A stretch of DNA of 64,000 bases from Solirubrobacteraceae bacterium (lineage in GTDB: Bacteria > Actinomycetota > Thermoleophilia > Solirubrobacterales > Solirubrobacteraceae). Below, piece after piece: positions 1 to 64,000 of this stretch (its first letter is position 1; every line of letters begins with the position of its first letter). The stretch covers positions 1-64,000 of the forward strand of contig JAUJOT010000001.1 in the NCBI GenBank assembly GCA_030447505.1, given 5' to 3'. The notes below the pieces were generated by a model that was not told the DNA's origin, did not search any database, and worked only from the letters and a program-made list of their open reading frames with translations. Position numbers and translations under genes: made by a program.

Positions 1-766
1 CGGCCCGCGCCGCCGGCGGCGGCGGCAGCGAGCGCGGCCGCGCTGAGCTTCAGCCGGCGGTGCAGGCGATCGAAGCGCAGCACCTCCCAGCCCTCCTGCG
101 CGGCGATCCGCGCAAGCCTGCCGTCGGGATTGACGGCGACCGGATGCCCGACGGCGCGCAGCATCGGCAGGTCGGACTCCGAGTCGGAGTACGCGTAGCT
201 GCCGGCGAGGTCGAAGCCCTTGCGCTCGGCGAGCTCGCGGATCGCCTGCGCCTTGCCCTCGCGGTAGGTGAACAGGCCGCCTTCGCGGCCGGTGTAGACG
301 CCGTCGAGGACCTCCGAGCGCGAGCCGATCCCGCCGTCGAAGCTCAGCACGAGCGACAGCAGGCTCGCCATCTCCTGCGACGCCGCGGTGCAGATGTAGA
401 TCGGCCGGCCCGCGTCCTGGTGGGCGTAGGCGACCGCGAGCATCTGCGGATACAGGCGCGGCAGCACGCCGCACAGCACGCGCGGGGCCATCCGGCGCAG
501 GTCGCGCTCCTCGACGCCGGTGAGATAGGTGCCGATGCGGGCGCGGACCTTCGCGGTGGCCGCGTCGGTCGAGCCCAAGAGGCGGAACCTCACGGCGTCG
601 AGCAGGTCGCCGGCCAGCCGCCGGCGGTCGATCATCCCCTGCGCGTACGCGGCGCGCACGAAGTACCAGCCCGACGAGCCCGCCATCAGCGTGCGGTCGA
701 GGTCGAAGAACGCGGCGCTGCCCGCGCCCCCGGGCTGCTCGCGGGCGCCGTCCGCGTCCGCCGTGC

Positions 767-1951
<1,185 letters not shown>

Positions 1952-2024
1952 GGGCGAGCTCGCTTTGGATCGGGCGACGCGGGAGTGAGGCCAGTCTAAT
2001 CGCGGACCGCCGCGCGGCGGCCGA

Positions 2025-2030
2025 TAGATT
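2025..2030 (+). promoter_or_regulatory. -10 hexamer TAGATT for a leaderless transcript
   Basis: TAGATT ends 7 nt before the GTG start at 2038 and there is no Shine-Dalgarno. The spacing fits an mRNA whose 5' end is the start codon. The same layout recurs before many genes here. The -35 element is not obvious. Confidence 0.5.
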
Positions 2031-2037
2031 CAGCCCC

Positions 2038-3474
2038 GTGATCGTCGAAAGCACCACCGCGCTGCCACAGGACGCCGACGCCGACACCGTCGTGATCGGC
2101 GTGCTCGAGGGCGAGAAGGTCCACCACGACGTCGACGGCGTCCTCAACGGGCTCGTCACGGCGGGCGAGGCGAAGGCCAAGCACCGCCACCTCGCCGTCG
2201 CGCACGCCGGCGGCAGGCGCTGGGTGCTCGTCGGGCTCGGCAAGCGCGACGAGCTCGACGGCGAGCGCGTGCGGGTCGCGGCCGCTGCGGCCCACGGGCG
2301 CGCGCTCGAGCTCGGCGCGCGGCGGCTGTGCTGGGAGGTGCCGCACAAGGTCGGCGCGGAGATCGCGACGGCGATCGTCGAGGCGACGCTGCTCAGCGGC
2401 TATCGCTTCGAGCGCTTCAAGAGCAAGCCCTCCGACGAGACGAAGGCGCTGCAGGCGCTCGTGATCAGCGCCCACGACGATCTGGCCGACGTCGTCGCCG
2501 AGGCGGAGATCGTCGCGCGCGCGGTCAACGCCGCGCGCAACCTCCAGAACACGCCCTCCAACGAGATGGCCCCGCGCCATCTCGCCGACGCGGCGCGCGT
2601 GCTCGCCGAGCTCGACGGCGTGACGGTCGAGATCGAGGGCCGCGACGGCCTCGAGCGGCTGGGGATGGGTTCGTTCGCCGCGGTCGCGCGCGGGTCGCAC
2701 GAGGAGCCGGCGCTGATCACCCTGCGATACGACGGGGCCGACGCGAGCGGCGCGGTGCTCGGTCTCGTCGGCAAGGCGGTCACCTTCGACAGCGGCGGGA
2801 TCTCGATCAAGCCGGCGAACAAGATGTTCGAGATGAAGTTCGACATGTCCGGCGGGGCGGCGGTGCTGGGCGCGATCGAGGCGATCGCCGAGCTGAAGCT
2901 TCCGATCCGCGTCGTCGCGGTCGTCGGGGCCACCGAGAACATGCCCGCGGGCAACGCGATCAAGCCCGGTGACGTCGTGACGGCGGCCAACGGCACGACG
3001 ATCGAGGTCATCAACACCGACGCCGAGGGCCGGATGGTGCTGGCCGACTGCCTGACGCACGCGGTCAACGAGGGCGCCGAGCGGCTCGTCGACATCGCGA
3101 CGCTGACAGGGTCGATCATCACGGCGCTCGGCCATACGCACGCGGGCCTGTTCGCGAACGACGACGACTGGGCCGAGCAGGTCGAGGCCGCGGCGTCGGC
3201 GACGGGCGAGATCGTCTGGCGGCTGCCGCTGCACGACGACTACGCCAAGGTGCTCGACAGCGAGACCGCCGACCTGATGAACGTCAACGAGACGCGCAAG
3301 GCGGGCTCGATCGTGGCGGCGCAGTTCCTGCAGCGCTTCGCGGCCGACGTTCCGTGGGCGCACCTGGACATCGCCGGCACCGCCTGGGGCGCCGGCAAGC
3401 CGTACGCGCCGAAGGGCGGCTCGGGCTGGGGCGTGCGGCTGCTCGTCGAGCTCGCGCGCTCGATGGCGCGGTAG
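2038..3474 (+). CDS. pepA: leucyl aminopeptidase (peptidase family M17)
   Basis: A 478-residue M17 cytosol aminopeptidase. The C-terminal catalytic domain carries the two-metal site, with GKAVTFDSGGISIKP, KFDMSGGAA and the family signature NTDAEGRMVLAD. The N-terminal half is the less conserved macrodomain-like part. Enzymes of this family release N-terminal residues from peptides as hexamers in the cytoplasm. The GTG start at 2038 lies 8 nt after a TAGATT box and has no ribosome binding site, so translation is probably leaderless. The gene stands alone, divergent from the thiolase. Confidence 0.95.
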   Translation: MIVESTTALPQDADADTVVIGVLEGEKVHHDVDGVLNGLVTAGEAKAKHRHLAVAHAGGRRWVLVGLGKRDELDGERVRVAAAAAHGRALELGARRLCWEVPHKVGAEIATAIVEATLLSGYRFERFKSKPSDETKALQALVISAHDDLADVVAEAEIVARAVNAARNLQNTPSNEMAPRHLADAARVLAELDGVTVEIEGRDGLERLGMGSFAAVARGSHEEPALITLRYDGADASGAVLGLVGKAVTFDSGGISIKPANKMFEMKFDMSGGAAVLGAIEAIAELKLPIRVVAVVGATENMPAGNAIKPGDVVTAANGTTIEVINTDAEGRMVLADCLTHAVNEGAERLVDIATLTGSIITALGHTHAGLFANDDDWAEQVEAAASATGEIVWRLPLHDDYAKVLDSETADLMNVNETRKAGSIVAAQFLQRFAADVPWAHLDIAGTAWGAGKPYAPKGGSGWGVRLLVELARSMAR

Positions 3475-3481
3475 CGGCGCT

Positions 3482-3503
3482 GTCAGCGCGACGTCAGCGC
3501 GAC
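3482..3503 (+). repeat. 11-bp tandem direct repeat
   Basis: GTCAGCGCGAC occurs twice head to tail just after the aminopeptidase stop. No function is evident; it may be slippage. Confidence 0.6.
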
Positions 3504-3622
3504 GCCACGCGTGCTGCCTGGTCGTCGCCGTCGCGTTCCGGACAGCAGTCGAGCGTCTTGCCACGGCTGGTAGCCGAGCTCGCCCGAACGTGCACACAGC
3601 CGCCGGCCGGCTTCCCTTTGGC

Positions 3623-3650
3623 GCACGGGCGCACTAGCGTGCGCCCGTGC
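3623..3650 (+). promoter_or_regulatory. 12-bp perfect inverted repeat spanning -10 box and start codon
   Basis: The left arm GCACGGGCGCAC and right arm GTGCGCCCGTGC are exact inverse complements around TAGC. The -10-like TAGCGT (3635-3640) forms the centre and the GTG start (3647) of the next gene lies in the right arm. It could be an operator over the promoter or, if the RNA starts further upstream, a hairpin that hides the start. It could also act as a terminator for the upstream gene, but it has no T-tract. Confidence 0.6.
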
Positions 3651-5428
3651 TGAAGGACAAGCTGCGCAGCCGCAGCGCTGCCGATCTGCGCCGCGAGCGC
3701 GACGAGCTGGGCTTCGTGCGCCAGCCCGAGGTGCGCTGGATGAGCCCGGGCCTGCTCGCCCGCTCGGGCGTGGAGGTGATCGTCTCGGGCACGTTCGGCA
3801 AGTTCGCCGACAAGCGCGAGCTGCAGCGCGAGCCGCAGGACGGCCTGGACTACTCGGATGCGGACGGCGACCTGTGGGTCGACTACCTCTCCGATACCGG
3901 CGACGGCTGGGAGGCGACGTACACGATGGCGTGGCTGCTCACCCGGCCGGCGCTCGAGGCCGGCGGCGAGACGCTGCCGCGCGCCACGATCCTGCTGCTC
4001 GGCGGCGACGAGGTCTATCCGTCGGCGACGCCCGAGCAGTACGAGGACCGCTTCATCGGGCCGTTCGCGTCGGCGCAGCCGAAGTCCGACCGCGCCGACG
4101 CGCCGGACATGTACGCCCTGCCCGGAAACCACGACTGGTACGACGGGCTCGCAAGCTTCCTGCGCGTGTTCTGCGCCCGCGAGGGGCGTGTCGGCGACTG
4201 GCACACGCGCCAGCGGCGCAGCTACTTTGCGATCAGGCTGCCCAACGGCTGGTGGATCTGGGCGATCGACATCCAGCTCGACACCTACATCGACGACGTC
4301 CAGCTGGAGTACTTCCGGCGCCAGCAGCTCGCGGCGGGCGACAGGGTGATCCTGCTGACGGCCAAGCCGGCCTGGGTGAAGGCGGTCCCCGGACGCACCG
4401 AGCCGTCGTCGTGGCGCTACCTGTCCTACTTCGAGGAGCGCGTCGTGCGCGCCAAGGGCGCGAAGCTCGCCCTCGTGCTGACGGGCGACCGCCACCACTA
4501 CGCGCGCTACGAGCCGGTCGGCGACGACGCTGCGCCGACGCGGATCACGGCCGGCGGCGGCGGAGCGTACCTGTCGCCGACGCACACCCTCGACCGGACG
4601 CTCGACCTGCGCTCGCTGGACCACGACGCGTCGGTGCCCTACGAGCGCGCGGAGATCTATCCGCGCGAGCAGGACTCGCGCCGGCTCGCGAACGGCGTCC
4701 TCAAGCTCGCGCGGCTCAACCCGTCGTTCGCGGCGCTGCTGGGCGCGATCTACGTCCTGCTCGGCCTCGCGATGCTCGGCGCGTTGAACGCCGGCGACGG
4801 CGCGCTGCTGGACGGCGTCGACGGGTTCGGCGGCTTTGTCTCGGAGGCGGCCGGCGGGCTGATCATCGTCCTCGCGGCGCTGCTGTTCGGCGGCGTCTTC
4901 GGCGCAACGGACATCACGCCCGACGCGCTGGAGACGAAGACGGGCAGGCGCGGAGCGACGCAGCTCGCGAGGGTGCTCGTGTCGCTCGCGCACACGCTGA
5001 TCCATCTGCTGCTGGCCGCAGTTCTCGTATACCTCGCGGCGTCGATCGCGCCCGACGACGTGCCGATCGTCGCCTGGCTGCTGAGCAGCGTCGCGCTGTT
5101 CGCGGCGGGCTTTGCGATCGGCGCGACGGTGTTCGCCGTCGTGCTCCTCGCGATCCACAGGATCCGCGGGCCGAAGGCGCCCGAGGCCGCCAACCAGGTC
5201 TTCACCGCACAGTCGATCGCGGACTACAAGAACCTCGTGCGGATGCGCTTCGCCGCCGACGGCAGCGTGACGCTGTATCCGCTCGGCGTCGACCGCATCG
5301 GGCGCGACTGGCGCTACGAGGGCAAGCGGGAGGACGGCGCCCGCTTCGAGCCGCGCGCCAGGGCGCCGCAGGTGCATCGGATCGACGGTCCGCTGAAGCT
5401 CGACGCCTCCGGCCGCCGCTCGTATTAA
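3647..5428 (+). CDS. membrane-anchored metallophosphoesterase
   Basis: A 593-residue protein. Residues about 100-330 hold calcineurin-like metallophosphoesterase features: LGGDEVYP, the signature GNHDWYDGL and a later GDRHHYARYE that would supply metal-binding histidines. After about residue 360 come several hydrophobic segments (LGAIYVLLGLAML, GLIIVLAALLFGGVF, a LAHTLIHLLLAAVLVYLA stretch and a WLLSSVALFAAGFAIGAT stretch), then a charged C-terminal domain. No N-terminal signal peptide is seen, so the catalytic domain is probably cytoplasmic. The substrate is unknown. The GTG start lies within the 3623-3650 palindrome. The next gene follows after 9 nt, so the two are probably cotranscribed. 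Confidence 0.8.
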   Translation: MLKDKLRSRSAADLRRERDELGFVRQPEVRWMSPGLLARSGVEVIVSGTFGKFADKRELQREPQDGLDYSDADGDLWVDYLSDTGDGWEATYTMAWLLTRPALEAGGETLPRATILLLGGDEVYPSATPEQYEDRFIGPFASAQPKSDRADAPDMYALPGNHDWYDGLASFLRVFCAREGRVGDWHTRQRRSYFAIRLPNGWWIWAIDIQLDTYIDDVQLEYFRRQQLAAGDRVILLTAKPAWVKAVPGRTEPSSWRYLSYFEERVVRAKGAKLALVLTGDRHHYARYEPVGDDAAPTRITAGGGGAYLSPTHTLDRTLDLRSLDHDASVPYERAEIYPREQDSRRLANGVLKLARLNPSFAALLGAIYVLLGLAMLGALNAGDGALLDGVDGFGGFVSEAAGGLIIVLAALLFGGVFGATDITPDALETKTGRRGATQLARVLVSLAHTLIHLLLAAVLVYLAASIAPDDVPIVAWLLSSVALFAAGFAIGATVFAVVLLAIHRIRGPKAPEAANQVFTAQSIADYKNLVRMRFAADGSVTLYPLGVDRIGRDWRYEGKREDGARFEPRARAPQVHRIDGPLKLDASGRRSY

Positions 5429-5437
5429 CTGCAGCTC

Positions 5438-6814
5438 GTGCGTCGCGCCGCCGCGCTCTGGCTCGTCCTGTTCGCGGCCTACGCCGCGACGATCGGGCTG
5501 CCCGCGTTCGGCAGCTCGCAGTTCGGCGGCGACGAGCCGCACTACCTGCTGACGGCCGAGTCGATCGTCACCGATCGCGATCTCGACCTGCGCGACGAGT
5601 ACGCCACGCGCGCCTACCGCGACTGGTACCCCTACCTGCTCGAGCGCCGCGGCCGGCTGACGAACGGGCAGGCCAACGAGCCGCACGGCGGCGGCTTCCC
5701 GCTGCTGATCGCGCCCGCCTACGCGCTCGGCGGGCCGCTCGCGGTGCAGCTGCTGCTGGCGGCGATCGCCGCGCTCGCGTTCGTGCTCGCTGCGCTGCTG
5801 GCGCGCCGGGTCGTGCCCGAGCCGTGGGCCGGCGGGGCGGCGCTCGCGTGCGGGCTGTCGCCGCCGGCGCTTGCCTCCGCGACCGCCGTGTCGCCCGAGC
5901 TGACCGCGGGCGCGCTGCTCGCCGCAGCCGCGCTGCTGGCACTGAAGGTGCGCGAGCTTCCGCGCATCCGCTGGGTCGCCAGCGCAGCGATCGCCCTGGC
6001 GGCGCTGCCGTGGCTCGGGCTGCAGTTCGTCGTCGCCGGGCTCGTCATCGCGCTGGCGATGTTCCGCTGGCTGCGGCGCCGCGCGCGCGGCTTCGCGATG
6101 CTCGTCGAGATCGAGGTGCTGCTGTTCTCGGGCGTCATGTTCGTGACGATCAACGACCAGCTCTTCGGCGGGTTCACGCCGGCCGCCGCCGCGATCCCCG
6201 GCGATCGGCTCGCCGACCTCGACGGGGCCGACTACCTCGAGCGCGCGCCGCGCCTCGTCGGCCTCTGGCTCGACCGCACATACGGCGTGCTGCGCTGGGC
6301 GCCCGTGACCGCGCTTGCGTTCTACGCGCTGTGGCTGCTGTGGCGCTCGCGCCGCGACCACATCGCGCGCGCGCTGCCCGAGCGCGCGGACGTCGAGATC
6401 GCGGCGGCCCTGTGCGCGCTCGTCTGCGCCGCGCAGGTGCTCGTCGCGGCGTTCATCGCGCCGACGATGTTCGGCTTCTTCTTCCCCGGGCGCTATCTGC
6501 TCGCCGCGCTGCCGATCGCGGTCGCGCTCGTCGCATGGGGGCTGCGCCAGGCGCCGCGCGCGGGCGCGGCCCTCGCGGCGCTGACGCTCGCGACGAGCGC
6601 CTGGTGGTACGCCGAGCTGCGGATCGACGGCGGCGGGACGGTCGGGCCGTCCTCGCGCGCACCACTCGGCCCGCTCGACGACGCGCTGCCGCTGTTCGGC
6701 ACCGGCTCCGTCGGCGCAACGGTGGCGCTCGTCGCCGTCGCGGCCGCGCTCGTGGCTCTCGTGGCGTTCGAGTGGCGCCGCGGCCGCGCGCGGCTGGCGG
6801 GGCTCGACGGCTAG
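5438..6814 (+). CDS. polytopic membrane protein, GT-C glycosyltransferase-like
   Basis: A 458-residue protein with about ten hydrophobic helices. After the first helix an acidic loop reads FGGDEPHYLL. A DE pair at this position is typical of GT-C fold enzymes such as ArnT/PMT-like mannosyl- or arabinosyltransferases, which take sugars from polyprenyl phosphates on the outer face of the membrane. The rest of the sequence shows no stronger family signature, so the assignment rests on topology and this loop. The GTG start at 5438 is 9 nt after the metallophosphatase stop, suggesting a two-gene operon. Confidence 0.6.
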   Translation: MRRAAALWLVLFAAYAATIGLPAFGSSQFGGDEPHYLLTAESIVTDRDLDLRDEYATRAYRDWYPYLLERRGRLTNGQANEPHGGGFPLLIAPAYALGGPLAVQLLLAAIAALAFVLAALLARRVVPEPWAGGAALACGLSPPALASATAVSPELTAGALLAAAALLALKVRELPRIRWVASAAIALAALPWLGLQFVVAGLVIALAMFRWLRRRARGFAMLVEIEVLLFSGVMFVTINDQLFGGFTPAAAAIPGDRLADLDGADYLERAPRLVGLWLDRTYGVLRWAPVTALAFYALWLLWRSRRDHIARALPERADVEIAAALCALVCAAQVLVAAFIAPTMFGFFFPGRYLLAALPIAVALVAWGLRQAPRAGAALAALTLATSAWWYAELRIDGGGTVGPSSRAPLGPLDDALPLFGTGSVGATVALVAVAAALVALVAFEWRRGRARLAGLDG

Positions 6815-6831
6815 TGGCAGCCCCCGAGGCC

Positions 6832-7632
6832 CTACCGCGCCTGCGCGGTCGCGACCTGGTCCTCGAGGCCGCCGATCGGCTCGACGGTCGTGCCCGTGCG
6901 CGCGCGCTCGCGGATCTCCAGCCGCCGCGACAGCCGCGACAGCGCGAGGTTCGTGGCCACGAACAGCAGCCCGATGAAGATGAACACCTGCAGCACCGGC
7001 GCCTGCACGCCGCCGAAGAAGTTGAAGCCCGTGACGATGCGCCCGTGGCGCATGACCTCCTGGATCGCGATGATGCTCACGAGCGTCGTGTCCTTGTTGA
7101 GCGTGATGAGCTGCGAGACCGTCGCCGGGACCATCCGCCGCAGACCCTGGGGGAGGATCACGAAGCGCATGCGCTGCCGGTAGCTGAGCCCCAGCGCGGC
7201 CGCCGCCTCGCCCTGGCCACGGTCCAGCGACTGGATCCCGGCGCGCATGATCTCCGCGAGGACCGCGGAGTTGTAGAGGACGAGCGCGAGCAGCGCCGCG
7301 AAGACGCGGCCGGTCTGCAGCACGTCGGGGAGCAGCTGCGGCGCGTTGTTCTCGTAGGCGTCGCGCCAGGACTCGGGCAGCGCCAGCGCGAGGTACAGGA
7401 TGATGAAGATCAGCGGCAGGTTGCGCCAGACGTCGATCCACGTCGCGGCGACGAAGCGCAGCACCGGCGAGCGCGAGATCCGCGCGAGCGCGAGCGCGAG
7501 GCCGACGGCCAGCGCGAAGACCATCGCGATCAGCGCGAGCTGGAGGTTGACGAGAAAGCCCTCGAAGATGAACCGGGCGTTGTTGGCCGTGACGAGCCAC
7601 TCCCAGTTGTCCGGATCGAAGAGGTATCCCAT
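6832..7632 (-). CDS. amino-acid ABC transporter permease (GltK/GlnP type)
   Basis: A 266-residue inner-membrane permease of the His/Glu/Gln/Arg/opine family. It has five or six hydrophobic helices and the ATPase-contact EAA-like loop near GQGEAAAALGLSYRQRMRFVILPQ. It is the last gene of a five-gene minus-strand operon: GTPase, ATPase, binding protein, permease, permease. The upstream permease ends 9 nt before this start (ATG 7632). The two permeases probably form a heterodimeric channel for glutamate, glutamine or a similar polar amino acid. Confidence 0.92.
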   Translation of the reverse strand: MGYLFDPDNWEWLVTANNARFIFEGFLVNLQLALIAMVFALAVGLALALARISRSPVLRFVAATWIDVWRNLPLIFIILYLALALPESWRDAYENNAPQLLPDVLQTGRVFAALLALVLYNSAVLAEIMRAGIQSLDRGQGEAAAALGLSYRQRMRFVILPQGLRRMVPATVSQLITLNKDTTLVSIIAIQEVMRHGRIVTGFNFFGGVQAPVLQVFIFIGLLFVATNLALSRLSRRLEIRERARTGTTVEPIGGLEDQVATAQAR

Positions 7633-7641
7633 GCGCCGCGC

Positions 7642-8304
7642 CTACCTGCGGATCGCGAAGCGGCGCTCGAGCCGCCGGAACGCGATCGTCGCCGACGCGG
7701 TGATGAGCAGGTAGCCGACCGCCGCCCAGAAGAAGGCCTCGTCGGTCTGAAACGTCCGCGACTGCACGATCCGCGCCTCCTTGAGCAGATCGGGCAGCGC
7801 GAGCAGCGAGACGCCGACGATCGCGGAGTTCTTGATCATCGCGATCGTGATCGAGGCGAGCGGCGCGATCACGGTGCGAAAGGCCTGCGGCAGGACGATC
7901 CGCCGCAGCGTCGCGCCGTAGCTGAAGCCGAGCGACAGCGCGGCCTCGATCTGGCCCCGGCTGACGGCGAAGACGCCGGATCGCAGCACCTCGGCGACGT
8001 ACGCCGCGGTGTACAGGCCCAGCGAGCCGATCCCGGCGGCCCAGTTGCTGATCGGCACGCCGGCCCGCCGCAGCCCGGCGAAGGAGATGAACAGCAGCAC
8101 GAGCAGCGGGACGTTGCGGAACGTCTCGACGTAGACGCCGCCGAGGCGCTGCAGCCACTTCGAGGGCGCGATCCGCAGCGCCGCGACGAGCGTGCCGACG
8201 ACGAGCGCGATCGCGAAGGACGCTCCGACGAGCCGGAGCGTGACCCACAAGCCACCCGCCAGCTCGTCGAAGTTGTCCGTCAGGACGTCGAACAGCGCCC
8301 CCAT
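7642..8304 (-). CDS. amino-acid ABC transporter permease (GltJ type)
   Basis: A 220-residue permease paralogous to the downstream one, with the EAA-type loop SRGQIEAALSLGFSYGATLRRIVLPQAFR. The N terminus (LWVTLRLVGASFAIALVVGTLVAALRIAPS) is the first transmembrane part of the BPD_transp_1 fold. The ATG start at 8304 lies 7 nt after the binding-protein stop. It pairs with the 6832-7632 permease. Specificity is set by the binding protein and not by this subunit. Confidence 0.92.
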   Translation of the reverse strand: MGALFDVLTDNFDELAGGLWVTLRLVGASFAIALVVGTLVAALRIAPSKWLQRLGGVYVETFRNVPLLVLLFISFAGLRRAGVPISNWAAGIGSLGLYTAAYVAEVLRSGVFAVSRGQIEAALSLGFSYGATLRRIVLPQAFRTVIAPLASITIAMIKNSAIVGVSLLALPDLLKEARIVQSRTFQTDEAFFWAAVGYLLITASATIAFRRLERRFAIRR

Positions 8305-8311
8305 CGCGCCG

Positions 8312-9202
8312 CTAATTGAGCTTCAGCGCCTCCGCGAGCGTCATCGTCGGCGGGTCCTGCTCCTCGTCGGTGAACTGGCCGATCCACTTCTGGTACGCCG
8401 CCTCCCAGCCACCGTCCTGCTTCCACTCCGAGACGACGTCGGTGACGAACGTCTGGAACTCGTCGTTGCCCTCCTTGATGCCGGCGCCATATGGCTCCGT
8501 CGTCAGCGGTTCGCCGACGAGCTTCAGCGAGTCGTCCTGGATGATCATCCCGGTGAGGATCACGTCGTCGGTCGAGATCGCGTCGACGGCGCCGTTCTGG
8601 ATCAGCTCCAGGCACTCCGAGTAGGAGTCGACGAGCCGCAGCTCGGCCTTCGGCGCCTGCTTCTTCAGCGTCTCCTCGTACGTCGATCCGAGCGCCGTGC
8701 AGACCTTCTTTCCGGCCAGGTCGTCGACGCCCGCGATCTTCGAGTCGTCCTTGACGAGCACGCGGCCGCGCGCGACGAAGTACGGCTCGGAGAAGTCGAT
8801 CTCCTTGTCGCGCTCGGAGGTGATCGTCATCGTCGAGAGGATCAGGTCCGCGGTCCCGTCCTTGAGGAACGGGATGCGGTTGTCCGACACCGCCTCGATG
8901 AACTTCGGCTTGACGCCGAGCGCGTCGGCGATCCGCTTGCCGAGGTCGACGTCGAAGCCCTCGACCTCGCCGCTCTGCGGGTTCTTGAAGCCGAACGGCG
9001 GGACGTCGAACTTCACGCCGATCGTGATCTCGCCCTCGTCCTGCAGCTTCGCCATCGTCGTCCCGGCCGCAAACGTGCGGGCCTCGGTCGTCGCGGTCGC
9101 CGCGCTGCCGGCCTGCTCGTCGTCGTCGCCGCAGCCCGCCGCGACGAGCATGCCGAGCGCGAGCGCAAGCACCGCCAGCCAGCGCCATCTCGTCGTCTGC
9201 AT
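8312..9202 (-). CDS. amino-acid ABC transporter substrate-binding lipoprotein
   Basis: A 296-residue solute-binding protein of family 3. The N terminus has a lipoprotein signal with lipobox VAAGC, making Cys24 the likely lipidated residue after a hydrophobic run. The mature domain shows the class features ITIGVKFDVPPFGFKNP, VEGFDVDLGKRIADALG and the acidic DGTADLILSTMTIT region. These proteins deliver polar amino acids, most often glutamate or glutamine, to the permease pair. The start ATG at 9202 is 14 nt beyond the ATPase stop, with GAGGAGGG as a clear ribosome binding site just upstream. Confidence 0.93.
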   Translation of the reverse strand: MQTTRWRWLAVLALALGMLVAAGCGDDDEQAGSAATATTEARTFAAGTTMAKLQDEGEITIGVKFDVPPFGFKNPQSGEVEGFDVDLGKRIADALGVKPKFIEAVSDNRIPFLKDGTADLILSTMTITSERDKEIDFSEPYFVARGRVLVKDDSKIAGVDDLAGKKVCTALGSTYEETLKKQAPKAELRLVDSYSECLELIQNGAVDAISTDDVILTGMIIQDDSLKLVGEPLTTEPYGAGIKEGNDEFQTFVTDVVSEWKQDGGWEAAYQKWIGQFTDEEQDPPTMTLAEALKLN

Positions 9203-9216
9203 CTGTGCCCTCCTCG

Positions 9217-9972
<756 letters not shown>

Positions 9973-9981
9973 GGCGGGACC

Positions 9982-10944
9982 TTACTGCGGGGGTCGGTCG
10001 CCGGGCGCATCCTCGAGCAGCGCGCTCGCGGCGCTCGCCGGGTCCATCCGGCGCGCGACGACGTCGTCGATGACCCGCTCGAAGCGCTCGTCCTGCGCGA
10101 GGCGGTGCTCGAGCCGGCGCCGCAGCCGGCCCGCGGCGATCGCCAGCACCTCGCTGCGCAGGTTGCGGCGGCGGCGCGCCGACAGCGTGCCCTGCTGCTC
10201 GATGTGCGCGCGGTGCTCGACGAGCTTCTGCACGACCTCGTCGACGCCCCTGCCCTCGACCGCCTCGGTCTGCAGGATCGGCACCTTCCACGGTCCCTGC
10301 GGTGCGAGCGACAGGACGCCGCGGATCTCGCGCACCATCGTCTGCGTCAGCGGGTGGTCGGCCTTGTTGACGACGATGATGTCGGGGATCTCCATGATCC
10401 CCGCCTTCAGGGCCTGGACGGAGTCGCCTCCGCCGGGCATCAGCACGAGCAGGACGCTGTCGGCGTGATCGATGATGTCGACCTCGGCCTGGCCGACGCC
10501 GACCGTCTCGAGGAACACGTCGTCGCGACCGGCGGCGTCCATCAGCAGCGCCGCCTGCAGCGAAGCCTCCGCCAGCCCGCCGAGCGCGCCGCGGTTGGCC
10601 ATCGAACGGATGAACACGCCGCGGTCCAGGAAGTGCTCGCTCAGCCGGATGCGATCGCCGAGCAGCGCGCCGTGCGTGAACGGCGAGGACGGGTCGATCG
10701 ACAGCACCGCGACGGTGCGCTGCGCGGCGCGGCGATTTCGGACGAGCTGGCCGATCAGCGTCGACTTTCCCGCGCCCGGTGCGCCCGTGACGCCGACGAT
10801 CGTCGCCCGTCCGGTGTGCGGGTAGATCTCGCGGACGAGCGCCCACCCGGCGGGGTCGTCGTTCTCGACGAGCGAGATCGCCCGAGCGAGCGCACGCCGG
10901 TCGCCGTCGAGCAGGCGCTGCGCGAGGTTCGGGTCGACCGCCAC
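9982..10944 (-). CDS. meaB: MeaB/ArgK-type G3E-family GTPase
   Basis: A 320-residue P-loop GTPase. Walker A is GAPGAGKST, followed by VLSIDPSSPFTHGALLGDRIR, FLETVGVGQAEVDI and the base-recognition motif VNKAD. This is the pattern of MeaB (also called ArgK or MMAA-like), the chaperone that protects and reloads adenosylcobalamin in methylmalonyl-CoA mutase. The C-terminal helical arm (RRRRNLRSEVLAI) is dimerisation-like. The GTG start at 10944 is chosen because translation upstream would run into the divergent gene. No mutase lies in the window. Instead it heads the amino-acid transporter operon, 9 nt from the ATPase gene. Confidence 0.9.
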   Translation of the reverse strand: MAVDPNLAQRLLDGDRRALARAISLVENDDPAGWALVREIYPHTGRATIVGVTGAPGAGKSTLIGQLVRNRRAAQRTVAVLSIDPSSPFTHGALLGDRIRLSEHFLDRGVFIRSMANRGALGGLAEASLQAALLMDAAGRDDVFLETVGVGQAEVDIIDHADSVLLVLMPGGGDSVQALKAGIMEIPDIIVVNKADHPLTQTMVREIRGVLSLAPQGPWKVPILQTEAVEGRGVDEVVQKLVEHRAHIEQQGTLSARRRRNLRSEVLAIAAGRLRRRLEHRLAQDERFERVIDDVVARRMDPASAASALLEDAPGDRPPQ

Positions 10945-10989
10945 GGCGCCCGATGATGCCAGGGGCGGGCGGGGCCGGGCTTCTACCCG

Positions 10990-10995
10990 TAGCCT
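10990..10995 (+). promoter_or_regulatory. -10 hexamer TAGCCT, leaderless layout
   Basis: TAGCCT ends 7 nt before the GTG at 11003 and no ribosome binding site is present. It lies in the 58-nt gap shared with the divergent GTPase gene. Confidence 0.5.
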
Positions 10996-11002
10996 TAGCG
11001 CC

Positions 11003-11338
11003 GTGTCGGTGAACGTGCCCCTCGAGGAGCTGCCGCAGGCGATCGAGCGTTTCGGCCTGACCCCGTACATCGTCACGGTCGGCGCTGACGGGCGCCCGCG
11101 CGCGACGTCGGTGAGCGTCAAGTGGCATCGCGACCTGCTGATGGTCGGCGCCGGACGGCGCACGGCGGAGAACGTCAACGCCAACGAGCAGGTCGCGCTG
11201 CTCTGGCCGGCGCCGGAACCGGGCGAGCACGCGCTGATCGTCGACGGCTGGGCGGCCGTCTACGACAGCCCCGAGACGAACCTCGTGGTCTTCGTCCAGC
11301 CCGGTCGGGCCGTGCTGCACGTCTCGCAATCGCACTGA
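11003..11338 (+). CDS. pyridoxamine-5'-phosphate-oxidase-fold (split-barrel) protein
   Basis: A 111-residue protein that looks like a small FMN/F420-binding split barrel. The features are YIVTVGADGRPRATSVSVKW, MVGAGRRTAENVNANEQVALLW and LIVDGWAAVYD. Such short actinobacterial members bind FMN, F420 or haem and act as reductases or cofactor carriers; the specific role is unknown. Its GTG start follows a TAGCCT box by 7 nt. Confidence 0.75.
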   Translation: MSVNVPLEELPQAIERFGLTPYIVTVGADGRPRATSVSVKWHRDLLMVGAGRRTAENVNANEQVALLWPAPEPGEHALIVDGWAAVYDSPETNLVVFVQPGRAVLHVSQSH

Positions 11339-11373
11339 TGGCCGTCGGCGACCCTGGCGCAGATCGCGAGCCG

Positions 11374-11379
11374 TAGCAT
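11374..11379 (+). promoter_or_regulatory. -10 hexamer TAGCAT that decides the next start
   Basis: TAGCAT contains the first in-frame ATG (11378) of the acyltransferase and ends 7 nt before GTG 11387. If this is the promoter, the ATG is untranscribed and GTG 11387 is the true leaderless start. Confidence 0.45.
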
Positions 11380-11386
11380 GGCGACC

Positions 11387-12070
11387 GTGCAGCGGACGCT
11401 GACGATCGCCGAGCCGGCCGAGGCGCCCGCGCCCGAGGTCCGCGGCGAGCCGGCGCCGCTGCACGGCGGACCGCTTGCGCTGTGGCGCTTCATGCGCTCG
11501 CACGGGATGCTCAACTCGCGCTACGCCCGGCTGATCGCGCGCTGGCTGTGGCTGAAGCTGCGCTGGCGCGGGCGGCTGAAGACCGACGGCCTGTGCTTCG
11601 TCTGCCCCGACGTGACGATCGAGATCGGCAAGGGCGCGTCGCTTCACCTCGGGCGCTGGTCGTGGATCGGGCACGGCTCGAAGATCCGCGCGCACGAGGG
11701 CGAGGTGCGCATCGGCGCGAAGACGGTGCTCGGCCAGGAGTGCACGATCTCCGCCTTCCAGCACGTCTCGATCGGCCGCGAGTGCATCGTCGCGGACCGT
11801 GTGATGCTGATCGACTTCGACCACGGCGTGGTCGAGCACGAGCGCCCGGTGCGCGAGCAGGGCATCTACAAGCGCGACGTGCGCGTCGGGCACAACGTCT
11901 GGATCGGCTACGGCGTGGCGATCCTGCGCGGCGCGACGGTCGGCGACAACTGCGTGCTCGGCACGTCGACGATCGTCACGAAGGACGTCCCCGACAACGC
12001 CGTCGCCGCCGGGGTCCCGGTGCGCGTGCTGCGGATGCGCGAGGCGCCGCGCTCGCTGCGGTGGGAGTGA
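11387..12070 (+). CDS. hexapeptide-repeat acyltransferase (WbbJ/LbH family)
   Basis: A 227-residue left-handed beta-helix acyltransferase. The repeats begin near TIEIGKGASLHLGRWSWIG and end with the acceptor/CoA region VGHNVWIGYGVAILRGATVGDNCVLG and the closing loop DVPDNAVAAGVPVRVL. The family transfers acetyl or other acyl groups to sugars as trimers in the cytosol. The basic, amphipathic N terminus (RWLWLKLRWRGRLK) suggests membrane contact. An ATG at 11378 would add three residues but overlaps the -10 box. The gene stands alone before the convergent phosphorylase. Confidence 0.88.
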   Translation: MQRTLTIAEPAEAPAPEVRGEPAPLHGGPLALWRFMRSHGMLNSRYARLIARWLWLKLRWRGRLKTDGLCFVCPDVTIEIGKGASLHLGRWSWIGHGSKIRAHEGEVRIGAKTVLGQECTISAFQHVSIGRECIVADRVMLIDFDHGVVEHERPVREQGIYKRDVRVGHNVWIGYGVAILRGATVGDNCVLGTSTIVTKDVPDNAVAAGVPVRVLRMREAPRSLRWE

Positions 12071-12110
12071 GGCGCGCGGCGCAGCGATCGGGAGCTCTGC
12101 GAACCGCGGG

Positions 12111-14249
12111 TCAGCCTGCGCGGTAGATGCGGTCCTCGTACTCGGTCAGCATGCGGGTCGCCGAGAAGGCCGGGATCAGGGTCCGCATCGAGCGTCTGAT
12201 GCGATCGATCCACGCCTGCGGGACGCCGGCGGCGTCGCGCGCGTAGAACTCGGGGACGACCTCGGTCTCGAGCAGCGCCAGCAGCTCGCCGGCATGGCGG
12301 GCGTCCTGCGCGCCCGGGTCGCGATCGACCTCGCCGCCGAGCGCCCAGCCGTTGGCGCCGTCGTAGGCCTCGGCCCACCAGCCGTCGAGCACGCTGAGCT
12401 GCAGCCCGCCGTTGACGGCGGCCTTCATCCCGCTCGTCCCGCTGGCCTCCAGCGGCGGCCGCGGCAGGTTGATCCAGACGTCGCAGCCGCGCACGAGGCG
12501 CGCGGCGACGTCGAGGTTGTAGTCCTCGAGGAAGACGACGCGCTCGAACGCGCGCTGCTGCGAGCGCACCGCGAACAGCTGCTGCACGAGGCGCTTGCCG
12601 TCGTCGTCGCGCGGATGCGCCTTGCCCGCCAGCAGCAGCTGGACCGGCCGGTCGCCGGCGAGCAGCGCGAAGCTTCGCTGCACGTCGTGCAGCAGCAGGT
12701 GCAGGCGCTTGTACGTCGCCAGCCGCCGCGCGAAGCCGAGCGTCAGGACGGCTGGGTCGAACGCCTTCGCTGCGGCCTCGACGTAGTCGCGCGGCTCCCC
12801 GCGCGCGATCCGCTGCAGCTGGCTGACATCGCGGACGTACTCGACGAGCAGGCGGCGCTGCTCGCAGCGCACATCCCACAGCTCCTGCGCCGGGATGTCG
12901 TCGATCGCTGCGAAGGTCACGGGATCGGCGGCGCGCTGCGGCCAGCCGGCGCCGAGCTGGCGGTCGAGCAGGCGGCGCATCGGCGCGCCGACCCAGGACG
13001 GCACGTGGACGCCGTTGGTCACGTGCCCGATCGGCACGTCGTCGAGCGAGCGGTCGGGCCACAGCACGCGCCACATCTCGCGCGAGACGTCGCCGTGGCG
13101 CCGGCTGACGCCGTTCGCCGCCCGGCTGGCGCGCAGCGCGAACTGCGTCACCCCGAACGGCTCCTGCTCGTCGTCGGCGCGCGTGCGTCCGAGCCGGAGG
13201 ATCTGCTCGACGTCGGTACTCAGCGATCGGGCCAGCGGCCCGAGCGCCAGCCGCACGTGGTCGGACGGGTACGTGTCGTTGCCGGCGGGCACGGGAGTGT
13301 GCGTCGTGAAGACCGTGCGCCGGCGCACGGCCTGCGCGGCGGCGTCGAAGCCGAGCCCGTCCTCGACCGCCGCGCGCGTCATCTCCAGCGCGGCGAATCC
13401 GGCGTGGCCCTCGTTCATGTGCACGACGCCCGGCTCGATCCCCAGCGCGCGCAGCGCGGCGGCGCCGCCGCCGCCCAGCAGCACGTACTGCGCCAGGCGC
13501 GTCCTGGCGTCGCTGTCGTACAGGCGCGCCGTGATCCAGCGCGCGACGCGGCCGTTCTCCGGCACATCGGTGTCGAGCAGGTACAGCGGCACGCGCCCGA
13601 CGTCGACGCGCCACACCTGCGCGATGACGTCGTCCTCGTCGATCGGCACGCGGATCCGCAGCGGCGCGCGGTCCTCGCCGCGCGTGACGAGCACGGCCGG
13701 CGAGCGCTCGGGGTCCGTCGGCACCCAGTACTCCTGCTGCCAGCCGCTGTGGTCCACCCGCTGGCGGAAGTAGCCGTGGCGGTACATGAGCCCGACCGCG
13801 ACGAACGGCAGCGCGAGATCGGACGCCTCCTTGACGATGTCGCCGGCCAGCGCGCCGAGCCCGCCGGCGTAGATCGGCAGCGAGTCGTGCAGCCCGTATT
13901 CGGCGCAGAAGAACGCGACCGGCCGGTCCTCGCCGACGACGTCCGTCGCTGCCGGACGGGCGAGATCCTCGAGCATCGCACGCTCGAGCTGCTCGGCCCG
14001 CGCGACGAGCGCGGCGTTGCCGGCCGCGCGCAGCAGCGCCTCCGCGGAGGTCTCCTGCAGCAGGCGCACCGGGTTGCGCCCGCATGCGGCCCAGCGGTCC
14101 CGGTCGACCTCGCGGAAGACGTCGGGCCCGTCGGGCAGCCACGACCAGCGGTAGTTGTAGGCCAGCCGCGCGAGGACGGCGAGCGGCCACGGCAGCCGCG
14201 ACGACAGCGCGCTCGCGGCTCGCAGCATCTCGTCGGCGCCGGCGGTCAT
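12111..14249 (-). CDS. glgP: alpha-glucan phosphorylase (GT35, DUF3417 type)
   Basis: A 712-residue member of the short bacterial alpha-glucan phosphorylases. The N-terminal region (residues 1-110, LAYNYRWSWLPDG) matches the DUF3417 domain. The middle has FFCAEYGLHDSLPIYAGGLG and MNEGHAGFAALE, and the C-terminal half has ASGTSGMKAAVNGGLQLS, where the lysine binds pyridoxal phosphate. It releases glucose-1-phosphate from glycogen-like glucans in the cytosol. A broken GH57 branching-enzyme gene lies 2 kb away on the same strand, so glucan metabolism may once have been fuller at this locus. Start is ATG 14249. Confidence 0.93.
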   Translation of the reverse strand: MTAGADEMLRAASALSSRLPWPLAVLARLAYNYRWSWLPDGPDVFREVDRDRWAACGRNPVRLLQETSAEALLRAAGNAALVARAEQLERAMLEDLARPAATDVVGEDRPVAFFCAEYGLHDSLPIYAGGLGALAGDIVKEASDLALPFVAVGLMYRHGYFRQRVDHSGWQQEYWVPTDPERSPAVLVTRGEDRAPLRIRVPIDEDDVIAQVWRVDVGRVPLYLLDTDVPENGRVARWITARLYDSDARTRLAQYVLLGGGGAAALRALGIEPGVVHMNEGHAGFAALEMTRAAVEDGLGFDAAAQAVRRRTVFTTHTPVPAGNDTYPSDHVRLALGPLARSLSTDVEQILRLGRTRADDEQEPFGVTQFALRASRAANGVSRRHGDVSREMWRVLWPDRSLDDVPIGHVTNGVHVPSWVGAPMRRLLDRQLGAGWPQRAADPVTFAAIDDIPAQELWDVRCEQRRLLVEYVRDVSQLQRIARGEPRDYVEAAAKAFDPAVLTLGFARRLATYKRLHLLLHDVQRSFALLAGDRPVQLLLAGKAHPRDDDGKRLVQQLFAVRSQQRAFERVVFLEDYNLDVAARLVRGCDVWINLPRPPLEASGTSGMKAAVNGGLQLSVLDGWWAEAYDGANGWALGGEVDRDPGAQDARHAGELLALLETEVVPEFYARDAAGVPQAWIDRIRRSMRTLIPAFSATRMLTEYEDRIYRAG

Positions 14250-14343
14250 CGCGCAGATCTTCTCAGGGCCTGCTCAGCGCCGCTGAAGATCGCACAGCCG
14301 GACGGCGAGCAAGAACGCGGGGAAGACCGCGCGCTCGTCGCCG

Positions 14344-15144
14344 TCAGGGCTTCAGACCCACGACGAGCAGGTACTCCGACGGGATCCGCAGCTCGCCGTC
14401 GCCCGTGTCGAACGACTCGACGAGCGCGCGCAGATCGCCCTTCAGCGCCTCGTATGCCGCGCCGCCGAGCACCCGCTGCGCAAGCACCATCGGCCCGAAC
14501 TGCTGCTCGTAGCCGGCGAACATCACATCCAGCGACTCGAAGACGAAGTCGACGCTGCGACGCTCGATCGCGAGCAGCGTCTGCCCGCCGAGCAGCGCCC
14601 GCACGTGGGCCTCCTCTCCCCACAGCGCCGGCGGCTCCGGCGGGGGCGGCGCGGGCAGGTGGGCGGCGAAGGTGGCGAACATGCGCCCGATGAACCCGTC
14701 CGGAGTCCAGCTGGCGAGCACGATCGCCCCGCCTGACCGGCAGCTGCGAACGAGCTCCGCGGCTGCCACGTCGTGGCGCGGGGCGAACATGACGCCGAAT
14801 GTCGACAGAACGCGATCGAAGCTCTCGTCGTCGAACGGCAACGCCTCGGCGTCGCCTTCGACCCATTCGACGCTCACGCCGGCGAGCGCCTCGCGGCGGC
14901 GCGCGTCGTCGAACAACTCGGGGGTGATGTCGAGGCCGACGACGTCCGAGCCCGCCAGCGCTGCGCGGATCGCGGCGTTGCCCGTCCCCGTCGCGACGTC
15001 GAGCACCTTCATGCCCGGGTCGATCGCCGCCGCGTCGGCGACGACCGCCCCGACGTCCCAGAACAGCTCGGCGATCGCGTCGTAGTCGCCTGCGCTCCAG
15101 ATCGCCCGCTGCAGTGCCTTCAGCGCCGACAGTTCCTCGCTCAT
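14344..15144 (-). CDS. class I SAM-dependent methyltransferase
   Basis: A 266-residue methyltransferase. Motif I is VLDVATGTGNAAIRAAL, motif II VVGLDITPELFD, an acidic EGDAEALPFDD and the post-I segment FDRVLSTFGVMFAPRHD. This is the UbiE/Methyltransf_11 pattern, and the substrate is unknown. A TACTGT box lies 10 nt upstream of the ATG at 15144, so it probably has its own promoter. The 94-nt gap to the phosphorylase gene holds only a weak inverted repeat. Confidence 0.85.
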   Translation of the reverse strand: MSEELSALKALQRAIWSAGDYDAIAELFWDVGAVVADAAAIDPGMKVLDVATGTGNAAIRAALAGSDVVGLDITPELFDDARRREALAGVSVEWVEGDAEALPFDDESFDRVLSTFGVMFAPRHDVAAAELVRSCRSGGAIVLASWTPDGFIGRMFATFAAHLPAPPPPEPPALWGEEAHVRALLGGQTLLAIERRSVDFVFESLDVMFAGYEQQFGPMVLAQRVLGGAAYEALKGDLRALVESFDTGDGELRIPSEYLLVVGLKP

Positions 15145-15189
15145 CGCGACCGTGACAGTAGCGGCCCAAGCGGGAGCGGCACGTACGCG

Positions 15190-15861
15190 CTACGCGCAGT
15201 TCGGCCACGGGCTCGTGCCCGCCCGGCGCAACAGCTTCGCCGCCATCCGATCCTGCTTGGCCTCGGAGGCCTGCGCCGGGTCGCCCCTGCCGCCCATCCG
15301 GCGCCACGTCTGGATCGAGAACTGGTACTTGCCGCGGTACCGACCGTCGGCCGACACGGCGGTCCGATCGCCGCCCGACTCGCATGCCGCGATGCGCTCC
15401 AGGACGGGATCGACGGCTGCCGAGGCAGCACGCAGCCGCGCGCCCCGCAGCGCGCTCTCCGCGATGCCCAGCGCCTTCAGCGTCCGCGGCCCGATCACGC
15501 CGTCGACGGAGAGCCCGTTCCTGCGCTGAAAGCGCTTCGTGGCGGCACGCGTGCGCGGACCTACGACTCCGTCGGCGGTGACGTTGAGGGCCTTCTGGGC
15601 GGCGACGATCGTCGGCGTGCTCAACCCGCCCCGTACAGGGATGCGCTGCTCGGCGAGCGCTCCCGCGCTCGCGAGCAGCACGCCCGCGGCCGCCACGAGC
15701 ATCGACGCGCGGCTGCGCAGCAGCCGCCGGCGGCGCAGCCGGGCCGCCGCCCGGCGCCCGCGCGCGGCGCGCAGCGATCGGCGGTAGGCGATCGTGCGCG
15801 CTGCGTCGCGTTGCTGCGGCGCGACGTCAAAGATCGCCGCTACGTCGTCGCTGCCTGTCAT
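15190..15861 (-). CDS. secreted peptidoglycan-binding, Rpf/transglycosylase-like protein
   Basis: A 223-residue protein. An Arg-rich N terminus is followed by a hydrophobic segment (SMLVAAAGVLLASAGALA), probably a non-canonical signal or anchor. Two short peptidoglycan-binding repeats follow (TIVAAQKALNVTADGVVGPRTRAATKRFQ and SVDGVIGPRTLKALG), then a C-terminal Rpf/SLT-like domain with ERIAACESGGDRTA, in which the glutamate is the catalytic candidate, and GKYQFSIQTWRRMGG. Such proteins cut peptidoglycan glycan strands and help growth or resuscitation. A c-di-AMP riboswitch sits in its 5' leader, as is known for rpf genes of other actinobacteria. Start is ATG 15861. Confidence 0.88.
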   Translation of the reverse strand: MTGSDDVAAIFDVAPQQRDAARTIAYRRSLRAARGRRAAARLRRRRLLRSRASMLVAAAGVLLASAGALAEQRIPVRGGLSTPTIVAAQKALNVTADGVVGPRTRAATKRFQRRNGLSVDGVIGPRTLKALGIAESALRGARLRAASAAVDPVLERIAACESGGDRTAVSADGRYRGKYQFSIQTWRRMGGRGDPAQASEAKQDRMAAKLLRRAGTSPWPNCA

Positions 15862-15885
15862 GGGGCGCTCACTCCTTCGTCGTCT

Positions 15886-16060
15886 CGTCGCCTACGGGGT
15901 TAGCTGTCGGGCTCGCGCTGTGACGTGCGCTACGCCGCCGGCACCGCCTGGCTGGCGGTGGGTGACGATTCGCCCCCGGGCCCAAGTCGCTGCGGCCCAA
16001 GTGGATCCCCCGTTCCCGGTCGCGCTGGGCGCCCGGGACTCGGCTCGTTATGCAAAGCAG
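15886..16060 (-). promoter_or_regulatory. c-di-AMP riboswitch (ydaO/yuaA type)
   Basis: Read on the minus strand, the leader contains AACGAGCCGAGTC, then CGGGGGATCC, GGGGGCGAATC and the 3' signature GAGCCCGACAGCTAACCCC followed by GTAGGCG. Their order and spacing match the ydaO class as I remember it. The element ends about 25 nt before the Rpf-like start, so cyclic di-AMP would probably switch off expression of this muralytic protein. The 5' boundary is approximate. Confidence 0.88.
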
Positions 16061-16169
16061 CGCTGGATAGTACGGACCGCTCGGACCGAACGCCTCCGAG
16101 TCCTCCGCACAGAGCGGGAAAAATGCGCTCCGGCGGCGGCGGTCGGCTGCGCCGGGACACCCCGATGCA

Positions 16170-16406
16170 AGACCTCAGCGCGGCGAGCGCCGCGTCGAGC
16201 GCCTCGCGATGCTGCGCGGCGCGCTCGCGGCCGTAGGCTCGGCGAGCTCGCGGCTGACGAGAACGCCCAGTCGCTTGACTGCAGCGCGAGCAGCTCGCGC
16301 ACCGCGCGCCGCGCGGCCACGTGCCGAAGCCCTCGACATAGGCCATGTGGCTGTGCAGGACGATCGCGAGCTCGCCCGCGGCGCGAGGGAGACGATCGGC
16401 GCTCAC
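16170..16406 (-). pseudogene. remnant of GH57 glucan branching enzyme
   Basis: The frame opens with GTG at 16406, overlapping the methyltransferase stop as GTGA, and reads AGELAIVLHSHMAYVEGFG, the conserved N terminus of GH57 alpha-glucan branching enzymes. After about 31 residues it jumps in another frame to AVRELLALQSSDWAF, which is C-terminal GH57 sequence. Completing that C terminus (SRELAEP, then GRERAAQHREALDAALAAL) requires two more single-base shifts. About 85% of the gene is therefore missing, the catalytic residues are gone, and the rest is frameshifted. The GTGA coupling shows it was the partner of the upstream methyltransferase. Confidence 0.8.
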
Positions 16407-17197
16407 GGCCGCAGCACGGCGACGAGGTCGAGCGCGCCGCGCAGCTCGCGCGCGCTGGCGCTGCGCAGCGCGAAGTCGCGCACGTCGATCGCCGGCGTGA
16501 AGCGGTCGTAGAAGCGCTCGGTGATGCCCAGCCGAGCGTGCACGGCGTCCCACCCCAGCCGCAGCGCTCGCGCGTGCAGCGCAAGCTTGCGCGCGTGGTA
16601 CAGGCCGAGGATCCGGACCGACGCGAAGTGCACGCGACACAGCGCACTGAACTCCTCGGGCCGGTACTCATAGACGTGCCACGGGTTGCCCGAGCGCTCG
16701 GCGCCCGGGGGCGCGAGCGTCAGCACGTTCGGTGTCGAGACGAACACGACGGCGTCGGGCGCGCCGGCGACGAGCTCGCGAAAGCGGGCCAGCACGGCCG
16801 CGGGGTCCTGAACGTGCTCGATCGTCTGCAGGAAGACGAGCGCGTCGCACGACTCGTCGTAGGTCTCGGCCATCGTGCGCACGAAGCGCAGGTTGTCGCG
16901 CACGTAGCGCAGCCGCGCGTGCTCGAACGCCTCGGGGTTGGCGTCGATGCCGACGACCTCGGCCGCCCCGGCCTGCGCCAGCAGATCGGAGCCATAGCCC
17001 TCGCCGCAGGCCATGTCGACGACGCGCAAGCCGCCGACCTGCTCGCCGATCCAGCTGTAGACCGCGAGGTGGCGCTGAAACCAGTAGTTCTCCTCGGGTA
17101 CGTCGGGCAGCGTCCGCTCGCCGGTCAGCGCCAGCGGCGGCACGCCGGGCGGCTGGTCGTTCTGGAGGTAGAGCTGCTGGCTGTCGTCGCCCGACAC
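16403..17197 (-). CDS. class I SAM-dependent methyltransferase
   Basis: A 264-residue methyltransferase with motif I VVDMACGEGYGSDLLA, acidic VVGIDANPEAFEHAR and CDALVFLQTIEHVQDP, as in the Methyltransf_23/ubiG-like group. GTG 17197 is preferred because the frame further upstream lies inside the preceding gene. Its stop overlaps the start of the GH57 remnant and its start is 11 nt from the upstream membrane-protein stop, so it sits inside an operon. In intact relatives it would be coupled to a glucan enzyme, suggesting a polysaccharide-related substrate, but this is inference. Confidence 0.85.
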   Translation of the reverse strand: MSGDDSQQLYLQNDQPPGVPPLALTGERTLPDVPEENYWFQRHLAVYSWIGEQVGGLRVVDMACGEGYGSDLLAQAGAAEVVGIDANPEAFEHARLRYVRDNLRFVRTMAETYDESCDALVFLQTIEHVQDPAAVLARFRELVAGAPDAVVFVSTPNVLTLAPPGAERSGNPWHVYEYRPEEFSALCRVHFASVRILGLYHARKLALHARALRLGWDAVHARLGITERFYDRFTPAIDVRDFALRSASARELRGALDLVAVLRP

Positions 17198-17208
17198 GGC
17201 GAGGCAGC

Positions 17209-18267
17209 CTACGGCGCGGGCGCTGCCGCCGCGCGCGCCTCGAGATAGCGCGCGCGGTCGCCGAACGTCTCGCGCAGCGAGGTCTGCAGCTCGTCGAGGA
17301 ACTCCGCCCGGTAGGCCGCTTCGGTGAGGACGGCGATCGCGTAGTACAGGCCGCTGAACGCGGCCAGCCCGCTTGACACCTTCAGCAGCTCGACGCTCGT
17401 CGACGCGTTGCCGGCGATCGCGTGCGGCCGCCGGCCGATCCACGACTCGACGACGTCGGGCGTGACCGCCAGCGCGCCGAACGCGACGAAGAACGCGCCG
17501 ACGAGGACCGCGACGACGAGCACCTGCAGGCCCTGGCTGACGAACATCACGAGGCCGACGTTGAAGCGCTGGCGCGACGTCAGTGGCGGGTCGGCGCCGA
17601 CGTCGCGCTCGAGCTCGCGCACCTCGGACGGCAGGCGCGATCCGACGAAGCCCGAGCCGACCGCGAAGAAGAGGGCGATGACGCCGAGCAGCGCGGGATC
17701 GGAGACGTCGGAGAAGACCTGCCACATCTCGGTGTTGACGAACAGGACGATCATGAAGATCAGCAGCACCGGGACGGCCCGCGTGAGCAGCTTCAGCGAC
17801 GCCGCGAGCTGGCCGATCAGGCGGGCCGCGGTCCAGCGCAGGATCGACAGCAGCCCGATCCCGACGACGAGGTAGATGAGCGCCAGCAGCGCGAGGTTTC
17901 CTCCCGCGGTCACGAGCGCGCTCGTCACCTGGCCGCCGAAGACGAGCGGCAGCAGCGCCGGCACGAGCACGAACGCGGCGAGCTCGATCGGGCCCACGCG
18001 GTCGGGGACCGACAGTGGCGGCCGCCCGCGGCGGCGATTGATCATCGCCACGCCGCTGACGACGATCGCCATGCCGCCGAGCAGCGCCAGGACGTTGCCC
18101 CACCACGGCCAGTCCTCGTCGACGGCGCCCAGCAGCTCCCCGGTGATGACGAGCGACAGCAGCGGCACCGCGCGCGTGAAGATGTCCTCGTAGGCGGAGT
18201 AGTCCTCGATGAGCAGTGGCAGCCCGGCGCGGCGCAGGCGCCGCTCGTAGCCCGCGAGCTCGTCCAT
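17209..18267 (-). CDS. polytopic membrane protein of unknown function
   Basis: A 352-residue protein with about eight hydrophobic helices, beginning after a 30-residue cytoplasmic N terminus (VPLLSLVITGELLGA onward) and ending in a charged C-terminal tail. I do not recognise a family; no transporter motif or catalytic signature stands out. A TATCCT box lies 6 nt before the ATG at 18267, so it can start its own transcript. It leads the methyltransferase and the GH57 remnant. It is 100 nt downstream of the JmjC gene, so read-through from that operon is possible. Confidence 0.7.
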   Translation of the reverse strand: MDELAGYERRLRRAGLPLLIEDYSAYEDIFTRAVPLLSLVITGELLGAVDEDWPWWGNVLALLGGMAIVVSGVAMINRRRGRPPLSVPDRVGPIELAAFVLVPALLPLVFGGQVTSALVTAGGNLALLALIYLVVGIGLLSILRWTAARLIGQLAASLKLLTRAVPVLLIFMIVLFVNTEMWQVFSDVSDPALLGVIALFFAVGSGFVGSRLPSEVRELERDVGADPPLTSRQRFNVGLVMFVSQGLQVLVVAVLVGAFFVAFGALAVTPDVVESWIGRRPHAIAGNASTSVELLKVSSGLAAFSGLYYAIAVLTEAAYRAEFLDELQTSLRETFGDRARYLEARAAAAPAP

Positions 18268-18273
18268 CGGCGA

Positions 18274-18279
18274 AGGATA
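18274..18279 (-). promoter_or_regulatory. -10 hexamer TATCCT, leaderless layout
   Basis: It ends 6 nt before the ATG at 18267 on the minus strand, with no ribosome binding site between. Confidence 0.45.
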
Positions 18280-18367
18280 TGGTCGCGGGCATCAGCTCCC
18301 GACGCTCGCATCTCGAGACAGGCGCGAGCGTCGTCGGCCGCGATCGCTGCGCAGCGCGGCCGTGCTG

Positions 18368-19624
18368 TCAGGCCGCGCCGGTGATGGCGTCGCCTGCGCC
18401 CTGGCGATCGCGCTGAAGCAGGAAGCCCTCGCGAACGAGACGCCTGACGAGCACGAGTCGGCCGGCGGCGTCGAGCCGGCCGGGTAGCTGCGCGGCGGTG
18501 AAGGGCGCAGCGGCGGCGTGGATGGCGGCGACCTCGGTTGCGGCGCGCGCCGGAAAGACGACCTGCTTGCCTTCGAAGCGCAGCCCGACAGCGCCGCGCG
18601 GGCGCTGCTCGAGGTCGGCGATCACGGTCGGGCGGCGCTCGAGCTGCGTCTCGAGCGCAAGGCGCTCCAGCGCCCGCAGCTGGCTGAGCTGGCCGTCGAG
18701 GATCGCGCGGCGCCCGTCGACGAAGCGCTGCCGCGCGCGACGAGCGACCTGCTGCGGTCCCAGGCGAGCGGCCAGGCGCTCGACGAGCTCGCCGGGAAAC
18801 TCGGCGCTCGTGTCCAGGCCGCGGCGAAACTCGACCTCGGCGGCGCATTCGGCAAGCGCCGCGCGGAGCGCGTCAAACCGCGTCGGCGGATGCAGGCCGA
18901 CCGTGACGTGCAGCGAGTCGGCGTCGGCCGCCGTCGCTTCGTGCGGCCAGCCACGCGGGATGTAGAGCGTGTCTCCCGCGCGTAGCGTGATGTCGTGCAG
19001 CGGCGCGCCGACCGCGTCGGCGGCGCCCGCCGACCAGCGCTGGTCCTTCAGCGGCAGCTCGATGACCGGCTCGTAGATGCGCCAGCGCTTGTGTCCGGAG
19101 ACCTGCAGCACGAAGACGTCGTGGGTGTCGTGATGTACCGCGAAGCCCTGCGCGCAGGCCGGCGTGCAGTAGGCGTTGGCCTGCACCGGGCAGCCGAGCG
19201 CCATCTCCAGCCCGCGGCAGTAGAGGGCGGCCGGATGCCAGTGAAGATGCAGCGCCTGCAGGACGATCGTCGCTCCGGCGGCATGTTCCTCGGCGACGCG
19301 ATCGACGAGCGCGGTCCCCGAGAAGCTCCCGGGGCGCCACGCGATGTCGCTCGTATAGGCCGACAGAGGAAGCTGCCCGCCGTCCTTGACGAGCCGAAAC
19401 GCCGGCGCGCGGATCGCCGTCTCGCAGACCAGGCGCTCGACGTCGGCGTCAGACAGGATCGCGTCGAAGCGACGCGCGTCGGCGCGCGCGACGATCAGCG
19501 GCAGGCGCTCCCGGTACTCCTCGACGAACGCGTGCCGGCCGACCGGTTCGAGCGTCAGCTCGAGGGCCGACCGCAGCGGCGCGCATCCGGCGACCGCCGT
19601 CCTAGGAATCGTCGCCGGAGTCAT
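18368..19624 (-). CDS. JmjC/cupin_4-type Fe(II)/2-oxoglutarate oxygenase (ROXA-like)
   Basis: A 418-residue protein from ATG 19624. The cupin barrel shows the metal facial triad as H164 and D166 in HHDTHDVFVLQVSGHKRW and H228 in YIPRGWPHEA, the layout of bacterial ROXA/YcfD and human NO66/MINA53. After the barrel come a helical dimerisation-like part and a winged-helix-like C terminus, also as in ROXA. Known relatives hydroxylate Arg or His in ribosomal proteins. Here the start lies inside the upstream Asp-repeat peptide gene (23-nt overlap) with no ribosome binding site, so translation is probably coupled. The adjacent peptide is therefore the obvious candidate substrate. Further in-frame ATGs at 19654 and 19693 exist only because the repeat is read in this frame. 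Confidence 0.85.
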   Translation of the reverse strand: MTPATIPRTAVAGCAPLRSALELTLEPVGRHAFVEEYRERLPLIVARADARRFDAILSDADVERLVCETAIRAPAFRLVKDGGQLPLSAYTSDIAWRPGSFSGTALVDRVAEEHAAGATIVLQALHLHWHPAALYCRGLEMALGCPVQANAYCTPACAQGFAVHHDTHDVFVLQVSGHKRWRIYEPVIELPLKDQRWSAGAADAVGAPLHDITLRAGDTLYIPRGWPHEATAADADSLHVTVGLHPPTRFDALRAALAECAAEVEFRRGLDTSAEFPGELVERLAARLGPQQVARRARQRFVDGRRAILDGQLSQLRALERLALETQLERRPTVIADLEQRPRGAVGLRFEGKQVVFPARAATEVAAIHAAAAPFTAAQLPGRLDAAGRLVLVRRLVREGFLLQRDRQGAGDAITGAA

Positions 19625-19811
19625 CACCGGCGTCGGAGGCGTCGCCGGAGTCATCGCCCGTGTCGGCGGCGTCGCCGGCGTCGCCCGAGTCATCAGCCGT
19701 ATCGCCCGTGTCGTCGGCGTCGTCGCCAGTCGCGACGGTCAAGCCGCCGAAGCGGTGCGTCTCGATCTCGTCATCGCTCAGCGTGGCGGAAGGATCATCT
19801 CGGTCGGTCAT
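19602..19811 (-). CDS. 69-aa Asp-triplet-repeat peptide, candidate modified-peptide precursor
   Basis: A small gene with a strong GAGGAG ribosome binding site 7 nt before ATG 19811. Residues 1-29 look like a leader (ATLSDDEIETHRFGGLTVAT). Residues 30-69 contain only Asp, Ala, Gly, Ser and Thr, with 18 Asp at a three-residue period (units such as DSG, DAG, DAA, DTG) that resets at DD pairs. There is no signal peptide and no Cys. It overlaps the JmjC oxygenase gene. I infer a precursor whose Asp, Ser or Thr side chains are hydroxylated, but a metal-binding or purely structural acidic peptide is also possible. No known family is recognised. Confidence 0.7.
   Translation of the reverse strand: MTDRDDPSATLSDDEIETHRFGGLTVATGDDADDTGDTADDSGDAGDAADTGDDSGDASDAGDDSGDDS
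19605..19724 (-). repeat. imperfect tandem repeat encoding Asp-x-x triplets
   Basis: About 120 bp coding residues 30-69 of the small peptide. GAC/GAT every 9 nt alternates with small-residue codons, and blocks restart at GATGACTCCGGCGA-like units of about 30 nt. Confidence 0.75.
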
Positions 19812-19843
19812 GACAGGCTCCTCGCGGTTGGGCTGCGCTCCGT

Positions 19844-20038
19844 CTACCCGATCGGGTACCGGACGTGCGCGAGCTTGTCGTGCGACGGGCGGTCGGTCAG
19901 GATCGGCGAGCCCGCGGCCGACCACAGCAGCAGCAGCAGGGTCGCGATGACCGCGATCGTCACGACAGACGCCGCGACCGCCAGCAGGATCGAGACGTCG
20001 CCTTGCCGCGCGCCGCGCGCCGCGCGCTGCGCAGGCAC
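19844..20038 (-). CDS. 64-aa single-pass membrane peptide
   Basis: It starts with GTG at 20038. An Arg-rich N terminus (RAARGARQGD) precedes one strong transmembrane segment (ILLAVAASVVTIAVIATLLL) and a 20-residue polar tail, predicting N-in/C-out topology. Third codon positions are almost all G or C, which supports real coding. It ends 32 nt before the Asp-repeat peptide start on the same strand, so it is likely the first gene of that operon. Possible roles are anchor, exporter accessory or immunity-type partner, but nothing in the sequence decides between them. Confidence 0.55.
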   Translation of the reverse strand: MPAQRAARGARQGDVSILLAVAASVVTIAVIATLLLLLWSAAGSPILTDRPSHDKLAHVRYPIG

Positions 20039-20168
20039 TTGAGCCGCACCCGATGAAGAGCGTCGGTTCGTCCAGACGACCGCGAGAACCGGCGGCCGGG
20101 AGGTCTTGCATCCGAGCGCCCCAGCAATGGCCTCGCCACCCGACCACCTGCCGGCTCAGGAGTTCTGA

Positions 20169-20927
20169 ATGTTGCCCCCACGTCCCTCCGCCGTCGCCGT
20201 CGCGACCTGTGCGGCCGCCTCGCTCGCCGGCCCGTCGGGCGCCGCCGACGAGTCGGCATCGGTACAGGCGGCGGCCCAACTGGCGCGTCATGCCGCACTC
20301 GACTCGCGCGCGGCGCTGAGCGCGGGCCGCTCGCGGCGCGCGCAGCAGCTGCTGGCGCGTGCGAACCGCCGTCTCGCCTACTCGTATGCCCTGACGGCTC
20401 GGCTGCTGACCGATCACGTGCCGGCGTGCACGACAGCGGCTGCGATCTTCATCCAGGCGGCATCCGAGGTCGCGCACGACAGCGCGGCGCTGGCGAGTCG
20501 CACCGACGGCCGGCTGCAGGCGCTCGCCTCGACGGCGCTGCAGCGGACATCTCGCCTGCAGGAGGACGTCGCCCTGGAGCTCAGCACCGCCCGCTCGGCC
20601 GGGTCGATCGAGGATCTGATCGAGGCGCTCGCGGCGGCATTGCGCGCGCAGGACGCGCTGCTCAGGACGCTCGACGGCGCCGTCGGGCAGGACAGCATCT
20701 CGCGCCGTCACCAGCGCGCGCTGAAGGCGGCCGCGACGCGCGCGAACGCAGCCCGCGACGAGCTGCGCGCCGCCCTGGCCGCCGCGCGCGACGCGGTGCA
20801 GCACGCCCCGCCCGCACGCCCGATCGGCGACGACCCCGCTGTCGACGAGATCGACCAGCCGGCCGCCCACCCGCAGCAGCGCTCGGCGAGCGACGCCGGG
20901 CGCAACGAACGATCCGACCTGTCCTGA
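20169..20927 (+). CDS. secreted helical protein of unknown function
   Basis: A 252-residue protein with an N-terminal hydrophobic stretch ending at PSGAADE, a probable signal peptide, followed by an Ala/Arg/Leu-rich, almost wholly helical body with coiled-coil character (QAAAQLARHAALDSRAA, RTSRLQEDVALELS). Two cysteines are present, one in the signal region and one in VPACTTA. I do not recognise a family. A decayed second copy lies at 26046-26275. The hydrolase gene follows after 27 nt, suggesting joint expression. The 130 nt upstream is shared with the divergent peptide operon. Confidence 0.65.
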   Translation: MLPPRPSAVAVATCAAASLAGPSGAADESASVQAAAQLARHAALDSRAALSAGRSRRAQQLLARANRRLAYSYALTARLLTDHVPACTTAAAIFIQAASEVAHDSAALASRTDGRLQALASTALQRTSRLQEDVALELSTARSAGSIEDLIEALAAALRAQDALLRTLDGAVGQDSISRRHQRALKAAATRANAARDELRAALAAARDAVQHAPPARPIGDDPAVDEIDQPAAHPQQRSASDAGRNERSDLS

Positions 20928-20954
20928 CCCTTCCTGACGTGACTGGAGCATCCC

Positions 20955-22697
20955 ATGACCGCGCTGCGAACGATTCTGCTCTGCCTCGCCCTGATGATCC
21001 TGCTGGTGCCGGCTGCTCATGCGCGCCCGGCGCCCGAGACGGTCGTGCAAGACGACGCCCTGTTCCTGCACGGCAGCGAAGACGAGATCGAGACCGGCCT
21101 GCGCCAGGCGCGCGATATCGGGATCCGCCGTGTGCGATTGACCGCCGGCTGGTCTGTGATCGCCCCAGCGCCGGCGCTCGACACCGTGCCCGAGGGCGAC
21201 CTCGCCGATCCCGCCGCCTATCCGCGTGACCATTGGAGGAACCTCGACCGCGCTGTGCGCATGACCGTCGAGGCGGGGATGAAGCCGATGATCGACATCG
21301 CCTTCTGGGCACCACGCTGGGCGATCAACGGGCAGGCCGGCGAGACGACGCGCCTGCGCACGAACATCGACGCCGGCCAGTACGCCCGCTTCGCCGAGGC
21401 GGTCGCACGCCGCTACGGCGGGGGCTACGTGCCCTCCAGGTCGCTGGCGTCAGCCGTCGCGGCCGCGACGCAGCCGCGTCCCGACGCGAACCTCCTCGAG
21501 AGCCTGTTCGGTCACAGGAAGCCGCAGCCGCCGATCGCCGTGCCGGCGATCGGGCAGGAGGCAGCGTTGCCCGCCGTCGATCTGTTCACGATCTGGAACG
21601 AGCCCAACCATTCGGGCTTTCTGCAGCCGCAGTGGCGGCGCGAGGGCGGTCGCTACGTTCCTCAGTCGCCGCACCTCTATCGCGAGATGGTGTACGCCGC
21701 CTACCCGGCCATCAAGCGTGGCGCGCCGGACAGCCGCGTGCTGATCGGCGGAACGGCGTCGATGGGCTCCAGTACGCCGGGCCGAAGCGGCGTCCCCCCG
21801 CTGCTGTTCCTGCGCGCATTCGCCTGCGTCGACAAGCGCCTGCGCCCTGTCCGCAGCGGCCCGTGCGCGAAGTTCGAGCGGATCCCCGGAGATGGCTGGT
21901 CGCATCACCCGTACTCGCTGCGAACGCTGCCCGACGCGCTGCCCCGGGACACCGACAAGCTGCCGGTCGCCGCTACCCCACGACTGATGAGGACGTTGCG
22001 GCGACTCGTCGCCGGCGGACAGATCGCAGCCGCCAATGCAACCGTGTACATGACCGAGTACGGCTACGAGACCAACCCGCCTGACCCCCAGGCCGTCTTC
22101 TCGCCGCAGCAGCAGGGCCGGCTGCTGGCATGGGCGGAGTACCTCGCGACGCGCGATCCCGGAGTCGTCATGTGGCCGCAGTTCCAGCTGCGCGATCGCC
22201 CCGGCGATCCGGCTGGACCGCGGATGCGTCCCTATGGCGACTGGCAAACCGGTCTGCTGAACGCCGACGGCACACCCAAGCCCGCCTACCACGAGTACCG
22301 CACACCCGCCTTCGCGTCCTGCCGGCGCAGCGGCAAGCGCCGCTGGATCGAGGTCTGGGGACGCGTGCGGGGCGCCGAGCAGGGCACGAGTGCGCAGCTT
22401 CAGGTCCGCAGCCGCGGCGCCGTCAGCGCCGCAGCCGCGCGCGGCTGGCGCACGGTCCTCAGCGACAACCGCCCGCGTCTTGGGCGAGCGCGAGCAGCGC
22501 AGGCCCAACAGCCCTCGCCCGGCGTCGCGATCACGCGCTTCATACCCTGGCGCCGCGGCCTCGAGGTGCGACTGCAATGGGACGCTGAGGGTGCGCAGGG
22601 ATCAACCGGCGCTCCGCTCGTCGCGACCGCCTGCCCGGCAGTCAAGCGCACCGGCTCCGCCGCTGCATCCCGCGTTGCCCGAGCGCGCCGCCGATGA
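20955..22697 (+). CDS. secreted clan GH-A glycoside hydrolase-like protein
   Basis: A 580-residue protein with a clear signal peptide (TILLCLALMILLVPAAHA). A TIM-barrel-type domain follows in which IWNEPNHSGF gives the acid/base candidate Glu216 and YMTEYGYETNPP gives the nucleophile candidate Glu368. This Asn-Glu-Pro and TE pairing is typical of clan GH-A families such as GH5 and GH39. The C-terminal 120 residues look like a separate beta domain (RRWIEVWGRVRGAEQG). The substrate is probably an exopolysaccharide or plant-type glycan but cannot be named. GGAG lies upstream of ATG 20955. Confidence 0.8.
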   Translation: MTALRTILLCLALMILLVPAAHARPAPETVVQDDALFLHGSEDEIETGLRQARDIGIRRVRLTAGWSVIAPAPALDTVPEGDLADPAAYPRDHWRNLDRAVRMTVEAGMKPMIDIAFWAPRWAINGQAGETTRLRTNIDAGQYARFAEAVARRYGGGYVPSRSLASAVAAATQPRPDANLLESLFGHRKPQPPIAVPAIGQEAALPAVDLFTIWNEPNHSGFLQPQWRREGGRYVPQSPHLYREMVYAAYPAIKRGAPDSRVLIGGTASMGSSTPGRSGVPPLLFLRAFACVDKRLRPVRSGPCAKFERIPGDGWSHHPYSLRTLPDALPRDTDKLPVAATPRLMRTLRRLVAGGQIAAANATVYMTEYGYETNPPDPQAVFSPQQQGRLLAWAEYLATRDPGVVMWPQFQLRDRPGDPAGPRMRPYGDWQTGLLNADGTPKPAYHEYRTPAFASCRRSGKRRWIEVWGRVRGAEQGTSAQLQVRSRGAVSAAAARGWRTVLSDNRPRLGRARAAQAQQPSPGVAITRFIPWRRGLEVRLQWDAEGAQGSTGAPLVATACPAVKRTGSAAASRVARARRR

Positions 22698-22957
22698 CGC
22701 ACCGAAAGCGCGCTTCACGACGCCTTCGCACATAAAGGCTGGCGTATAACCTGCAACCAGCCCCACTTCACGCTTCACGCAACAAGCGTGCGCGACAGTC
22801 GATGCAGTGCGGCCGGGCGGCCACGCGGCGGGGCGAATGCGCTGTCGTGGCGGTCGGTCGTCATCCGCTTGCAGACGACGAGCCTGACGTATGGACGCGC
22901 GCTGGAACTGGCGCCTCCGCGCTCAAGCTTTGCACTCCTCGTTCCGATGCGGATGCT

Positions 22958-24304
22958 ATGAACAGACGACTTTCAGGTACTCGAGAAGGGCGTGGTCTCG
23001 GAGACGAGCCTCGTCCGGGTGGTCGCGGGCGTGATTCCGACGAGGTCGATCAGGCGCGCGAACACGGTGATGCGCGACCGTACCCCTTGCCGCTGGACGA
23101 CGAGGCGGACTTCGCCGAGTTCGTCAGCTGCCTCGGCGACGAGTTGCACAGCGACGGCGACCTGGGGGTCACGCAAGGCGACGAGCGTCACTCGACGAGC
23201 CTTCAGACAGGTGCGCGACCAACGGACTCGGTGGCGCTGGCGTCCGGGCGCATCCTCGTCGTCGACGGCGACATCTCGGTGCGCCGCCGACTGGCGTCGA
23301 TCCTCGCCGACGGCGGCTTTGACGTCCGCGACGTCGGCAGCGCAGGCGAAGCGCGCCACGTGCTTGCACACGACACGATCGCGCTGCTGCTCAGCGAGGT
23401 CTGCATGGCAGGCGAAACCGGGCTTGATCTGCTTCGCTTCGCCGCCTGGAAGCATCCCGAGACCGCGACGCTGCTGATCAGCGCGCGCGAGGACGCCGGT
23501 ATCACGCAGGCCGCGATCGATGTCGGAGCCTGCGCGTACCTCAGCAAGCCCGTGAGCCGCTCGGCTGTCCTGGTCGCGGTGGTCAACGCGTTGCGCCGGC
23601 GCGACACGCAGGCACGAGAGCAAGCCGCGCGCGAGAACCTCGAGCGCAGCGTCGCGCTGCACGCGCACGCCCTATCCGATGCGCGCCAGCGCGTCGAGGG
23701 GGCGGCTCGACACAGTCGCGTGCTGCAGGCAGAGATGATCCACCGCTGGGCGCAGGCCGCGGAATATCGCGATCCCGGTATCCGCGGGCATCTCAAGCGC
23801 ATGAGCCACTACTGCGGGGTGCTGGGCCACAAGCTCGGGCTGCACTCGAAATCGTTTGAGCTCGCCAGCGTGCTACACGACGTCGGCAAGCTGACGATCC
23901 CCGACAGGATCCTGCTCAAGCCCGGACCGCTCACCGGCGACGAGCGTCTCGCGATCGAGACTCACGCCGAGCTCGGATACGAGATGCTGCGAGGCTCGTC
24001 GAGCAGCTTGCTCGAGCTCGCCGCGTTGATCGCCCGCACCCACCACGAGAAATTCGACGGGACGGGATATCCGCGCGGTCTGTCGGGCACGGATATTCCC
24101 CTGGAGGGAAGGATCGCGGCGGTCGCCGATATCTTCGACGCGCTGACATGCGACCGTGTCTATCGCCGGGCGTGGTCGTTGGAAGCGACGGTCGCATGGA
24201 TCAAACGCCAGCGCGGAAGGCATTTCGACCCGGTCGTGGTCGACGCGCTCCTATCGTCGGTCGACGAGATCCTCGCGATCGACGCTGCGCAGACGAGCGC
24301 GTAA
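22958..24304 (+). CDS. degenerate receiver + HD-GYP domain protein
   Basis: A 448-residue protein from ATG 22958; GTG 23231 is an alternative that removes a weakly conserved N-terminal 90 residues. The receiver domain (RILVVDGDISVRR) keeps the lysine in YLSKPV but has Glu147 in LLLSEVCMAGETG where the phosphorylated Asp belongs, and Gly in the acidic DD pair. It is therefore probably not phosphorylated. A coiled linker leads to an HD-GYP domain with intact VLHDVGKL, THHEKFDGTGYPRG and metal-site residues. HD-GYP domains hydrolyse c-di-GMP in the cytosol. The 260-nt region upstream shows no gene. Confidence 0.85.
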   Translation: MNRRLSGTREGRGLGDEPRPGGRGRDSDEVDQAREHGDARPYPLPLDDEADFAEFVSCLGDELHSDGDLGVTQGDERHSTSLQTGARPTDSVALASGRILVVDGDISVRRRLASILADGGFDVRDVGSAGEARHVLAHDTIALLLSEVCMAGETGLDLLRFAAWKHPETATLLISAREDAGITQAAIDVGACAYLSKPVSRSAVLVAVVNALRRRDTQAREQAARENLERSVALHAHALSDARQRVEGAARHSRVLQAEMIHRWAQAAEYRDPGIRGHLKRMSHYCGVLGHKLGLHSKSFELASVLHDVGKLTIPDRILLKPGPLTGDERLAIETHAELGYEMLRGSSSSLLELAALIARTHHEKFDGTGYPRGLSGTDIPLEGRIAAVADIFDALTCDRVYRRAWSLEATVAWIKRQRGRHFDPVVVDALLSSVDEILAIDAAQTSA

Positions 24305-24380
24305 TGCACCTCATCGCTCTTGTGTCCACGAGCGCCTGCGCGGAGGTCGTGTCGCGGCGGGGGGCGCCGAAGGGGTTTCC

Positions 24381-26039
24381 GTGCGCACTGAACACGTCGT
24401 GAAGGGAGCATCGGCCCGCGCCGCCCTCACGCGTGTGCGCGCTGTGCTGCCAGACGGTGGCGCCCTGCCCGTGCAGGAGTGGCAGCGCCGCCATCGAGCG
24501 CTCGTCTGGTTTCTCTGGGTCAACCTCGCCGTCGTGTTGAGCGGCAGCCTCGCGCTCGGGCAGTTCGACGCCGTCCACACGACCGAGCACACATTGGCGA
24601 TCGCCCCGCTGGCCCTGCTGGCATCGGTCTCGCGCCTCGATCGGAAGCTGCGCTCGGTCGCAGTCGTGCTTGGCCTGATGACGGCTGCCGCGGTCTTCGT
24701 CCACATGTCGGGCGGCGTGTTGGAGACGCACTTCTATTTCTTCGTGCTCGTCGTACTGCTGACGCTGTACGAGGACTGGGTCGTGTTCCTCGGCGCCGTC
24801 GGATACGTGCTTCTGCACCACGGCATCATCGGAACGCTCGACCCCGCGGCGGTCTACAACAACCCGGAACAGTGGGCGGCGCCGTGGAAGTGGGCGGCGA
24901 TCCACGCCGTCTACATCGCCGGCGCCGGGACCGCCGGAATCGTCGCGTGGAGCCTCAACGAGAAGCTGCGCGCTCGCATGCGCGCGGCGCAGCTCGAACT
25001 GACCGCGCTCTCGCAGACCGACAGCCTCACCGGCCTGGGCAACCGCCGCAAGCTGATCGCCGATCTCGAGCTCGCGCTCGAGGGCCCCGCTGCGACCGTC
25101 CTCGTGCTGCTCGACCTCGACGGCTTCAAGGCCTACAACGACACGTTCGGGCACGGCGCCGGCGACGCCCTGCTCAGCCGGCTCGGGCAGCGACTCGCGG
25201 CGCGCCTCGGCCCGCATGGCAAGGCCTACCGGCCGGGCGGCGACGAGTTCTGCGTCCTCGCGCCGGTATCGAGTGACACCGTCGCGTCGCTCGAGGCGCT
25301 CGCCGTCGACGCGCTCTGCGACCGGTCCGCGGTCTTCGCCGTCAGCGCGTCAAGCGGCGTCGTGCTGCTCGGCGACGAAACGCGGGACGCGTCAAGCGCA
25401 CTGCGTCTGGCCGATCAGCGCATGTACGCGCAGAAGACCGCGGGGCGAACGGGCGCGGACGGACAGGCCAAGGACGTGCTGCTGGCCACGATGACCGCGC
25501 GCTCACCGGACCTCGGACGGCACACGAGCGGGGTCGCCGACCTCAGCGCTGCCGTCGCCCGCAATCTCGATCTGCCCGAAGACGAGCTCATCGCCGTCCG
25601 TCACGCCGCCGACCTGCACGACATCGGCAAGCTGGCGATCCCCGATGCGATCCTCGACAAGGCGGGACCGCTGAGTCCCGAGGAGTGGGCGTTCATGCAC
25701 CAGCACATGATCGTCGGCCAGCGCATCGTCAGCGCGGCGCCCGCCCTCGTCCGCGCCGGCGAGCTGATCCGCTCCAGCCACGAACGCTTCGACGGAAGCG
25801 GCTATCCCGATCGCCTCGTCGGCGACGAGATCCCGATCGGTGCACGGATCATCGCGGTCTGCGACGCCTACGAGGCGATGATCTCCGACCGGCCCTACCG
25901 CGCCGCGCGCTCTCACCACGAAGCGCTCGACGAGCTACGCCAGTGCGCCGGCACGCAGTTCGACCCCGACATCGTCGCCGCCTTCGACGCGACGATTGCC
26001 GCTGACGCGAGCGTCGCCGGCAGCAAACACGCGGCCTGA
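24381..26039 (+). CDS. membrane GGDEF + HD-GYP c-di-GMP enzyme
   Basis: A 552-residue protein. Residues 38-190 contain about five transmembrane helices with a conserved-looking MSGGVLETHFYFFVL / LYEDW / LLHHG pattern seen in membrane sensor regions. A GGDEF domain follows with DSLTGLGNRR, LDLDGFKAYNDTFGH and the intact signature GGDEF at 286-290, without a visible I-site RxxD. An HD-GYP domain with LHDIGKL (His413, Asp414) and SSHERFDGSGYP ends the protein. It could both make and break c-di-GMP. GTG 24381 is preceded by GAAGGGG at a good distance; GTG 24399 is an alternative. Confidence 0.85.
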   Translation: MRTEHVVKGASARAALTRVRAVLPDGGALPVQEWQRRHRALVWFLWVNLAVVLSGSLALGQFDAVHTTEHTLAIAPLALLASVSRLDRKLRSVAVVLGLMTAAAVFVHMSGGVLETHFYFFVLVVLLTLYEDWVVFLGAVGYVLLHHGIIGTLDPAAVYNNPEQWAAPWKWAAIHAVYIAGAGTAGIVAWSLNEKLRARMRAAQLELTALSQTDSLTGLGNRRKLIADLELALEGPAATVLVLLDLDGFKAYNDTFGHGAGDALLSRLGQRLAARLGPHGKAYRPGGDEFCVLAPVSSDTVASLEALAVDALCDRSAVFAVSASSGVVLLGDETRDASSALRLADQRMYAQKTAGRTGADGQAKDVLLATMTARSPDLGRHTSGVADLSAAVARNLDLPEDELIAVRHAADLHDIGKLAIPDAILDKAGPLSPEEWAFMHQHMIVGQRIVSAAPALVRAGELIRSSHERFDGSGYPDRLVGDEIPIGARIIAVCDAYEAMISDRPYRAARSHHEALDELRQCAGTQFDPDIVAAFDATIAADASVAGSKHAA

Positions 26040-26045
26040 CGGCGG

Positions 26046-26275
26046 CGCGCCGCCGCCGATGTCGCCTGCCACAGCGCCGACCTGACCCGGAGCGCCGACC
26101 GACGGCTGCAGGTGCGCGCGGCGCGCACGCTGCAGCGGGCGGCGCAGTTCCAGGAGGACGTGGCCTTCGAGCTCAGCGGGCCGCGTCGCCGCCGTGCGCT
26201 GGCAGTCACCGCCACGCGCGCGGGTGCAGCACGCGATCATCCCGCTGGCGCCCTTGCCGCGGCCTCACCCTGCGC
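26046..26275 (+). pseudogene. decayed second copy of the 20169-20927 helical protein
   Basis: The frame reads HSADLTRSADRRLQ, then TLQRAAQFQEDVAFELS, then RRRRALAVTATRAGAARD. Each segment aligns with the intact protein (DSAALASRTDGRLQ, ALQRTSRLQEDVALELS, RHQRALKAAATRANAARD). About 50 residues between the last two blocks are missing, as are the N terminus and the signal peptide. The rest of the 380-nt gap up to 26420 shows no gene. Confidence 0.7.
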
Positions 26276-26419
26276 GCGCAACAGCGCCCGCTGCTTTCAG
26301 GGTAATGGCGCTGAGACGTACGTGAGCTTCGGCGATGGTTAGACCGAATTCGCCTAAACGAATCAACGTTCTTGTGGGCTGGCGCTCAAGCGTGACTACC
26401 AGCTGCCGACTACAGCAGT

Positions 26420-27805
26420 ATGAGCCCGACAGCCACCGCACCTGATGACGTTCAAGTCCTGCGCGCCATGGTGCCGGTGCGCATGCGCACCGCTCGGATC
26501 GACGCCGACGAGCTGACACGGCCGACCGCGCTGCACAGTCGCACCGACGAACAGCTCTCCCAGCTCGGCAGCGCCGGGATCGAGGAGCTCTTCCGGCGTC
26601 ATCAGCCGGCGCTCTATCGCTTCTGCCTCGGCATCACGACCCACTCCGAGGAGGCCGCCGACGCAATGCAGGCCGTGTGGGAGCGCGCGCTCCTCACGTT
26701 CTCCGGCGACAAGGTCGTGCTGAAGGTGCGGCCATGGCTGTACACCGTGGCGCGCAACGAGTGCATCGACAGGATCCGCGGACGCCGCACCGACAGCATG
26801 GTCGACGTGACGGACGTCGATCTTCCGGCCGGCCTGACCCCCGAGGAGCAGCTCGAGAGCCACAGCGAGGTCGAGGCGTTGCTCGGCGATCTCGCGATGC
26901 TCTCCGAGCGCCAGCGGTCCGCGCTCGTCCTGCGCGAGTTCGCCGGCTATGACGGCGACGAGCTCGCCGACGCGCTATCGACGTCGCGATCGCGCGCACT
27001 CGGACTCGTGGCCGACGCGCGCCGGAGCCTGATCGACCGGCGCAGCGGTCGCGCGCTGGCGTGTTCTGCCGTGCAGCACGACCTCGGCCGCATGCGCCGG
27101 CGCTCCAACGGCGTCCAGGCCCACCTCGACAGCTGCGCGGACTGCCGCTGCTTCGAGCACCGTCGCCGTGGACGCTCGCTCAGCTCGCTCGCGATCGTCC
27201 CACTGCTGCTGACGCGCTCACTGGCCGAGCGCCTGTCCGCCGTGCTCGGCCTACCGACCGCAGGCGTCGCGAAGGCGGCCGTGGCGGGCGTGCTCGTGAC
27301 CGGCTCGGTCGGGCTCGTCGGACCGAGGCTCGATCATGACCCGCGGCCGGCCGGCGCCGCGCCGCGAGCGATGACCGCACAGATCGCCGACGCAGCCGCC
27401 GCGCCCGCCAGCGGCGCGGCGCGGAGCGCACGCGCCGGGCGGCGCGCGACGACGCCCCGTGACGCTGGTTCCTCGCGGTCGTCCCGCCGCCCGCGGATCG
27501 CCGTTCCCGAGCGGGCGCCCGCAACACCATCACGCGGGCCGTCGGTGGCGCCGGTGGCCGACGCTTCTCCCGGCGTCTCGGCGCCGACGTCGCAGCCCAC
27601 GCTCGGCGCCGCGGTGCGCAAGGTGACCGCGACGACCGACCGCACCCTCGCCACAGTGCAGGGCGTCGCGACCGCCGTCGACACGATCGTCGTCACGCCG
27701 GTGATCGCGACCGCCGACTCGACAGCCGACCGGACGCTCGCCGCCGCGCAACCGGTCGAGACAGCCGTCGACACGGCAGTGGCGGCCCTGCCGACGCCGC
27801 GCTGA
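26420..27805 (+). CDS. ECF sigma factor fused to a zinc anti-sigma-like motif and membrane segment
   Basis: A 461-residue protein. Region 2 (IEELFRRHQPALYRFCLGIT to TVARNECIDRIRGRR, about 53-122) and region 4 (LSERQRSALVLREFAGYDGDELADAL, about 161-186) are those of an ECF RNA polymerase sigma factor. Residues 235-242 (HLDSCADC) form the H-x3-C-x2-C motif of zinc anti-sigma domains. A hydrophobic segment follows at about 282-300, then 160 residues of Ala/Thr/Pro-rich, probably extracytoplasmic sequence. This suggests a sigma factor tethered and inhibited in cis and released by proteolysis. It sits within a c-di-GMP gene block. Confidence 0.85.
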   Translation: MSPTATAPDDVQVLRAMVPVRMRTARIDADELTRPTALHSRTDEQLSQLGSAGIEELFRRHQPALYRFCLGITTHSEEAADAMQAVWERALLTFSGDKVVLKVRPWLYTVARNECIDRIRGRRTDSMVDVTDVDLPAGLTPEEQLESHSEVEALLGDLAMLSERQRSALVLREFAGYDGDELADALSTSRSRALGLVADARRSLIDRRSGRALACSAVQHDLGRMRRRSNGVQAHLDSCADCRCFEHRRRGRSLSSLAIVPLLLTRSLAERLSAVLGLPTAGVAKAAVAGVLVTGSVGLVGPRLDHDPRPAGAAPRAMTAQIADAAAAPASGAARSARAGRRATTPRDAGSSRSSRRPRIAVPERAPATPSRGPSVAPVADASPGVSAPTSQPTLGAAVRKVTATTDRTLATVQGVATAVDTIVVTPVIATADSTADRTLAAAQPVETAVDTAVAALPTPR

Positions 27806-28060
27806 CCCCCGGCGTACGGCATCGCCTCGACGCCAACAATCGCCCGCTCGCCTCGCACCGTTTCACCAGCGAGTGCAGATGTCGCCACGCGATGACGCTC
27901 GAGCGGCGGACACGAAAACTGCACGACGTTCGACAGATTTGAGGGCGAAAGCTGAACAGTGCAGCCTGCTGTGGTCCAGACCTCGACGAGCGACGGTGAT
28001 TCGCGCCATCCTAGTGTCGCCATCGCTCTCCATAATGCTATCTGCGAACGGGACGTCGTC

Positions 28061-29143
28061 GTGGCTGAGACCGTACGCTTTTCAGAAGCGCGCATCCTCG
28101 TCGTGGACGATGAGGCGGCCAACGTGCTCTTGCTCGAGCGGCTGCTCCAGCGGTGGGGATACGACAACGTCGTCTCGACGACCGACTCATCGCAGGTCGT
28201 CTTCCTGCTCGAGCAGGAGCGTCGTGATCTGGTGCTGCTTGATCTGACGATGCCGCACCCGGACGGGTTTGAGGTCATGAGGATGCTCTGCGAGTCGCAC
28301 ACGGGGGGGCGGCGCTGCCCCGTGCTGGTGCTGACCGCGGATGTCTCTGCCGCGACGAAGGAGCGGGCTCTGACGAGCGGCGCCAGCGACTTCGTGACAA
28401 AGCCGTTTGATCGGACCGAGGTGCGGCTGCGCGTGCGGAACCTGCTCAGCACGCACCTGCTGCAGCTCGAGCTCGAGCGCAATAACGCGCTGCTGGAGCA
28501 GCGCGTGCGAGGGCGCACGCGCGACCTCGAGGACGCCAGGCGAGAGACCCTCGAGCGGCTCGCGCTCGTGGGCGAGTACCGCGACGACGAGACGCACGAG
28601 CACGCGCAGCGCGTGGGGCGGATGGCGGCGCTGCTCGCGGCGCAGCTCGCGCTGCCGCAGGAGGACGTACAACTGATCCGGCGCGCGGCGCCGCTGCACG
28701 ACATCGGCAAGCTCGGCGTCTCCGACGCGATCCTGCTCAAGCCGGGAAGGCTCACCTCCGACGAGTTCGAGGTGATGAAGCGCCACACCGTGATCGGCGG
28801 CCGGATCCTCGCGAGGTCCGTGTCGGCCGTGCTACAGGCCGGTGAGGTCATCGCCCGCATGCATCACGAGCGCTGGGACGGCGACGGCTATCCGGACGGC
28901 CTCGCCGGAGAGGCGATCCCGCTCCCAGGCAGGCTGGTCGCGGTTGCCGACGTGTTCGACGCGCTGACCCACAAGCGACCGTACAAGTCCGCTTGGACCG
29001 CCGAGCGTGCTGCGGCGGAGATTCATCGAGTCGCCGGCACGCAGTTGGATCCAGGGGTCGTACAGGCCTTCGACCGCCTCGATCCAGCCACCCTGCTGGC
29101 GCCGATCGAGAGCGCCGACGTCGGCGTCGGCGGCGCTTGGTGA
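28061..29143 (+). CDS. response regulator with HD-GYP output
   Basis: A 360-residue protein from GTG 28061; a GTG at 27959 would add 34 residues of atypical composition. The receiver domain keeps the acidic pair (VVDDE), the phosphorylation site Asp61 (LVLLDLTMP) and the lysine of VTKPF. The HD-GYP domain has APLHDIGKL and MHHERWDGDGYPDG. It should hydrolyse c-di-GMP under control of a histidine kinase. The obvious partner is the hybrid kinase encoded convergently at 29224-31305. The 255 nt upstream is A/T-richer than its surroundings and probably holds the promoter. Confidence 0.88.
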   Translation: MAETVRFSEARILVVDDEAANVLLLERLLQRWGYDNVVSTTDSSQVVFLLEQERRDLVLLDLTMPHPDGFEVMRMLCESHTGGRRCPVLVLTADVSAATKERALTSGASDFVTKPFDRTEVRLRVRNLLSTHLLQLELERNNALLEQRVRGRTRDLEDARRETLERLALVGEYRDDETHEHAQRVGRMAALLAAQLALPQEDVQLIRRAAPLHDIGKLGVSDAILLKPGRLTSDEFEVMKRHTVIGGRILARSVSAVLQAGEVIARMHHERWDGDGYPDGLAGEAIPLPGRLVAVADVFDALTHKRPYKSAWTAERAAAEIHRVAGTQLDPGVVQAFDRLDPATLLAPIESADVGVGGAW

Positions 29144-29223
29144 AGACGCGCCTGCGGGCGCGCGTCTTGTTTCCTCGAGTGCCGCTCGGTCGCGATGTCG
29201 TTGCCGACCGTGCTCGTGCTCGC

Positions 29224-31305
29224 TCAGCACGGCGGGTCTTCTGGCGAGAGGGATTCGGCGACGAGTGCGACGAACTGTCGTATGTCCAAGGGCTTGGTGA
29301 GGTACGCAGCTGCCCCGGAGGCGAGCAGCAGCTCCTGCTGGCGTTCTGTCGCATCGGCGCTGACGACGATGACCGGAATATCGCGTAGCTTCGGTTCGGC
29401 CTTGAGCCGCAGCAGGACCTCGCGTCCCGCCATATCCGGTAGGTGCAGGTCGAGCAGCACGAGGTCGGGGTGGTGCTCGCGCGCAAGCTCCAGTCCCAGC
29501 TTGCCCTGCATCGCCGGCAGGAGCCGCACCTCCGCGAAGCGGTCCAGCGCGCTCTCGACGAGGTTCAGATTGGCCAGGTTGTCTTCGATGTACAGAAGCG
29601 TGCGGCCGGTCAGCTCGGGGCGCCGTGGCGCCTGGCCCTCGCCGCGCTCGCTGGCCTCGCGTCGATCGGTGCGTGGCAGCTCGATCGACATCGTCGTGCC
29701 GTGCCCGGGCTTGCTGCTGGCCTCGAGCGTTCCGTGCATCGCCTCGACCAGTCGTTTGCAGAGCGCAAGTCCGAGTCCTGTCCCCTCGATGCTGCCGGCT
29801 TCGGCGCCGAGGCGCTCGAATGGCTTGAACAGGCGCTCTCTGTACTGAGGGCTGATCCCGGGACCGGTGTCGGTGACGAGAATCGCGACACGCTGGTCAG
29901 ATCTCGGCTGCAAGGACACGCGGACGTGCCCGCGCTCACGGTTGTACTTGATGGCATTGGAGAGCAGGTTGAGCAGCGCCTGCTTGAGGCGCTGGCGATC
30001 GGCGAGCACCCAGGCGGATTCGCCCTCACCTGGATCCGTCTCTATCCGGATCGCGCGCCGGCGGGCGAGCGGGGCAACGAGGGCGATCGACTCCTCGATC
30101 AGCTCGAGGGCCGCGACCGGCTCAAGCGAGAAACGCAGCTCACCGGCCTCGATGCGCGCGATGTCGAGGACCTCGTCGATCAATCCCAGCAGGTGACGCC
30201 CGGCCTTGAGGATCTGCGCGACGTCCTCACCCTGCCTTTCCTTCAGGTCGTCGAGCTCGAGCAGCTGAGCGAAGCCGAGGATCGCGTTCAGCGGGGTGCG
30301 TAGCTCATGGCTCATGCGGGACAGAAACTCGCTCTTGGCCTGGTTGGCGCGCATCGCTTCCGCCGTCGCGTCGCTCAGCCGGCGCACGGCGCGAGTGCGC
30401 TGCACGAAGCTGCCGACCTGTGCGCCGACGGCACGCAGAAGATCTGCCAGCTCGGCGTCGGGTTCTCGTGTACCGGCGCTGAAGAGCTCGAGCACGCCGA
30501 AGATCTGCTCACCGCTCCAGACCGGCAGCGCGATCGCGCCGCGTACCTGCTCGCCGGCGACCACGTCCGAGCGTGGGAACTCAGGCACGCCGCAGACGTC
30601 CTCGATCCAGGCCGGCTCGCCGCTGCGCCAGACGCGGCCCGGCAGCCCCTCCCCCGCAGCGAACCGGTCAACGATCGCTGCTTCCGGCGGGACAGCCGAG
30701 GAGGGAAGCTCCGGCATACGCCAGCACGAGGACAACTCGAGCGCGTCGCCCGCGTCGTTGACCAGCCACAGGCCGCCCATCTGCCAGCCCATCCCGCGGC
30801 AAAGCTCCTCGAGCAGCCGCGGGGCGACCTCGTCGAACGGGCTCTCGGCGGCCAGCACCCCCGTCAGCGACAGCAATGTCGTGCGGTACTGCTCGACCCG
30901 CCGGCGTGCGCCGATCTCGCGTGCGATCACGGACGCCCCCATCGTCGCTCCGTCGGGGGCGCGGATCGGCGAGACGGTCAGCGACACATCGATCCGGCGC
31001 CCGTCCGCGCCAACACGCTGTGTCTCGTAATGATCGACTCGCTCGCCCCGAAGCACGCGGCGCAGGATCCGCGTGGTCTCGCCGGGGCGATCGGGCGGCT
31101 CGATGATGCTCACGTGCTGCCCGATCGCCTCTTCGGCCGCGTACCCGTAAAGCCGCTCCGCAGCCGGATTCCAGCTGGTGATCTTCCCGTCAGGGCCCTT
31201 GGCGATGATCGCATCGTCCGAGGAGTCGACGATCGCGGCCAAGCGAAGCGCCAGCGCGACCGCATCGGACTCTGCATTCCGGTCGGGGTCGGCGACGCTA
31301 CGCAT
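29224..31305 (-). CDS. hybrid sensor histidine kinase (PAS-GAF-HisKA-HATPase-REC)
   Basis: A 693-residue cytosolic kinase. A PAS domain opens the protein (AIVDSSDDAIIAKGPDGKITSWNPAAERLYGY), then a GAF domain (about 150-310). The dimerisation helix follows with the phosphorylated histidine in SRMSHELRTPLNAILGF, then HATPase with the N box NLLSNAIKYN and G boxes DTGPGIS and GTGLGLALC. A C-terminal receiver has LVLLDLHLPDM. No transmembrane segment is seen, so it senses an internal signal. ATG 31305 is chosen; a TTG two codons earlier is less likely. It is convergent with the HD-GYP response regulator and probably phosphorylates it. Confidence 0.92.
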   Translation of the reverse strand: MRSVADPDRNAESDAVALALRLAAIVDSSDDAIIAKGPDGKITSWNPAAERLYGYAAEEAIGQHVSIIEPPDRPGETTRILRRVLRGERVDHYETQRVGADGRRIDVSLTVSPIRAPDGATMGASVIAREIGARRRVEQYRTTLLSLTGVLAAESPFDEVAPRLLEELCRGMGWQMGGLWLVNDAGDALELSSCWRMPELPSSAVPPEAAIVDRFAAGEGLPGRVWRSGEPAWIEDVCGVPEFPRSDVVAGEQVRGAIALPVWSGEQIFGVLELFSAGTREPDAELADLLRAVGAQVGSFVQRTRAVRRLSDATAEAMRANQAKSEFLSRMSHELRTPLNAILGFAQLLELDDLKERQGEDVAQILKAGRHLLGLIDEVLDIARIEAGELRFSLEPVAALELIEESIALVAPLARRRAIRIETDPGEGESAWVLADRQRLKQALLNLLSNAIKYNRERGHVRVSLQPRSDQRVAILVTDTGPGISPQYRERLFKPFERLGAEAGSIEGTGLGLALCKRLVEAMHGTLEASSKPGHGTTMSIELPRTDRREASERGEGQAPRRPELTGRTLLYIEDNLANLNLVESALDRFAEVRLLPAMQGKLGLELAREHHPDLVLLDLHLPDMAGREVLLRLKAEPKLRDIPVIVVSADATERQQELLLASGAAAYLTKPLDIRQFVALVAESLSPEDPPC

Positions 31306-31412
31306 GGTCAAGCCTGTTCAACGGACACAAATATCGACCGGCTTCGCATATTCCGGTGCGAACTGTGACCGCATCCGTCGTCGTGGGCGAAAATACTCGT
31401 AGCTGCGCGAGG

Positions 31413-31655
31413 TCAGCCGGAGAACTCGTGCAAAATTGCGTCGGGGGCGCGCAAGAGCTCGGGCAGGTCGTGCCCATCACGCCGGTACTCCGCGACTCGC
31501 GCACTGAACGAGAGGCGGGCCGTGCGAGCTTCCCTGCCGCTGAAGGTCTCCTCCCCAAAGCTCTCGACGCTGCCGAACGGCGCCACGGACTGGGCCTCGA
31601 TCAGCTGTTGGCGCTGGCGGTCGAGGAGCTCGGCGGCCGCCTTGGGCGCGATCGC
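31413..31655 (-). other. possible short coding remnant in a 459-nt gap
   Basis: One minus-strand frame, open for 80 codons, reads ELLDRQRQQLIEAQSV, SVESFGEETFSGREAR and ends in APDAILHEFSG. Codon third positions are mostly G or C, but the only good start (GTG 31586) would leave 57 residues. It may be the tail of a decayed gene. The remaining gap to 31305 is A/T-richer and likely holds the kinase promoter. Confidence 0.25.
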
Positions 31656-31764
31656 CTACGTCCGCACGGGCTCGACGACCGAGCACCTCGCCGCGACTCT
31701 GCAGCGCGCGATCGACGCGCGCGCACGCCTCGCGCAGGTCGAGTACAGCTGAGCGAGGACGCGA

Positions 31765-32211
31765 TCAGCCGCTTTTGGCGATCACCGAGATCGAGCCGTT
31801 GCGCTCGAGCACGGCGTACTTGATCTGATCGATCCGCTCGACACCCTGCGAGGATCGCGCTTGCTCGAGGACGTCGTCGAGACTGACGCGCAGCTTCTGC
31901 AGGCGCTCGTCGTTGGGGCGGCCGTCCTCGACGATGACGACGGAGCCGCCCTCGAGCAGCCGGTCGAAGCGATCGGACTTGACCGCCAGAAGATCGGCTG
32001 TGCGTTCGATCCCGATCAGCGTCATGATCACGAGCAGCGCGTTCGTGACCGAGAAGTCGTCGCCGAGCAGTCCCTGCTGCGTCGCCTCGGCGACGACGAG
32101 CAACAAGACGAAGTCGAACACGGTGATCTGGGCCAGCGTCCGCTTGCCGCTCAGGCGCAGGATCACGAGCAGCTCGAGGTAGATCGCTGTTGCTCTGAGG
32201 ACGGCGTCCAT
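31765..32211 (-). CDS. DUF421 (YetF-like) membrane protein
   Basis: A 148-residue protein. Two or three N-terminal helices with LRLSGKRTLAQITVFDFVLLLVVAEATQQGLLG are followed by a soluble domain with SVVIVEDGRPNDERLQKLRVSLDDVLEQAR, the pattern of DUF421 proteins. Bacillus relatives are spore membrane proteins; the biochemical role is not established. It starts with ATG 32211, 8 nt after the stop of a gene now cut by an insertion sequence. Expression may therefore depend on read-through from the element. Confidence 0.85.
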   Translation of the reverse strand: MDAVLRATAIYLELLVILRLSGKRTLAQITVFDFVLLLVVAEATQQGLLGDDFSVTNALLVIMTLIGIERTADLLAVKSDRFDRLLEGGSVVIVEDGRPNDERLQKLRVSLDDVLEQARSSQGVERIDQIKYAVLERNGSISVIAKSG

Positions 32212-32219
32212 CGATCGGG

Positions 32220-32587
32220 TCAGGGGTAGACGAACTGCGTGTAGGAGAGGCGACGGCCGTCGGGCCCCCAGACGATCGCCTTCTGGGCACCGGACTCTCT
32301 GAACGTCGTGAAGAACTTGACCTCGGTCGGCGGCTGCAGGTCGAACGTGTAGACGATCCGGTCGGGCAGGACGGTCTGGCCCTCCGGCTCGGGCTGGATG
32401 TCGTCGATCGTCATGTCGTGCAGGTATCCGAGTGAGATCGCGATGTTCGTGTTGCCCTCGCCGCCGCCCGGCTTGATCGACAGCTCGGTCGCCGTGCCAA
32501 ATCGCGTGAAGCGCTCGTACTCAACCTGCAGCGGCCCGTCCGAGGTTCGTGCGTCGCTCAACGGGCCGGTTCCGAAGACCCCGAGCA
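32220..32587 (-). pseudogene. 3' part of an IS-interrupted membrane-anchored protein gene
   Basis: The frame (LLGVFGTGPLSDARTSDGPL, then VEYERFTRFGTATELSIKPG, ending SYTQFVYP) is the C-terminal two thirds of a protein whose N terminus lies beyond the insertion sequence at 34077-34261. Removing the element and one 8-bp duplicate restores a single frame of 186 residues with a membrane helix (FAIVWALILIAALLGVFG) and an extracytoplasmic beta-rich domain. A TTG at 32561 could still start a 113-residue fragment. It was the upstream partner of the DUF421 gene. Confidence 0.8.
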
Positions 32588-32595
32588 GCGCCGCG
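32588..32595 (+). repeat. 8-bp target-site duplication (left copy)
   Basis: GCGCCGCG directly abuts the left inverted repeat of the insertion sequence and recurs at 34069-34076. Confidence 0.85.
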
Positions 32596-34068
32596 GAGGA
32601 TGTCCCGCTCGTCGTGGAACTTCTCGACGACGGTCCAGTGGGTGGTGGTCAGGCGGTGACGAGCGTAGCGGCCTCCTCGGCGGTCGGTGAAGGAACGTTG
32701 GCGGTCAGGTCGCGCTCGACGGCGACGGCGAGCTTGGCGAGATCGCGGTAGCCGATCACACGGCGAAACTGCTGCTCGGCTTCGAGCATGCCCGCGGCCG
32801 TCCAGCGCAGCGCCATGTCGCCGGACTGCCAGTGCTTGACGTTGCGGCTGGTGCGACGCACGCACTCGATCATCGACTCGCACGGGTTCGTGGACTCGAG
32901 CGTGCGCTTGAGCGCGCCGCGAATCCCGAGCCTGGTCACTGTCAGCGTCTCGGCGATGCCCTCACGCAGCGACGCCGCGGCACCCGGGTGTGAGCGCGCG
33001 AGCTCGTTCGGCGAGCGCCTGCAGCCGCTCGAGCGCTGCAGCGTGATCGTCAAGCTTCCACGCCGCCCGCAGCCGGCGCTTGACGGGCGGACGATCGCGC
33101 TCGGGCAGGTGATCGAGGACGTTGCGTTCCTTGTGACGGATACAGCGCTGCACCGGCGTGTCGGCGCCGAGCACGTCGCGGACCGCTTTGCGCAGCGCCT
33201 TGGCGCCGTCGAGGACGCAGAGCACGCCCTGACCGACATTCAGACCGCGGTCGACGAGGTCTGCGAGCAGCGCGGTCGCGACGGCGGCGTTCTCGGTTGA
33301 TCCTTCCCACAGGCCGAGCGGGATCTTCACGCCCTGCGTCGTGACACCGAGCGCGACGACGTTGCAGCGGCCCTTCAGATCGATGCCGTCAAGCATCAGC
33401 ACCGCGAGGCGGATGTCGTCGAGGCGACGCGCCATCAGCTCGCCCAGGCGCTCGCTCGTGCGCGCCACGAACGCCCGCGAGACCGCGGACTTCGATGTCG
33501 ACCGCGACGCCTGCTCCGACCTCCTCGCCGACGGGCTCCTGCGTGCGCGCGTAGCGGCGCGTGCTCACGCCGGCGAGCATCCGCTCGAGCACGACAGCTG
33601 TCAGGGCGTCACGGTCGGCGAAGTGCGCGTACGTCTTCAAGGCCACCTCCTCGCTGTCGTCGGCGCTACGCACGCGCGGCCGTTGAACCGGGACGCGCCG
33701 GCCGCCGAGCGTCACGCTGCCGTCCTCGCGGCCGTGACGCACCGCGCTGCGATCAGGGTCGTGGCGGCCCTTCGGCCCGACGACCTCATCGACCTCTTCT
33801 TCCATCAACTCGGCGAGCACGCCGAGGCCGACGCCGACGCTCAGCGCCAACAGTCCTTCCTTCGCGGCGCCGACGAGCTCGCCGAGCGCTTCCTGCACGC
33901 GCGCGGGCAACACGCCCTCCTGCGCGGTCGCGGCCTGCGCGACCGATACGGTCTTCATGGCGGTTCCTCCTCGATCTTTGGCGGATCACCGCGAACGCTG
34001 CCAACGGCAGCGGACGCGCGGGGAGGGACCGCCGTCCTACGAAGTTCTACGAGCTACGGGACAACCTC
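32596..34068 (-). mobile_element. IS256-family insertion sequence, 1473 bp
   Basis: The ends are imperfect inverted repeats. The left end reads GAGGATGTCCCG and further in GGAACTTC and GACGGTCC. The right end read inward is GAGGTTGTCCCG with AGAACTTC and GGCGGTCC. An 8-bp duplication GCGCCGCG flanks both ends, as expected for IS256/Mutator-type transposition. The single internal gene is a mutator-type transposase on the minus strand, broken by two frameshifts. The intact target duplication suggests fairly recent insertion. Confidence 0.9.
32649..33958 (-). pseudogene. IS256/mutator-type transposase, two frameshifts
   Basis: Read from ATG 33958, the N-terminal part (VALKTYAHFADRDALTAVVLERMLAGVSTRRY) belongs to the Transposase_mut family. 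An extra base near 33514-33520 shifts the frame. The middle part follows (RLAVLMLDGIDLKGRCNVVALGV with a catalytic Asp candidate, then RCIRHKERNVLDHLPE). A second extra base near 33003-33010 shifts again. The C-terminal part has the family hallmark LESTNPCESMIECVRRTSRNVKHW. Both lesions are single-base insertions, so programmed frameshift, decay or sequence error are all open. As read, no complete transposase is made. Confidence 0.85.
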
Positions 34069-34076
34069 GCGCCGCG
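34069..34076 (+). repeat. 8-bp target-site duplication (right copy)
   Basis: GCGCCGCG directly abuts the right inverted repeat and is identical to 32588-32595. Confidence 0.85.
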
Positions 34077-34261
34077 ATCAGGATCAGCGCCCAGACGATC
34101 GCGAAGACGCTCCGCAGCCGCAGCGCCCTGCGCTCGTAGCCGAGATCCTGAGCGATCTCGAGATCGCCGACACGAGCTATCTCCGTCATCGCTCGCTGTT
34201 TCGCGAGGACGTCGTAATCCCTCTGCGCGGAGCCGCTTGCATCCACGCTGACGAGCGGCAT
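34077..34261 (-). pseudogene. 5' part of the IS-interrupted membrane-anchored protein gene
   Basis: It starts at ATG 34261 and reads MPLVSVDASGSAQRDYDVLA, a helical stretch IARVGDLEIAQDLGYERRAL, and the start of a membrane helix RSVFAIVWALILIAA. At that point the insertion sequence begins, within the codons for Ala-Ala. The continuation is at 32220-32587. Translation into the element would end about ten residues later. Confidence 0.8.
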
Positions 34262-34361
34262 GCCCGTCCGATGAGGTCGGCCCCGCGCACGCGCGCGAGT
34301 GAAGCCGCGCCACCAGGGGTAGATCTCCTGCCCGGCGAATCAACAGACGGAGAAGGAGCCG

Positions 34362-34574
34362 ATGGCCTGGCAGGTGACCGAGGTCCAGAAGGCGCTCAAG
34401 GGCGCCGACTACCCGATGACCGGCGAGCAGCTCGCCGAGCTGGCGGAGCGCAACGACGCCGACTCGACGCTGGTCGACAGGCTGCGCGGCATCGACCGCG
34501 AGGTCGACGGGCCCAACGGGGTGATGAAGGAGCTCAAGGGCGAGCTCGGCGGCGGCGACCGCGACGAGTCCTAG
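34362..34574 (+). CDS. DUF2795 small protein
   Basis: A 70-residue acidic protein (WQVTEVQKALKGADYPMTGEQLAELAE) that matches the DUF2795 pattern of a short helical fold with a YP turn. These are common small actinobacterial proteins of unknown role. A purine-rich GGAGAAGGAG sits just before ATG 34362, one of the clearest ribosome binding sites in the window. Confidence 0.75.
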   Translation: MAWQVTEVQKALKGADYPMTGEQLAELAERNDADSTLVDRLRGIDREVDGPNGVMKELKGELGGGDRDES

Positions 34575-34706
34575 TGGGCCCGTCCTAACGGCGGCGCTCG
34601 CAGAGACGCGGCCTGCGAGCTCAGCCCGAGTCGACCGGCCGGTGATGCGCAGATCGCGCCCGAACCAGTGCAGCGCGGCGATGATCATGGTGAGATACAT
34701 TGCGAG

Positions 34707-35332
34707 ATGGCCAATCGGACGGTCCGCAACTTCCCGCTGTTCCCGCTCGATCTCGTGGCACTACCGCACGAGCTCGTGCCGTTGCACATCTTCGAGGAGC
34801 GCTACCAGGTCATGTTCGACGAGCTGCTCGAGAGCGAGGGCGAGTTCGGGATCGTCTGGTCGACGGACTCCGGCCCGAAGCCGATCGGCTGCGCCTGCGC
34901 GATCGAACAGGTGCTCGAGCGGATGGAGGATGGCCGCCTCAACGTGCTGACGCGCGGCACGCGCCGTTTCGGATCGTCGAGCGCCAGGCCGACATGCCCT
35001 ACCCGGCCGCGACCGTCGAGTTCCTCGACGACAAGCTCGAAGACGACGACGACGCTGCCGCCGACGCCGCGCGCGCCGCCTACGCCGAGCTCGTCGTCGA
35101 GGCGACCGACAGCGAGCCCGACCCTGACGAGCTCGCGTCGAAGAGCGCCTACGAGATGGCCGCCACGGTCGACTTCGGCCTCGATGCCAAGCAGGGCCTG
35201 CTCGACCTGCGCTCCGAGAACGCGCGCATGCGGCTCGTGACGCGCCTGTTCAGGGCCGCGGTGAAGCGGCTGGACTTCGTCGAGCGCGCCCAGGCGCGGG
35301 CACGCTCCAACGGCAAGGTCCACTTCGGCTGA
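34707..35332 (+). pseudogene. LON substrate-binding-domain protein, single frameshift
   Basis: The first part (VRNFPLFPLDLVALPHELVPLHIFEERY) is the typical opening of the Lon N-terminal, substrate-binding domain. The sense frame then breaks near 34964, where one C appears to be missing before TTTCGG. In the shifted frame it continues as FRIVERQADMPYPAATVEFLD to the C-terminal ERAQARARSNGKVHFG. If restored, the protein would be about 208 residues, normal for stand-alone LON-domain proteins that lack the protease. The rest is undamaged, so a sequence error is as likely as a mutation. A TACATT box precedes the ATG by 5 nt. Confidence 0.75.
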
Positions 35333-35354
35333 GCGCTGTGCGGGCGGCGGGCGC

Positions 35355-36305
35355 CTACGCCGGCTCGCGCGCGGGCTCGGGCGCCGGCTCGAGCGCGGGC
35401 GGCGGCTCGAGCGGCGCCACGGGCGTCGCGCGCGCCTGCCCCGGCAGCCGGCCCTCGGCGGCGATCCACGAGCCCGCGAGGATCAGGACGAGGCCGAGGA
35501 TCGCGCCAGCGGTGACCGACTCGTCGAGCAGGGTCACGCCGTAGATGACCGCGAAGCCGGGCGCTATGTAGGCGACGAGCGAGGCCCGCCCCGGGCCGAT
35601 CTCCACGATCAGCGTGTAGTAGATCGCGAACGCGATGCCCGTGCCGCCGGCGCCGAGCGCGACCAGCGAGCCGATCGTCTTCGGCTCGAGCGCGTGCGGC
35701 GGCAGCTGAGCCAACGCGGGCGCCAGCAGCACGAGCGTGCCGACGACCATCGTCATCGCCGCGATCCCGACCGCCGGCACGCCGCGCAGGCGGTGCTTGA
35801 GATACAGCGAGCCGACCGCATAGCCGACCGACGCCAGCAGCACCAGCAGGCCGCCGACGAGCGCCGCCGAGTCGCCGCTCAGGTCGACCCCGAAGAGCAG
35901 CACGACGCCGATGATCCCCATCACGACGCCGGCGATCGCGATCCCGTGCGGACGCTCGTCGTCGTCGTAGCGCACGGCGATCAGCGCGGTGAAGATCGGC
36001 GCCGCCGAGACGAGGATCCCCGTCAGCGACGACGCGATGTACTGCTCGCCGTAGGTGATGAGCACGAACGGGATCGTGACCTGGACGAGCGCCATGAAGA
36101 CGATCGGTCCGCCCCACCCGCGCATCGCGCCGAGGACTCCGGCCTTCCAGGCGATCGGCACGAGCACGAGCGCGCCGAGCGCGACCCGCGTGAAGACGAC
36201 GAAGATCGGCGCTACGTCGTCCTCGAGCGCGACCTTGATGAACAGATACGAGGCGCCCCAGAGCGCGGCGAGGAGCGCCATGAGCAGCCAGGCGCGACGG
36301 TTCAT
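35355..36305 (-). CDS. EamA/DMT-family transporter
   Basis: A 316-residue membrane protein with ten hydrophobic helices in two EamA repeats. The first repeat opens with LLMALLAALWGASYLFIKVAL and contains TGILVSAAPIFTALIA. The second has GTGIAFAIYYTLIVEIGPG and VTLLDESVTAGAILGLVLILAG. Members export amino acids or other metabolites; specificity is not predictable. The tail is rich in Pro-Ala-Glu repeats (EPAPEPAREPA). A TAGCCT box lies 9 nt before ATG 36305. Confidence 0.9.
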   Translation of the reverse strand: MNRRAWLLMALLAALWGASYLFIKVALEDDVAPIFVVFTRVALGALVLVPIAWKAGVLGAMRGWGGPIVFMALVQVTIPFVLITYGEQYIASSLTGILVSAAPIFTALIAVRYDDDERPHGIAIAGVVMGIIGVVLLFGVDLSGDSAALVGGLLVLLASVGYAVGSLYLKHRLRGVPAVGIAAMTMVVGTLVLLAPALAQLPPHALEPKTIGSLVALGAGGTGIAFAIYYTLIVEIGPGRASLVAYIAPGFAVIYGVTLLDESVTAGAILGLVLILAGSWIAAEGRLPGQARATPVAPLEPPPALEPAPEPAREPA

Positions 36306-36314
36306 GGTGCGTTG

Positions 36315-36320
36315 AGGCTA
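36315..36320 (-). promoter_or_regulatory. -10 hexamer TAGCCT, leaderless layout
   Basis: It ends 9 nt before the transporter ATG at 36305, with no ribosome binding site. Confidence 0.45.
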
Positions 36321-36381
36321 GCCACCGGACGTCATCGCGGACGACGTGGCAGCGTCCGGCGACCGCGTGGCGCGTCTCGCC

Positions 36382-36798
36382 TCAACGCTCGAGCCCACAG
36401 GTATCGATCGCCACGCGCCGCACGAAGCGCGACAGGCGCGGCAGGATCGGCGGGCGCTGCGCGGTGTCGGGGTAGCGCAGCGTCCCCTTCTCGGTCGTCA
36501 CCGCGAAGCTGAAGATCTGCGCGGGCGGCGCCTCGGGCACATCGACGAGCCCATCCTGCAGATCGATCAGGTCGCGCCGGATGTCGCGCGCCTCGATGAT
36601 CTGCGCGCTCGTGAGGTTCTTCACGGGACCGTCGTTGCAGCGCGCGGTCTGGTCGGAGACGAGCAGCTCGAGCTCTGCGCCGGGGACCGTTCCGTCGCGC
36701 TTGACGACGAACAGGTCCGGCGGCGCGGTGCCACATCCGACGACGCCGGCGGCGAACAGCGCGAGCACCGACGCGCTTGCGCCGCGCGCCGCGCTCAC
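36382..36798 (-). CDS. small lipoprotein of unknown function
   Basis: A 138-residue protein whose GTG start at 36798 overlaps the gamma-glutamyltransferase stop. The N terminus is a lipoprotein signal (SVLALFAAGVVGC, Cys22). The mature part (LFVVKRDGTVPGAELELLVS, CNDGPVKNLTSAQIIEARDI) contains two further cysteines that could pair. No family is recognised. The four-base overlap makes it translationally coupled to the transferase, so it may act at the cell surface with it. Confidence 0.75.
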   Translation of the reverse strand: MSAARGASASVLALFAAGVVGCGTAPPDLFVVKRDGTVPGAELELLVSDQTARCNDGPVKNLTSAQIIEARDIRRDLIDLQDGLVDVPEAPPAQIFSFAVTTEKGTLRYPDTAQRPPILPRLSRFVRRVAIDTCGLER

Positions 36799-38282
36799 GC
36801 AGCCACCGCGACGCCGCCGCGGCGCGGATCGCCGGCGCCGCTGAGCTCGCCGGTCTGCGAGTCGCAGCCGACGATCTGCACGCCGCCGAAGAACATGCTC
36901 TTCGCGCGGAAGGCCTGGATCTCGTGCGGCTCGCAGCGCAGCTCGTCGAGCGGGATCCCGGGCTCGGTGTAGATCACGCCGCTCTCGAAGTGCACGCGCG
37001 GCTCGGCCAGCGCGGCGGCCGGCGGCAATCCGTGGTCGACGACGGCGACGATCGTCTGCAGCAGCGCCGAGCGGATCCGGTTGGATCCCGACGAGCCCAA
37101 CGCGACCTGGACCTTGCCGTTCGCCGCGACGACCGTCGGCGACATCATCGACGGCATTCGGCGCCCCGGCGGCGCGTGGTGAAAGCCGAGCGGGCTGAGA
37201 TCCTCCTCGCCCATGATGTTGTTGAGGTGGATCCCCGTGCCGGGCACGACGATCCCCGAGCCCTCGCCGTTGGTGCAGGTCACCGAGCACGCCCGGCCGG
37301 CCGCGTCGAGCACCGAGATGTGGGTCGTCGAGCCGAGGCGCGAGCCGAGGAAGCGCCCGGCGAAGCCCTGCTCGGCGAGGCCGTCCAGGAACTCCGGCGT
37401 GCGCTCGGACTGCGCCTCCTCCATCGAGACGACGATCGACGACAGCGACGGCGGCGACGGCGCGTCGTCCAGCCGCCCGAGCGCGAGCGCGAGCAGGATG
37501 CCGCCGGCCGAGGGCGGCGGGTTCGTGTAGACCTCGCGGCCGCGGTAGTGCACGCACAGCGGCGCGCGCTCGATCGGCTCGTAACGGCGCAGGTCCTCCG
37601 CCGTCAGCGCCCCGCCGCGCTCGGCGATCCAGCGCACGACGGCCTGCCCGATGTCGCCCTCGTAGAACGGTCGCGCGCCCTCGGCGCCGAGGCGTTCGAT
37701 CGCGTCGCCCAGCTCCAGATCGCGCCAGCGGCCATCCACGCCCAGCAGTTCCTGCGCCGGCGCGTAGATCGCCTCGCACTCGGACGTCGTGCGCAGGATC
37801 GCCTCGAGCAGATGGATGACCTCGGCCTGCTGCCTGTTGACGGTGACGCCCTCGCGCGCGAGCGCGGCCGCGGGCGCAGCGAGATCGGCGAGCGCCATCG
37901 AGCCCCAGCGGCGCATCGCCGCGTCGATGCCGGCCGGGTTGCCGTAGGCGCCGCAGGAGGCGGCGCCGACGTGGAAGACCTGGCGCGCGTCGCCGCCGAA
38001 GTCGACCTCGACCGGCACGAGCGGCGCGCGGTCCTGCCGGCAGGCGCCGAACCCGGGGGCGGCGACGAAGAAGTCCAGCAGCACCGGCTGCTCGCCGGGC
38101 TCGGCGACGAGCATGTAGCCGCCGGCGCCGGGCCCGCTCAGCAGCGGCTCGGCGACCCACGACGTGAGCATCGCCGCGACCGCGGCGTCGATCGCGTTTC
38201 CGCCCTCGCGCAGCACCTGCGCGCCCGCCTGCGCGGTGAGTGGATGACCGGCGGCGACGATGCCGTGTGCGCTCACGCTCAC
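36795..38282 (-). CDS. ggt: gamma-glutamyltransferase
   Basis: A 495-residue enzyme of the N-terminal-nucleophile hydrolase class. The autocleavage and nucleophile site is the first Thr of TTHIS (Thr319). Downstream, TNGEGSGIVVPGTGIHLNN and RRMPSMMSPTVV are the usual substrate-pocket motifs. The protein hydrolyses or transfers gamma-glutamyl groups, for example from glutathione-like compounds or poly-gamma-glutamate. No signal peptide is visible, unlike many secreted homologues. A TAGCCT box lies 6 nt before GTG 38282, and a 60-bp dyad lies immediately upstream of that box. Confidence 0.93.
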   Translation of the reverse strand: MSVSAHGIVAAGHPLTAQAGAQVLREGGNAIDAAVAAMLTSWVAEPLLSGPGAGGYMLVAEPGEQPVLLDFFVAAPGFGACRQDRAPLVPVEVDFGGDARQVFHVGAASCGAYGNPAGIDAAMRRWGSMALADLAAPAAALAREGVTVNRQQAEVIHLLEAILRTTSECEAIYAPAQELLGVDGRWRDLELGDAIERLGAEGARPFYEGDIGQAVVRWIAERGGALTAEDLRRYEPIERAPLCVHYRGREVYTNPPPSAGGILLALALGRLDDAPSPPSLSSIVVSMEEAQSERTPEFLDGLAEQGFAGRFLGSRLGSTTHISVLDAAGRACSVTCTNGEGSGIVVPGTGIHLNNIMGEEDLSPLGFHHAPPGRRMPSMMSPTVVAANGKVQVALGSSGSNRIRSALLQTIVAVVDHGLPPAAALAEPRVHFESGVIYTEPGIPLDELRCEPHEIQAFRAKSMFFGGVQIVGCDSQTGELSGAGDPRRGGVAVAA

Positions 38283-38288
38283 GTCACG

Positions 38289-38294
38289 AGGCTA
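38289..38294 (-). promoter_or_regulatory. -10 hexamer TAGCCT of the ggt operon
   Basis: It ends 6 nt before GTG 38282 on the minus strand. The dyad 38295-38354 begins at the very next base, placing the dyad over the -35 region. Confidence 0.5.
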
Positions 38295-38354
38295 GTGGGT
38301 CGCCCAGGAACGTTGCACCCGAGGTCTCGGCTGCAACGTCTGTGTGCGGCCCAC
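38295..38354. promoter_or_regulatory. 60-bp symmetric dyad, putative operator
   Basis: Outer arms GTGGGTCGC and GCGGCCCAC and inner arms ACGTTGCACCCGAG and CTCGGCTGCAACGT are arranged symmetrically with 6-nt spacers and a GT centre. Only one mismatch occurs in each arm pair. It lies between divergent ggt and DUF2294 genes, against the ggt -10 box. It looks like the binding site of one or two regulator dimers. Confidence 0.65.
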
Positions 38355-38461
38355 CAGCGGCGTGCGCCGCGGCCGCATCTTCCGCTGACGGGAAACCGTG
38401 GCGCGTCTCGAGGCGCACGGGGGTGTGGCGGCGACTCCCGACGCCTCTGGATGTCTGCCGA

Positions 38462-38467
38462 TAGGCT
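38462..38467 (+). promoter_or_regulatory. -10 hexamer TAGGCT, leaderless layout
   Basis: It ends 6 nt before ATG 38474, with no ribosome binding site between. Confidence 0.5.
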
Positions 38468-38473
38468 CGCGCG

Positions 38474-38947
38474 ATGAGCGACGCCTCCGGCTACCACGAC
38501 GAGCACGGCCAGAGCCTGCTCGAGCGGATCTCGAACGAGATGGTCCGCGCGCAGAAGAAGTTCTTCGGCAAGGGCCCGACGCAGGCGAAGTCCTACCTCC
38601 TCGACGACATGCTGTTCATCGTCATGCGCGGCGGCATGACGACGGCCGAGAAGACGATGCTCGAATTCGGACAGCCCGACCAGGTGCGCCAGTTCCGCCA
38701 GCTGTTCGAGAACGAGATGTCGGAGCGGCTGACCGACATGGTCCAGGAGCTGACGGGCCGCAAGGTGCTCACCTCTCAGTCCCAGGTGATGTTCGACCCG
38801 GACATCGTGGTCGAGATGTTCGTCTTCGACGCGCAGGCCGACAAGGCACACCGCGCAGCGACCGCCACCGGTCAGACGCGCGACGAGAGCATCGGCGAGG
38901 CGACCGACGAGGACGCGCTCGGTGCCGAGTCTGTAGCAGGGCAGTAG
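38474..38947 (+). CDS. DUF2294 domain protein
   Basis: A 157-residue acidic protein. The core (LLERISNEMVRAQKKFFGKG, MLFIVMRGGMTTAEKTMLE, VQELTGRKVLTSQSQVMFDP) matches the DUF2294 family (Na-translocating decarboxylase-associated by some annotations, but of unverified function). Length is slightly above the family because of a Gly/Glu-rich tail. It is divergent from ggt, with 191 nt between the starts, and may share its regulation through the dyad. Confidence 0.8.
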   Translation: MSDASGYHDEHGQSLLERISNEMVRAQKKFFGKGPTQAKSYLLDDMLFIVMRGGMTTAEKTMLEFGQPDQVRQFRQLFENEMSERLTDMVQELTGRKVLTSQSQVMFDPDIVVEMFVFDAQADKAHRAATATGQTRDESIGEATDEDALGAESVAGQ

Positions 38948-39008
38948 TCCGACGGATGAACGTGGTCCGACGGGATGAAGTGCGACGCGCGCGGGCATGC
39001 TCGTGGCG

Positions 39009-39892
39009 ATGCGGACGCCGCGCCTCGTACTCTGCGCGCTGCTGGCCCTGATCGTCGTCTCGCTCGGCGGCTGCGGCGGCGACGACGTCGGCGGCGAGGT
39101 CGACCGCGCCCGCGATCGCCTCGAGGCGCGTGTCGCCAAGGCGCGCCAGGACTTCGAGCAGCGGCGCGAGCGCTACGGGCAGCGCATCCGCGAGGTGCTC
39201 GACGAGCTCGAGCGCGTCTTCCCGCGCGCGCAGCGGACGAGCCCGACGGTGCGTTCGCGCGAAGCAACGAGCCCGAGACGATCGATGTGTTCATGACGCG
39301 CGTGCTCGACGACATCGACCGCTACTGGACGCGGACCTTCGCCGCCGCAGATCTCCCGATGCCGTCGGTGAGCTTCTCGGCGGTGCCGCCCGGCGCGCTG
39401 CGGTTGACGGCCTGCGGGACCGTGGCCAACGACGCCGCCGCGTTCTACTGCCCCAACGACGACACGATCTACGTCGCCCAGCAGTTCGCGGCCGACCTGT
39501 ACCGCGGCGTCCTGCGCGGGCTGCCCGGCGAACGGGCCGGCTATGGTCGCGCGGCCGGCGACTTTGCCGTCGCGTACGTCCTCGCGCACGAGTACGCCCA
39601 CAACCTCCAGCAGGAGCTCGGCATCTTCGACAACGACGTCGGGCGATCCGCCCGGCCCTACGAGCTGCAGGCCGACTGCCTGGCGGGTACGTGGGCGCAC
39701 TCCGTCTTCGAGGAGGGGCTGCTCGAGCCGGACGATCTCGAGGAGGCGACGAACGCGGCGCTCGCCGTCGGCGACTTCGACGTCGGCAACGCGCAGCACC
39801 ACGGCACGCCCGAGGAACGGCGCGACGCGCTGCTGACGGGGTACGACAGCGGCGAGCCCGCGCAGTGCAACCGGTTCGTCGGCGCGGCCTGA
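39009..39892 (+). pseudogene. neutral zinc metallopeptidase (YpfJ-like), single frameshift
   Basis: An N-terminal lipoprotein signal (LVLCALLALIVVSLGGC) and a coiled stretch (RARDRLEARVAKARQDFEQR) are read in one frame from ATG 39009. The peptidase domain continues in another frame from about 39228-39270 (EPETIDVFMTRVLDD). It holds the zinc motif LAHEYAHNLQQ, the upstream CGTVANDAAAFYCPNDDTIY and the third-ligand region YELQADCLAGTWAH. This is the putative neutral zinc metallopeptidase family. One indel separates otherwise intact parts, so this may be a sequence error and not a dead gene. Confidence 0.75.
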
Positions 39893-39914
39893 CGCGGCCG
39901 TGACGGCGGTCGCG

Positions 39915-41474
39915 TCAGAACCGGCGCGGCATGAACTCCGGCACGTCGAGCTCCGTCACGCCCAGCCCGCTGCGGCGAGTCGTGGACGGGGCGGGCGCGG
40001 GCACCGGCGGACGGCGGCGAGGGTCGTCGCGCTCGCGAGTGATCGGCTGCCGGCGGGCGATCGTGCCGCGCGAGACGCGCGGCTCGCCGCGCGGCTCCTC
40101 GAAGCGCTTGGGCGCCGGCTGGCCCGAGTAGCGGGTCGCCACGACCGTCACCCAGACCTGGTCGTCGAGATCCTCGTCGACCATCGCGCCGAAGATGATG
40201 TTGGCCTCGGGGTGAGCGGCCTCGGAGACCGCCTTCGCCGCCTCGTTGATCTCCCACAGCGACAGGTCGCGGCCACCCGTGATCGACAGCAGGATCGAGT
40301 GCGCGCCCTCCATGCTCGTCTCCAGCAGCGGCGACTCGACGGCCTTCTTGGCGGCGTCGACGGCGCGGTTCTCGCCCGTGCCCATGCCGATGCCGAGCAG
40401 CGCGTTGCCGGCGTCGGCCATGATCGTGCGCACGTCGGCGAAGTCGAGGTTGATGACGCCGGGCAGCGTCACGAGGTCGGAGATGCCCTGCACGCCCTGG
40501 CGCAGGACGTCGTCGGCGACGCGGAACGCCTCGACCATCGACGTCTGCTTGTCGAGCACCGAGAGCAGGCGGTTGTTCGGCACCACGATCAGCGTGTCGA
40601 CCTCGTCCTTGAGGGCCTGGATGCCGAGCTCGGCCTGCTCGCGGCGGCGCGAGCCCTCGAAGCCGAAGGGCTTCGTGACGATGCCGACCGTCAGGGCGCC
40701 GATCTCGCAGGCGATCCGCGCGACGATCGGCGCCGCGCCGGTACCCGTTCCGCCGCCGGCCCCGGCGGCGATGAAGATCATGTCCGAGCCCTTCAGCAGC
40801 GCCTTGATGCGGTCGTACTCCTCCATCGCGGCGGCGCGCCCGAGATCGGGGTTCGAGCCCGAGCCCAGGCCGCGCGTCAGCGTCGAGCCGATGTGCAGCG
40901 TGATGTCGGCGAGCGAGTCCTGCAGCGACTGCAGGTCGGTGTTGATCGCGACGAACTCGACGCCCGCGACGTGCGCCTCGACCATCCGGTTGACGGCGTT
41001 CGAGCCGCCGCCGCCGACACCGACGACGCGGATCACGGGCTGGCCGGCAGGCTTGGCCTCGCCGAATGGCAGCGGCCGGTCGCTCGCGTCGGTGCGTGCG
41101 AAGACGTCGTCGAGCTCGGGCTCGAGGGTCGCGTGGCGGGCGCGCCCGGCGGCCGGCGTCGCGCGCTCGGGCGCCTCCATCAGGTTCTCGGGAATCTCGG
41201 CCGAGAAGGCGGAGCGCAGCCGCTGCTGCGGCGACGGCGTGCGCTGCTCCTCGTCGTCGATCGGCCCCGAAGGGCCGGCCAGCGACGGGTGCGGCACCTC
41301 GCGCGGCGGGATCTCCTCGATCGGCGTCGGCTCGGGGGCGTCGCGTGCGACGCCCTCGGCGGCGGCGCTGCCGTCATCGGCGCCCGGCTCGGCCTGCTTG
41401 GCGTCCTCCTCGGTCTTGCGAAAGAGCGCGGCCAGCGGTCCCTCCCTCATGCTCGCGCGCTTACCGGATGCCAT
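39915..41474 (-). CDS. ftsZ: cell division protein FtsZ with long N-terminal extension
   Basis: A 519-residue protein. Residues 1-147 are a Pro/Glu/Ala-rich, probably disordered extension absent from typical FtsZ. The GTPase core then begins with RVVGVGGGGSNAVNRM. The tubulin signature is GGGTGTGAAP and the T7 catalytic loop is NLDFADVRTI. The C-terminal peptide TELDVPEFMPRRF matches the conserved tail that binds partners. All catalytic parts are intact, so it should polymerise at the division site. ATG 41474 overlaps the ParA gene by 14 nt; ATG 41450 would shorten the extension by eight residues. No dcw genes lie nearby. Confidence 0.92.
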   Translation of the reverse strand: MASGKRASMREGPLAALFRKTEEDAKQAEPGADDGSAAAEGVARDAPEPTPIEEIPPREVPHPSLAGPSGPIDDEEQRTPSPQQRLRSAFSAEIPENLMEAPERATPAAGRARHATLEPELDDVFARTDASDRPLPFGEAKPAGQPVIRVVGVGGGGSNAVNRMVEAHVAGVEFVAINTDLQSLQDSLADITLHIGSTLTRGLGSGSNPDLGRAAAMEEYDRIKALLKGSDMIFIAAGAGGGTGTGAAPIVARIACEIGALTVGIVTKPFGFEGSRRREQAELGIQALKDEVDTLIVVPNNRLLSVLDKQTSMVEAFRVADDVLRQGVQGISDLVTLPGVINLDFADVRTIMADAGNALLGIGMGTGENRAVDAAKKAVESPLLETSMEGAHSILLSITGGRDLSLWEINEAAKAVSEAAHPEANIIFGAMVDEDLDDQVWVTVVATRYSGQPAPKRFEEPRGEPRVSRGTIARRQPITRERDDPRRRPPVPAPAPSTTRRSGLGVTELDVPEFMPRRF

Positions 41475-42252
41475 GGGAGAGAACCTCCTTCGCGAGATCG
41501 CGATAGGACTGGGCGGCCGTGCCGTCCGGGTCGTACTTGAGAACCGACATGCCCTTCACGGGAGCCTCCGCGAAGCGCACGGTCTTCTTGATCCGTGAGG
41601 CGAACAGCCGGTCTCCGAAGTTCTCCTCGAGGATCTCGATCGCCTCCTTGGCGTGCACGGTCCGCGTGTCCATCATCGTGGGCAGGATGCCCTCGATCTG
41701 AACGTCCGGATTGAGGTTCTCGCGGATCATCTGGAGCGTGTTCTGCAGCTGGATCAGCCCTCGCATCGACAGATACTCGCATTGCACGGGGACGATCACC
41801 TTGTGCGCCGCCGTCAGGGCGTTGATCGTCAGCAGCCCGAGCGACGGCGGCGTGTCGATGCAGATGAAGTCGTAGTCGTGCTCGACGGCCTTGAGCGCCT
41901 TGTCGAGCGAGCGCTCACGGCCGATCTGCGTGGACATCGCGATCTCGGCGCCGGCGAGGTCGATCGAGGCGCAGGCGACGTCGATCTCCCGCCTGCGGAT
42001 GACCTGCTTGATCGGGATGTGATGCACGAGCACGTCGTACATCGACAGCTCGAGCGTGTCGGGGTCGATCCCCTGCGACATCGTGAGGTTGCCCTGCGGA
42101 TCCATGTCGACGCACAGCACGCGGTGGCCCTGCTCGGCGAACGCGGCGGCGAGGTTGAGCGTGGTCGTCGTCTTCGCGACGCCGCCCTTCTGGTTGGCGA
42201 ACGCGATGACGCGAGCTTGATCGGGCTCGTCGGAGCTATGGAAACCGGACAC
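41461..42252 (-). CDS. ParA/Soj-type partition ATPase
   Basis: A 263-residue ATPase with the deviant Walker A KGGVAKTTTTLNLA, the switch CVDMDPQGNLT, Walker B-like DFICIDTPPSLGLL and the C-terminal positioning region RTVHAKEAIEILEENFGDRL. It belongs to the Soj/ParA group that moves chromosomes, plasmids or protein complexes along the nucleoid. No parB gene is adjacent. Instead it overlaps ftsZ by 14 nt, so it may position the division ring or another cell-cycle cargo. Start ATG 42252. Confidence 0.9.
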   Translation of the reverse strand: MSGFHSSDEPDQARVIAFANQKGGVAKTTTTLNLAAAFAEQGHRVLCVDMDPQGNLTMSQGIDPDTLELSMYDVLVHHIPIKQVIRRREIDVACASIDLAGAEIAMSTQIGRERSLDKALKAVEHDYDFICIDTPPSLGLLTINALTAAHKVIVPVQCEYLSMRGLIQLQNTLQMIRENLNPDVQIEGILPTMMDTRTVHAKEAIEILEENFGDRLFASRIKKTVRFAEAPVKGMSVLKYDPDGTAAQSYRDLAKEVLSHGIR

Positions 42253-42299
42253 GGGGCCTTATTCGCACGCGCGCGCGCTATTCCTTCACACGTCGCGAC

Positions 42300-42305
42300 T
42301 AGCAT
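42300..42305 (+). promoter_or_regulatory. -10 hexamer TAGCAT, leaderless layout
   Basis: It ends 9 nt before ATG 42315 in the 62-nt gap between the divergent ParA and bicupin genes. Confidence 0.45.
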
Positions 42306-42314
42306 TTCGGGCGG

Positions 42315-43226
42315 ATGATCGGGCACTGGGACGAGCTGCCGTGGACGAGCCACGAACACGGCGAGCTGCGCTTCGAGCGCCAGCGCCTGAGCCGGCCGCC
42401 GGGCGCCACGGGAGCGACGCTCAGCCGCTACCGGATCGCGCCCGGCGCGTGCTCGATGCCACAGCACGTGCACGTCGACGAGGAGGAGCTGTTCTTCGTC
42501 GTCTCGGGCTCGGGCCTCAGCTGGCAGGGCGACGCCGTGCACGAGGTCCGCGCCGGCGACCTGATCGTCCATCTCGCCGACGGCGCGGCGCACACGCTGC
42601 TCGCCGGCGCCGACGCGCCGCTGGAGGTGCTCGCCTACGCGAGCGGCTCCCCCACGCGGCTGACGCTGCTGCCGCGCGCCGGCGTCACGTGGATCGGCTC
42701 GCGCTGGATCCCGCCGGACGCGCCGCACCCCTTCGATGCCGAGCCGCCGATCGACGAGCTGCCGCCGATCGCGGCGCGCCCGTCGACGATCGTCGCGCTG
42801 CGAGACGTGCAGCCCAGCGTCCAGGACCGCGGCCGCGTGCACCGCACGCGGCGCGACCTCGCTCGCGCCGCCGGCTCGAAGCGCAGCGGCCTGCAGCACG
42901 TCACCGTCGCGCGAGGCCGGCGCTCCTCGGTGCGCCACTGCCACTCGCACGAGCACGAGCTGTTCGTCGTGCTCGAGGGCTCTGGGATGCTCCTGCTCGA
43001 CGACGAGCGCCACGCCGTGTCGCCGGGCTCGGTCGTCACGCGCCCCGCCGCGACAGGCGTCGCACACGCCTTTGAGGCCGGCGACGCCGGCCTCGTGCTG
43101 CTCGCCTACGGCACGCGCGAGCGTGGCGACATGTGCTGGTATCCGGACTCGCAGAAGATCGCCTTCCGTGGCCTGGGGATGATCGCCCGCGTCGCGCCGC
43201 TGGACTACTGGGACGGTGAGGAATGA
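42315..43226 (+). CDS. bicupin protein
   Basis: A 303-residue protein with two cupin barrels. The first carries PQHVHVDEEELFFVVSGSG with metal-type His/Glu residues, and the second carries RHCHSHEHELFVVLEGSG with the same motif. Both barrels look able to bind a metal, as in oxalate decarboxylase-type or sugar-isomerase-type bicupins; the reaction is unknown. It is the first gene of a four-gene operon, and its TGA overlaps the next ATG. Confidence 0.82.
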   Translation: MIGHWDELPWTSHEHGELRFERQRLSRPPGATGATLSRYRIAPGACSMPQHVHVDEEELFFVVSGSGLSWQGDAVHEVRAGDLIVHLADGAAHTLLAGADAPLEVLAYASGSPTRLTLLPRAGVTWIGSRWIPPDAPHPFDAEPPIDELPPIAARPSTIVALRDVQPSVQDRGRVHRTRRDLARAAGSKRSGLQHVTVARGRRSSVRHCHSHEHELFVVLEGSGMLLLDDERHAVSPGSVVTRPAATGVAHAFEAGDAGLVLLAYGTRERGDMCWYPDSQKIAFRGLGMIARVAPLDYWDGEE

Positions 43227-43645
43227 CGCTCGTACTCGCCGCCGAGCCGCTCGTCGCGTGCGCCGACGCGGGCGACGCGCAGTGCCGCGCCGTCCAGCGG
43301 CTGCTGCTGGCCGAGCGGGGGCCGTTCATCCTGCCGGGGCCGGTACCGGAGGAGGTCGACGCGCTGCTCTCGGCGCGCGTCGGCGCGCACGCGCGGCGCG
43401 GCTTCTTCGAGGACCTCGCGGCGCGCCGCTTCCACGTCGAGCGGCTCACCTCGCGCGACGTGCCGCAGCTCGAGCGGATCGAGCGCCAGTATTCCGAGCT
43501 CGGGCTCGGCCTTGCCGAGATGGCGATGATCGTCGTGGCAGCGCGCCTGCGCTGCACCCGCATCGTGACCTTCGACGAGCGGTCGTTTCGCCAGATCCGG
43601 CCGCTCTACGGCGACGCGTTCACGCTGCTTCCGGCCGACGGATGA
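43223..43645 (+). CDS. PIN-domain protein
   Basis: A 140-residue protein in the PIN/VapC size range, with acidic residues at the usual positions (GPVPEEVDALL, LGLGLAEMAMIVVAARL, RIVTFDERSF). PIN domains are metal-dependent ribonucleases, often toxins. No antitoxin-sized gene is adjacent; the neighbours are a bicupin and an ArsA-like ATPase, both overlapping by 4 nt. The N-terminal Asp expected near residue 5 is replaced by AAEP, so catalytic competence is uncertain. Confidence 0.75.
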   Translation: MTLVLAAEPLVACADAGDAQCRAVQRLLLAERGPFILPGPVPEEVDALLSARVGAHARRGFFEDLAARRFHVERLTSRDVPQLERIERQYSELGLGLAEMAMIVVAARLRCTRIVTFDERSFRQIRPLYGDAFTLLPADG

Positions 43646-44544
43646 GCGCGCTGCTGGAGCGCCGCCTGCTCGTCGTGACGGGCAAGGGCGGCGTCGGCAA
43701 GACGACGGTCGCCGCAGCGCTCGGCCTCGTCGCGGCGCGCGCCGGCATGCGCACGATCGTCGCCGAGGTCGCACAGCGCGGCGACGTCGCGAGCGTCTTC
43801 GAGCGGGAGGGATCTGAGCCCTTCGAGGAGGTCGATCTCGCGCCGAACCTCTTTCACATCTCGATCGATCCGCAGGACGCCCTGGAGGAGTACCTGCGCG
43901 ACCAGCTTCCCTCCGGCGCCGTCGCCGAGCTGCTGATCCGCAGCCGTGTCTTCGCGATCGTCGCGGCCGCGACGCCGGGCATGCGGGAGCTGCTGACGGT
44001 CGGAAAGCTGTGGGAGCTCGCTCAGCTCGACCGGCGCACGCCGGGCGCGGGTGCCTACGACCTCGTCGTCGTCGACGCGCCCGCGACCGGCCACGGCGTC
44101 GCCGTGCTCAGCGCACCGCGCACGTTCGCGGCCGCGGCCGGTGGCGGGCCGGTCGCGCGCCAGGGCAAGATCATCGACGCGATGCTCTCCGACCCCCAGC
44201 AGGTCGCGGTCGTCGCGGTCGCCACGGCCGACGAGCTCGCCGTCACGGAGACCGGGTCGTTGCGCTCGTCGCTGAAGGAGCGCATGGGCCTGCCGCTCGA
44301 GCACGTCGTCGCGAACATGCTCGACCCCGATCGCTTCAGCGCCGCTGAGGCAACCCTGCTCGAGCCCCACGTGCGCCATCCGGCGGTGGCGCGCGCGCTG
44401 CGCGGCCACCACCGCGCGCTGCGCCAGCGCGCGCAGCTCGCGCGCCTGCGCGAGCTCACCGGCCGCGCGCCCGCGCAGCTGCCGCTGCACCCCGGCGGAC
44501 CGGACCTCGAGCTGCTCGCCGACGAGCTCGAGCAGCAGCTGTGA
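43642..44544 (+). CDS. ArsA/Get3-like ATPase (first of pair)
   Basis: A 300-residue ATPase with Walker A GKGGVGKTTVAA, switch-like AEVAQRGDVASVF and Walker B LVVVDAPATGHGVAVL. It resembles the short actinobacterial ArsA-type proteins that occur as adjacent pairs. The cysteine arsenite site of true ArsA is absent. The probable role is as one half of a heterodimeric ATPase acting on membrane-protein or anion cargo. It starts with ATG 43642 inside the PIN stop (ATGA) and ends overlapping the second ATPase. Confidence 0.85.
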   Translation: MSALLERRLLVVTGKGGVGKTTVAAALGLVAARAGMRTIVAEVAQRGDVASVFEREGSEPFEEVDLAPNLFHISIDPQDALEEYLRDQLPSGAVAELLIRSRVFAIVAAATPGMRELLTVGKLWELAQLDRRTPGAGAYDLVVVDAPATGHGVAVLSAPRTFAAAAGGGPVARQGKIIDAMLSDPQQVAVVAVATADELAVTETGSLRSSLKERMGLPLEHVVANMLDPDRFSAAEATLLEPHVRHPAVARALRGHHRALRQRAQLARLRELTGRAPAQLPLHPGGPDLELLADELEQQL

Positions 44545-45662
44545 CGACCGCGCGCGGCATCGCCGAGCGGCTCGAGGACAAGCGCATCTGCATCGTCGCG
44601 GGGTCGGGCGGCGTCGGCAAGACGACCGCCTCGGCCGCGCTCGCGCTCGGCCTCGCCGCCACCGGCAAGCGCGTCGCGGTCGTCACGATCGATCCCGCGC
44701 GGCGCCTGGCGGACGCACTCGGCCTCGAGCAGCTCGGCAACGAGCCGCGGCTGGTCGACCCGGCGCTGCTCGACGCGAACGGCGTCGAGATGCGCGGCGA
44801 GCTGTGGGCGATGATGCTCGACCCCAAGGCGACGTTCGACGGGCTGATCGACAAGCTCGCGCCCGACGAGCGCACGCGCGACGACGTCCTGGGCAACCGC
44901 ATCTACGCGCAGCTGTCGAGCGCGATCGCCGGCTCGCAGGAGTTCAGCGCCGTCGCGAAGCTCTACGAGCTCGATCGCGACGGGGACTACGACGCGATCG
45001 TGCTCGACACGCCGCCGTCGCGCAACGCGCTGGACTTCCTCGACGCACCCGACCGGCTGACGGACTTCTTCGAGGGACGCGCGCTGAAGCTCTTCCTCGT
45101 CCCGACCGGGATCGCTGCGCGCGTCCTGGGCGCGGGCACGAGCGTCGTGTTCGGGATCCTCAAGAAGCTCACCGGCGTCAACCTGCTCGACGACGTCTCG
45201 ATCCTGTTTCGCGCGATGGGCGGGCTGATCGACGGCTTCCGCGAGCGTGCGACCGCCGTCAAGGCGCTGCTCGCCGACCCGGGCACGACGTTTCTCATCG
45301 TCGCCTCGCCCGAGCGCGAGCCGGTCGCCGAGGCGATCTTCTTCCGCCAGAAGCTGCGCGAGGCGCGGATGCCGTTCGGCGGGCTGATCGTCAACCGGGT
45401 GGCGGTCCTCGACGAGGACGAGGACGCCGACCTGATCGCGATCCGCGCTGCGCTGCGAGACGAGCTCGGCGACGCGCTCGCGACGAAGGTCGCACAGAGC
45501 GCGGCGGACCTGCAGCTGCTGGCGAGCCGCAACGCGGAGGCGATCGAGCGCCTGAAGGCGGCGTTCGACGAGCCCGAGCCGATCGTCGTCCCGCGGCTGG
45601 ACGGCGAGCTGCAGGACCTCGACGGGCTGCTCGTGCTGTACGGGATGCTCACCTCATGTTGA
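44541..45662 (+). CDS. ArsA/Get3-like ATPase (second of pair)
   Basis: A 373-residue ATPase with Walker A GSGGVGKTTASAAL, switch I TIDPARRLADAL and Walker B IVLDTPPSRNALDFLD. The helical region around FLVPTGIAARVLGAG and NLLDDVSILFRAMGGLIDGF lies where Get3 forms its hydrophobic cargo groove. Its GTG start overlaps the preceding stop (GTGA), which argues for a stoichiometric complex with the first ATPase. The 3' end overlaps the convergent secreted-protein gene by 14 nt. Confidence 0.87.
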   Translation: MTTARGIAERLEDKRICIVAGSGGVGKTTASAALALGLAATGKRVAVVTIDPARRLADALGLEQLGNEPRLVDPALLDANGVEMRGELWAMMLDPKATFDGLIDKLAPDERTRDDVLGNRIYAQLSSAIAGSQEFSAVAKLYELDRDGDYDAIVLDTPPSRNALDFLDAPDRLTDFFEGRALKLFLVPTGIAARVLGAGTSVVFGILKKLTGVNLLDDVSILFRAMGGLIDGFRERATAVKALLADPGTTFLIVASPEREPVAEAIFFRQKLREARMPFGGLIVNRVAVLDEDEDADLIAIRAALRDELGDALATKVAQSAADLQLLASRNAEAIERLKAAFDEPEPIVVPRLDGELQDLDGLLVLYGMLTSC

Positions 45663-48129
45663 TCGAGAGCGCCTTGTTGCGCGTGCGCCGTGTCGCGCCG
45701 GTACGGGTGAACGACACGCGCAGCACGCCCGCTGTGCGCCGCGTCCGGCGCGACGCCAGCGTGCGCCGCAACGACCGCTCCGCGGTCCGCGACAGGCGCA
45801 ACGTCAGCCGCAGTCTTCCGGGCGCCTTGGCGCTCTTCGTCGTATTCGCGATCCGAACGGACGTGCCCCGGATGCTCGCCTTGAGCGTCGCCGTCGCCTT
45901 GCCGGGCCCCGGCACCGTGATCATGACGCTCGCCTGACGGTTCCTGATCGTCAGGCGCTTGAGCGACCCGAACCCGAAGAACGACGACGGCCGCTTCACC
46001 ACCTGCGCGTCGGACGGCGCCTGTCGCGGCGGTGGGGCCGGCGCGGCGGGGGCGGCGGGGGCGGCGGGCGCCGGCGGCCGGGCCAGCACCGCGCCCGGAC
46101 CCGTGTACTTGAGGATGTACAGCCCGTAGTCGCGATCCGACGTTGCGATCAGCCGGTTGCCGGCCGCGTCGGTGAACTGCTCGACGCCCCAGAAGTTGCT
46201 GCCGTTGGTGTCGATGAACTTGCCGACCTCTTCGAGGCCGTCTGCGCGGCTGAAGCGCAGGACCCGCAACCCGCCCGAGTAGTAGGCGGCGTACGCGAGG
46301 TTCGTGCCGGGATCGGTCGCGAACTCGTGGATCGACAGATCCCCGAAGCCGACGGCGTAGCGCTCGTCCAGCGACTCGGGGATCGCAAACGCGTCGATCT
46401 CCTCGCTCGTGTTCGCGTCGTACAGGTGCGCGTAGCCCCAGCCGTCGTGCTCGGAGGCGACCTCGATCGCCAGGCCCGGCGAACCGGCCGCAGGCAGATC
46501 GGTGTCCGCCGGCGTCTCTGTCGCGGCGCCTGTGCACCGGTAGCTGCCCTCGTCGTAGACGCCGAGGATCCGCAGCCCGTCGGCGCGCCCGACGAACGCG
46601 ATCGGGATCTCGACGGTGGCCGGATCGATGAGCATGTTGATCAAGGTCTCGCAGCGGCCGCCGCCCGCGCCCCAGCTGTTGTTGACGATCACGCCCATCT
46701 CATAGCCCGCCGCCTCGATCGCGTCGGCCTTCTCCTGAAACGAGCACGTGCCGCGTTCTGCGACCGCGATCGTCACGCCGGCCGGTGGCGCGGGGACCGT
46801 GCCCGTGCATCCCAACCCGACGAACACGGTGTCCCCCGTGATCGCCTGCCCCGGCGCGAGCGGCTCGGCGGCGGAGAGAGCCGAGCTGAACGCGACGCCG
46901 GCGAACGGCGCCTGCGTGATCCGGCTGATCAGCCGGAACGGGGCGAAATCCTCATCCGCGGCCAGGACGAACTGATTGTCGTGCGAGTACTCCGCCTGAT
47001 GGGCGTTGCCCTCCGGCGGGTCGAAGCCGGTCAGCCGGTCGGGATCGTCGAAGTCCGTGTCCGTGATGAACGTCGGTCTTGTGGGGTCGTCGACGTCGAG
47101 CTGGACGTACCCGGCGTCCCAATAGGAGACGAGCATCCGCATCTGGCCGCCGACGCGCTTGACCACCACGTCGTGGTGAAGGATCGTGTTGCCGCGCGCC
47201 GACCGATCGACGATCTCGTCGACCTCCGGCAGGCTGAACAGGTCGAGGTCGTTGATGAACTCGGGGTCGCGCGGGTCGGTGATGTCGAAGATGTCGACGT
47301 CGGAGACCTCGACGTTGTCGGAGGCGACGAGGTATGCGCGCGGTCCGTCCTGCCAGACGAAGACGCTGTGGTACGAGTTGCCGACGGGCGCCGGGCCCTG
47401 AACCTCGGAGGCGCCGGGAGAACGGTCGCCGGCAGCCTGGACGAGCGTCTTCGGATTGCTCGGGTCGGTGACGTCGTAGAGATCGAAGCCACCGCCGGTC
47501 TTGTCGGTCGGCGCGCACGGCGCCGCGACATTCGAGCCGTAGGTCTCGTCGTTGACCGCGAGCAGATCGCCCTTGAACTGCGGCGTGTCGACCGAGATGA
47601 CGTGCGCGCCCTCGCCGTGGTAGAAGGGAGCCAGGGCCGGGATGAACGCGACCTGCTTCGGGGACGCGGGGTCGCGGACGTCGACGACGAACGTGCCGCC
47701 GCCCTGACACGTCGCGTTGTCCCACGAGTTGAGGTACGCGAAGCCCTTGTGGACGGCGACGTCTGCGACCTGGCCCTCGACGACCGGCTGCCCCGTCGCC
47801 GGATGGATCAGGTTGAGCTTGCCCACGACCTCGACGTTCTCCTGGGCCCGCGGCAGGTGACCCAACAGCGATCCGTGCTGCCCCGGTCCGAAGCCGAACG
47901 CCGATTTCAGCGCGGGTCGCTTCGGGTTGTCGGAGACCGCGTTTGAACGAGAGGCGTCACGGGCGGTCTTCGAGAGCGCGAACGCCGCCGGTGCCAGGGC
48001 CGCGCTCGCGGCGCACGCCAAGCCGAGCGTCACAAGCGCGCCGAGGCGACGCGATACGGGCGCGACGGAGCGCGGGACCGGCCGCGCGAAGACGAAGAAC
48101 GACACAGCATACGCAACCCCTGATCGCAC
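45649..48129 (-). CDS. large secreted LVIVD/propeller protein with PA domain
   Basis: An 826-residue protein. A long N-terminal signal region ends near LACAASAALAPAAFA. The body has repeated beta-propeller-like blades (VVDVRDPASPKQVAFIP, LYDVTDPSNPKTLVQAA, IFDITDPRDPEFINDLD) typical of LVIVD repeats. An inserted protease-associated-like domain holds paired cysteines (GCTGTVPAPP to ERGTCSFQEKADAIEAAG). A Pro-Ala linker precedes a basic C-terminal beta domain rich in Arg/Thr. It is probably cell-surface, of unknown function. GTG 48129 is selected because GAGGTGG lies about 9 nt upstream. Confidence 0.75.
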   Translation of the reverse strand: MRSGVAYAVSFFVFARPVPRSVAPVSRRLGALVTLGLACAASAALAPAAFALSKTARDASRSNAVSDNPKRPALKSAFGFGPGQHGSLLGHLPRAQENVEVVGKLNLIHPATGQPVVEGQVADVAVHKGFAYLNSWDNATCQGGGTFVVDVRDPASPKQVAFIPALAPFYHGEGAHVISVDTPQFKGDLLAVNDETYGSNVAAPCAPTDKTGGGFDLYDVTDPSNPKTLVQAAGDRSPGASEVQGPAPVGNSYHSVFVWQDGPRAYLVASDNVEVSDVDIFDITDPRDPEFINDLDLFSLPEVDEIVDRSARGNTILHHDVVVKRVGGQMRMLVSYWDAGYVQLDVDDPTRPTFITDTDFDDPDRLTGFDPPEGNAHQAEYSHDNQFVLAADEDFAPFRLISRITQAPFAGVAFSSALSAAEPLAPGQAITGDTVFVGLGCTGTVPAPPAGVTIAVAERGTCSFQEKADAIEAAGYEMGVIVNNSWGAGGGRCETLINMLIDPATVEIPIAFVGRADGLRILGVYDEGSYRCTGAATETPADTDLPAAGSPGLAIEVASEHDGWGYAHLYDANTSEEIDAFAIPESLDERYAVGFGDLSIHEFATDPGTNLAYAAYYSGGLRVLRFSRADGLEEVGKFIDTNGSNFWGVEQFTDAAGNRLIATSDRDYGLYILKYTGPGAVLARPPAPAAPAAPAAPAPPPRQAPSDAQVVKRPSSFFGFGSLKRLTIRNRQASVMITVPGPGKATATLKASIRGTSVRIANTTKSAKAPGRLRLTLRLSRTAERSLRRTLASRRTRRTAGVLRVSFTRTGATRRTRNKALSINMR

Positions 48130-48290
48130 GATGTACCCCCACCTCGTTGCCAGATCGTTGGGCGCGTCCGACGGGTTGTCCCCTGCACCGGCGTACAGCG
48201 CTCGCTGCGCGCAGCATACGTTCCCGCGGCAGCCGCGACAAACGCAGTCGCCGCAGCGCCGGTGGCGTCGTCGCGGGCGCTGCGCTCTGC

Positions 48291-49100
48291 TCAGGCGGTC
48301 TGGCGCTCGCCCTCGGCCGCGTCGCGCAGGCGCTGAATCGCCTGGCGGATGATGCGCGAGATCTGCATCTGGCTGACGCCGATCGCCGCACCGATGTCGG
48401 CCTGCGTCATGTCGTTCTCGAAGCGCATGCGCAGCACCTCGCGCTCGCGGCCGCTGACGGCCTCGAGCAGCGCGTCGAGCGTGGCGCGGTCCTCGGCACG
48501 ATCGAAGCCGTCCTCCTGCACGCCGACGGAGTCGGCGAGCGTCGCGGCGTCCTCGCCCGTTCTCCCGCTGGGGGCCTCGAGGGACACCGCGCGATAGGCG
48601 CCGCCGGCCTGCAGCGCCTCGAGCACCTCTTCCTCCGTCGCGTCGACGGCGCTCGCGATCTCCTTCACGGACGGCGACCGGCGCAGCTCCTCGGACAGCC
48701 CCGCGACCGCGCGATCGACGCGCATCGACATCTCCTGCAGCCCGCGCGGAACGCGCACCGCCCACGTACGATCGCGGAAGTAGCGCTTGATCTCACCGAG
48801 GATCGTCGGCACCGCGTAGGACGAGAAGGCGATCTCACGCGCGGGCTCGAAGCGGTCGATCGCCTTGACGAGCCCGAGCGAGGCGACCTGGAGCAGGTCG
48901 TCGAACGGCTCTCCCGAGCGCTGGTAGCGCAGGGCAAGCGAGCGCGCCAGGGGCATGAAGCGCGCTGTCAGCTCCTCGCGTGCTCGTAGATCTCCGCCGC
49001 GCGTCCGCGTGAACAACTCCCGTTCGGGGCGCTGACGCGCTCGCACGTCGAGCTGCGGTCGTGCGTCACCGGCGCGCGGTGCGACTTCACATATGGCCAC
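48291..49100 (-). CDS. SigB/SigF/SigG-type alternative sigma factor
   Basis: A 269-residue group 3 sigma factor. Region 2 reads PFDDLLQVASLGLVKAIDRF and SSYAVPTILGEIKRYFRDRTW, region 3 VPRGLQEMSMRVDRAV, and region 4 LSGREREV-like LEAVSGREREVLRMRFENDMTQADIGAAIGVSQMQISRI. These sigma factors drive general stress or developmental regulons. GTG 49100 is preferred because GGAAGGGA lies just upstream; an in-frame ATG at 49208 would add 36 residues. No anti-sigma or antagonist gene is adjacent, which is unusual for this class. Confidence 0.9.
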   Translation of the reverse strand: MAICEVAPRAGDARPQLDVRARQRPERELFTRTRGGDLRAREELTARFMPLARSLALRYQRSGEPFDDLLQVASLGLVKAIDRFEPAREIAFSSYAVPTILGEIKRYFRDRTWAVRVPRGLQEMSMRVDRAVAGLSEELRRSPSVKEIASAVDATEEEVLEALQAGGAYRAVSLEAPSGRTGEDAATLADSVGVQEDGFDRAEDRATLDALLEAVSGREREVLRMRFENDMTQADIGAAIGVSQMQISRIIRQAIQRLRDAAEGERQTA

Positions 49101-49220
49101 GTTCGTCCCTTCCGGGCCGCCTGCAAGACCCCGAGAGCACGGGACAGTGGCAGCCAACCGCTCTTTGGCTCGCTCTACCCGCCGTTCGCCGGGCGTAACA
49201 GCATCCACGAGCGCGGCGCG

Positions 49221-50471
49221 TCAGGCGGCGGCGCCGGACTCGGCCAGCAGCCGATCGGCGAGCGAGCGCAGGTCGGAGTCGAGGTGGCCGCAGAGCACGT
49301 CGCGCAGCAGCGCGCGCAGATGGCCGGCGATCTCGGCGAGCAGCTTTTCGACGCCGCCGTCGATCGGCGCCAGGCCGGCGACGATCGTCCGTTCCATCGA
49401 CACCGCGTGCGCGACGCGCTCGGTGACCGCCAGGCGCTGCTCGGGCGTCGCGCAGAGCGCCGCCAGACGGCCTGCGAGGCGACCGCTCTGCGGGCCTTCG
49501 GGTTCCAGCAGCGCGCGCAGGCCGAGCAGGTGGTCGGTCAGCGCCTCGAAAGCGCTCGAGCGCTCGCAGCCCAGCTCGTATCGACGCAGCGCCCACGCGA
49601 GCTCGCCGGCGCGCGGCGTACGGCGCGAGATCAGGTTGCAGAACGCGCGCAGCTCGTCCTCGGCCTCCTCCGCGATCGTGATGACGCCGTTGGCGCGCCC
49701 GCCCGTGCCGATGTCGCCGATCGACCACGGTCCGGCGCCCGTGCGCTCCCACGCGACCGGGCCAAGGGCGACGCGGACCGGGTCGTACAGGCGCAGCGCC
49801 GTCAGCAGGCGGCGAAAGCGGGCCGCCGCCGCGCTGAGCGGCGCGGCCGCGCCAGGTTCGTTCGTCGACGTCAGGCAGGCGAGCACGCACGGCTCGTCGG
49901 CGCCACCGCCCGGCCAGAGCGCCGCGGCGGGTGCGTCCTGCATCTCCTCGCCGCGGATCAGCGACAGGCCCTGGCCGAGCGGCAGCTCGGGCGAGACGAG
50001 CCGCAGCCCGAACAGCGGCGCGACGACGACCGCCTGAGCGCGCCCGTCGAGCAGCGCGTCCTCGAGCTCGCGGTAGGCGCGGTCGAAGCGTTCGGGCGTG
50101 ATCACGAACTCGGTCGCCTCGCGGAAGACGCGGCTGACGAAGACGCCCAGCGCGAGGTCGGCGCGCTCGCGCGGGTCGACCGGCACGCGCGGCTCGGCCT
50201 GCGCGCGCAGGTAGTCGCCGACGCCGTCGAGCGCCGCCAGCGCGCGCGCCGCGCTGGGATAGGACGGCAGCCGCTCGAGCACGCCGAGGCGGTCGCGGAT
50301 GAACGTCTCCGTCAGCGGGCGGTAGCAGTACAGCGGCGTGTCGCGCCGCGCGCCGCGCGACTCGACGATCTCGAACGGGACCTCCGCGCCGTCGGCGGTC
50401 TCCTCGGAGAGCTGCCACGCGCACTCGTCGGCGAAGGCGCTGAGGGCGACGTGCAGCGGGCGGTGGCGCAT
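49221..50471 (-). CDS. conserved hypothetical protein, 416 aa
   Basis: I do not recognise a family. The sequence is acidic and looks soluble, with a possible alpha/beta N-terminal half (PLYCYRPLTETFIRDRLGVLE, VVVAPLFGLRLVSPELPL) and a largely helical C-terminal half (RRTPRAGELAWALRRYELG, LLAEIAGHLRALLRDVLCG). No signal peptide or membrane segment is seen. It lies between a sigma factor and a Fur gene on the same strand, with gaps of about 120 and 64 nt, so it is probably transcribed independently. Confidence 0.7.
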   Translation of the reverse strand: MRHRPLHVALSAFADECAWQLSEETADGAEVPFEIVESRGARRDTPLYCYRPLTETFIRDRLGVLERLPSYPSAARALAALDGVGDYLRAQAEPRVPVDPRERADLALGVFVSRVFREATEFVITPERFDRAYRELEDALLDGRAQAVVVAPLFGLRLVSPELPLGQGLSLIRGEEMQDAPAAALWPGGGADEPCVLACLTSTNEPGAAAPLSAAAARFRRLLTALRLYDPVRVALGPVAWERTGAGPWSIGDIGTGGRANGVITIAEEAEDELRAFCNLISRRTPRAGELAWALRRYELGCERSSAFEALTDHLLGLRALLEPEGPQSGRLAGRLAALCATPEQRLAVTERVAHAVSMERTIVAGLAPIDGGVEKLLAEIAGHLRALLRDVLCGHLDSDLRSLADRLLAESGAAA

Positions 50472-50535
50472 GGTGAGAGGCGTTCGCCCCGCGCGGCCGC
50501 GGTCCTGCTCGCTGCAATCGTTGCTGCGCTGCTTC

Positions 50536-50997
50536 CTAGTCCGACTCCGGCGGCTCGTCGATCAGGCGGCCGCGCAGGATGACCTCGTGGCTTGTGACGA
50601 CGAGCCCGAGGCGCTGCCCGATGCCGACGATCGCGCGCTCGAGCTCGGCGTCGTCGAACGGCACGACGTCGCCGCTGGGGTCGAGCACGATGTGGTGGTG
50701 GTGCTCGCCTGACGGGTCGACCGGCTCGTAGCGCGCGAGGCCGTCGGAGTCAAAGCGGCGCACGAGCCCGAGCTCGTGCAACGTCTCCAGCGCGCGGTAG
50801 ACGGTGGCGGTCGAGCCGGCGCTTCCCTGCTCGCGCAGCTGGTCGGCGATCTCCTGCGCGGTCAGCAGGCAGCTCTGTCGGCCGAGCAGCTCGACGACGG
50901 CGGTCCGGCCCGCGCTCGCGCGCAGCCCCGCCGCGCGCAGGACGTCGCTCGAGTGCTGCATCCAGCGCCTCTGAGCAGCGGTGTTCATCGCGCGCAT
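50536..50997 (-). CDS. Fur-family metalloregulator
   Basis: A 153-residue regulator. The winged-helix DNA-binding half contains LTAQEIADQLREQGSAGSTATVYRALETLHELGLV. The dimer and metal half has EHHHHIVLDPSGDVVPFDD, whose histidines supply metal ligands. The CxxC structural zinc motifs found in many Fur proteins are absent, which leaves Fur, Zur or PerR-like sensing undecided. ATG 50997 is used; ATG 50988 is three codons later. It is divergent from the acyltransferase. Confidence 0.88.
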   Translation of the reverse strand: MRAMNTAAQRRWMQHSSDVLRAAGLRASAGRTAVVELLGRQSCLLTAQEIADQLREQGSAGSTATVYRALETLHELGLVRRFDSDGLARYEPVDPSGEHHHHIVLDPSGDVVPFDDAELERAIVGIGQRLGLVVTSHEVILRGRLIDEPPESD

Positions 50998-51031
50998 CCT
51001 GTCAGGCGGCGTGCCCGCGCACGTCGCCGGG

Positions 51032-51037
51032 TAGCAT
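51032..51037 (+). promoter_or_regulatory. -10 hexamer TAGCAT, leaderless layout
   Basis: It ends 9 nt before ATG 51047, in the 49-nt gap between the divergent Fur and acyltransferase starts. Confidence 0.45.
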
Positions 51038-51046
51038 CGCTGCCCG

Positions 51047-52267
51047 ATGCCGGCGCCCGACGTCACGGTGACGCGGGACGCCTCGCACACGAACAACGAC
51101 CGGCGGTCGGCGTCCCTCGATGGCCTGCGCGGATTGGCCGCGCTGTCCATATTCGTCTTCCACGGCTGGCTGTACACGATGCCCGCGCCGGATGCGGGCG
51201 ATCGGTCGTCGGTCGGGGACTACGCCGTGCACGAGCTGCGCCTGGGCCTCGTCGCGTTCTTCGTGCTGTCGGGCTTCCTGCTCTCCCGCCCATGGTTTGC
51301 GGCTGCACTCGAGGAGCGCCGTCCGCCCAGCCTGCGCCGCTACCTGCGCGCCCGCGCGGCGCGCATCCTGCCCGCCTACTACGCAGCCCTCGCGGGCTCG
51401 ATCGTCCTGCTGTGGGGGCTGCGCGGCACGCCCGGGCTGCGGCTGCCGCCGTCCGACGAGCTGCCGCTGTTCGTCGTCTTCGGCCAGAACTTCTCGGCGG
51501 CGAGCGTGATGAAGCTCAACCCGCCGATGTGGTCGCTCGCGGTCGAGGTGATGTTCTACGCGCTGCTGCCGCTGATCGGCTGGCTGGCGCTGCGCCTGCC
51601 GCCGACGCGCCGGATGCAGGCGCTCGCGCCGCTCGCGCTGCTCGCGCTCGGTCTCGTCTACAACTGGTCGATCGCCGGGCACGGCCTCGGCCTGACGTTC
51701 TCCAAGACGCTTGCGGCGATGCTGCCGTACTTCGCGGTCGGGATGCTCGCCGCGCTCGCGCTGCACGGCCGGACGATCGACATGCGCGCCAAGCGCAGCC
51801 TGATCGCCGCGGGTCTCGCGCTCGTGGCGGCGGATGCGGTCGCGAAGGCCGGCGCGCCCGCGACCGGGACCGACGTCGGTGAAGCCTTCGTGGTCCTGCG
51901 CGACCTGCCGTCGGCCGCCGGGTTCGCGCTGATCGTCGCGGCGCTCGCCGCCGCGCCGCGCAGCCGGATCGTCGGCGGCCGGCTGCTCGCGGGCATGGGC
52001 GTGATCTCCTACGGGTTCTACCTGTGGCACGTACCCGTGCTGATGATCCTGCGCGGCTACGGGCTGCTGCCGCTGGACCCGGTGACCGGCACGCTGGTCG
52101 CGCTCGTCCCGTCGCTGGCGATCTCCGCGCTGAGCTGGTTTGCGCTCGAGCGCCCCGTCCTGCAGTGGACGGCGCGGCGCGACAGGCGCGCCCGGGCCGC
52201 GGAGCTAGGCCGCCGCGGCGCCGACCGCCCCGCCCGCGGGCGCGAGGTCGCCACAGTCCGCGCCTAG
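51047..52267 (+). CDS. acyltransferase 3 family membrane protein (OafA-like)
   Basis: A 406-residue membrane protein with about ten helices. The N terminus has SLDGLRGLAALSIFVFHGWL, in which the helix I histidine is the conserved catalytic residue of this family. RRYLRARAARILPAYYAALAG and the NPPMWSLAVEVMFYALLPLI stretch are further hallmarks. Members O-acylate sugars or lipids in the membrane. The C terminus is charged. Its last 63 nt overlap the convergent HxlR regulator gene. Confidence 0.9.
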   Translation: MPAPDVTVTRDASHTNNDRRSASLDGLRGLAALSIFVFHGWLYTMPAPDAGDRSSVGDYAVHELRLGLVAFFVLSGFLLSRPWFAAALEERRPPSLRRYLRARAARILPAYYAALAGSIVLLWGLRGTPGLRLPPSDELPLFVVFGQNFSAASVMKLNPPMWSLAVEVMFYALLPLIGWLALRLPPTRRMQALAPLALLALGLVYNWSIAGHGLGLTFSKTLAAMLPYFAVGMLAALALHGRTIDMRAKRSLIAAGLALVAADAVAKAGAPATGTDVGEAFVVLRDLPSAAGFALIVAALAAAPRSRIVGGRLLAGMGVISYGFYLWHVPVLMILRGYGLLPLDPVTGTLVALVPSLAISALSWFALERPVLQWTARRDRRARAAELGRRGADRPARGREVATVRA

Positions 52268-52561
52268 CCAGGTCGTGCCGTACGTGCGCATGCCGTCGAT
52301 GATCGGCAGCAGCGCGCGGCCCTTCTCCGTCAGCTGGTACTCGACGCGCGGCGGGACCTCCGCGTAGGTCTCGCGCTCGATGATGCCCTCCTCCTCGAGC
52401 GCGCGCAGGCGCAGCGAGAGCGTGCGCGGGCTGATGCCCTGCAGCGAGCGCTCGAGCTCGCAGAAGCGCGAGTGCCCCTCGGAGAGGTCGCGGATGAGCA
52501 GCAGCGTCCACTTGCCGCAAACGATCTCGGCCGTCTTGCAGACCGGGCAGGTGTCGTTCAT
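52205..52561 (-). CDS. HxlR-family transcriptional regulator
   Basis: A 118-residue winged-helix regulator with CPVCKTAEIVCGKWTLLLIRDLSEG, RFCELERSLQGISPRTLSLRLRALEEEGII and VEYQLTEKGRALLPII, all family hallmarks. Cysteines at the N terminus (CPVC) could sense redox state or electrophiles, as in the HypR/QorR type. A TAAAGT box lies 7 nt before ATG 52561. The 3' end runs 63 nt into the convergent acyltransferase gene. Confidence 0.9.
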   Translation of the reverse strand: MNDTCPVCKTAEIVCGKWTLLLIRDLSEGHSRFCELERSLQGISPRTLSLRLRALEEEGIIERETYAEVPPRVEYQLTEKGRALLPIIDGMRTYGTTWLGADCGDLAPAGGAVGAAAA

Positions 52562-52568
52562 GAGCGAT

Positions 52569-52574
52569 ACTTTA
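52569..52574 (-). promoter_or_regulatory. -10 hexamer TAAAGT, leaderless layout
   Basis: It ends 7 nt before ATG 52561 on the minus strand, with no ribosome binding site. Confidence 0.45.
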
Positions 52575-52702
52575 CCGACTGAAGCAATGCGGCTGGACGG
52601 CGCTTGCGTCGCCGTTCGACCCCCGCTCTGCGCGGTCGTCGAATGCGGCCCTCGCACGGCTGCGTTCACGAGCGACTGACGCGCGCCGCTGCGACCGACA
52701 GC

Positions 52703-53827
52703 CTACGCCGCGCGCTTGGCCTCCGCACTGGCCACGTCGCTCATCGTCGTGCCGCGCCGTCCGTCGGCCGCCAGCAGCAGCTTGAAGTCGTGCGGGCTCG
52801 TCGCGGCGAGCAGTGCCTGGTCGACGTCGACGCGCCCGGCCTTGACGTGGTCGAAGAGCGCCTGGTCGAACGTCTGCATGCCGTAGTAGGCGCCTTCGCC
52901 GACGACCTCCGTCAGGCGGCCGGTCTGCAGCGGGTCCATGATCATGTCGCGCACGCGGCCGGTCATCCGCATGATCTCGCAGGTCGCGACGCGACCGCCG
53001 TCCGTCGAGCGCACGAGGCGCTGGGAGATGACGCCCTTCAGCGTGCCGGCGAGCATCGCGCGCACCTGCTGGTGCATGTGGGGCGGGAAGAAGTCGATGA
53101 TCCGGTTGACGGTCTCGGCGGCGTCGACCGTGTGGACGGTCGACAGCACGAGGTGGCCGGTCTCGGCCGCGCTCAGCGCGGTGTGGACCGTCTCCTCGTC
53201 GCGCATCTCGCCGATCAGGATGACGTCGGGGTCCTGGCGCAGGACGCGGCGCAGGGCGCGCTTGAAGGACAGCGTGTCCTGGCCGACCTCGCGCTGGTTG
53301 ATGATCGACTTCTTGTCGACGTGCAGGAACTCGATCGGGTCCTCGATCGTGACGATGTGCTTGGACATCCGCGTGTTGATGTGGTCGATGATCGCGGCGA
53401 GCGTCGTCGACTTGCCCGAGCCCGTCGTGCCGGTCAGCAGGATGATCCCCCGCTCCTCCTCGGCGAGCTCGGAGATGACGGGCGGCAGGTCGAGCTCGGA
53501 GACCGTGCGGATCGAGTGCGGGATCGCACGGCAGACGAGGCTCAGCGTGCCGCGCTGGCGAAAGGCGTTGACGCGAAAGCGCGCGATGCCCGCGATCGAG
53601 TAGGAGAAGTCCACCTCGTGCTCGCTCGAGAGCTCCTCGAGCTTGACGGGATCGTTCAACATCGCGCGCACCGCCGCCTCCGTGTCCTCGGGCGTCAGCG
53701 GCGCGGCCGCCTCGATCGGGCGCATCTCGCCGTCGACGCGCATCAGCGGCGGAACGTTGACCTTGAGATGGAGGTCGGAGCCTCCGAGCTGCACGAGCGT
53801 GCAGAGAGCGTTGTCGACGTCGAACAC
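52703..53827 (-). CDS. PilT-type twitching ATPase (orphan)
   Basis: A 374-residue ATPase of the type II/IV secretion superfamily. The N-terminal domain has GGSDLHLKVNVPP. The core has Walker A GTTGSGKS (133-140), the Asp box TIEDPIEFLH, Walker B DVILIGEMRDEET and the His box LVLSTVHTVDAAETVNRIIDFF. The AIRNLIRE-type motif that marks retraction ATPases is not seen as such. Known PilT proteins drive retraction of type IV pili. No pilin, PilB or PilC gene is present in the window. The start is GTG 53827. Confidence 0.9.
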   Translation of the reverse strand: MFDVDNALCTLVQLGGSDLHLKVNVPPLMRVDGEMRPIEAAAPLTPEDTEAAVRAMLNDPVKLEELSSEHEVDFSYSIAGIARFRVNAFRQRGTLSLVCRAIPHSIRTVSELDLPPVISELAEEERGIILLTGTTGSGKSTTLAAIIDHINTRMSKHIVTIEDPIEFLHVDKKSIINQREVGQDTLSFKRALRRVLRQDPDVILIGEMRDEETVHTALSAAETGHLVLSTVHTVDAAETVNRIIDFFPPHMHQQVRAMLAGTLKGVISQRLVRSTDGGRVATCEIMRMTGRVRDMIMDPLQTGRLTEVVGEGAYYGMQTFDQALFDHVKAGRVDVDQALLAATSPHDFKLLLAADGRRGTTMSDVASAEAKRAA

Positions 53828-53944
53828 GTGCTGCGCATCGGCCGCGCGCGCTGTCGTTGCCAGCGGCGGGCGCTCGCGTTGGACGAATGGCCGGACGCGC
53901 AGGCTGCGTTCTGCCGTTCTGAGACGATGCTTCCGGCCCTCGTC

Positions 53945-54742
53945 CTAGTCCCACTCGGGCGCCCACGAGGGGTCGGCCGTGCGGTGCCCGCGCTCGAGGC
54001 CCGCGATCCGCCCGCGCTCGTCGTCGGCGAGCTCGAAGTCGAAGATGTCGATGTTGGCCGCGAGGCGGTCGCGCGAGGAGGCCTTCGGGATCGCGGCGAC
54101 GTTCGGCTGGTCCAGCAGCCAGCGCAGCACGACCTGCGCGGGGGTCTTGCCATGCGCCTCGCCGATCTCGGCGAGGATCGGGTCGCGCAGCGCTGCGCCT
54201 CGCGCGAGCGGCGAGTAGGCGGTGACGACGAGGTCGCGCTCGCGTGCGAGCGCGAGCACCTGCGGCTGGCCGAGGTACGGGTGGTACTCGACCTGGTCGC
54301 AGATCAGCGGCGCGTGATCGAGCGCCTCGCGCAGAAGCGCGCTGGGGAAGTTGGAGACCCCGAGGTGACGCACGCGACCGGCCTGCTGCGCCTCGGCCAT
54401 CGCGCCGATCGTCTCGGCGATCGGGACGCGCGGATCGGGCCAGTGCACGAGCAGCAGGTCGACGTACTCCGTGCGCAGCTCGCGCAGCGACGCTTCAAGC
54501 TGGTCATGCACGCCGATCGCGCTGAGCCCGGCGTACCAGAGCTTCGTCGTGAGGAAGACCTCGTCGCGGTTGCGGCCCGAGTCGTGCAGGCCCTGGCCGA
54601 CCTGGGCCTCGTTGCCGTAGGCGCGGGCGGTGTCGATGTGGTCGTAGCCGAGCTCGAGCGCGTCGCGCACGACGACGACGCAGTCGTTCCCGCTGAGCTG
54701 CCACGTCCCGAGCCCGAGCTTCGGGATCGTGACGCCCTGCAC
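53945..54742 (-). CDS. aldo/keto reductase
   Basis: A 265-residue AKR. The catalytic tetrad is visible as Asp and Tyr in HIDTARAYGNE, Lys in FLTTKLW and His in LLLVHWPDP. The NADPH-binding IPKASSRDRLAANIDIFDFEL follows near the C terminus. It should reduce aldehydes or ketones in the cytosol; closest in style to the 2,5-diketogluconate/glyoxal reductase group. GTG 54742 is chosen because AGGAG lies 7-8 nt upstream and VTIPKLGLGTWQ is the usual opening. ATGs at 54778 and 54796 are alternatives. Confidence 0.9.
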   Translation of the reverse strand: MQGVTIPKLGLGTWQLSGNDCVVVVRDALELGYDHIDTARAYGNEAQVGQGLHDSGRNRDEVFLTTKLWYAGLSAIGVHDQLEASLRELRTEYVDLLLVHWPDPRVPIAETIGAMAEAQQAGRVRHLGVSNFPSALLREALDHAPLICDQVEYHPYLGQPQVLALARERDLVVTAYSPLARGAALRDPILAEIGEAHGKTPAQVVLRWLLDQPNVAAIPKASSRDRLAANIDIFDFELADDERGRIAGLERGHRTADPSWAPEWD

Positions 54743-54910
54743 GGTGAGGCTCCTGTCGGCGGTGGCTTCGCGCGGCATCCTCCGGGGATTGCCCATTGCC
54801 GGGGCTTGCGGAAACGCGCGGCTGGGAGACCGATCTGCGCGCGCACCCGCGCGAGGGCCTGGGCGACTTGCGCATGTCAGGCATGCAGAACGCGACCAGG
54901 CCCACAACGA

Positions 54911-54940
54911 GCGACGGGGGCCTCGAAGGGCCCCCGTCGC
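54911..54940 (-). terminator. hairpin after the primary sigma factor gene
   Basis: GCGACGGGGGCC and GGCCCCCGTCGC pair over 12 bp around a six-base loop, 26 nt past the rpoD stop. A short T-containing run follows. It is a likely intrinsic terminator, possibly acting in both directions. Confidence 0.7.
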
Positions 54941-54965
54941 GTCGTGCTCGGGCGCGGTCGCCGCT

Positions 54966-56066
54966 CTAGGCGACGTCGCGGAGCTTCTGGGCCTCCGCGA
55001 GGGACTGCAGCTTCTTCAGCGACTGGTTCTCGATCTGGCGGATGCGCTCGCGCGTGACGTTGAACGTGCGGCCGACCTCGTCGAGCGTGCGCGGGTGCTC
55101 GCCGCCGAGGCCGTAGCGCAGCTCGAGCACCCGGCGCTCGCGGTAGGAGAGGTTCTCCAGCGCCTCGCGCAGCGCCTCCTTGGTGAGGATCTCCGCGGCG
55201 CGCTCGTACGGGGACTCCGCGCGCTCGTCGGCGATGAACTGGCCGAACTCGGACTCCTCCTCGTCGCCGACCGGCTTCTCCAGCGAGACCGGCGCCTGCG
55301 CCGAGCGCTTGATCGAGTCGACCTCCTCGGGATCGATTCCCGTGACCTCGGCGATCTCCTCCGGCGTCGGCTCGCGGCCCAGCTCGGTGACGAGCTTGCG
55401 CTCGGCGCGACCGATCTTGTTGAGCTTCTCGACGACGTGCACCGGGATGCGGATCGTGCGCGCCTTGTCGGCGAGCGCGCGGGCGATCGCCTGGCGGATC
55501 CACCAGGTCGCGTAGGTCGAGAACTTGAAGCCCTTGCGATAGTCGAACTTCTCCGCCGCGCGGACGAGGCCGAGCGTGCCCTCCTGGATGAGGTCCAGGA
55601 ACGGCAACCCCTGGTTGCGGTAGTTCTTGGCGATCGAGACGACCAGGCGCAGGTTCGATTCGACCATCTTCTGCTTTGCGTCGAGATCGCCGCGCTCGAT
55701 GCGCTTGGCGAGGTCGACCTCCTCCTGCGCCGTCAGCAGCCGCACCTTGCCGATGTCCTTCAGGAACAGCTGAAGCGAGTCGGTCGTCATGTCCGGCTTG
55801 AGGTCGATCGCCGCCTTCTTGCGCGCACGGCGCTTGTCGGGCGCGCGCTCGACCGCGTTGGCTGCCTGGACCGCCGGATCGATCTCCTCGACGAGCTCGA
55901 TCTCCGACCGCTCCAGGTAGCCGTGCAGCTCCTCGATGTCGGATTCGTCGAGATCGATCTCCGCGACGGCGCCGGCGATCTCGGCGTACGTGAGTACGCC
56001 CGTCAGCTGACCCTTCGCCACGAGACCCTTGATCTCTTCGAGTTCCTGCAGTTCGGCTACGGACAT
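54966..56066 (-). CDS. rpoD: primary RNA polymerase sigma factor (RpoD/SigA)
   Basis: A 366-residue group 1/2 sigma-70. Region 1.2 ([21 protein letters not shown]), region 2 ([26 protein letters not shown] and the [18 protein letters not shown] stretch), region 3 ([20 protein letters not shown]) and region 4.2 ([27 protein letters not shown]) are complete. The short acidic N terminus lacks a long region 1.1. Completeness and the RpoD-type motifs point to the housekeeping factor, but a close SigB-type paralogue cannot be excluded. ATG 56066. The 226-nt upstream region to the divergent small gene is A/T-richer and holds the promoter. Confidence 0.93.
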
Positions 56067-56292
56067 TGCATTCGCTTTCGCATCGTGCTTGGGACCCGTA
56101 TCAGTCCCACCCAGCGTTCGTATGGGGGGCCGGGGAGGCTTCCCGGAGCAGCTATCGCAACGCCAACTGTAGCGTGCGTCGCCGGGGCAGTTCTTCAAGA
56201 GTCAACGACTTCTTCGAGATCTGCTAGCGCGCCGTCTGCGTTGTTTGACGCTCTGCGACGGGAGCGCGCAGAGCGCGTGACATCATGCGCAG

Positions 56293-56673
56293 GTGGCCGA
56301 ACGACAGGACTCCGAGCGCGAAGTGCTGACGAGCCTGCCGCGGTCGCGGCCCGTACGCCGCAGCGCGAAGCGTGACGACCGGGCCGACGCGAAGAACGGC
56401 GCCGGCGCGTCAGATCGGCGAGCGGCGGCGAAGCCGGCCGCGCCGACCGCGACCGCGACCGCGGCCGCCGAGCGAGGCACGGCGCCCAGGCGCAAGGTTC
56501 CCGCCGGCGGCTACGCGGCGCCCCCGAGGTCGCGCGCCGACCAGTCACCGGGCTGCGCCACCGCAGACCTGCTGAGCACGACGATCCAGGCCGCCGCCGA
56601 GCTCGCCCAGATCGGTCTGACGGTCGGCCGCCAGACGCTGCGGTCGATGCTCGACCGGCTGCCGAAGCTCTGA
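56293..56673 (+). CDS. small basic/Ala-rich hypothetical protein
   Basis: A 126-residue protein from GTG 56293. The first 85 residues are low-complexity, rich in Arg, Ala, Lys and Pro. The last 35 (CATADLLSTTIQAAAELAQIG, then RQTLRSMLDRLPKL) form a likely amphipathic helix pair. No family is recognised. It may bind nucleic acid or membranes by charge, but this is only composition. It is divergent from rpoD. Confidence 0.55.
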   Translation: MAERQDSEREVLTSLPRSRPVRRSAKRDDRADAKNGAGASDRRAAAKPAAPTATATAAAERGTAPRRKVPAGGYAAPPRSRADQSPGCATADLLSTTIQAAAELAQIGLTVGRQTLRSMLDRLPKL

Positions 56674-56711
56674 CCCGCCCGGACGTCAACGCGCGGATAA
56701 ACGGTGTAACC

Positions 56712-56862
56712 TGGGCGCCTGCCGAGTCTCCGCGCGGCCTGCGTGCGGAGAGCGGGGGAACCATTGCGATCCGCAGGACGGTGGATCGCCGGGGCGAATC
56801 GGCCTTCTGTCTGGCCGTAGCGCTTGGAAAGCGCGAGCCCGTCAGCTCACCCCGTAGGCCGC
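56712..56862 (+). promoter_or_regulatory. c-di-AMP riboswitch (ydaO/yuaA type)
   Basis: In order, the leader carries CCGAGTCTCC, GAGCGGGGGAACCA, CGGGGCGAATCGG, a variable stem, and the 3' signature GAGCCCGTCAGCTCACCCC followed by GTAGGC. This matches the element at 15886-16060. It ends 15 nt before ATG 56878, so cyclic di-AMP probably controls the RlpA-like gene. The 5' limit is approximate. Confidence 0.88.
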
Positions 56863-56877
56863 CACCAACAATCAGAT

Positions 56878-57606
56878 ATGCCGGGGTTCTCACGCGATCG
56901 CGCGATCTTCGTCGCCGTGCTGTGCACGGTGCTCGCGGCCTGCGCGGATGGTGCCCGCGCGGCTCCCGATACCGGTGGCACTCGGATGCCCGACGTCATC
57001 CCGACGACGACGGGCGGCGCCGGCTACGGCGACCCCGCCACGCAGTCGCTCGTCGTGCGGCCGATCGCCGTCATCGGGACACACGTCGTCGCGCGCGGGA
57101 CGATGCCGGGCCGCGCCCGGCGCGTCGTGATCCTGCAGCGCCTGGACAAGCGCCGCGGCTGGCGCAACGTCGCACGAGCACGGGTGCGCTCGACCGCGCG
57201 CTTCGAGGTGCGCTGGCGCGCGGACCGCAGCGGGCGGATCCGGCTGCGCGCGATCCTCGCGCGCCAGCGGCGCACAGCCGCCGCCCAGCCCCCGCCGATC
57301 GCGACGGTCAGCGTCTACCGCCCGGCCCTGGCGACCTTCTACGGCCCCGGCTTCTTCGGGCAGCAGACCGCCTGCGGGCAGACCCTGACGCCCGAGCTGC
57401 ACGGCGTCGCGCACAAGCGGCTGCCGTGCGGGACGCTCGTCGCAGTCATGTACCGCGGGCGCGAGATCGTCGTCCCGGTGATCGACCGGGGCCCGTTCAA
57501 CGGCGACTACTCGTGGGATCTCGCGCAGGCGACCGCCGACGCGCTCGGCTTCAGCGGCGCGGGCGAGATCGGCTACGCGCGCGCCGACGCGCCGCCCGCG
57601 TCGTAG
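56878..57606 (+). CDS. RlpA-like double-psi beta-barrel secreted protein
   Basis: A 242-residue protein. The N terminus is a signal peptide with a lipobox-like VLAACAD. A beta-rich domain of about 110 residues follows (VVARGTMPGRARRVVILQRL). The C-terminal double-psi barrel has ATFYGPGFFGQQTACGQTL, the AHKRLPCGTLVAVMYRGR stretch and VPVIDRGPFNGDYSWDL, which are the RlpA hallmarks including the acidic Asp. RlpA proteins bind or cleave peptidoglycan glycan strands. ATG 56878 lies just behind a c-di-AMP riboswitch, parallel to the Rpf-like gene. Confidence 0.9.
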   Translation: MPGFSRDRAIFVAVLCTVLAACADGARAAPDTGGTRMPDVIPTTTGGAGYGDPATQSLVVRPIAVIGTHVVARGTMPGRARRVVILQRLDKRRGWRNVARARVRSTARFEVRWRADRSGRIRLRAILARQRRTAAAQPPPIATVSVYRPALATFYGPGFFGQQTACGQTLTPELHGVAHKRLPCGTLVAVMYRGREIVVPVIDRGPFNGDYSWDLAQATADALGFSGAGEIGYARADAPPAS

Positions 57607-57615
57607 CGATCGGGC

Positions 57616-58152
57616 TCAGCCCTCGACCTGATATGTCGGCCTGATCGCGGCACGTGCGAGCGTGTTGAACGTCAGGTTGAAGCCGACGTAGGCGGGCGAG
57701 CCCTCCTTGGGGATGTCGAGCGACTCGGCGCCGACGGCGAACACCGTGTAGACGTAGCGGTGCGGAATGTCCCCGGCAGGAGGCGCAGCGCCGCCGTAGC
57801 CGAACTCGCCGTAGTCGTTGCGGACCTCGACCGCGCCCTCCGGCAGGCCGGCCGGACTCGCCCCGGTCGGAAGCTCGGTGACGTCGGCCGGGATGTTGAA
57901 GACGACCCAGTGCCAGAAGCCGCTGCCCGTCGGCGCGTCGGGATCGAAGCACGTGATCGCGAAGCTCTTGGTCTCCTCGGGGAAGCCGGACCAGCGCAGG
58001 TGCGGCGAGGTGTTCTCGCCACCGGCGCTCGGATGCGCGTGCCGCGCGGGTTGCGGTGCGCCGTCCTGCAGGTCGTCGCTCTCGACGGAGAACGACGGCG
58101 CCGCCGGCAGCAGGTCGTGCGGATCGGGTGCTGTTGCTCGTTGCAGGGACAT
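57616..58152 (-). CDS. PEBP/YbhB-YbcL family protein
   Basis: A 178-residue phosphatidylethanolamine-binding-protein homologue. The ligand-site motifs [21 protein letters not shown] and [26 protein letters not shown] are complete. Bacterial members bind anionic small ligands; the role is not defined. A TATCGT box lies 6 nt before ATG 58152. The 3' end is 10 nt from the convergent RlpA-like gene. Confidence 0.9.
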
Positions 58153-58190
58153 CCCGCGACGATAACCCACCGCGGCGCAGACGCCCGGGG

Positions 58191-58196
58191 TACCGT
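58191..58196 (+). promoter_or_regulatory. -10 hexamer TACCGT
   Basis: It ends 8 nt before ATG 58205, but GGGGAG also lies within those 8 nt, so a short leader with a ribosome binding site is possible. Confidence 0.4.
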
Positions 58197-58204
58197 GTGG
58201 GGAG

Positions 58205-58948
58205 ATGGTGTACGTCGCCGCCGGGATCGCCGCCGTCGCCGCGCTCGCGCTGGCGTGGTTGACGGGGGTCCGGCGGCTGCTGAACGGCTCGCGGCGGATC
58301 GCGCGCGCGGTCCTCGTCAGCCCCGCGGAGCACACGACGATGGACGACCGCGGCGCCGTGCGGTCCGTCCAGGCAGCCGATCTGACGCTTGCGCCCGGGG
58401 TGCTCGAGGAGATCTGGTCGCCGACGAACCTCGAGCGGCTCGCGCGCACGTACTGGCGCTTTCTGTCGCGCTGCACGCTCGGACTGATCCGCGTGCAGTA
58501 CGACGAGGACGAGCGCGCCGTCGTGCTGCTGACGCGCCCCTTCGTGCTGCTGCGCTTCCACGCGCCGCAGTACCGGATGGACGCCACGCGCGGGCTCGTG
58601 CGCTGGCGGATCGCCGGCGGTGCGCTCGTCTCGCGCGCAGGACACGAAGGCGACGGCTACCTGCAGATCGACGTCGAGCGCTGCGCGCGGACCGACCGCG
58701 ACACGGCGCGCGTGCACGTCGAGGTCGAGGTCGCGAACTTCTATCCGGCGCTGGCGAGCGCGATCGCGCGCTGGTTCTACTCGGTGACGCAGTCGCGCAT
58801 CCACGTGATCGTCACGCACAGCTTCCTGCGCTCGCTCGCCAAGCTCGACCTCGCCGAGTCCGTCGTCGGCCGCTACGCCGCGCCCGACGACGGCGCAGCG
58901 CTGCCCGACCCGCGGGCGCACGAGCCGCGCGAGTCGAGCGCGGCCTAG
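58205..58948 (+). CDS. conserved membrane-anchored hypothetical protein
   Basis: A 247-residue protein with one N-terminal transmembrane helix ([21 protein letters not shown]) and a soluble remainder that includes [20 protein letters not shown] and [34 protein letters not shown]. No family is recognised with certainty. The pattern of aromatic and basic residues recurs in thermoleophilian and other actinobacterial hypothetical proteins as I remember them. The last 4 nt overlap the convergent small gene. Confidence 0.65.
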
Positions 58949-59346
58949 ACGACCGAGTCGGCCACGGCGACGAGCTCGCTCAGCGCCCACGGGCCCTGAC
59001 CGGTGAGGCGCAGGTGCAGGCCCTCGTGCTCCCACGCGAGCTCCTGGACGGGACGGAACTCGGGCGCGGCCTCGGCGAGCGAGGCGTTGCGGTAGGCATA
59101 GCGCCCCGCGGCCGTCGGCTCGGGCAGGCCGCGCTCGGGCGGCGGCTCGAGCCCGGCGTAGAGCGTCAGGCGGCCAGGCGACTGAGGCCGCGAGACGTCG
59201 AGGTTCCACTCGACCTGGACGGCGCCCGGGCCGCATGCGACGACCTCGACCCAGCGCGTCAGCGGCAGCGCCGCCGACGGCAGCGGGACGCGGCGCCCGA
59301 GATGCTCGTCCGCCGCAGCGATTCCATCCAGGGCCTCGCGCTCCAT
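58945..59346 (-). CDS. conserved hypothetical protein, 133 aa
   Basis: A soluble protein (PSAALPLTRWVEVVACGPGA, VQVEWNLDVSRPQSPGRLTL, LAWEHEGLHLRLTGQGPWAL) with a probable beta-sandwich composition and no recognised family. A TACGAT box lies 6 nt before ATG 59346, consistent with a leaderless single-gene transcript. Confidence 0.6.
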   Translation of the reverse strand: MEREALDGIAAADEHLGRRVPLPSAALPLTRWVEVVACGPGAVQVEWNLDVSRPQSPGRLTLYAGLEPPPERGLPEPTAAGRYAYRNASLAEAAPEFRPVQELAWEHEGLHLRLTGQGPWALSELVAVADSVV

Positions 59347-59367
59347 GCGGCGATCGTACGCGCCGGG

Positions 59368-59469
59368 ATGACCGAGTCGGCCGCGTCGCGTCGCGTCGCA
59401 TCGATGCGGCCACTGCTCGTGCTGCTCGCCGTGATCGCCCTTGCGGTCGTCGAGTGGGCGGCCGACTAG
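59368..59469 (+). CDS. possible 33-aa single-pass membrane peptide
   Basis: A short open frame from ATG 59368 with Arg/Ser residues followed by a hydrophobic run (PLLVLLAVIALAVVEWAAD) and a stop. Codon third positions are mostly G/C, but there is no clear ribosome binding site. It overlaps the convergent reductase stop by 4 nt. It could be a real microprotein or chance. Confidence 0.3.
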   Translation: MTESAASRRVASMRPLLVLLAVIALAVVEWAAD

Positions 59470-60248
59470 CCCTCGTGCTCGAGCGCGTAGCGCGCGAACA
59501 GCTCTCCCGCGTACTCGCAGAGCGAGAGCAGCGACAGCGCGACGGGCGCGCCCAGCAGGGCGTCGTCCATGATCGACAGCGCGCCGGCGCCGGCGGCGAT
59601 CTGCGGGAACGTCGTCAGAAAGAGCTCGTCGATCAGCCCGGCCGCGACGAGCGAGGCGTTGAGGTGCGGGCCGCCCTCGCAGAGGATCGAGCGCACGCGG
59701 GTCTCCTTGCGCAGCTGCGCAAGCGCCGCCGCCAGATCCACTCCCCGCGGGAAGCGCAGGTACTGCACGTCGGCGCCGACGCCGTCGATCGAATGCTCCG
59801 CCGCGGTCACGATGACGACGCGCGAGTCGGGATCCTGCAGCAGCGGCAGGTCGGCCGCCAGATCGAGCGAGCCGCTGACGACGATCGCCAGCGGGTCGGG
59901 CTGCAGGCCGGCGAGACGGCGCTGCTCGCGGCGCTCGGCGTCGCGCACCATCCGTCCGTAGCGCTCGACGCGCAGCGTCCCGGCGCCCACCATGATCGCG
60001 TCGACGCGCGTTCGCAGGGCGTGGAAGAGCTGGCGGTCGGCGACGCTCGAGATCGGCGCCGTGCGCCCGTCGACGCTCGCGCGGCCGTCGGTCGTGTGGA
60101 CCATGTTCACGGCGACGTGCGGGCGCTGCGCGGTCGCCAGGTCCCACGGCCGAAGCTCGGCGACGAGCTCGTCGGCGGTCAGCTCGGCGGCGTATGGCAG
60201 CAGCAGCCGCAGCGCGACGGGCGGCTCGTTGCGCGCCGGCCCGCTCAC
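59466..60248 (-). CDS. RibD C-terminal-domain reductase (DHFR-like)
   Basis: A 260-residue protein of the RibD_C / dihydrofolate-reductase-like family. The fold core is PHVAVNMVHTTDGRASVDGRTAPISS, DAIMVGAGTLRVERYGRM and SILCEGGPHLNASLVAAGLIDELFLT. There is no deaminase domain, so it is a stand-alone reductase using NAD(P)H, possibly on a pteridine or flavin precursor. The GTG start overlaps the flavin reductase stop (GTGA), making the two translationally coupled. Confidence 0.87.
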   Translation of the reverse strand: MSGPARNEPPVALRLLLPYAAELTADELVAELRPWDLATAQRPHVAVNMVHTTDGRASVDGRTAPISSVADRQLFHALRTRVDAIMVGAGTLRVERYGRMVRDAERREQRRLAGLQPDPLAIVVSGSLDLAADLPLLQDPDSRVVIVTAAEHSIDGVGADVQYLRFPRGVDLAAALAQLRKETRVRSILCEGGPHLNASLVAAGLIDELFLTTFPQIAAGAGALSIMDDALLGAPVALSLLSLCEYAGELFARYALEHEG

Positions 60249-60742
60249 GTCGCCGGGTGACCGGGCTCGATGACGGCCTTGACCTCTTGGAAGTAGATGT
60301 TCTGCTCGCCCTCCTCGTAGTGCACCTCGAACGGCTCGAGCCAGAAGCCGACATGGTCGCCGAGGTCGTGGCGCGCGAGGATCTCGCCGGCAAACCAGCT
60401 CGGGCAGCGGTCGAGGATCGGCAGCCCACGCGGCCCGGGATGCCACTCGCAGCGCTCGAACTTGTCGATCTCGTCACCGGTCTCGCCGCCGAAGAGCTTG
60501 GCGAGCGCCAGCTGGGAGCGCGGCACGAGGTGCACCGCAAGCGCCTCCGCGCGCAGGGCGAAGCGGTAGGTGCGGTTCTCGCGCGACAGGCATGCGAGGA
60601 AGCGCGCCGGATCGAAGCTGCACTGCGTCGCGAAGCCGATGACGCAACCCTCGCGCCGTCCGCCGTCCGAAGCGGTGACGATGAACAACGGGTAGTCGAG
60701 CGATCCGGCGAGCTTCAGGAAGGTGGCGCCGGCATCGGTCAT
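60245..60742 (-). CDS. flavin reductase-like (FMN-binding split barrel) protein
   Basis: A 165-residue protein of the flavin reductase family. The opening (FLKLAGSLDYPLFIVTASDG), the flavin-contact CVIGFATQCSFDPARFLACLS and the HLVPRSQLALAKLFGGETGDEIDKF region are typical. It probably reduces FMN or binds it as a cofactor. A TAGCTT box lies 8 nt before ATG 60742. The coupled downstream reductase suggests both act on one pathway. Confidence 0.87.
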   Translation of the reverse strand: MTDAGATFLKLAGSLDYPLFIVTASDGGRREGCVIGFATQCSFDPARFLACLSRENRTYRFALRAEALAVHLVPRSQLALAKLFGGETGDEIDKFERCEWHPGPRGLPILDRCPSWFAGEILARHDLGDHVGFWLEPFEVHYEEGEQNIYFQEVKAVIEPGHPAT

Positions 60743-60750
60743 CGCGTAGC

Positions 60751-60756
60751 AAGCTA
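60751..60756 (-). promoter_or_regulatory. -10 hexamer TAGCTT for the reductase pair
   Basis: Read on the minus strand as GGGTAGCTTG, it ends 8 nt before ATG 60742. The identical decamer occurs in the divergent promoter at 60783-60792. Confidence 0.5.
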
Positions 60757-60785
60757 CCCGGTGTGGCCTGCGTGAAGACAGCGGG

Positions 60786-60791
60786 TAGCTT
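60786..60791 (+). promoter_or_regulatory. -10 hexamer TAGCTT for the sugar-phosphate operon
   Basis: It lies within GGGTAGCTTG, ending 8 nt before ATG 60800, without a ribosome binding site. Confidence 0.5.
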
Positions 60792-60799
60792 GAGGGCCC

Positions 60800-61741
60800 A
60801 TGACACGACGGCTCATCGGCGTGGACGTCGGCGGCACCAAGATCGCTGTGGCACTGCTGGATGGAACGACGCTGCGCGAGCCGGTGCTCCAGCCGACGGA
60901 TACGAGCAGCGCCGAGGCACTCGTCGCGCAGATCGTCGCGGCCATCCGAGCGGCCGGCGACGTCGCCGCCGTCGGCGTCGCGATCCCATCCGTCGTCGAC
61001 TGGGAGACAGGCCGGATCCGCTACTCCGTCAACATCCCGCTGCAGGACGTCGCGCTGCGCGAGGTGCTGCGCGAGCAGCTCGGCGTGCCCGTGTTCGTCG
61101 ACAACGACGCGACGTGCGCCGCGCTCGCCGAGGCCTACGACGACGACGGATCGCTCGTCGCCCGCCACCTCGTGATGTTCACGGTCGGCACCGGCGTCGG
61201 CGGCGGGATCGTGATCGGCGGGCGCGTCTATCGCGGCGCGACCGGCGCAGCCGCCGAGATCGGGCACACCGTCGTCGGCGCCGATCTGCGCCGCGCCCCG
61301 TTCGCGCACGCCGACGACTTCCCGCAGCCCGGTTCGCTCGAGTCGCTTGCCTCGGGCACTGCCCTGAACGAGATCGCCGGCGAGTACGGCGTCCCGCCCG
61401 GCCGCGTGATCGACGCGGCGCGCGACGGCGACGCCGGCGCGATCGCGGCGCTCGAGCTGCTCGGCCGCCGCCTGGGGATCGGCATCGCCAACGCGATCAA
61501 CGCCTTCGACCCGGATCTCGTCGTCGTCGGCGGCGGCGTCTCGGCGGCCGGCGAGCAGCTGCTCGAGCCGGCGCGCGCGGAGGCGGCGCGCTACCGGCTC
61601 AAGGGCGTCGGCACGCGCACCGAGATCCGGCGTGCGCGCTACGGGCCGCTGGCCGGCGTGCGCGGCGCGGCGCTGCTGGCCGGCCAGGAGCTCGAGTCCG
61701 AGCGCATCGAGGCGGCGCGCGCGGCGCAGGTTGCGACGTGA
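60800..61741 (+). CDS. ROK-family sugar kinase, probable glucokinase
   Basis: A 313-residue ROK protein. It has the phosphate motif VDVGGTKIAVALLDG, the catalytic Asp in PVFVDNDATCAALAE, GTGVGGGIVIGG, AAEIGHTVVG and the adenosine loop VVVGGGVSAAGEQLL. The usual ROK zinc motif with three cysteines (CxCGxxGCxE) after the GH is missing and replaced by ADLRRAPFAHADDFPQPG. Since the rest is intact and the next genes handle hexose phosphates, glucokinase is the likely role. The stop overlaps the RpiB start (GTGA). Confidence 0.85.
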   Translation: MTRRLIGVDVGGTKIAVALLDGTTLREPVLQPTDTSSAEALVAQIVAAIRAAGDVAAVGVAIPSVVDWETGRIRYSVNIPLQDVALREVLREQLGVPVFVDNDATCAALAEAYDDDGSLVARHLVMFTVGTGVGGGIVIGGRVYRGATGAAAEIGHTVVGADLRRAPFAHADDFPQPGSLESLASGTALNEIAGEYGVPPGRVIDAARDGDAGAIAALELLGRRLGIGIANAINAFDPDLVVVGGGVSAAGEQLLEPARAEAARYRLKGVGTRTEIRRARYGPLAGVRGAALLAGQELESERIEAARAAQVAT

Positions 61742-62187
61742 GGATCGCCGTCGGCATCGATCACGCCGGCGCGCCGCTGCGCGAGACCGTCATGCAGGCG
61801 GTCAGGGACGCCGGCCACGAGCCCGTCGACCTCGGCGAGCACGACGACTATCCGGACACCGCGCTGGAGATGGGGCGCGCGATCGCGGCCGGCGCGGCAG
61901 GCCGTGGAATCCTCGTCTGCGGATCCGGCGCAGGGGTCTCTGTCGCAGCCAACAAGCTTGCGGGTATCCGCGCGAGCGTGTGCCACGATCACTACACGGC
62001 CGGCCAGAGCGTCGGCCACGACGACTGCAACGTCCTGTGCCTCGGCGCGCGGGTCATCGGGCCCGCGATCGCGGCCGAGTTGACGGCGGCCTTCTGCGCA
62101 GCGCAGTTCAGCGGCGAGGAGCGCCATGTCCGCCGCCTCGGAAAGGTCTTTCAGATGGAACGTGACGGGATGGAGGCAAGCTGGTGA
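61738..62187 (+). CDS. rpiB: ribose-5-phosphate isomerase B
   Basis: A 149-residue RpiB/LacAB-family protein with GIDHAGAPLRETV, the active-site GILVCGSGAGVSVAANK with its cysteine, and CHDHYTAGQSVGHDDCNVLCLGARVIG. It interconverts ribose-5-phosphate and ribulose-5-phosphate in the pentose phosphate pathway. The GTG start overlaps the kinase stop and the TGA overlaps the next GTG, so the three genes are translationally coupled. Confidence 0.93.
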   Translation: MRIAVGIDHAGAPLRETVMQAVRDAGHEPVDLGEHDDYPDTALEMGRAIAAGAAGRGILVCGSGAGVSVAANKLAGIRASVCHDHYTAGQSVGHDDCNVLCLGARVIGPAIAAELTAAFCAAQFSGEERHVRRLGKVFQMERDGMEASW

Positions 62188-64000
62188 GCCAAGCGGTGAA
62201 CATCAATCCGCGCCTGTCGGCGCTGGCAGCCACCGGGACGAGCCCGTGGCTGGACCAGGTCCGGCGGTCGCTGACGCAGTGCGGCGAGCTGCGCCGGATG
62301 GTCGAGGAGGACAGCCTGCGCGGCGTGACGTCCAACCCGGCGATCTTCGAGAAGGCGATCCTCGGCTCGACGGACTACGACGAGCAGATCGAGGAGCTGG
62401 CCCGTGGCGGCGCGCTCGCCCGCGCGATCTACCAGGAGCTCGCGATCCAGGACGTGCAGGAGGCCGCCGACGTGCTGCGCTCGGTCTTCGACGACCTCGA
62501 CGGCGACGACGGCTACGTCTCGCTGGAGGTCGATCCCGACCTGGCGTTCGACAGCGACCGCACGATCGCGCAGGCGCGCGAGTACTGGTCGCGCGTCGAC
62601 CGGCCCAACGCGATGATCAAGATCCCCGGCACGAGCGAGGGCCTGCCCGCGATCGAGCAGGCGATCTACGAGGGCATCAACGTCAACGTGACGCTGCTGT
62701 TCTCCGTCGAGGCGTACGCGACCGTCGCCGAGGCCTACATCAAGGGGCTGGAGCGCCGCCACGCCGAGGGCAAGGACCTCGACGTGCGCTCCGTCGCGTC
62801 GTTCTTCGTCTCGCGCGTCGACTCCGAGGTCGACAACCGTCTCGAGGCGATCGGCCGCACCGACCTGCAGGGCCGGGCCGCCGTCGCCAACGCACGCGCC
62901 GCCTACAGGCGCTTCGAGGAGATCTTCCACGGCGAGCGCTTCGCGGAGCTGCTCGCGGCGGGCGCGCACGTCCAGCGCCCGCTGTGGGCGTCGACGGGCG
63001 TCAAGAACCCGGCGTACTCGGAGACGAAGTACGTCGAGGAGCTCGTCGGCCCGCAGACCGTCAACACGATGCCGATGCAGACGCTGCTGGCCTGCGCGGA
63101 GCGCCTGCACGTGAGCGGTGAGACCGTGCGCGAGGACCCGGCGCCGGTGCTCGACGCGCTCAGCGAGGCCGGCGTCGACATGGACGACGTGACCGACAAG
63201 CTGCTGCGCGCCGGCATCGACGCCTTCGTCACGCCGATGGAGAAGCTGCTGGCCGGCATCGAGGCCAAGCGCGAGGCGATCTTCACCGGCCGCCCGGAGA
63301 CGATCGACTCCTCGCTGCCCGACGAGCTCGAGCCGATGATCGCCGAGCTCGTCGCGCGCGCCGAGCAGGAGCGCGTCGCGCGCCGCATCTGGTCGAAGGA
63401 CGACACGCTGTGGGGCGAGGCCGGCCAGGCCGAGGTCTGCGATCGGCTCGGCTGGCTGAATGCGCACGAGACCTACGGCGAGCAGATCGACGACCTCGAG
63501 GCGTTCGCGCGCGATGCCGCCGAGGCGGGCTACACCGACACGCTGCTGCTCGGGATGGGCGGCTCGAGCCTGGCGCCCGAGGTGCTGCGGCGCTCGTTCG
63601 GCGACGCGCTGCACGGACGCCTGCGCCTGCACGTGCTCGACTCGACCGATCCCGGCGCAGTGCTCGCGCAGCAGCGGGCGGTCGACCTCGAGCGGACGCT
63701 GTTCGTCGTGTCGACGAAGTCCGGCGGCACGATCGAGACGATCTCGCTGTTCGAGCACTTCTGGTCGCTGCGACCGCACGGCGAGCAGTACGTCGCGATC
63801 ACCGACCCCGGCTCGTCGCTGCAGGCGCTCGCCGCCGAGCGCGGATTCCGGCGGACGTTCCTCAACGACTCGAACGTCGGCGGGCGCTACAGCGCGCTGA
63901 CCTACTTCGGGCTCGTGCCGGCGGCCCTGATGGGGATCGACCTCGACGCGCTCGTGGAGGGCGCCGGCGTCGCTGCCGAGGCGTGCTCCGTCGGCTCGAC
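62184..64000 (+). CDS. bifunctional transaldolase / glucose-6-phosphate isomerase, 3' end cut
   Basis: 605 codons are visible from GTG 62184 and the frame is still open at the window edge. Residues 1-370 form a transaldolase of the bacterial TalB-2/mycobacterial type: GVTSNPAIFEKAI, the Schiff-base lysine in NAMIKIPGTSEGLPAI, and SVASFFVSRVDSEVDN. From about residue 430 a phosphoglucose isomerase (SIS-fold) begins with LLLGMGGSSLAPEVLRRSFG and continues with VVSTKSGGTIETISLFEHFW. The fusion joins sugar exchange in the pentose phosphate pathway to hexose-phosphate isomerisation, matching the operon with a glucose kinase and RpiB. Confidence 0.93.
   Translation, partial: MSQAVNINPRLSALAATGTSPWLDQVRRSLTQCGELRRMVEEDSLRGVTSNPAIFEKAILGSTDYDEQIEELARGGALARAIYQELAIQDVQEAADVLRSVFDDLDGDDGYVSLEVDPDLAFDSDRTIAQAREYWSRVDRPNAMIKIPGTSEGLPAIEQAIYEGINVNVTLLFSVEAYATVAEAYIKGLERRHAEGKDLDVRSVASFFVSRVDSEVDNRLEAIGRTDLQGRAAVANARAAYRRFEEIFHGERFAELLAAGAHVQRPLWASTGVKNPAYSETKYVEELVGPQTVNTMPMQTLLACAERLHVSGETVREDPAPVLDALSEAGVDMDDVTDKLLRAGIDAFVTPMEKLLAGIEAKREAIFTGRPETIDSSLPDELEPMIAELVARAEQERVARRIWSKDDTLWGEAGQAEVCDRLGWLNAHETYGEQIDDLEAFARDAAEAGYTDTLLLGMGGSSLAPEVLRRSFGDALHGRLRLHVLDSTDPGAVLAQQRAVDLERTLFVVSTKSGGTIETISLFEHFWSLRPHGEQYVAITDPGSSLQALAAERGFRRTFLNDSNVGGRYSALTYFGLVPAALMGIDLDALVEGAGVAAEACSVGS

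Follow-up and report, generated by a model that had tools for sequence, protein, structure and literature searches.

A pair of overlapping genes on the minus strand of the window (the whole stretch of 64,000 nucleotides from a Solirubrobacteraceae bacterium analysed here) encodes a short, strongly acidic repeat peptide and a JmjC oxygenase, which raises the question of whether the peptide is the substrate of the enzyme. The pattern of the sequences supports this reading well and makes it likely, because the peptide family combines a conserved leader with a variable repeat core, its genes stand in strict adjacency to those of the oxygenase, and the enzyme bears an RRE-like domain. The preliminary description had reached the same reading from the overlap of the two genes, and these observations give it stronger grounds.

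Peptide and oxygenase genes in the window

Analysis of the reading frames recovered the three minus-strand genes as first described. The 69-residue precursor-like peptide (19602..19811, minus strand) was recognized from its open reading frame and its strong ribosome binding site, a GAGGAG about 6 nt before the ATG, together with its composition, a chance test, its conserved adjacency and its leader consensus. It starts with MTDRDDPSATLSDDEIETHRFGGLTVATG, a leader (residues 1–29) with the motif LSDDEIET at positions 11–18, and continues into a tail of 40 residues drawn entirely from D, A, G, S and T (D18, A7, G7, S5, T3), a composition that agrees with the initial report; the computed net charge of the peptide is about −23. 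Aspartate had also been placed at every third residue of the tail, which holds only approximately: a spacing of 3 is frequent, but so is a spacing of 1, and most Asp-Asp distances take one of these two values. No such D/A/G/S/T-only run arose in 100 Markov-simulated 64-kb windows. The peptide has no named family in Pfam or NCBIfam, and promoter and terminator scans found nothing. Its codon-position differences (118/118/181), mildly biased to position 3, were not used as evidence.

Pfam, a PDB profile search, AlphaFold2 and Foldseek identified the product of the second gene (18368..19624, minus strand) as a NO66/MINA53-like JmjC 2-oxoglutarate/Fe(II) oxygenase, a member of the Pfam family JmjC_2 (PF08007, E 5.6e-30). 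The first ATG of its frame, at 19693, lies deep within the peptide gene; the ATG at 19624 is the likely start and gives 418 aa, and from there the gene overlaps the peptide gene, stop codon included, by 23 nt, in agreement with the overlap first described. The metal triad H164/D166/H228 (the 418-aa-type numbering of the preliminary description, equivalent to H157/D159/H221 in our alignment) is indeed intact and is invariant in 56–60 aligned relatives. Its residues make up the Fe(II)-binding HxD...H motif of the JmjC double-stranded beta-helix, as in the ROX (NO66/MINA/RoxA) group.

The original label of the enzyme as ROXA-like had to be replaced, since both sequence and structure place it nearer to NO66/MINA53. 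With a profile of five family members, the PDB search returned NO66/MINA53 with E values of 4e-33 to 8e-29 and, more weakly, RoxA/YcfD at about 1e-12 to 1e-11 (5e-12 to 1e-11 for the E. coli protein), while the AlphaFold2 model of the whole oxygenase (pLDDT 93) found its best PDB structural matches in human NO66 by Foldseek. NO66 (RIOX1) and MINA53 (RIOX2), the best matches by both approaches, have the fold, the metal triad and the C-terminal winged-helix domain of the ROX group in common with the window enzyme, the last of these as predicted by the model. RoxA/YcfD, the L16 arginyl hydroxylase, belongs to the same superfamily and carries the same PF08007 domain but is a much weaker match.

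The third frame (19844..20038, minus strand) starts with GTG, contains a single hydrophobic segment and shows a coding-like GC3 of 0.95. Its 64-residue one-helix product had been counted as a member of the operon and was rejected here, with no homologue at the loci of relatives (L004/L017, L005/L016, L006 or others).

Recurrence of the pair and its neighbours

Within the order, 6 of the 201 genomes carry the oxygenase. Outside the window genome, strong peptide matches (E < 1e-9) were confined to exactly the three relatives with close oxygenases (66–74% identity to the window enzyme), where they lie directly upstream. Scanning about 85,000 species genomes yielded 80 further loci, two of them the same records as two of these three relatives; at most of these loci a short acidic repeat peptide immediately precedes the oxygenase. 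A scripted test for the leader motif and an Asp-rich tail was passed at 91 of the 114 loci with readable upstream DNA, whereas 3 of 1341 control windows taken from these loci passed it. Enzymes similar to that of the window are over-represented in this set, which also includes a few duplicates. For this reason, an even sample of the phylum Actinomycetota was surveyed by the Pfam family PF08007 alone. The family was present in 42 of 296 genomes (about 14%), at 44 places, 41 of them with readable upstream DNA; inspection of the tables by eye revealed an Asp-repeat peptide directly upstream in 37 of these 41 loci, window included, and none in the remaining four (L096, L100, L107 and L112). The check proposed at the outset, conservation of the peptide beside the oxygenase in relatives, therefore came out strongly positive in both sets. 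Paired loci cluster on the oxygenase tree, with 4 changes versus 16.4 for shuffled labels. The pair recurs in many actinobacteria, with oxygenase relatives in mycobacteria, Micromonospora and Gordonia, and in some other bacteria; in the records examined, PF08007 oxygenases are labelled as anonymous cupin proteins.

Alignment of 83 peptides gave the leader consensus [LI]-x-D-[DE]-[DE]-[IM]-x-T, which is partly, not wholly, independent of selection, the motif-finding regular expression being looser than the consensus. This motif is kept while the cores vary: tails of the type TGDDSGD are found in the kin of the window, DADGTDGTDGE in Chloroflexota, tandem units of the EGPADGGSNPEGHDGGADGTA type in mycobacteria, Micromonospora and Gordonia, NDPSDP in Streptomyces, and DPDKKK or DPDAKK in Acidobacteriota and a gammaproteobacterium. 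Asp is present in 91 of 91 cores, and S, T, A and G, each in 85–91 of the 91, are nearly as universal; His is absent from 40 cores, Arg from 46, Asn from 47 and Lys from 77. In 18 peptides, that of the window among them, the last 30 residues lack H, N, R, K, P, Y, W, C and Q.

Several loci depart from the common layout. Two divergent PF08007 loci of one family (L096 and L100) have upstream a short peptide ending in (G)RSDGND, with no Asp repeat. Upstream of the oxygenase at L102 and L109 lie tandem EGPADGGA..DGGADGG peptides that have no DDDI motif, pointing to possible loss or replacement of the leader. In Streptomyces, the short upstream peptides of L032:2781-2924 and L126:4781-4927 contain two imperfect IADNDPSDP repeats, and the S. 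clavuligerus version of the pair sits on a large plasmid. The peptides L068:2507-2887 (Planctomycetota) and L095:2464-2907 (Acidobacteriota), which lie upstream of sister-clade oxygenases, begin with a leader of the DDEIVT/DDQIVT type; a twin-arginine-like signal comes next, and then a lysine-rich tail (DPDKKKK in L095). Both may possibly be modified in the cytoplasm and then exported, and such Tat-like-signal variants suggest export in some phyla.

Among the genes in the 3-kb flanks of the related loci, only the Suc_Fer family recurs widely, with unlinked enzymes possible, and no peptidase or exporter/transporter recurs beside the pair. Suc_Fer proteins are thioredoxin-like [2Fe-2S] ferredoxins of the Apd1/Aim32 type. 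The Suc_Fer-like gene (PF06999) lies directly downstream, as a third gene, in 68 of 111 related loci, mostly on the same strand as the pair and usually overlapping it or within about 80 nt; in seven Thermoleophilia-type loci (L018–L024) it is convergent. The window genome (G000) and its three close kin gave no PF06999 match, while a positive control genome of the order (G023) did. We can only guess that the Suc_Fer protein keeps the iron of the oxygenase reduced, and the openly licensed literature yielded no link between Suc_Fer proteins and JmjC enzymes.

Other neighbours of the pair in the window were rejected as members. The downstream 352-aa membrane protein (17209-18267) and a methyltransferase (16403-17248) are without homologues at the loci of relatives; another methyltransferase (14344-15144) matches genes near a few other loci but is a generic class-I enzyme, so that these matches are probably due to chance. 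Further along the minus strand (15190-15861) is the gene of a small protein that, judged by eye, combines a peptidoglycan-binding-like repeat with a lytic domain of the resuscitation-factor type at its C-terminus. At L008:10-2532, in a genome from the same family as the window, a radical-SAM-like gene and a gene for a short peptide with GMVSTDGCISSPGGPGC at its end neighbour that of a divergent JmjC protein, possibly a different RiPP cluster. A match to the IdeR iron box occurs only in four near-identical mycobacterial loci (L054, L066, L079 and L089), where TTAGGCCAGCCGTACCTTC, with 4 mismatches to the consensus, lies 5′ of the peptide gene; no iron-box control is claimed, because the intergenic and coding controls, not composition-matched, are not comparable.

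The C-terminal domain and the proposed modification

A model of the C-terminal winged-helix domain (18371..18670, minus strand) was obtained alone with AlphaFold2 (pLDDT 92). Its structural matches were first the ROX enzymes NO66/MINA53 and next MccB, PqqD, the PbtF RRE, TbiB1 with leader, ThcOx, TruD and McbB, at Z 5–8. MccB, PqqD, the PbtF RRE and TbiB1 scored a moderate Z of 6–8; as values below 8 can reflect a common arrangement, they indicate a shared fold, not binding. This predicted RRE-like fold agrees with a published remark, one sentence long, that RRE-like folds are present in the PF08007 proteins of some eukaryotes and RiPP-like contexts around their bacterial homologues (PMC12710340). 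The domain is a candidate for leader binding, of which the fold is no proof, because RoxA, NO66 and MINA53 share this domain although their substrates are ribosomal proteins.

Taken with the conservation of the pair, these features make it probable that the two genes form a minimal RiPP-like system: the oxygenase would hydroxylate the tail of the peptide, most probably on its Asp residues. Two traits by which RiPP systems are recognized were found: a small precursor gene adjacent to a modifying enzyme and conserved together with it, and a conserved leader followed by a variable core. The RRE-like domain would bind the leader motif, and the Fe(II)/2-oxoglutarate centre would then hydroxylate the tail many times, with the beta-carbon of Asp as the likeliest position, which would give a strongly acidic polyhydroxylated peptide. 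Asp is the best candidate target because it is the sole reactive residue common to all cores and because the JmjC enzyme FIH can hydroxylate L-Asp (PMC9814778). That a JmjC hydroxylase can act on a RiPP precursor is known from BipG (PMC12707348). As neither a transporter nor a peptidase accompanies the pair, the product would probably act in the cell or be handled by unlinked factors. As for its function, we speculate, on chemical grounds only, that binding of a metal (Fe or Ca) is the likeliest, since beta-hydroxy-Asp is known to bind metals and the Suc_Fer-like [2Fe-2S] protein accompanies the pair in most relatives.

Several observations count against this reading: the near-universality of S, T, A and G in the cores, the lack of a conserved protease or exporter, the peptides of L102/L109 that lack the DDDI leader, and the missing Suc_Fer partner in the window genome.

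Alternative readings and meaning for the enzyme family

The first of these observations bears on an alternative in which the peptide is the substrate of another chemistry, namely hydroxylation of Ser, Thr, Ala or Gly, or desaturation, cross-linking or backbone cleavage. Cross-linking of RiPPs is within the reach of 2-oxoglutarate enzymes, to judge from the title of a 2025 study cited in PMC12710340. We nevertheless regard such chemistry as unlikely, since Asp is the only reactive side chain in every core, across DxD, ADGG, DPDKK and NDPSDP repeats, and the nearest characterized enzymes are plain side-chain C3 hydroxylases.

These same relatives, NO66, MINA53 and RoxA, are ribosomal oxygenases, so the enzyme might instead act on a ribosomal or other cellular protein and the peptide be its regulator, inhibitor, metal donor or chaperone, roles in keeping with a strongly acidic molecule that could mimic nucleic acid or bind metal. 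The patchy distribution of the oxygenase within both the order and the phylum, which is unlike that of a core ribosome-modifying enzyme, makes this quite improbable, as does a conserved leader with a fast-changing repeat tail, typical of precursors; the tails differ completely between clades, whereas the catalytic triad of the enzyme does not. Finally, although this DNA has a high GC content and more than one open frame, several in fact, an accidental neighbourhood, with low-complexity DNA read as a gene beside an unrelated one, is refuted by the recurrence of the peptide at this position across dozens of genera, by the rarity of passing control windows and by the outcome of the simulations.

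The modification of the peptide by the oxygenase, our preferred reading, differs from each of the known systems with which it was compared. NO66 and MINA53, JmjC ribosomal histidyl hydroxylases, act on His in ribosomal proteins, while the window system has a dedicated small peptide encoded upstream, with no His in its tail. The E. coli K-12 roxA gene lies between pepT and phoQ, with no peptide partner annotated there. In biphenomycin-type clusters, BipG/BpmG and PbsQ are likewise JmjC/cupin-like oxygenases working on a ribosomal precursor peptide (PMC12707348, PMC12257519), but as tailoring enzymes of multi-enzyme clusters with MNIO and radical SAM proteins, BipG hydroxylating ornithine, whereas no modifying enzyme besides the JmjC one is evident for the D-repeat peptide studied here. 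RRE-dependent RiPP systems (PqqD, MccB, lasso B1, LanB/cyclodehydratases) also have an RRE-like domain fused to a modifying enzyme and a conserved leader motif; the window system departs from them by its acidic repeat core, its presumed JmjC chemistry and the lack of a conserved peptidase or exporter. No paper describing the peptide-oxygenase pair was found in the openly licensed literature, to which the search was limited, so that priority is not certain. The pair appears to be an undescribed peptide-modification system, and it stands a fair chance of representing a new class of RiPPs.

A broader proposal, which we advance tentatively and with less than even confidence, is that of a widespread RiPP-like class in which RRE-bearing JmjC enzymes iteratively beta-hydroxylate Asp-repeat peptides into polyhydroxyaspartyl metal-binding peptides. 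If this were true, its reach across phyla, including the Tat-like-signal variants, would suggest that the C-terminal domain of ribosomal oxygenases is an ancient leader-binding domain. Nearly all readable PF08007 oxygenases of the Actinomycetota survey have an acidic repeat peptide as a dedicated partner. Should this partner prove to be the substrate, a large enzyme family would gain a substrate and peptide modification a new class, and the ribosomal oxygenases of animals would be tied to RiPP-type peptide recognition.
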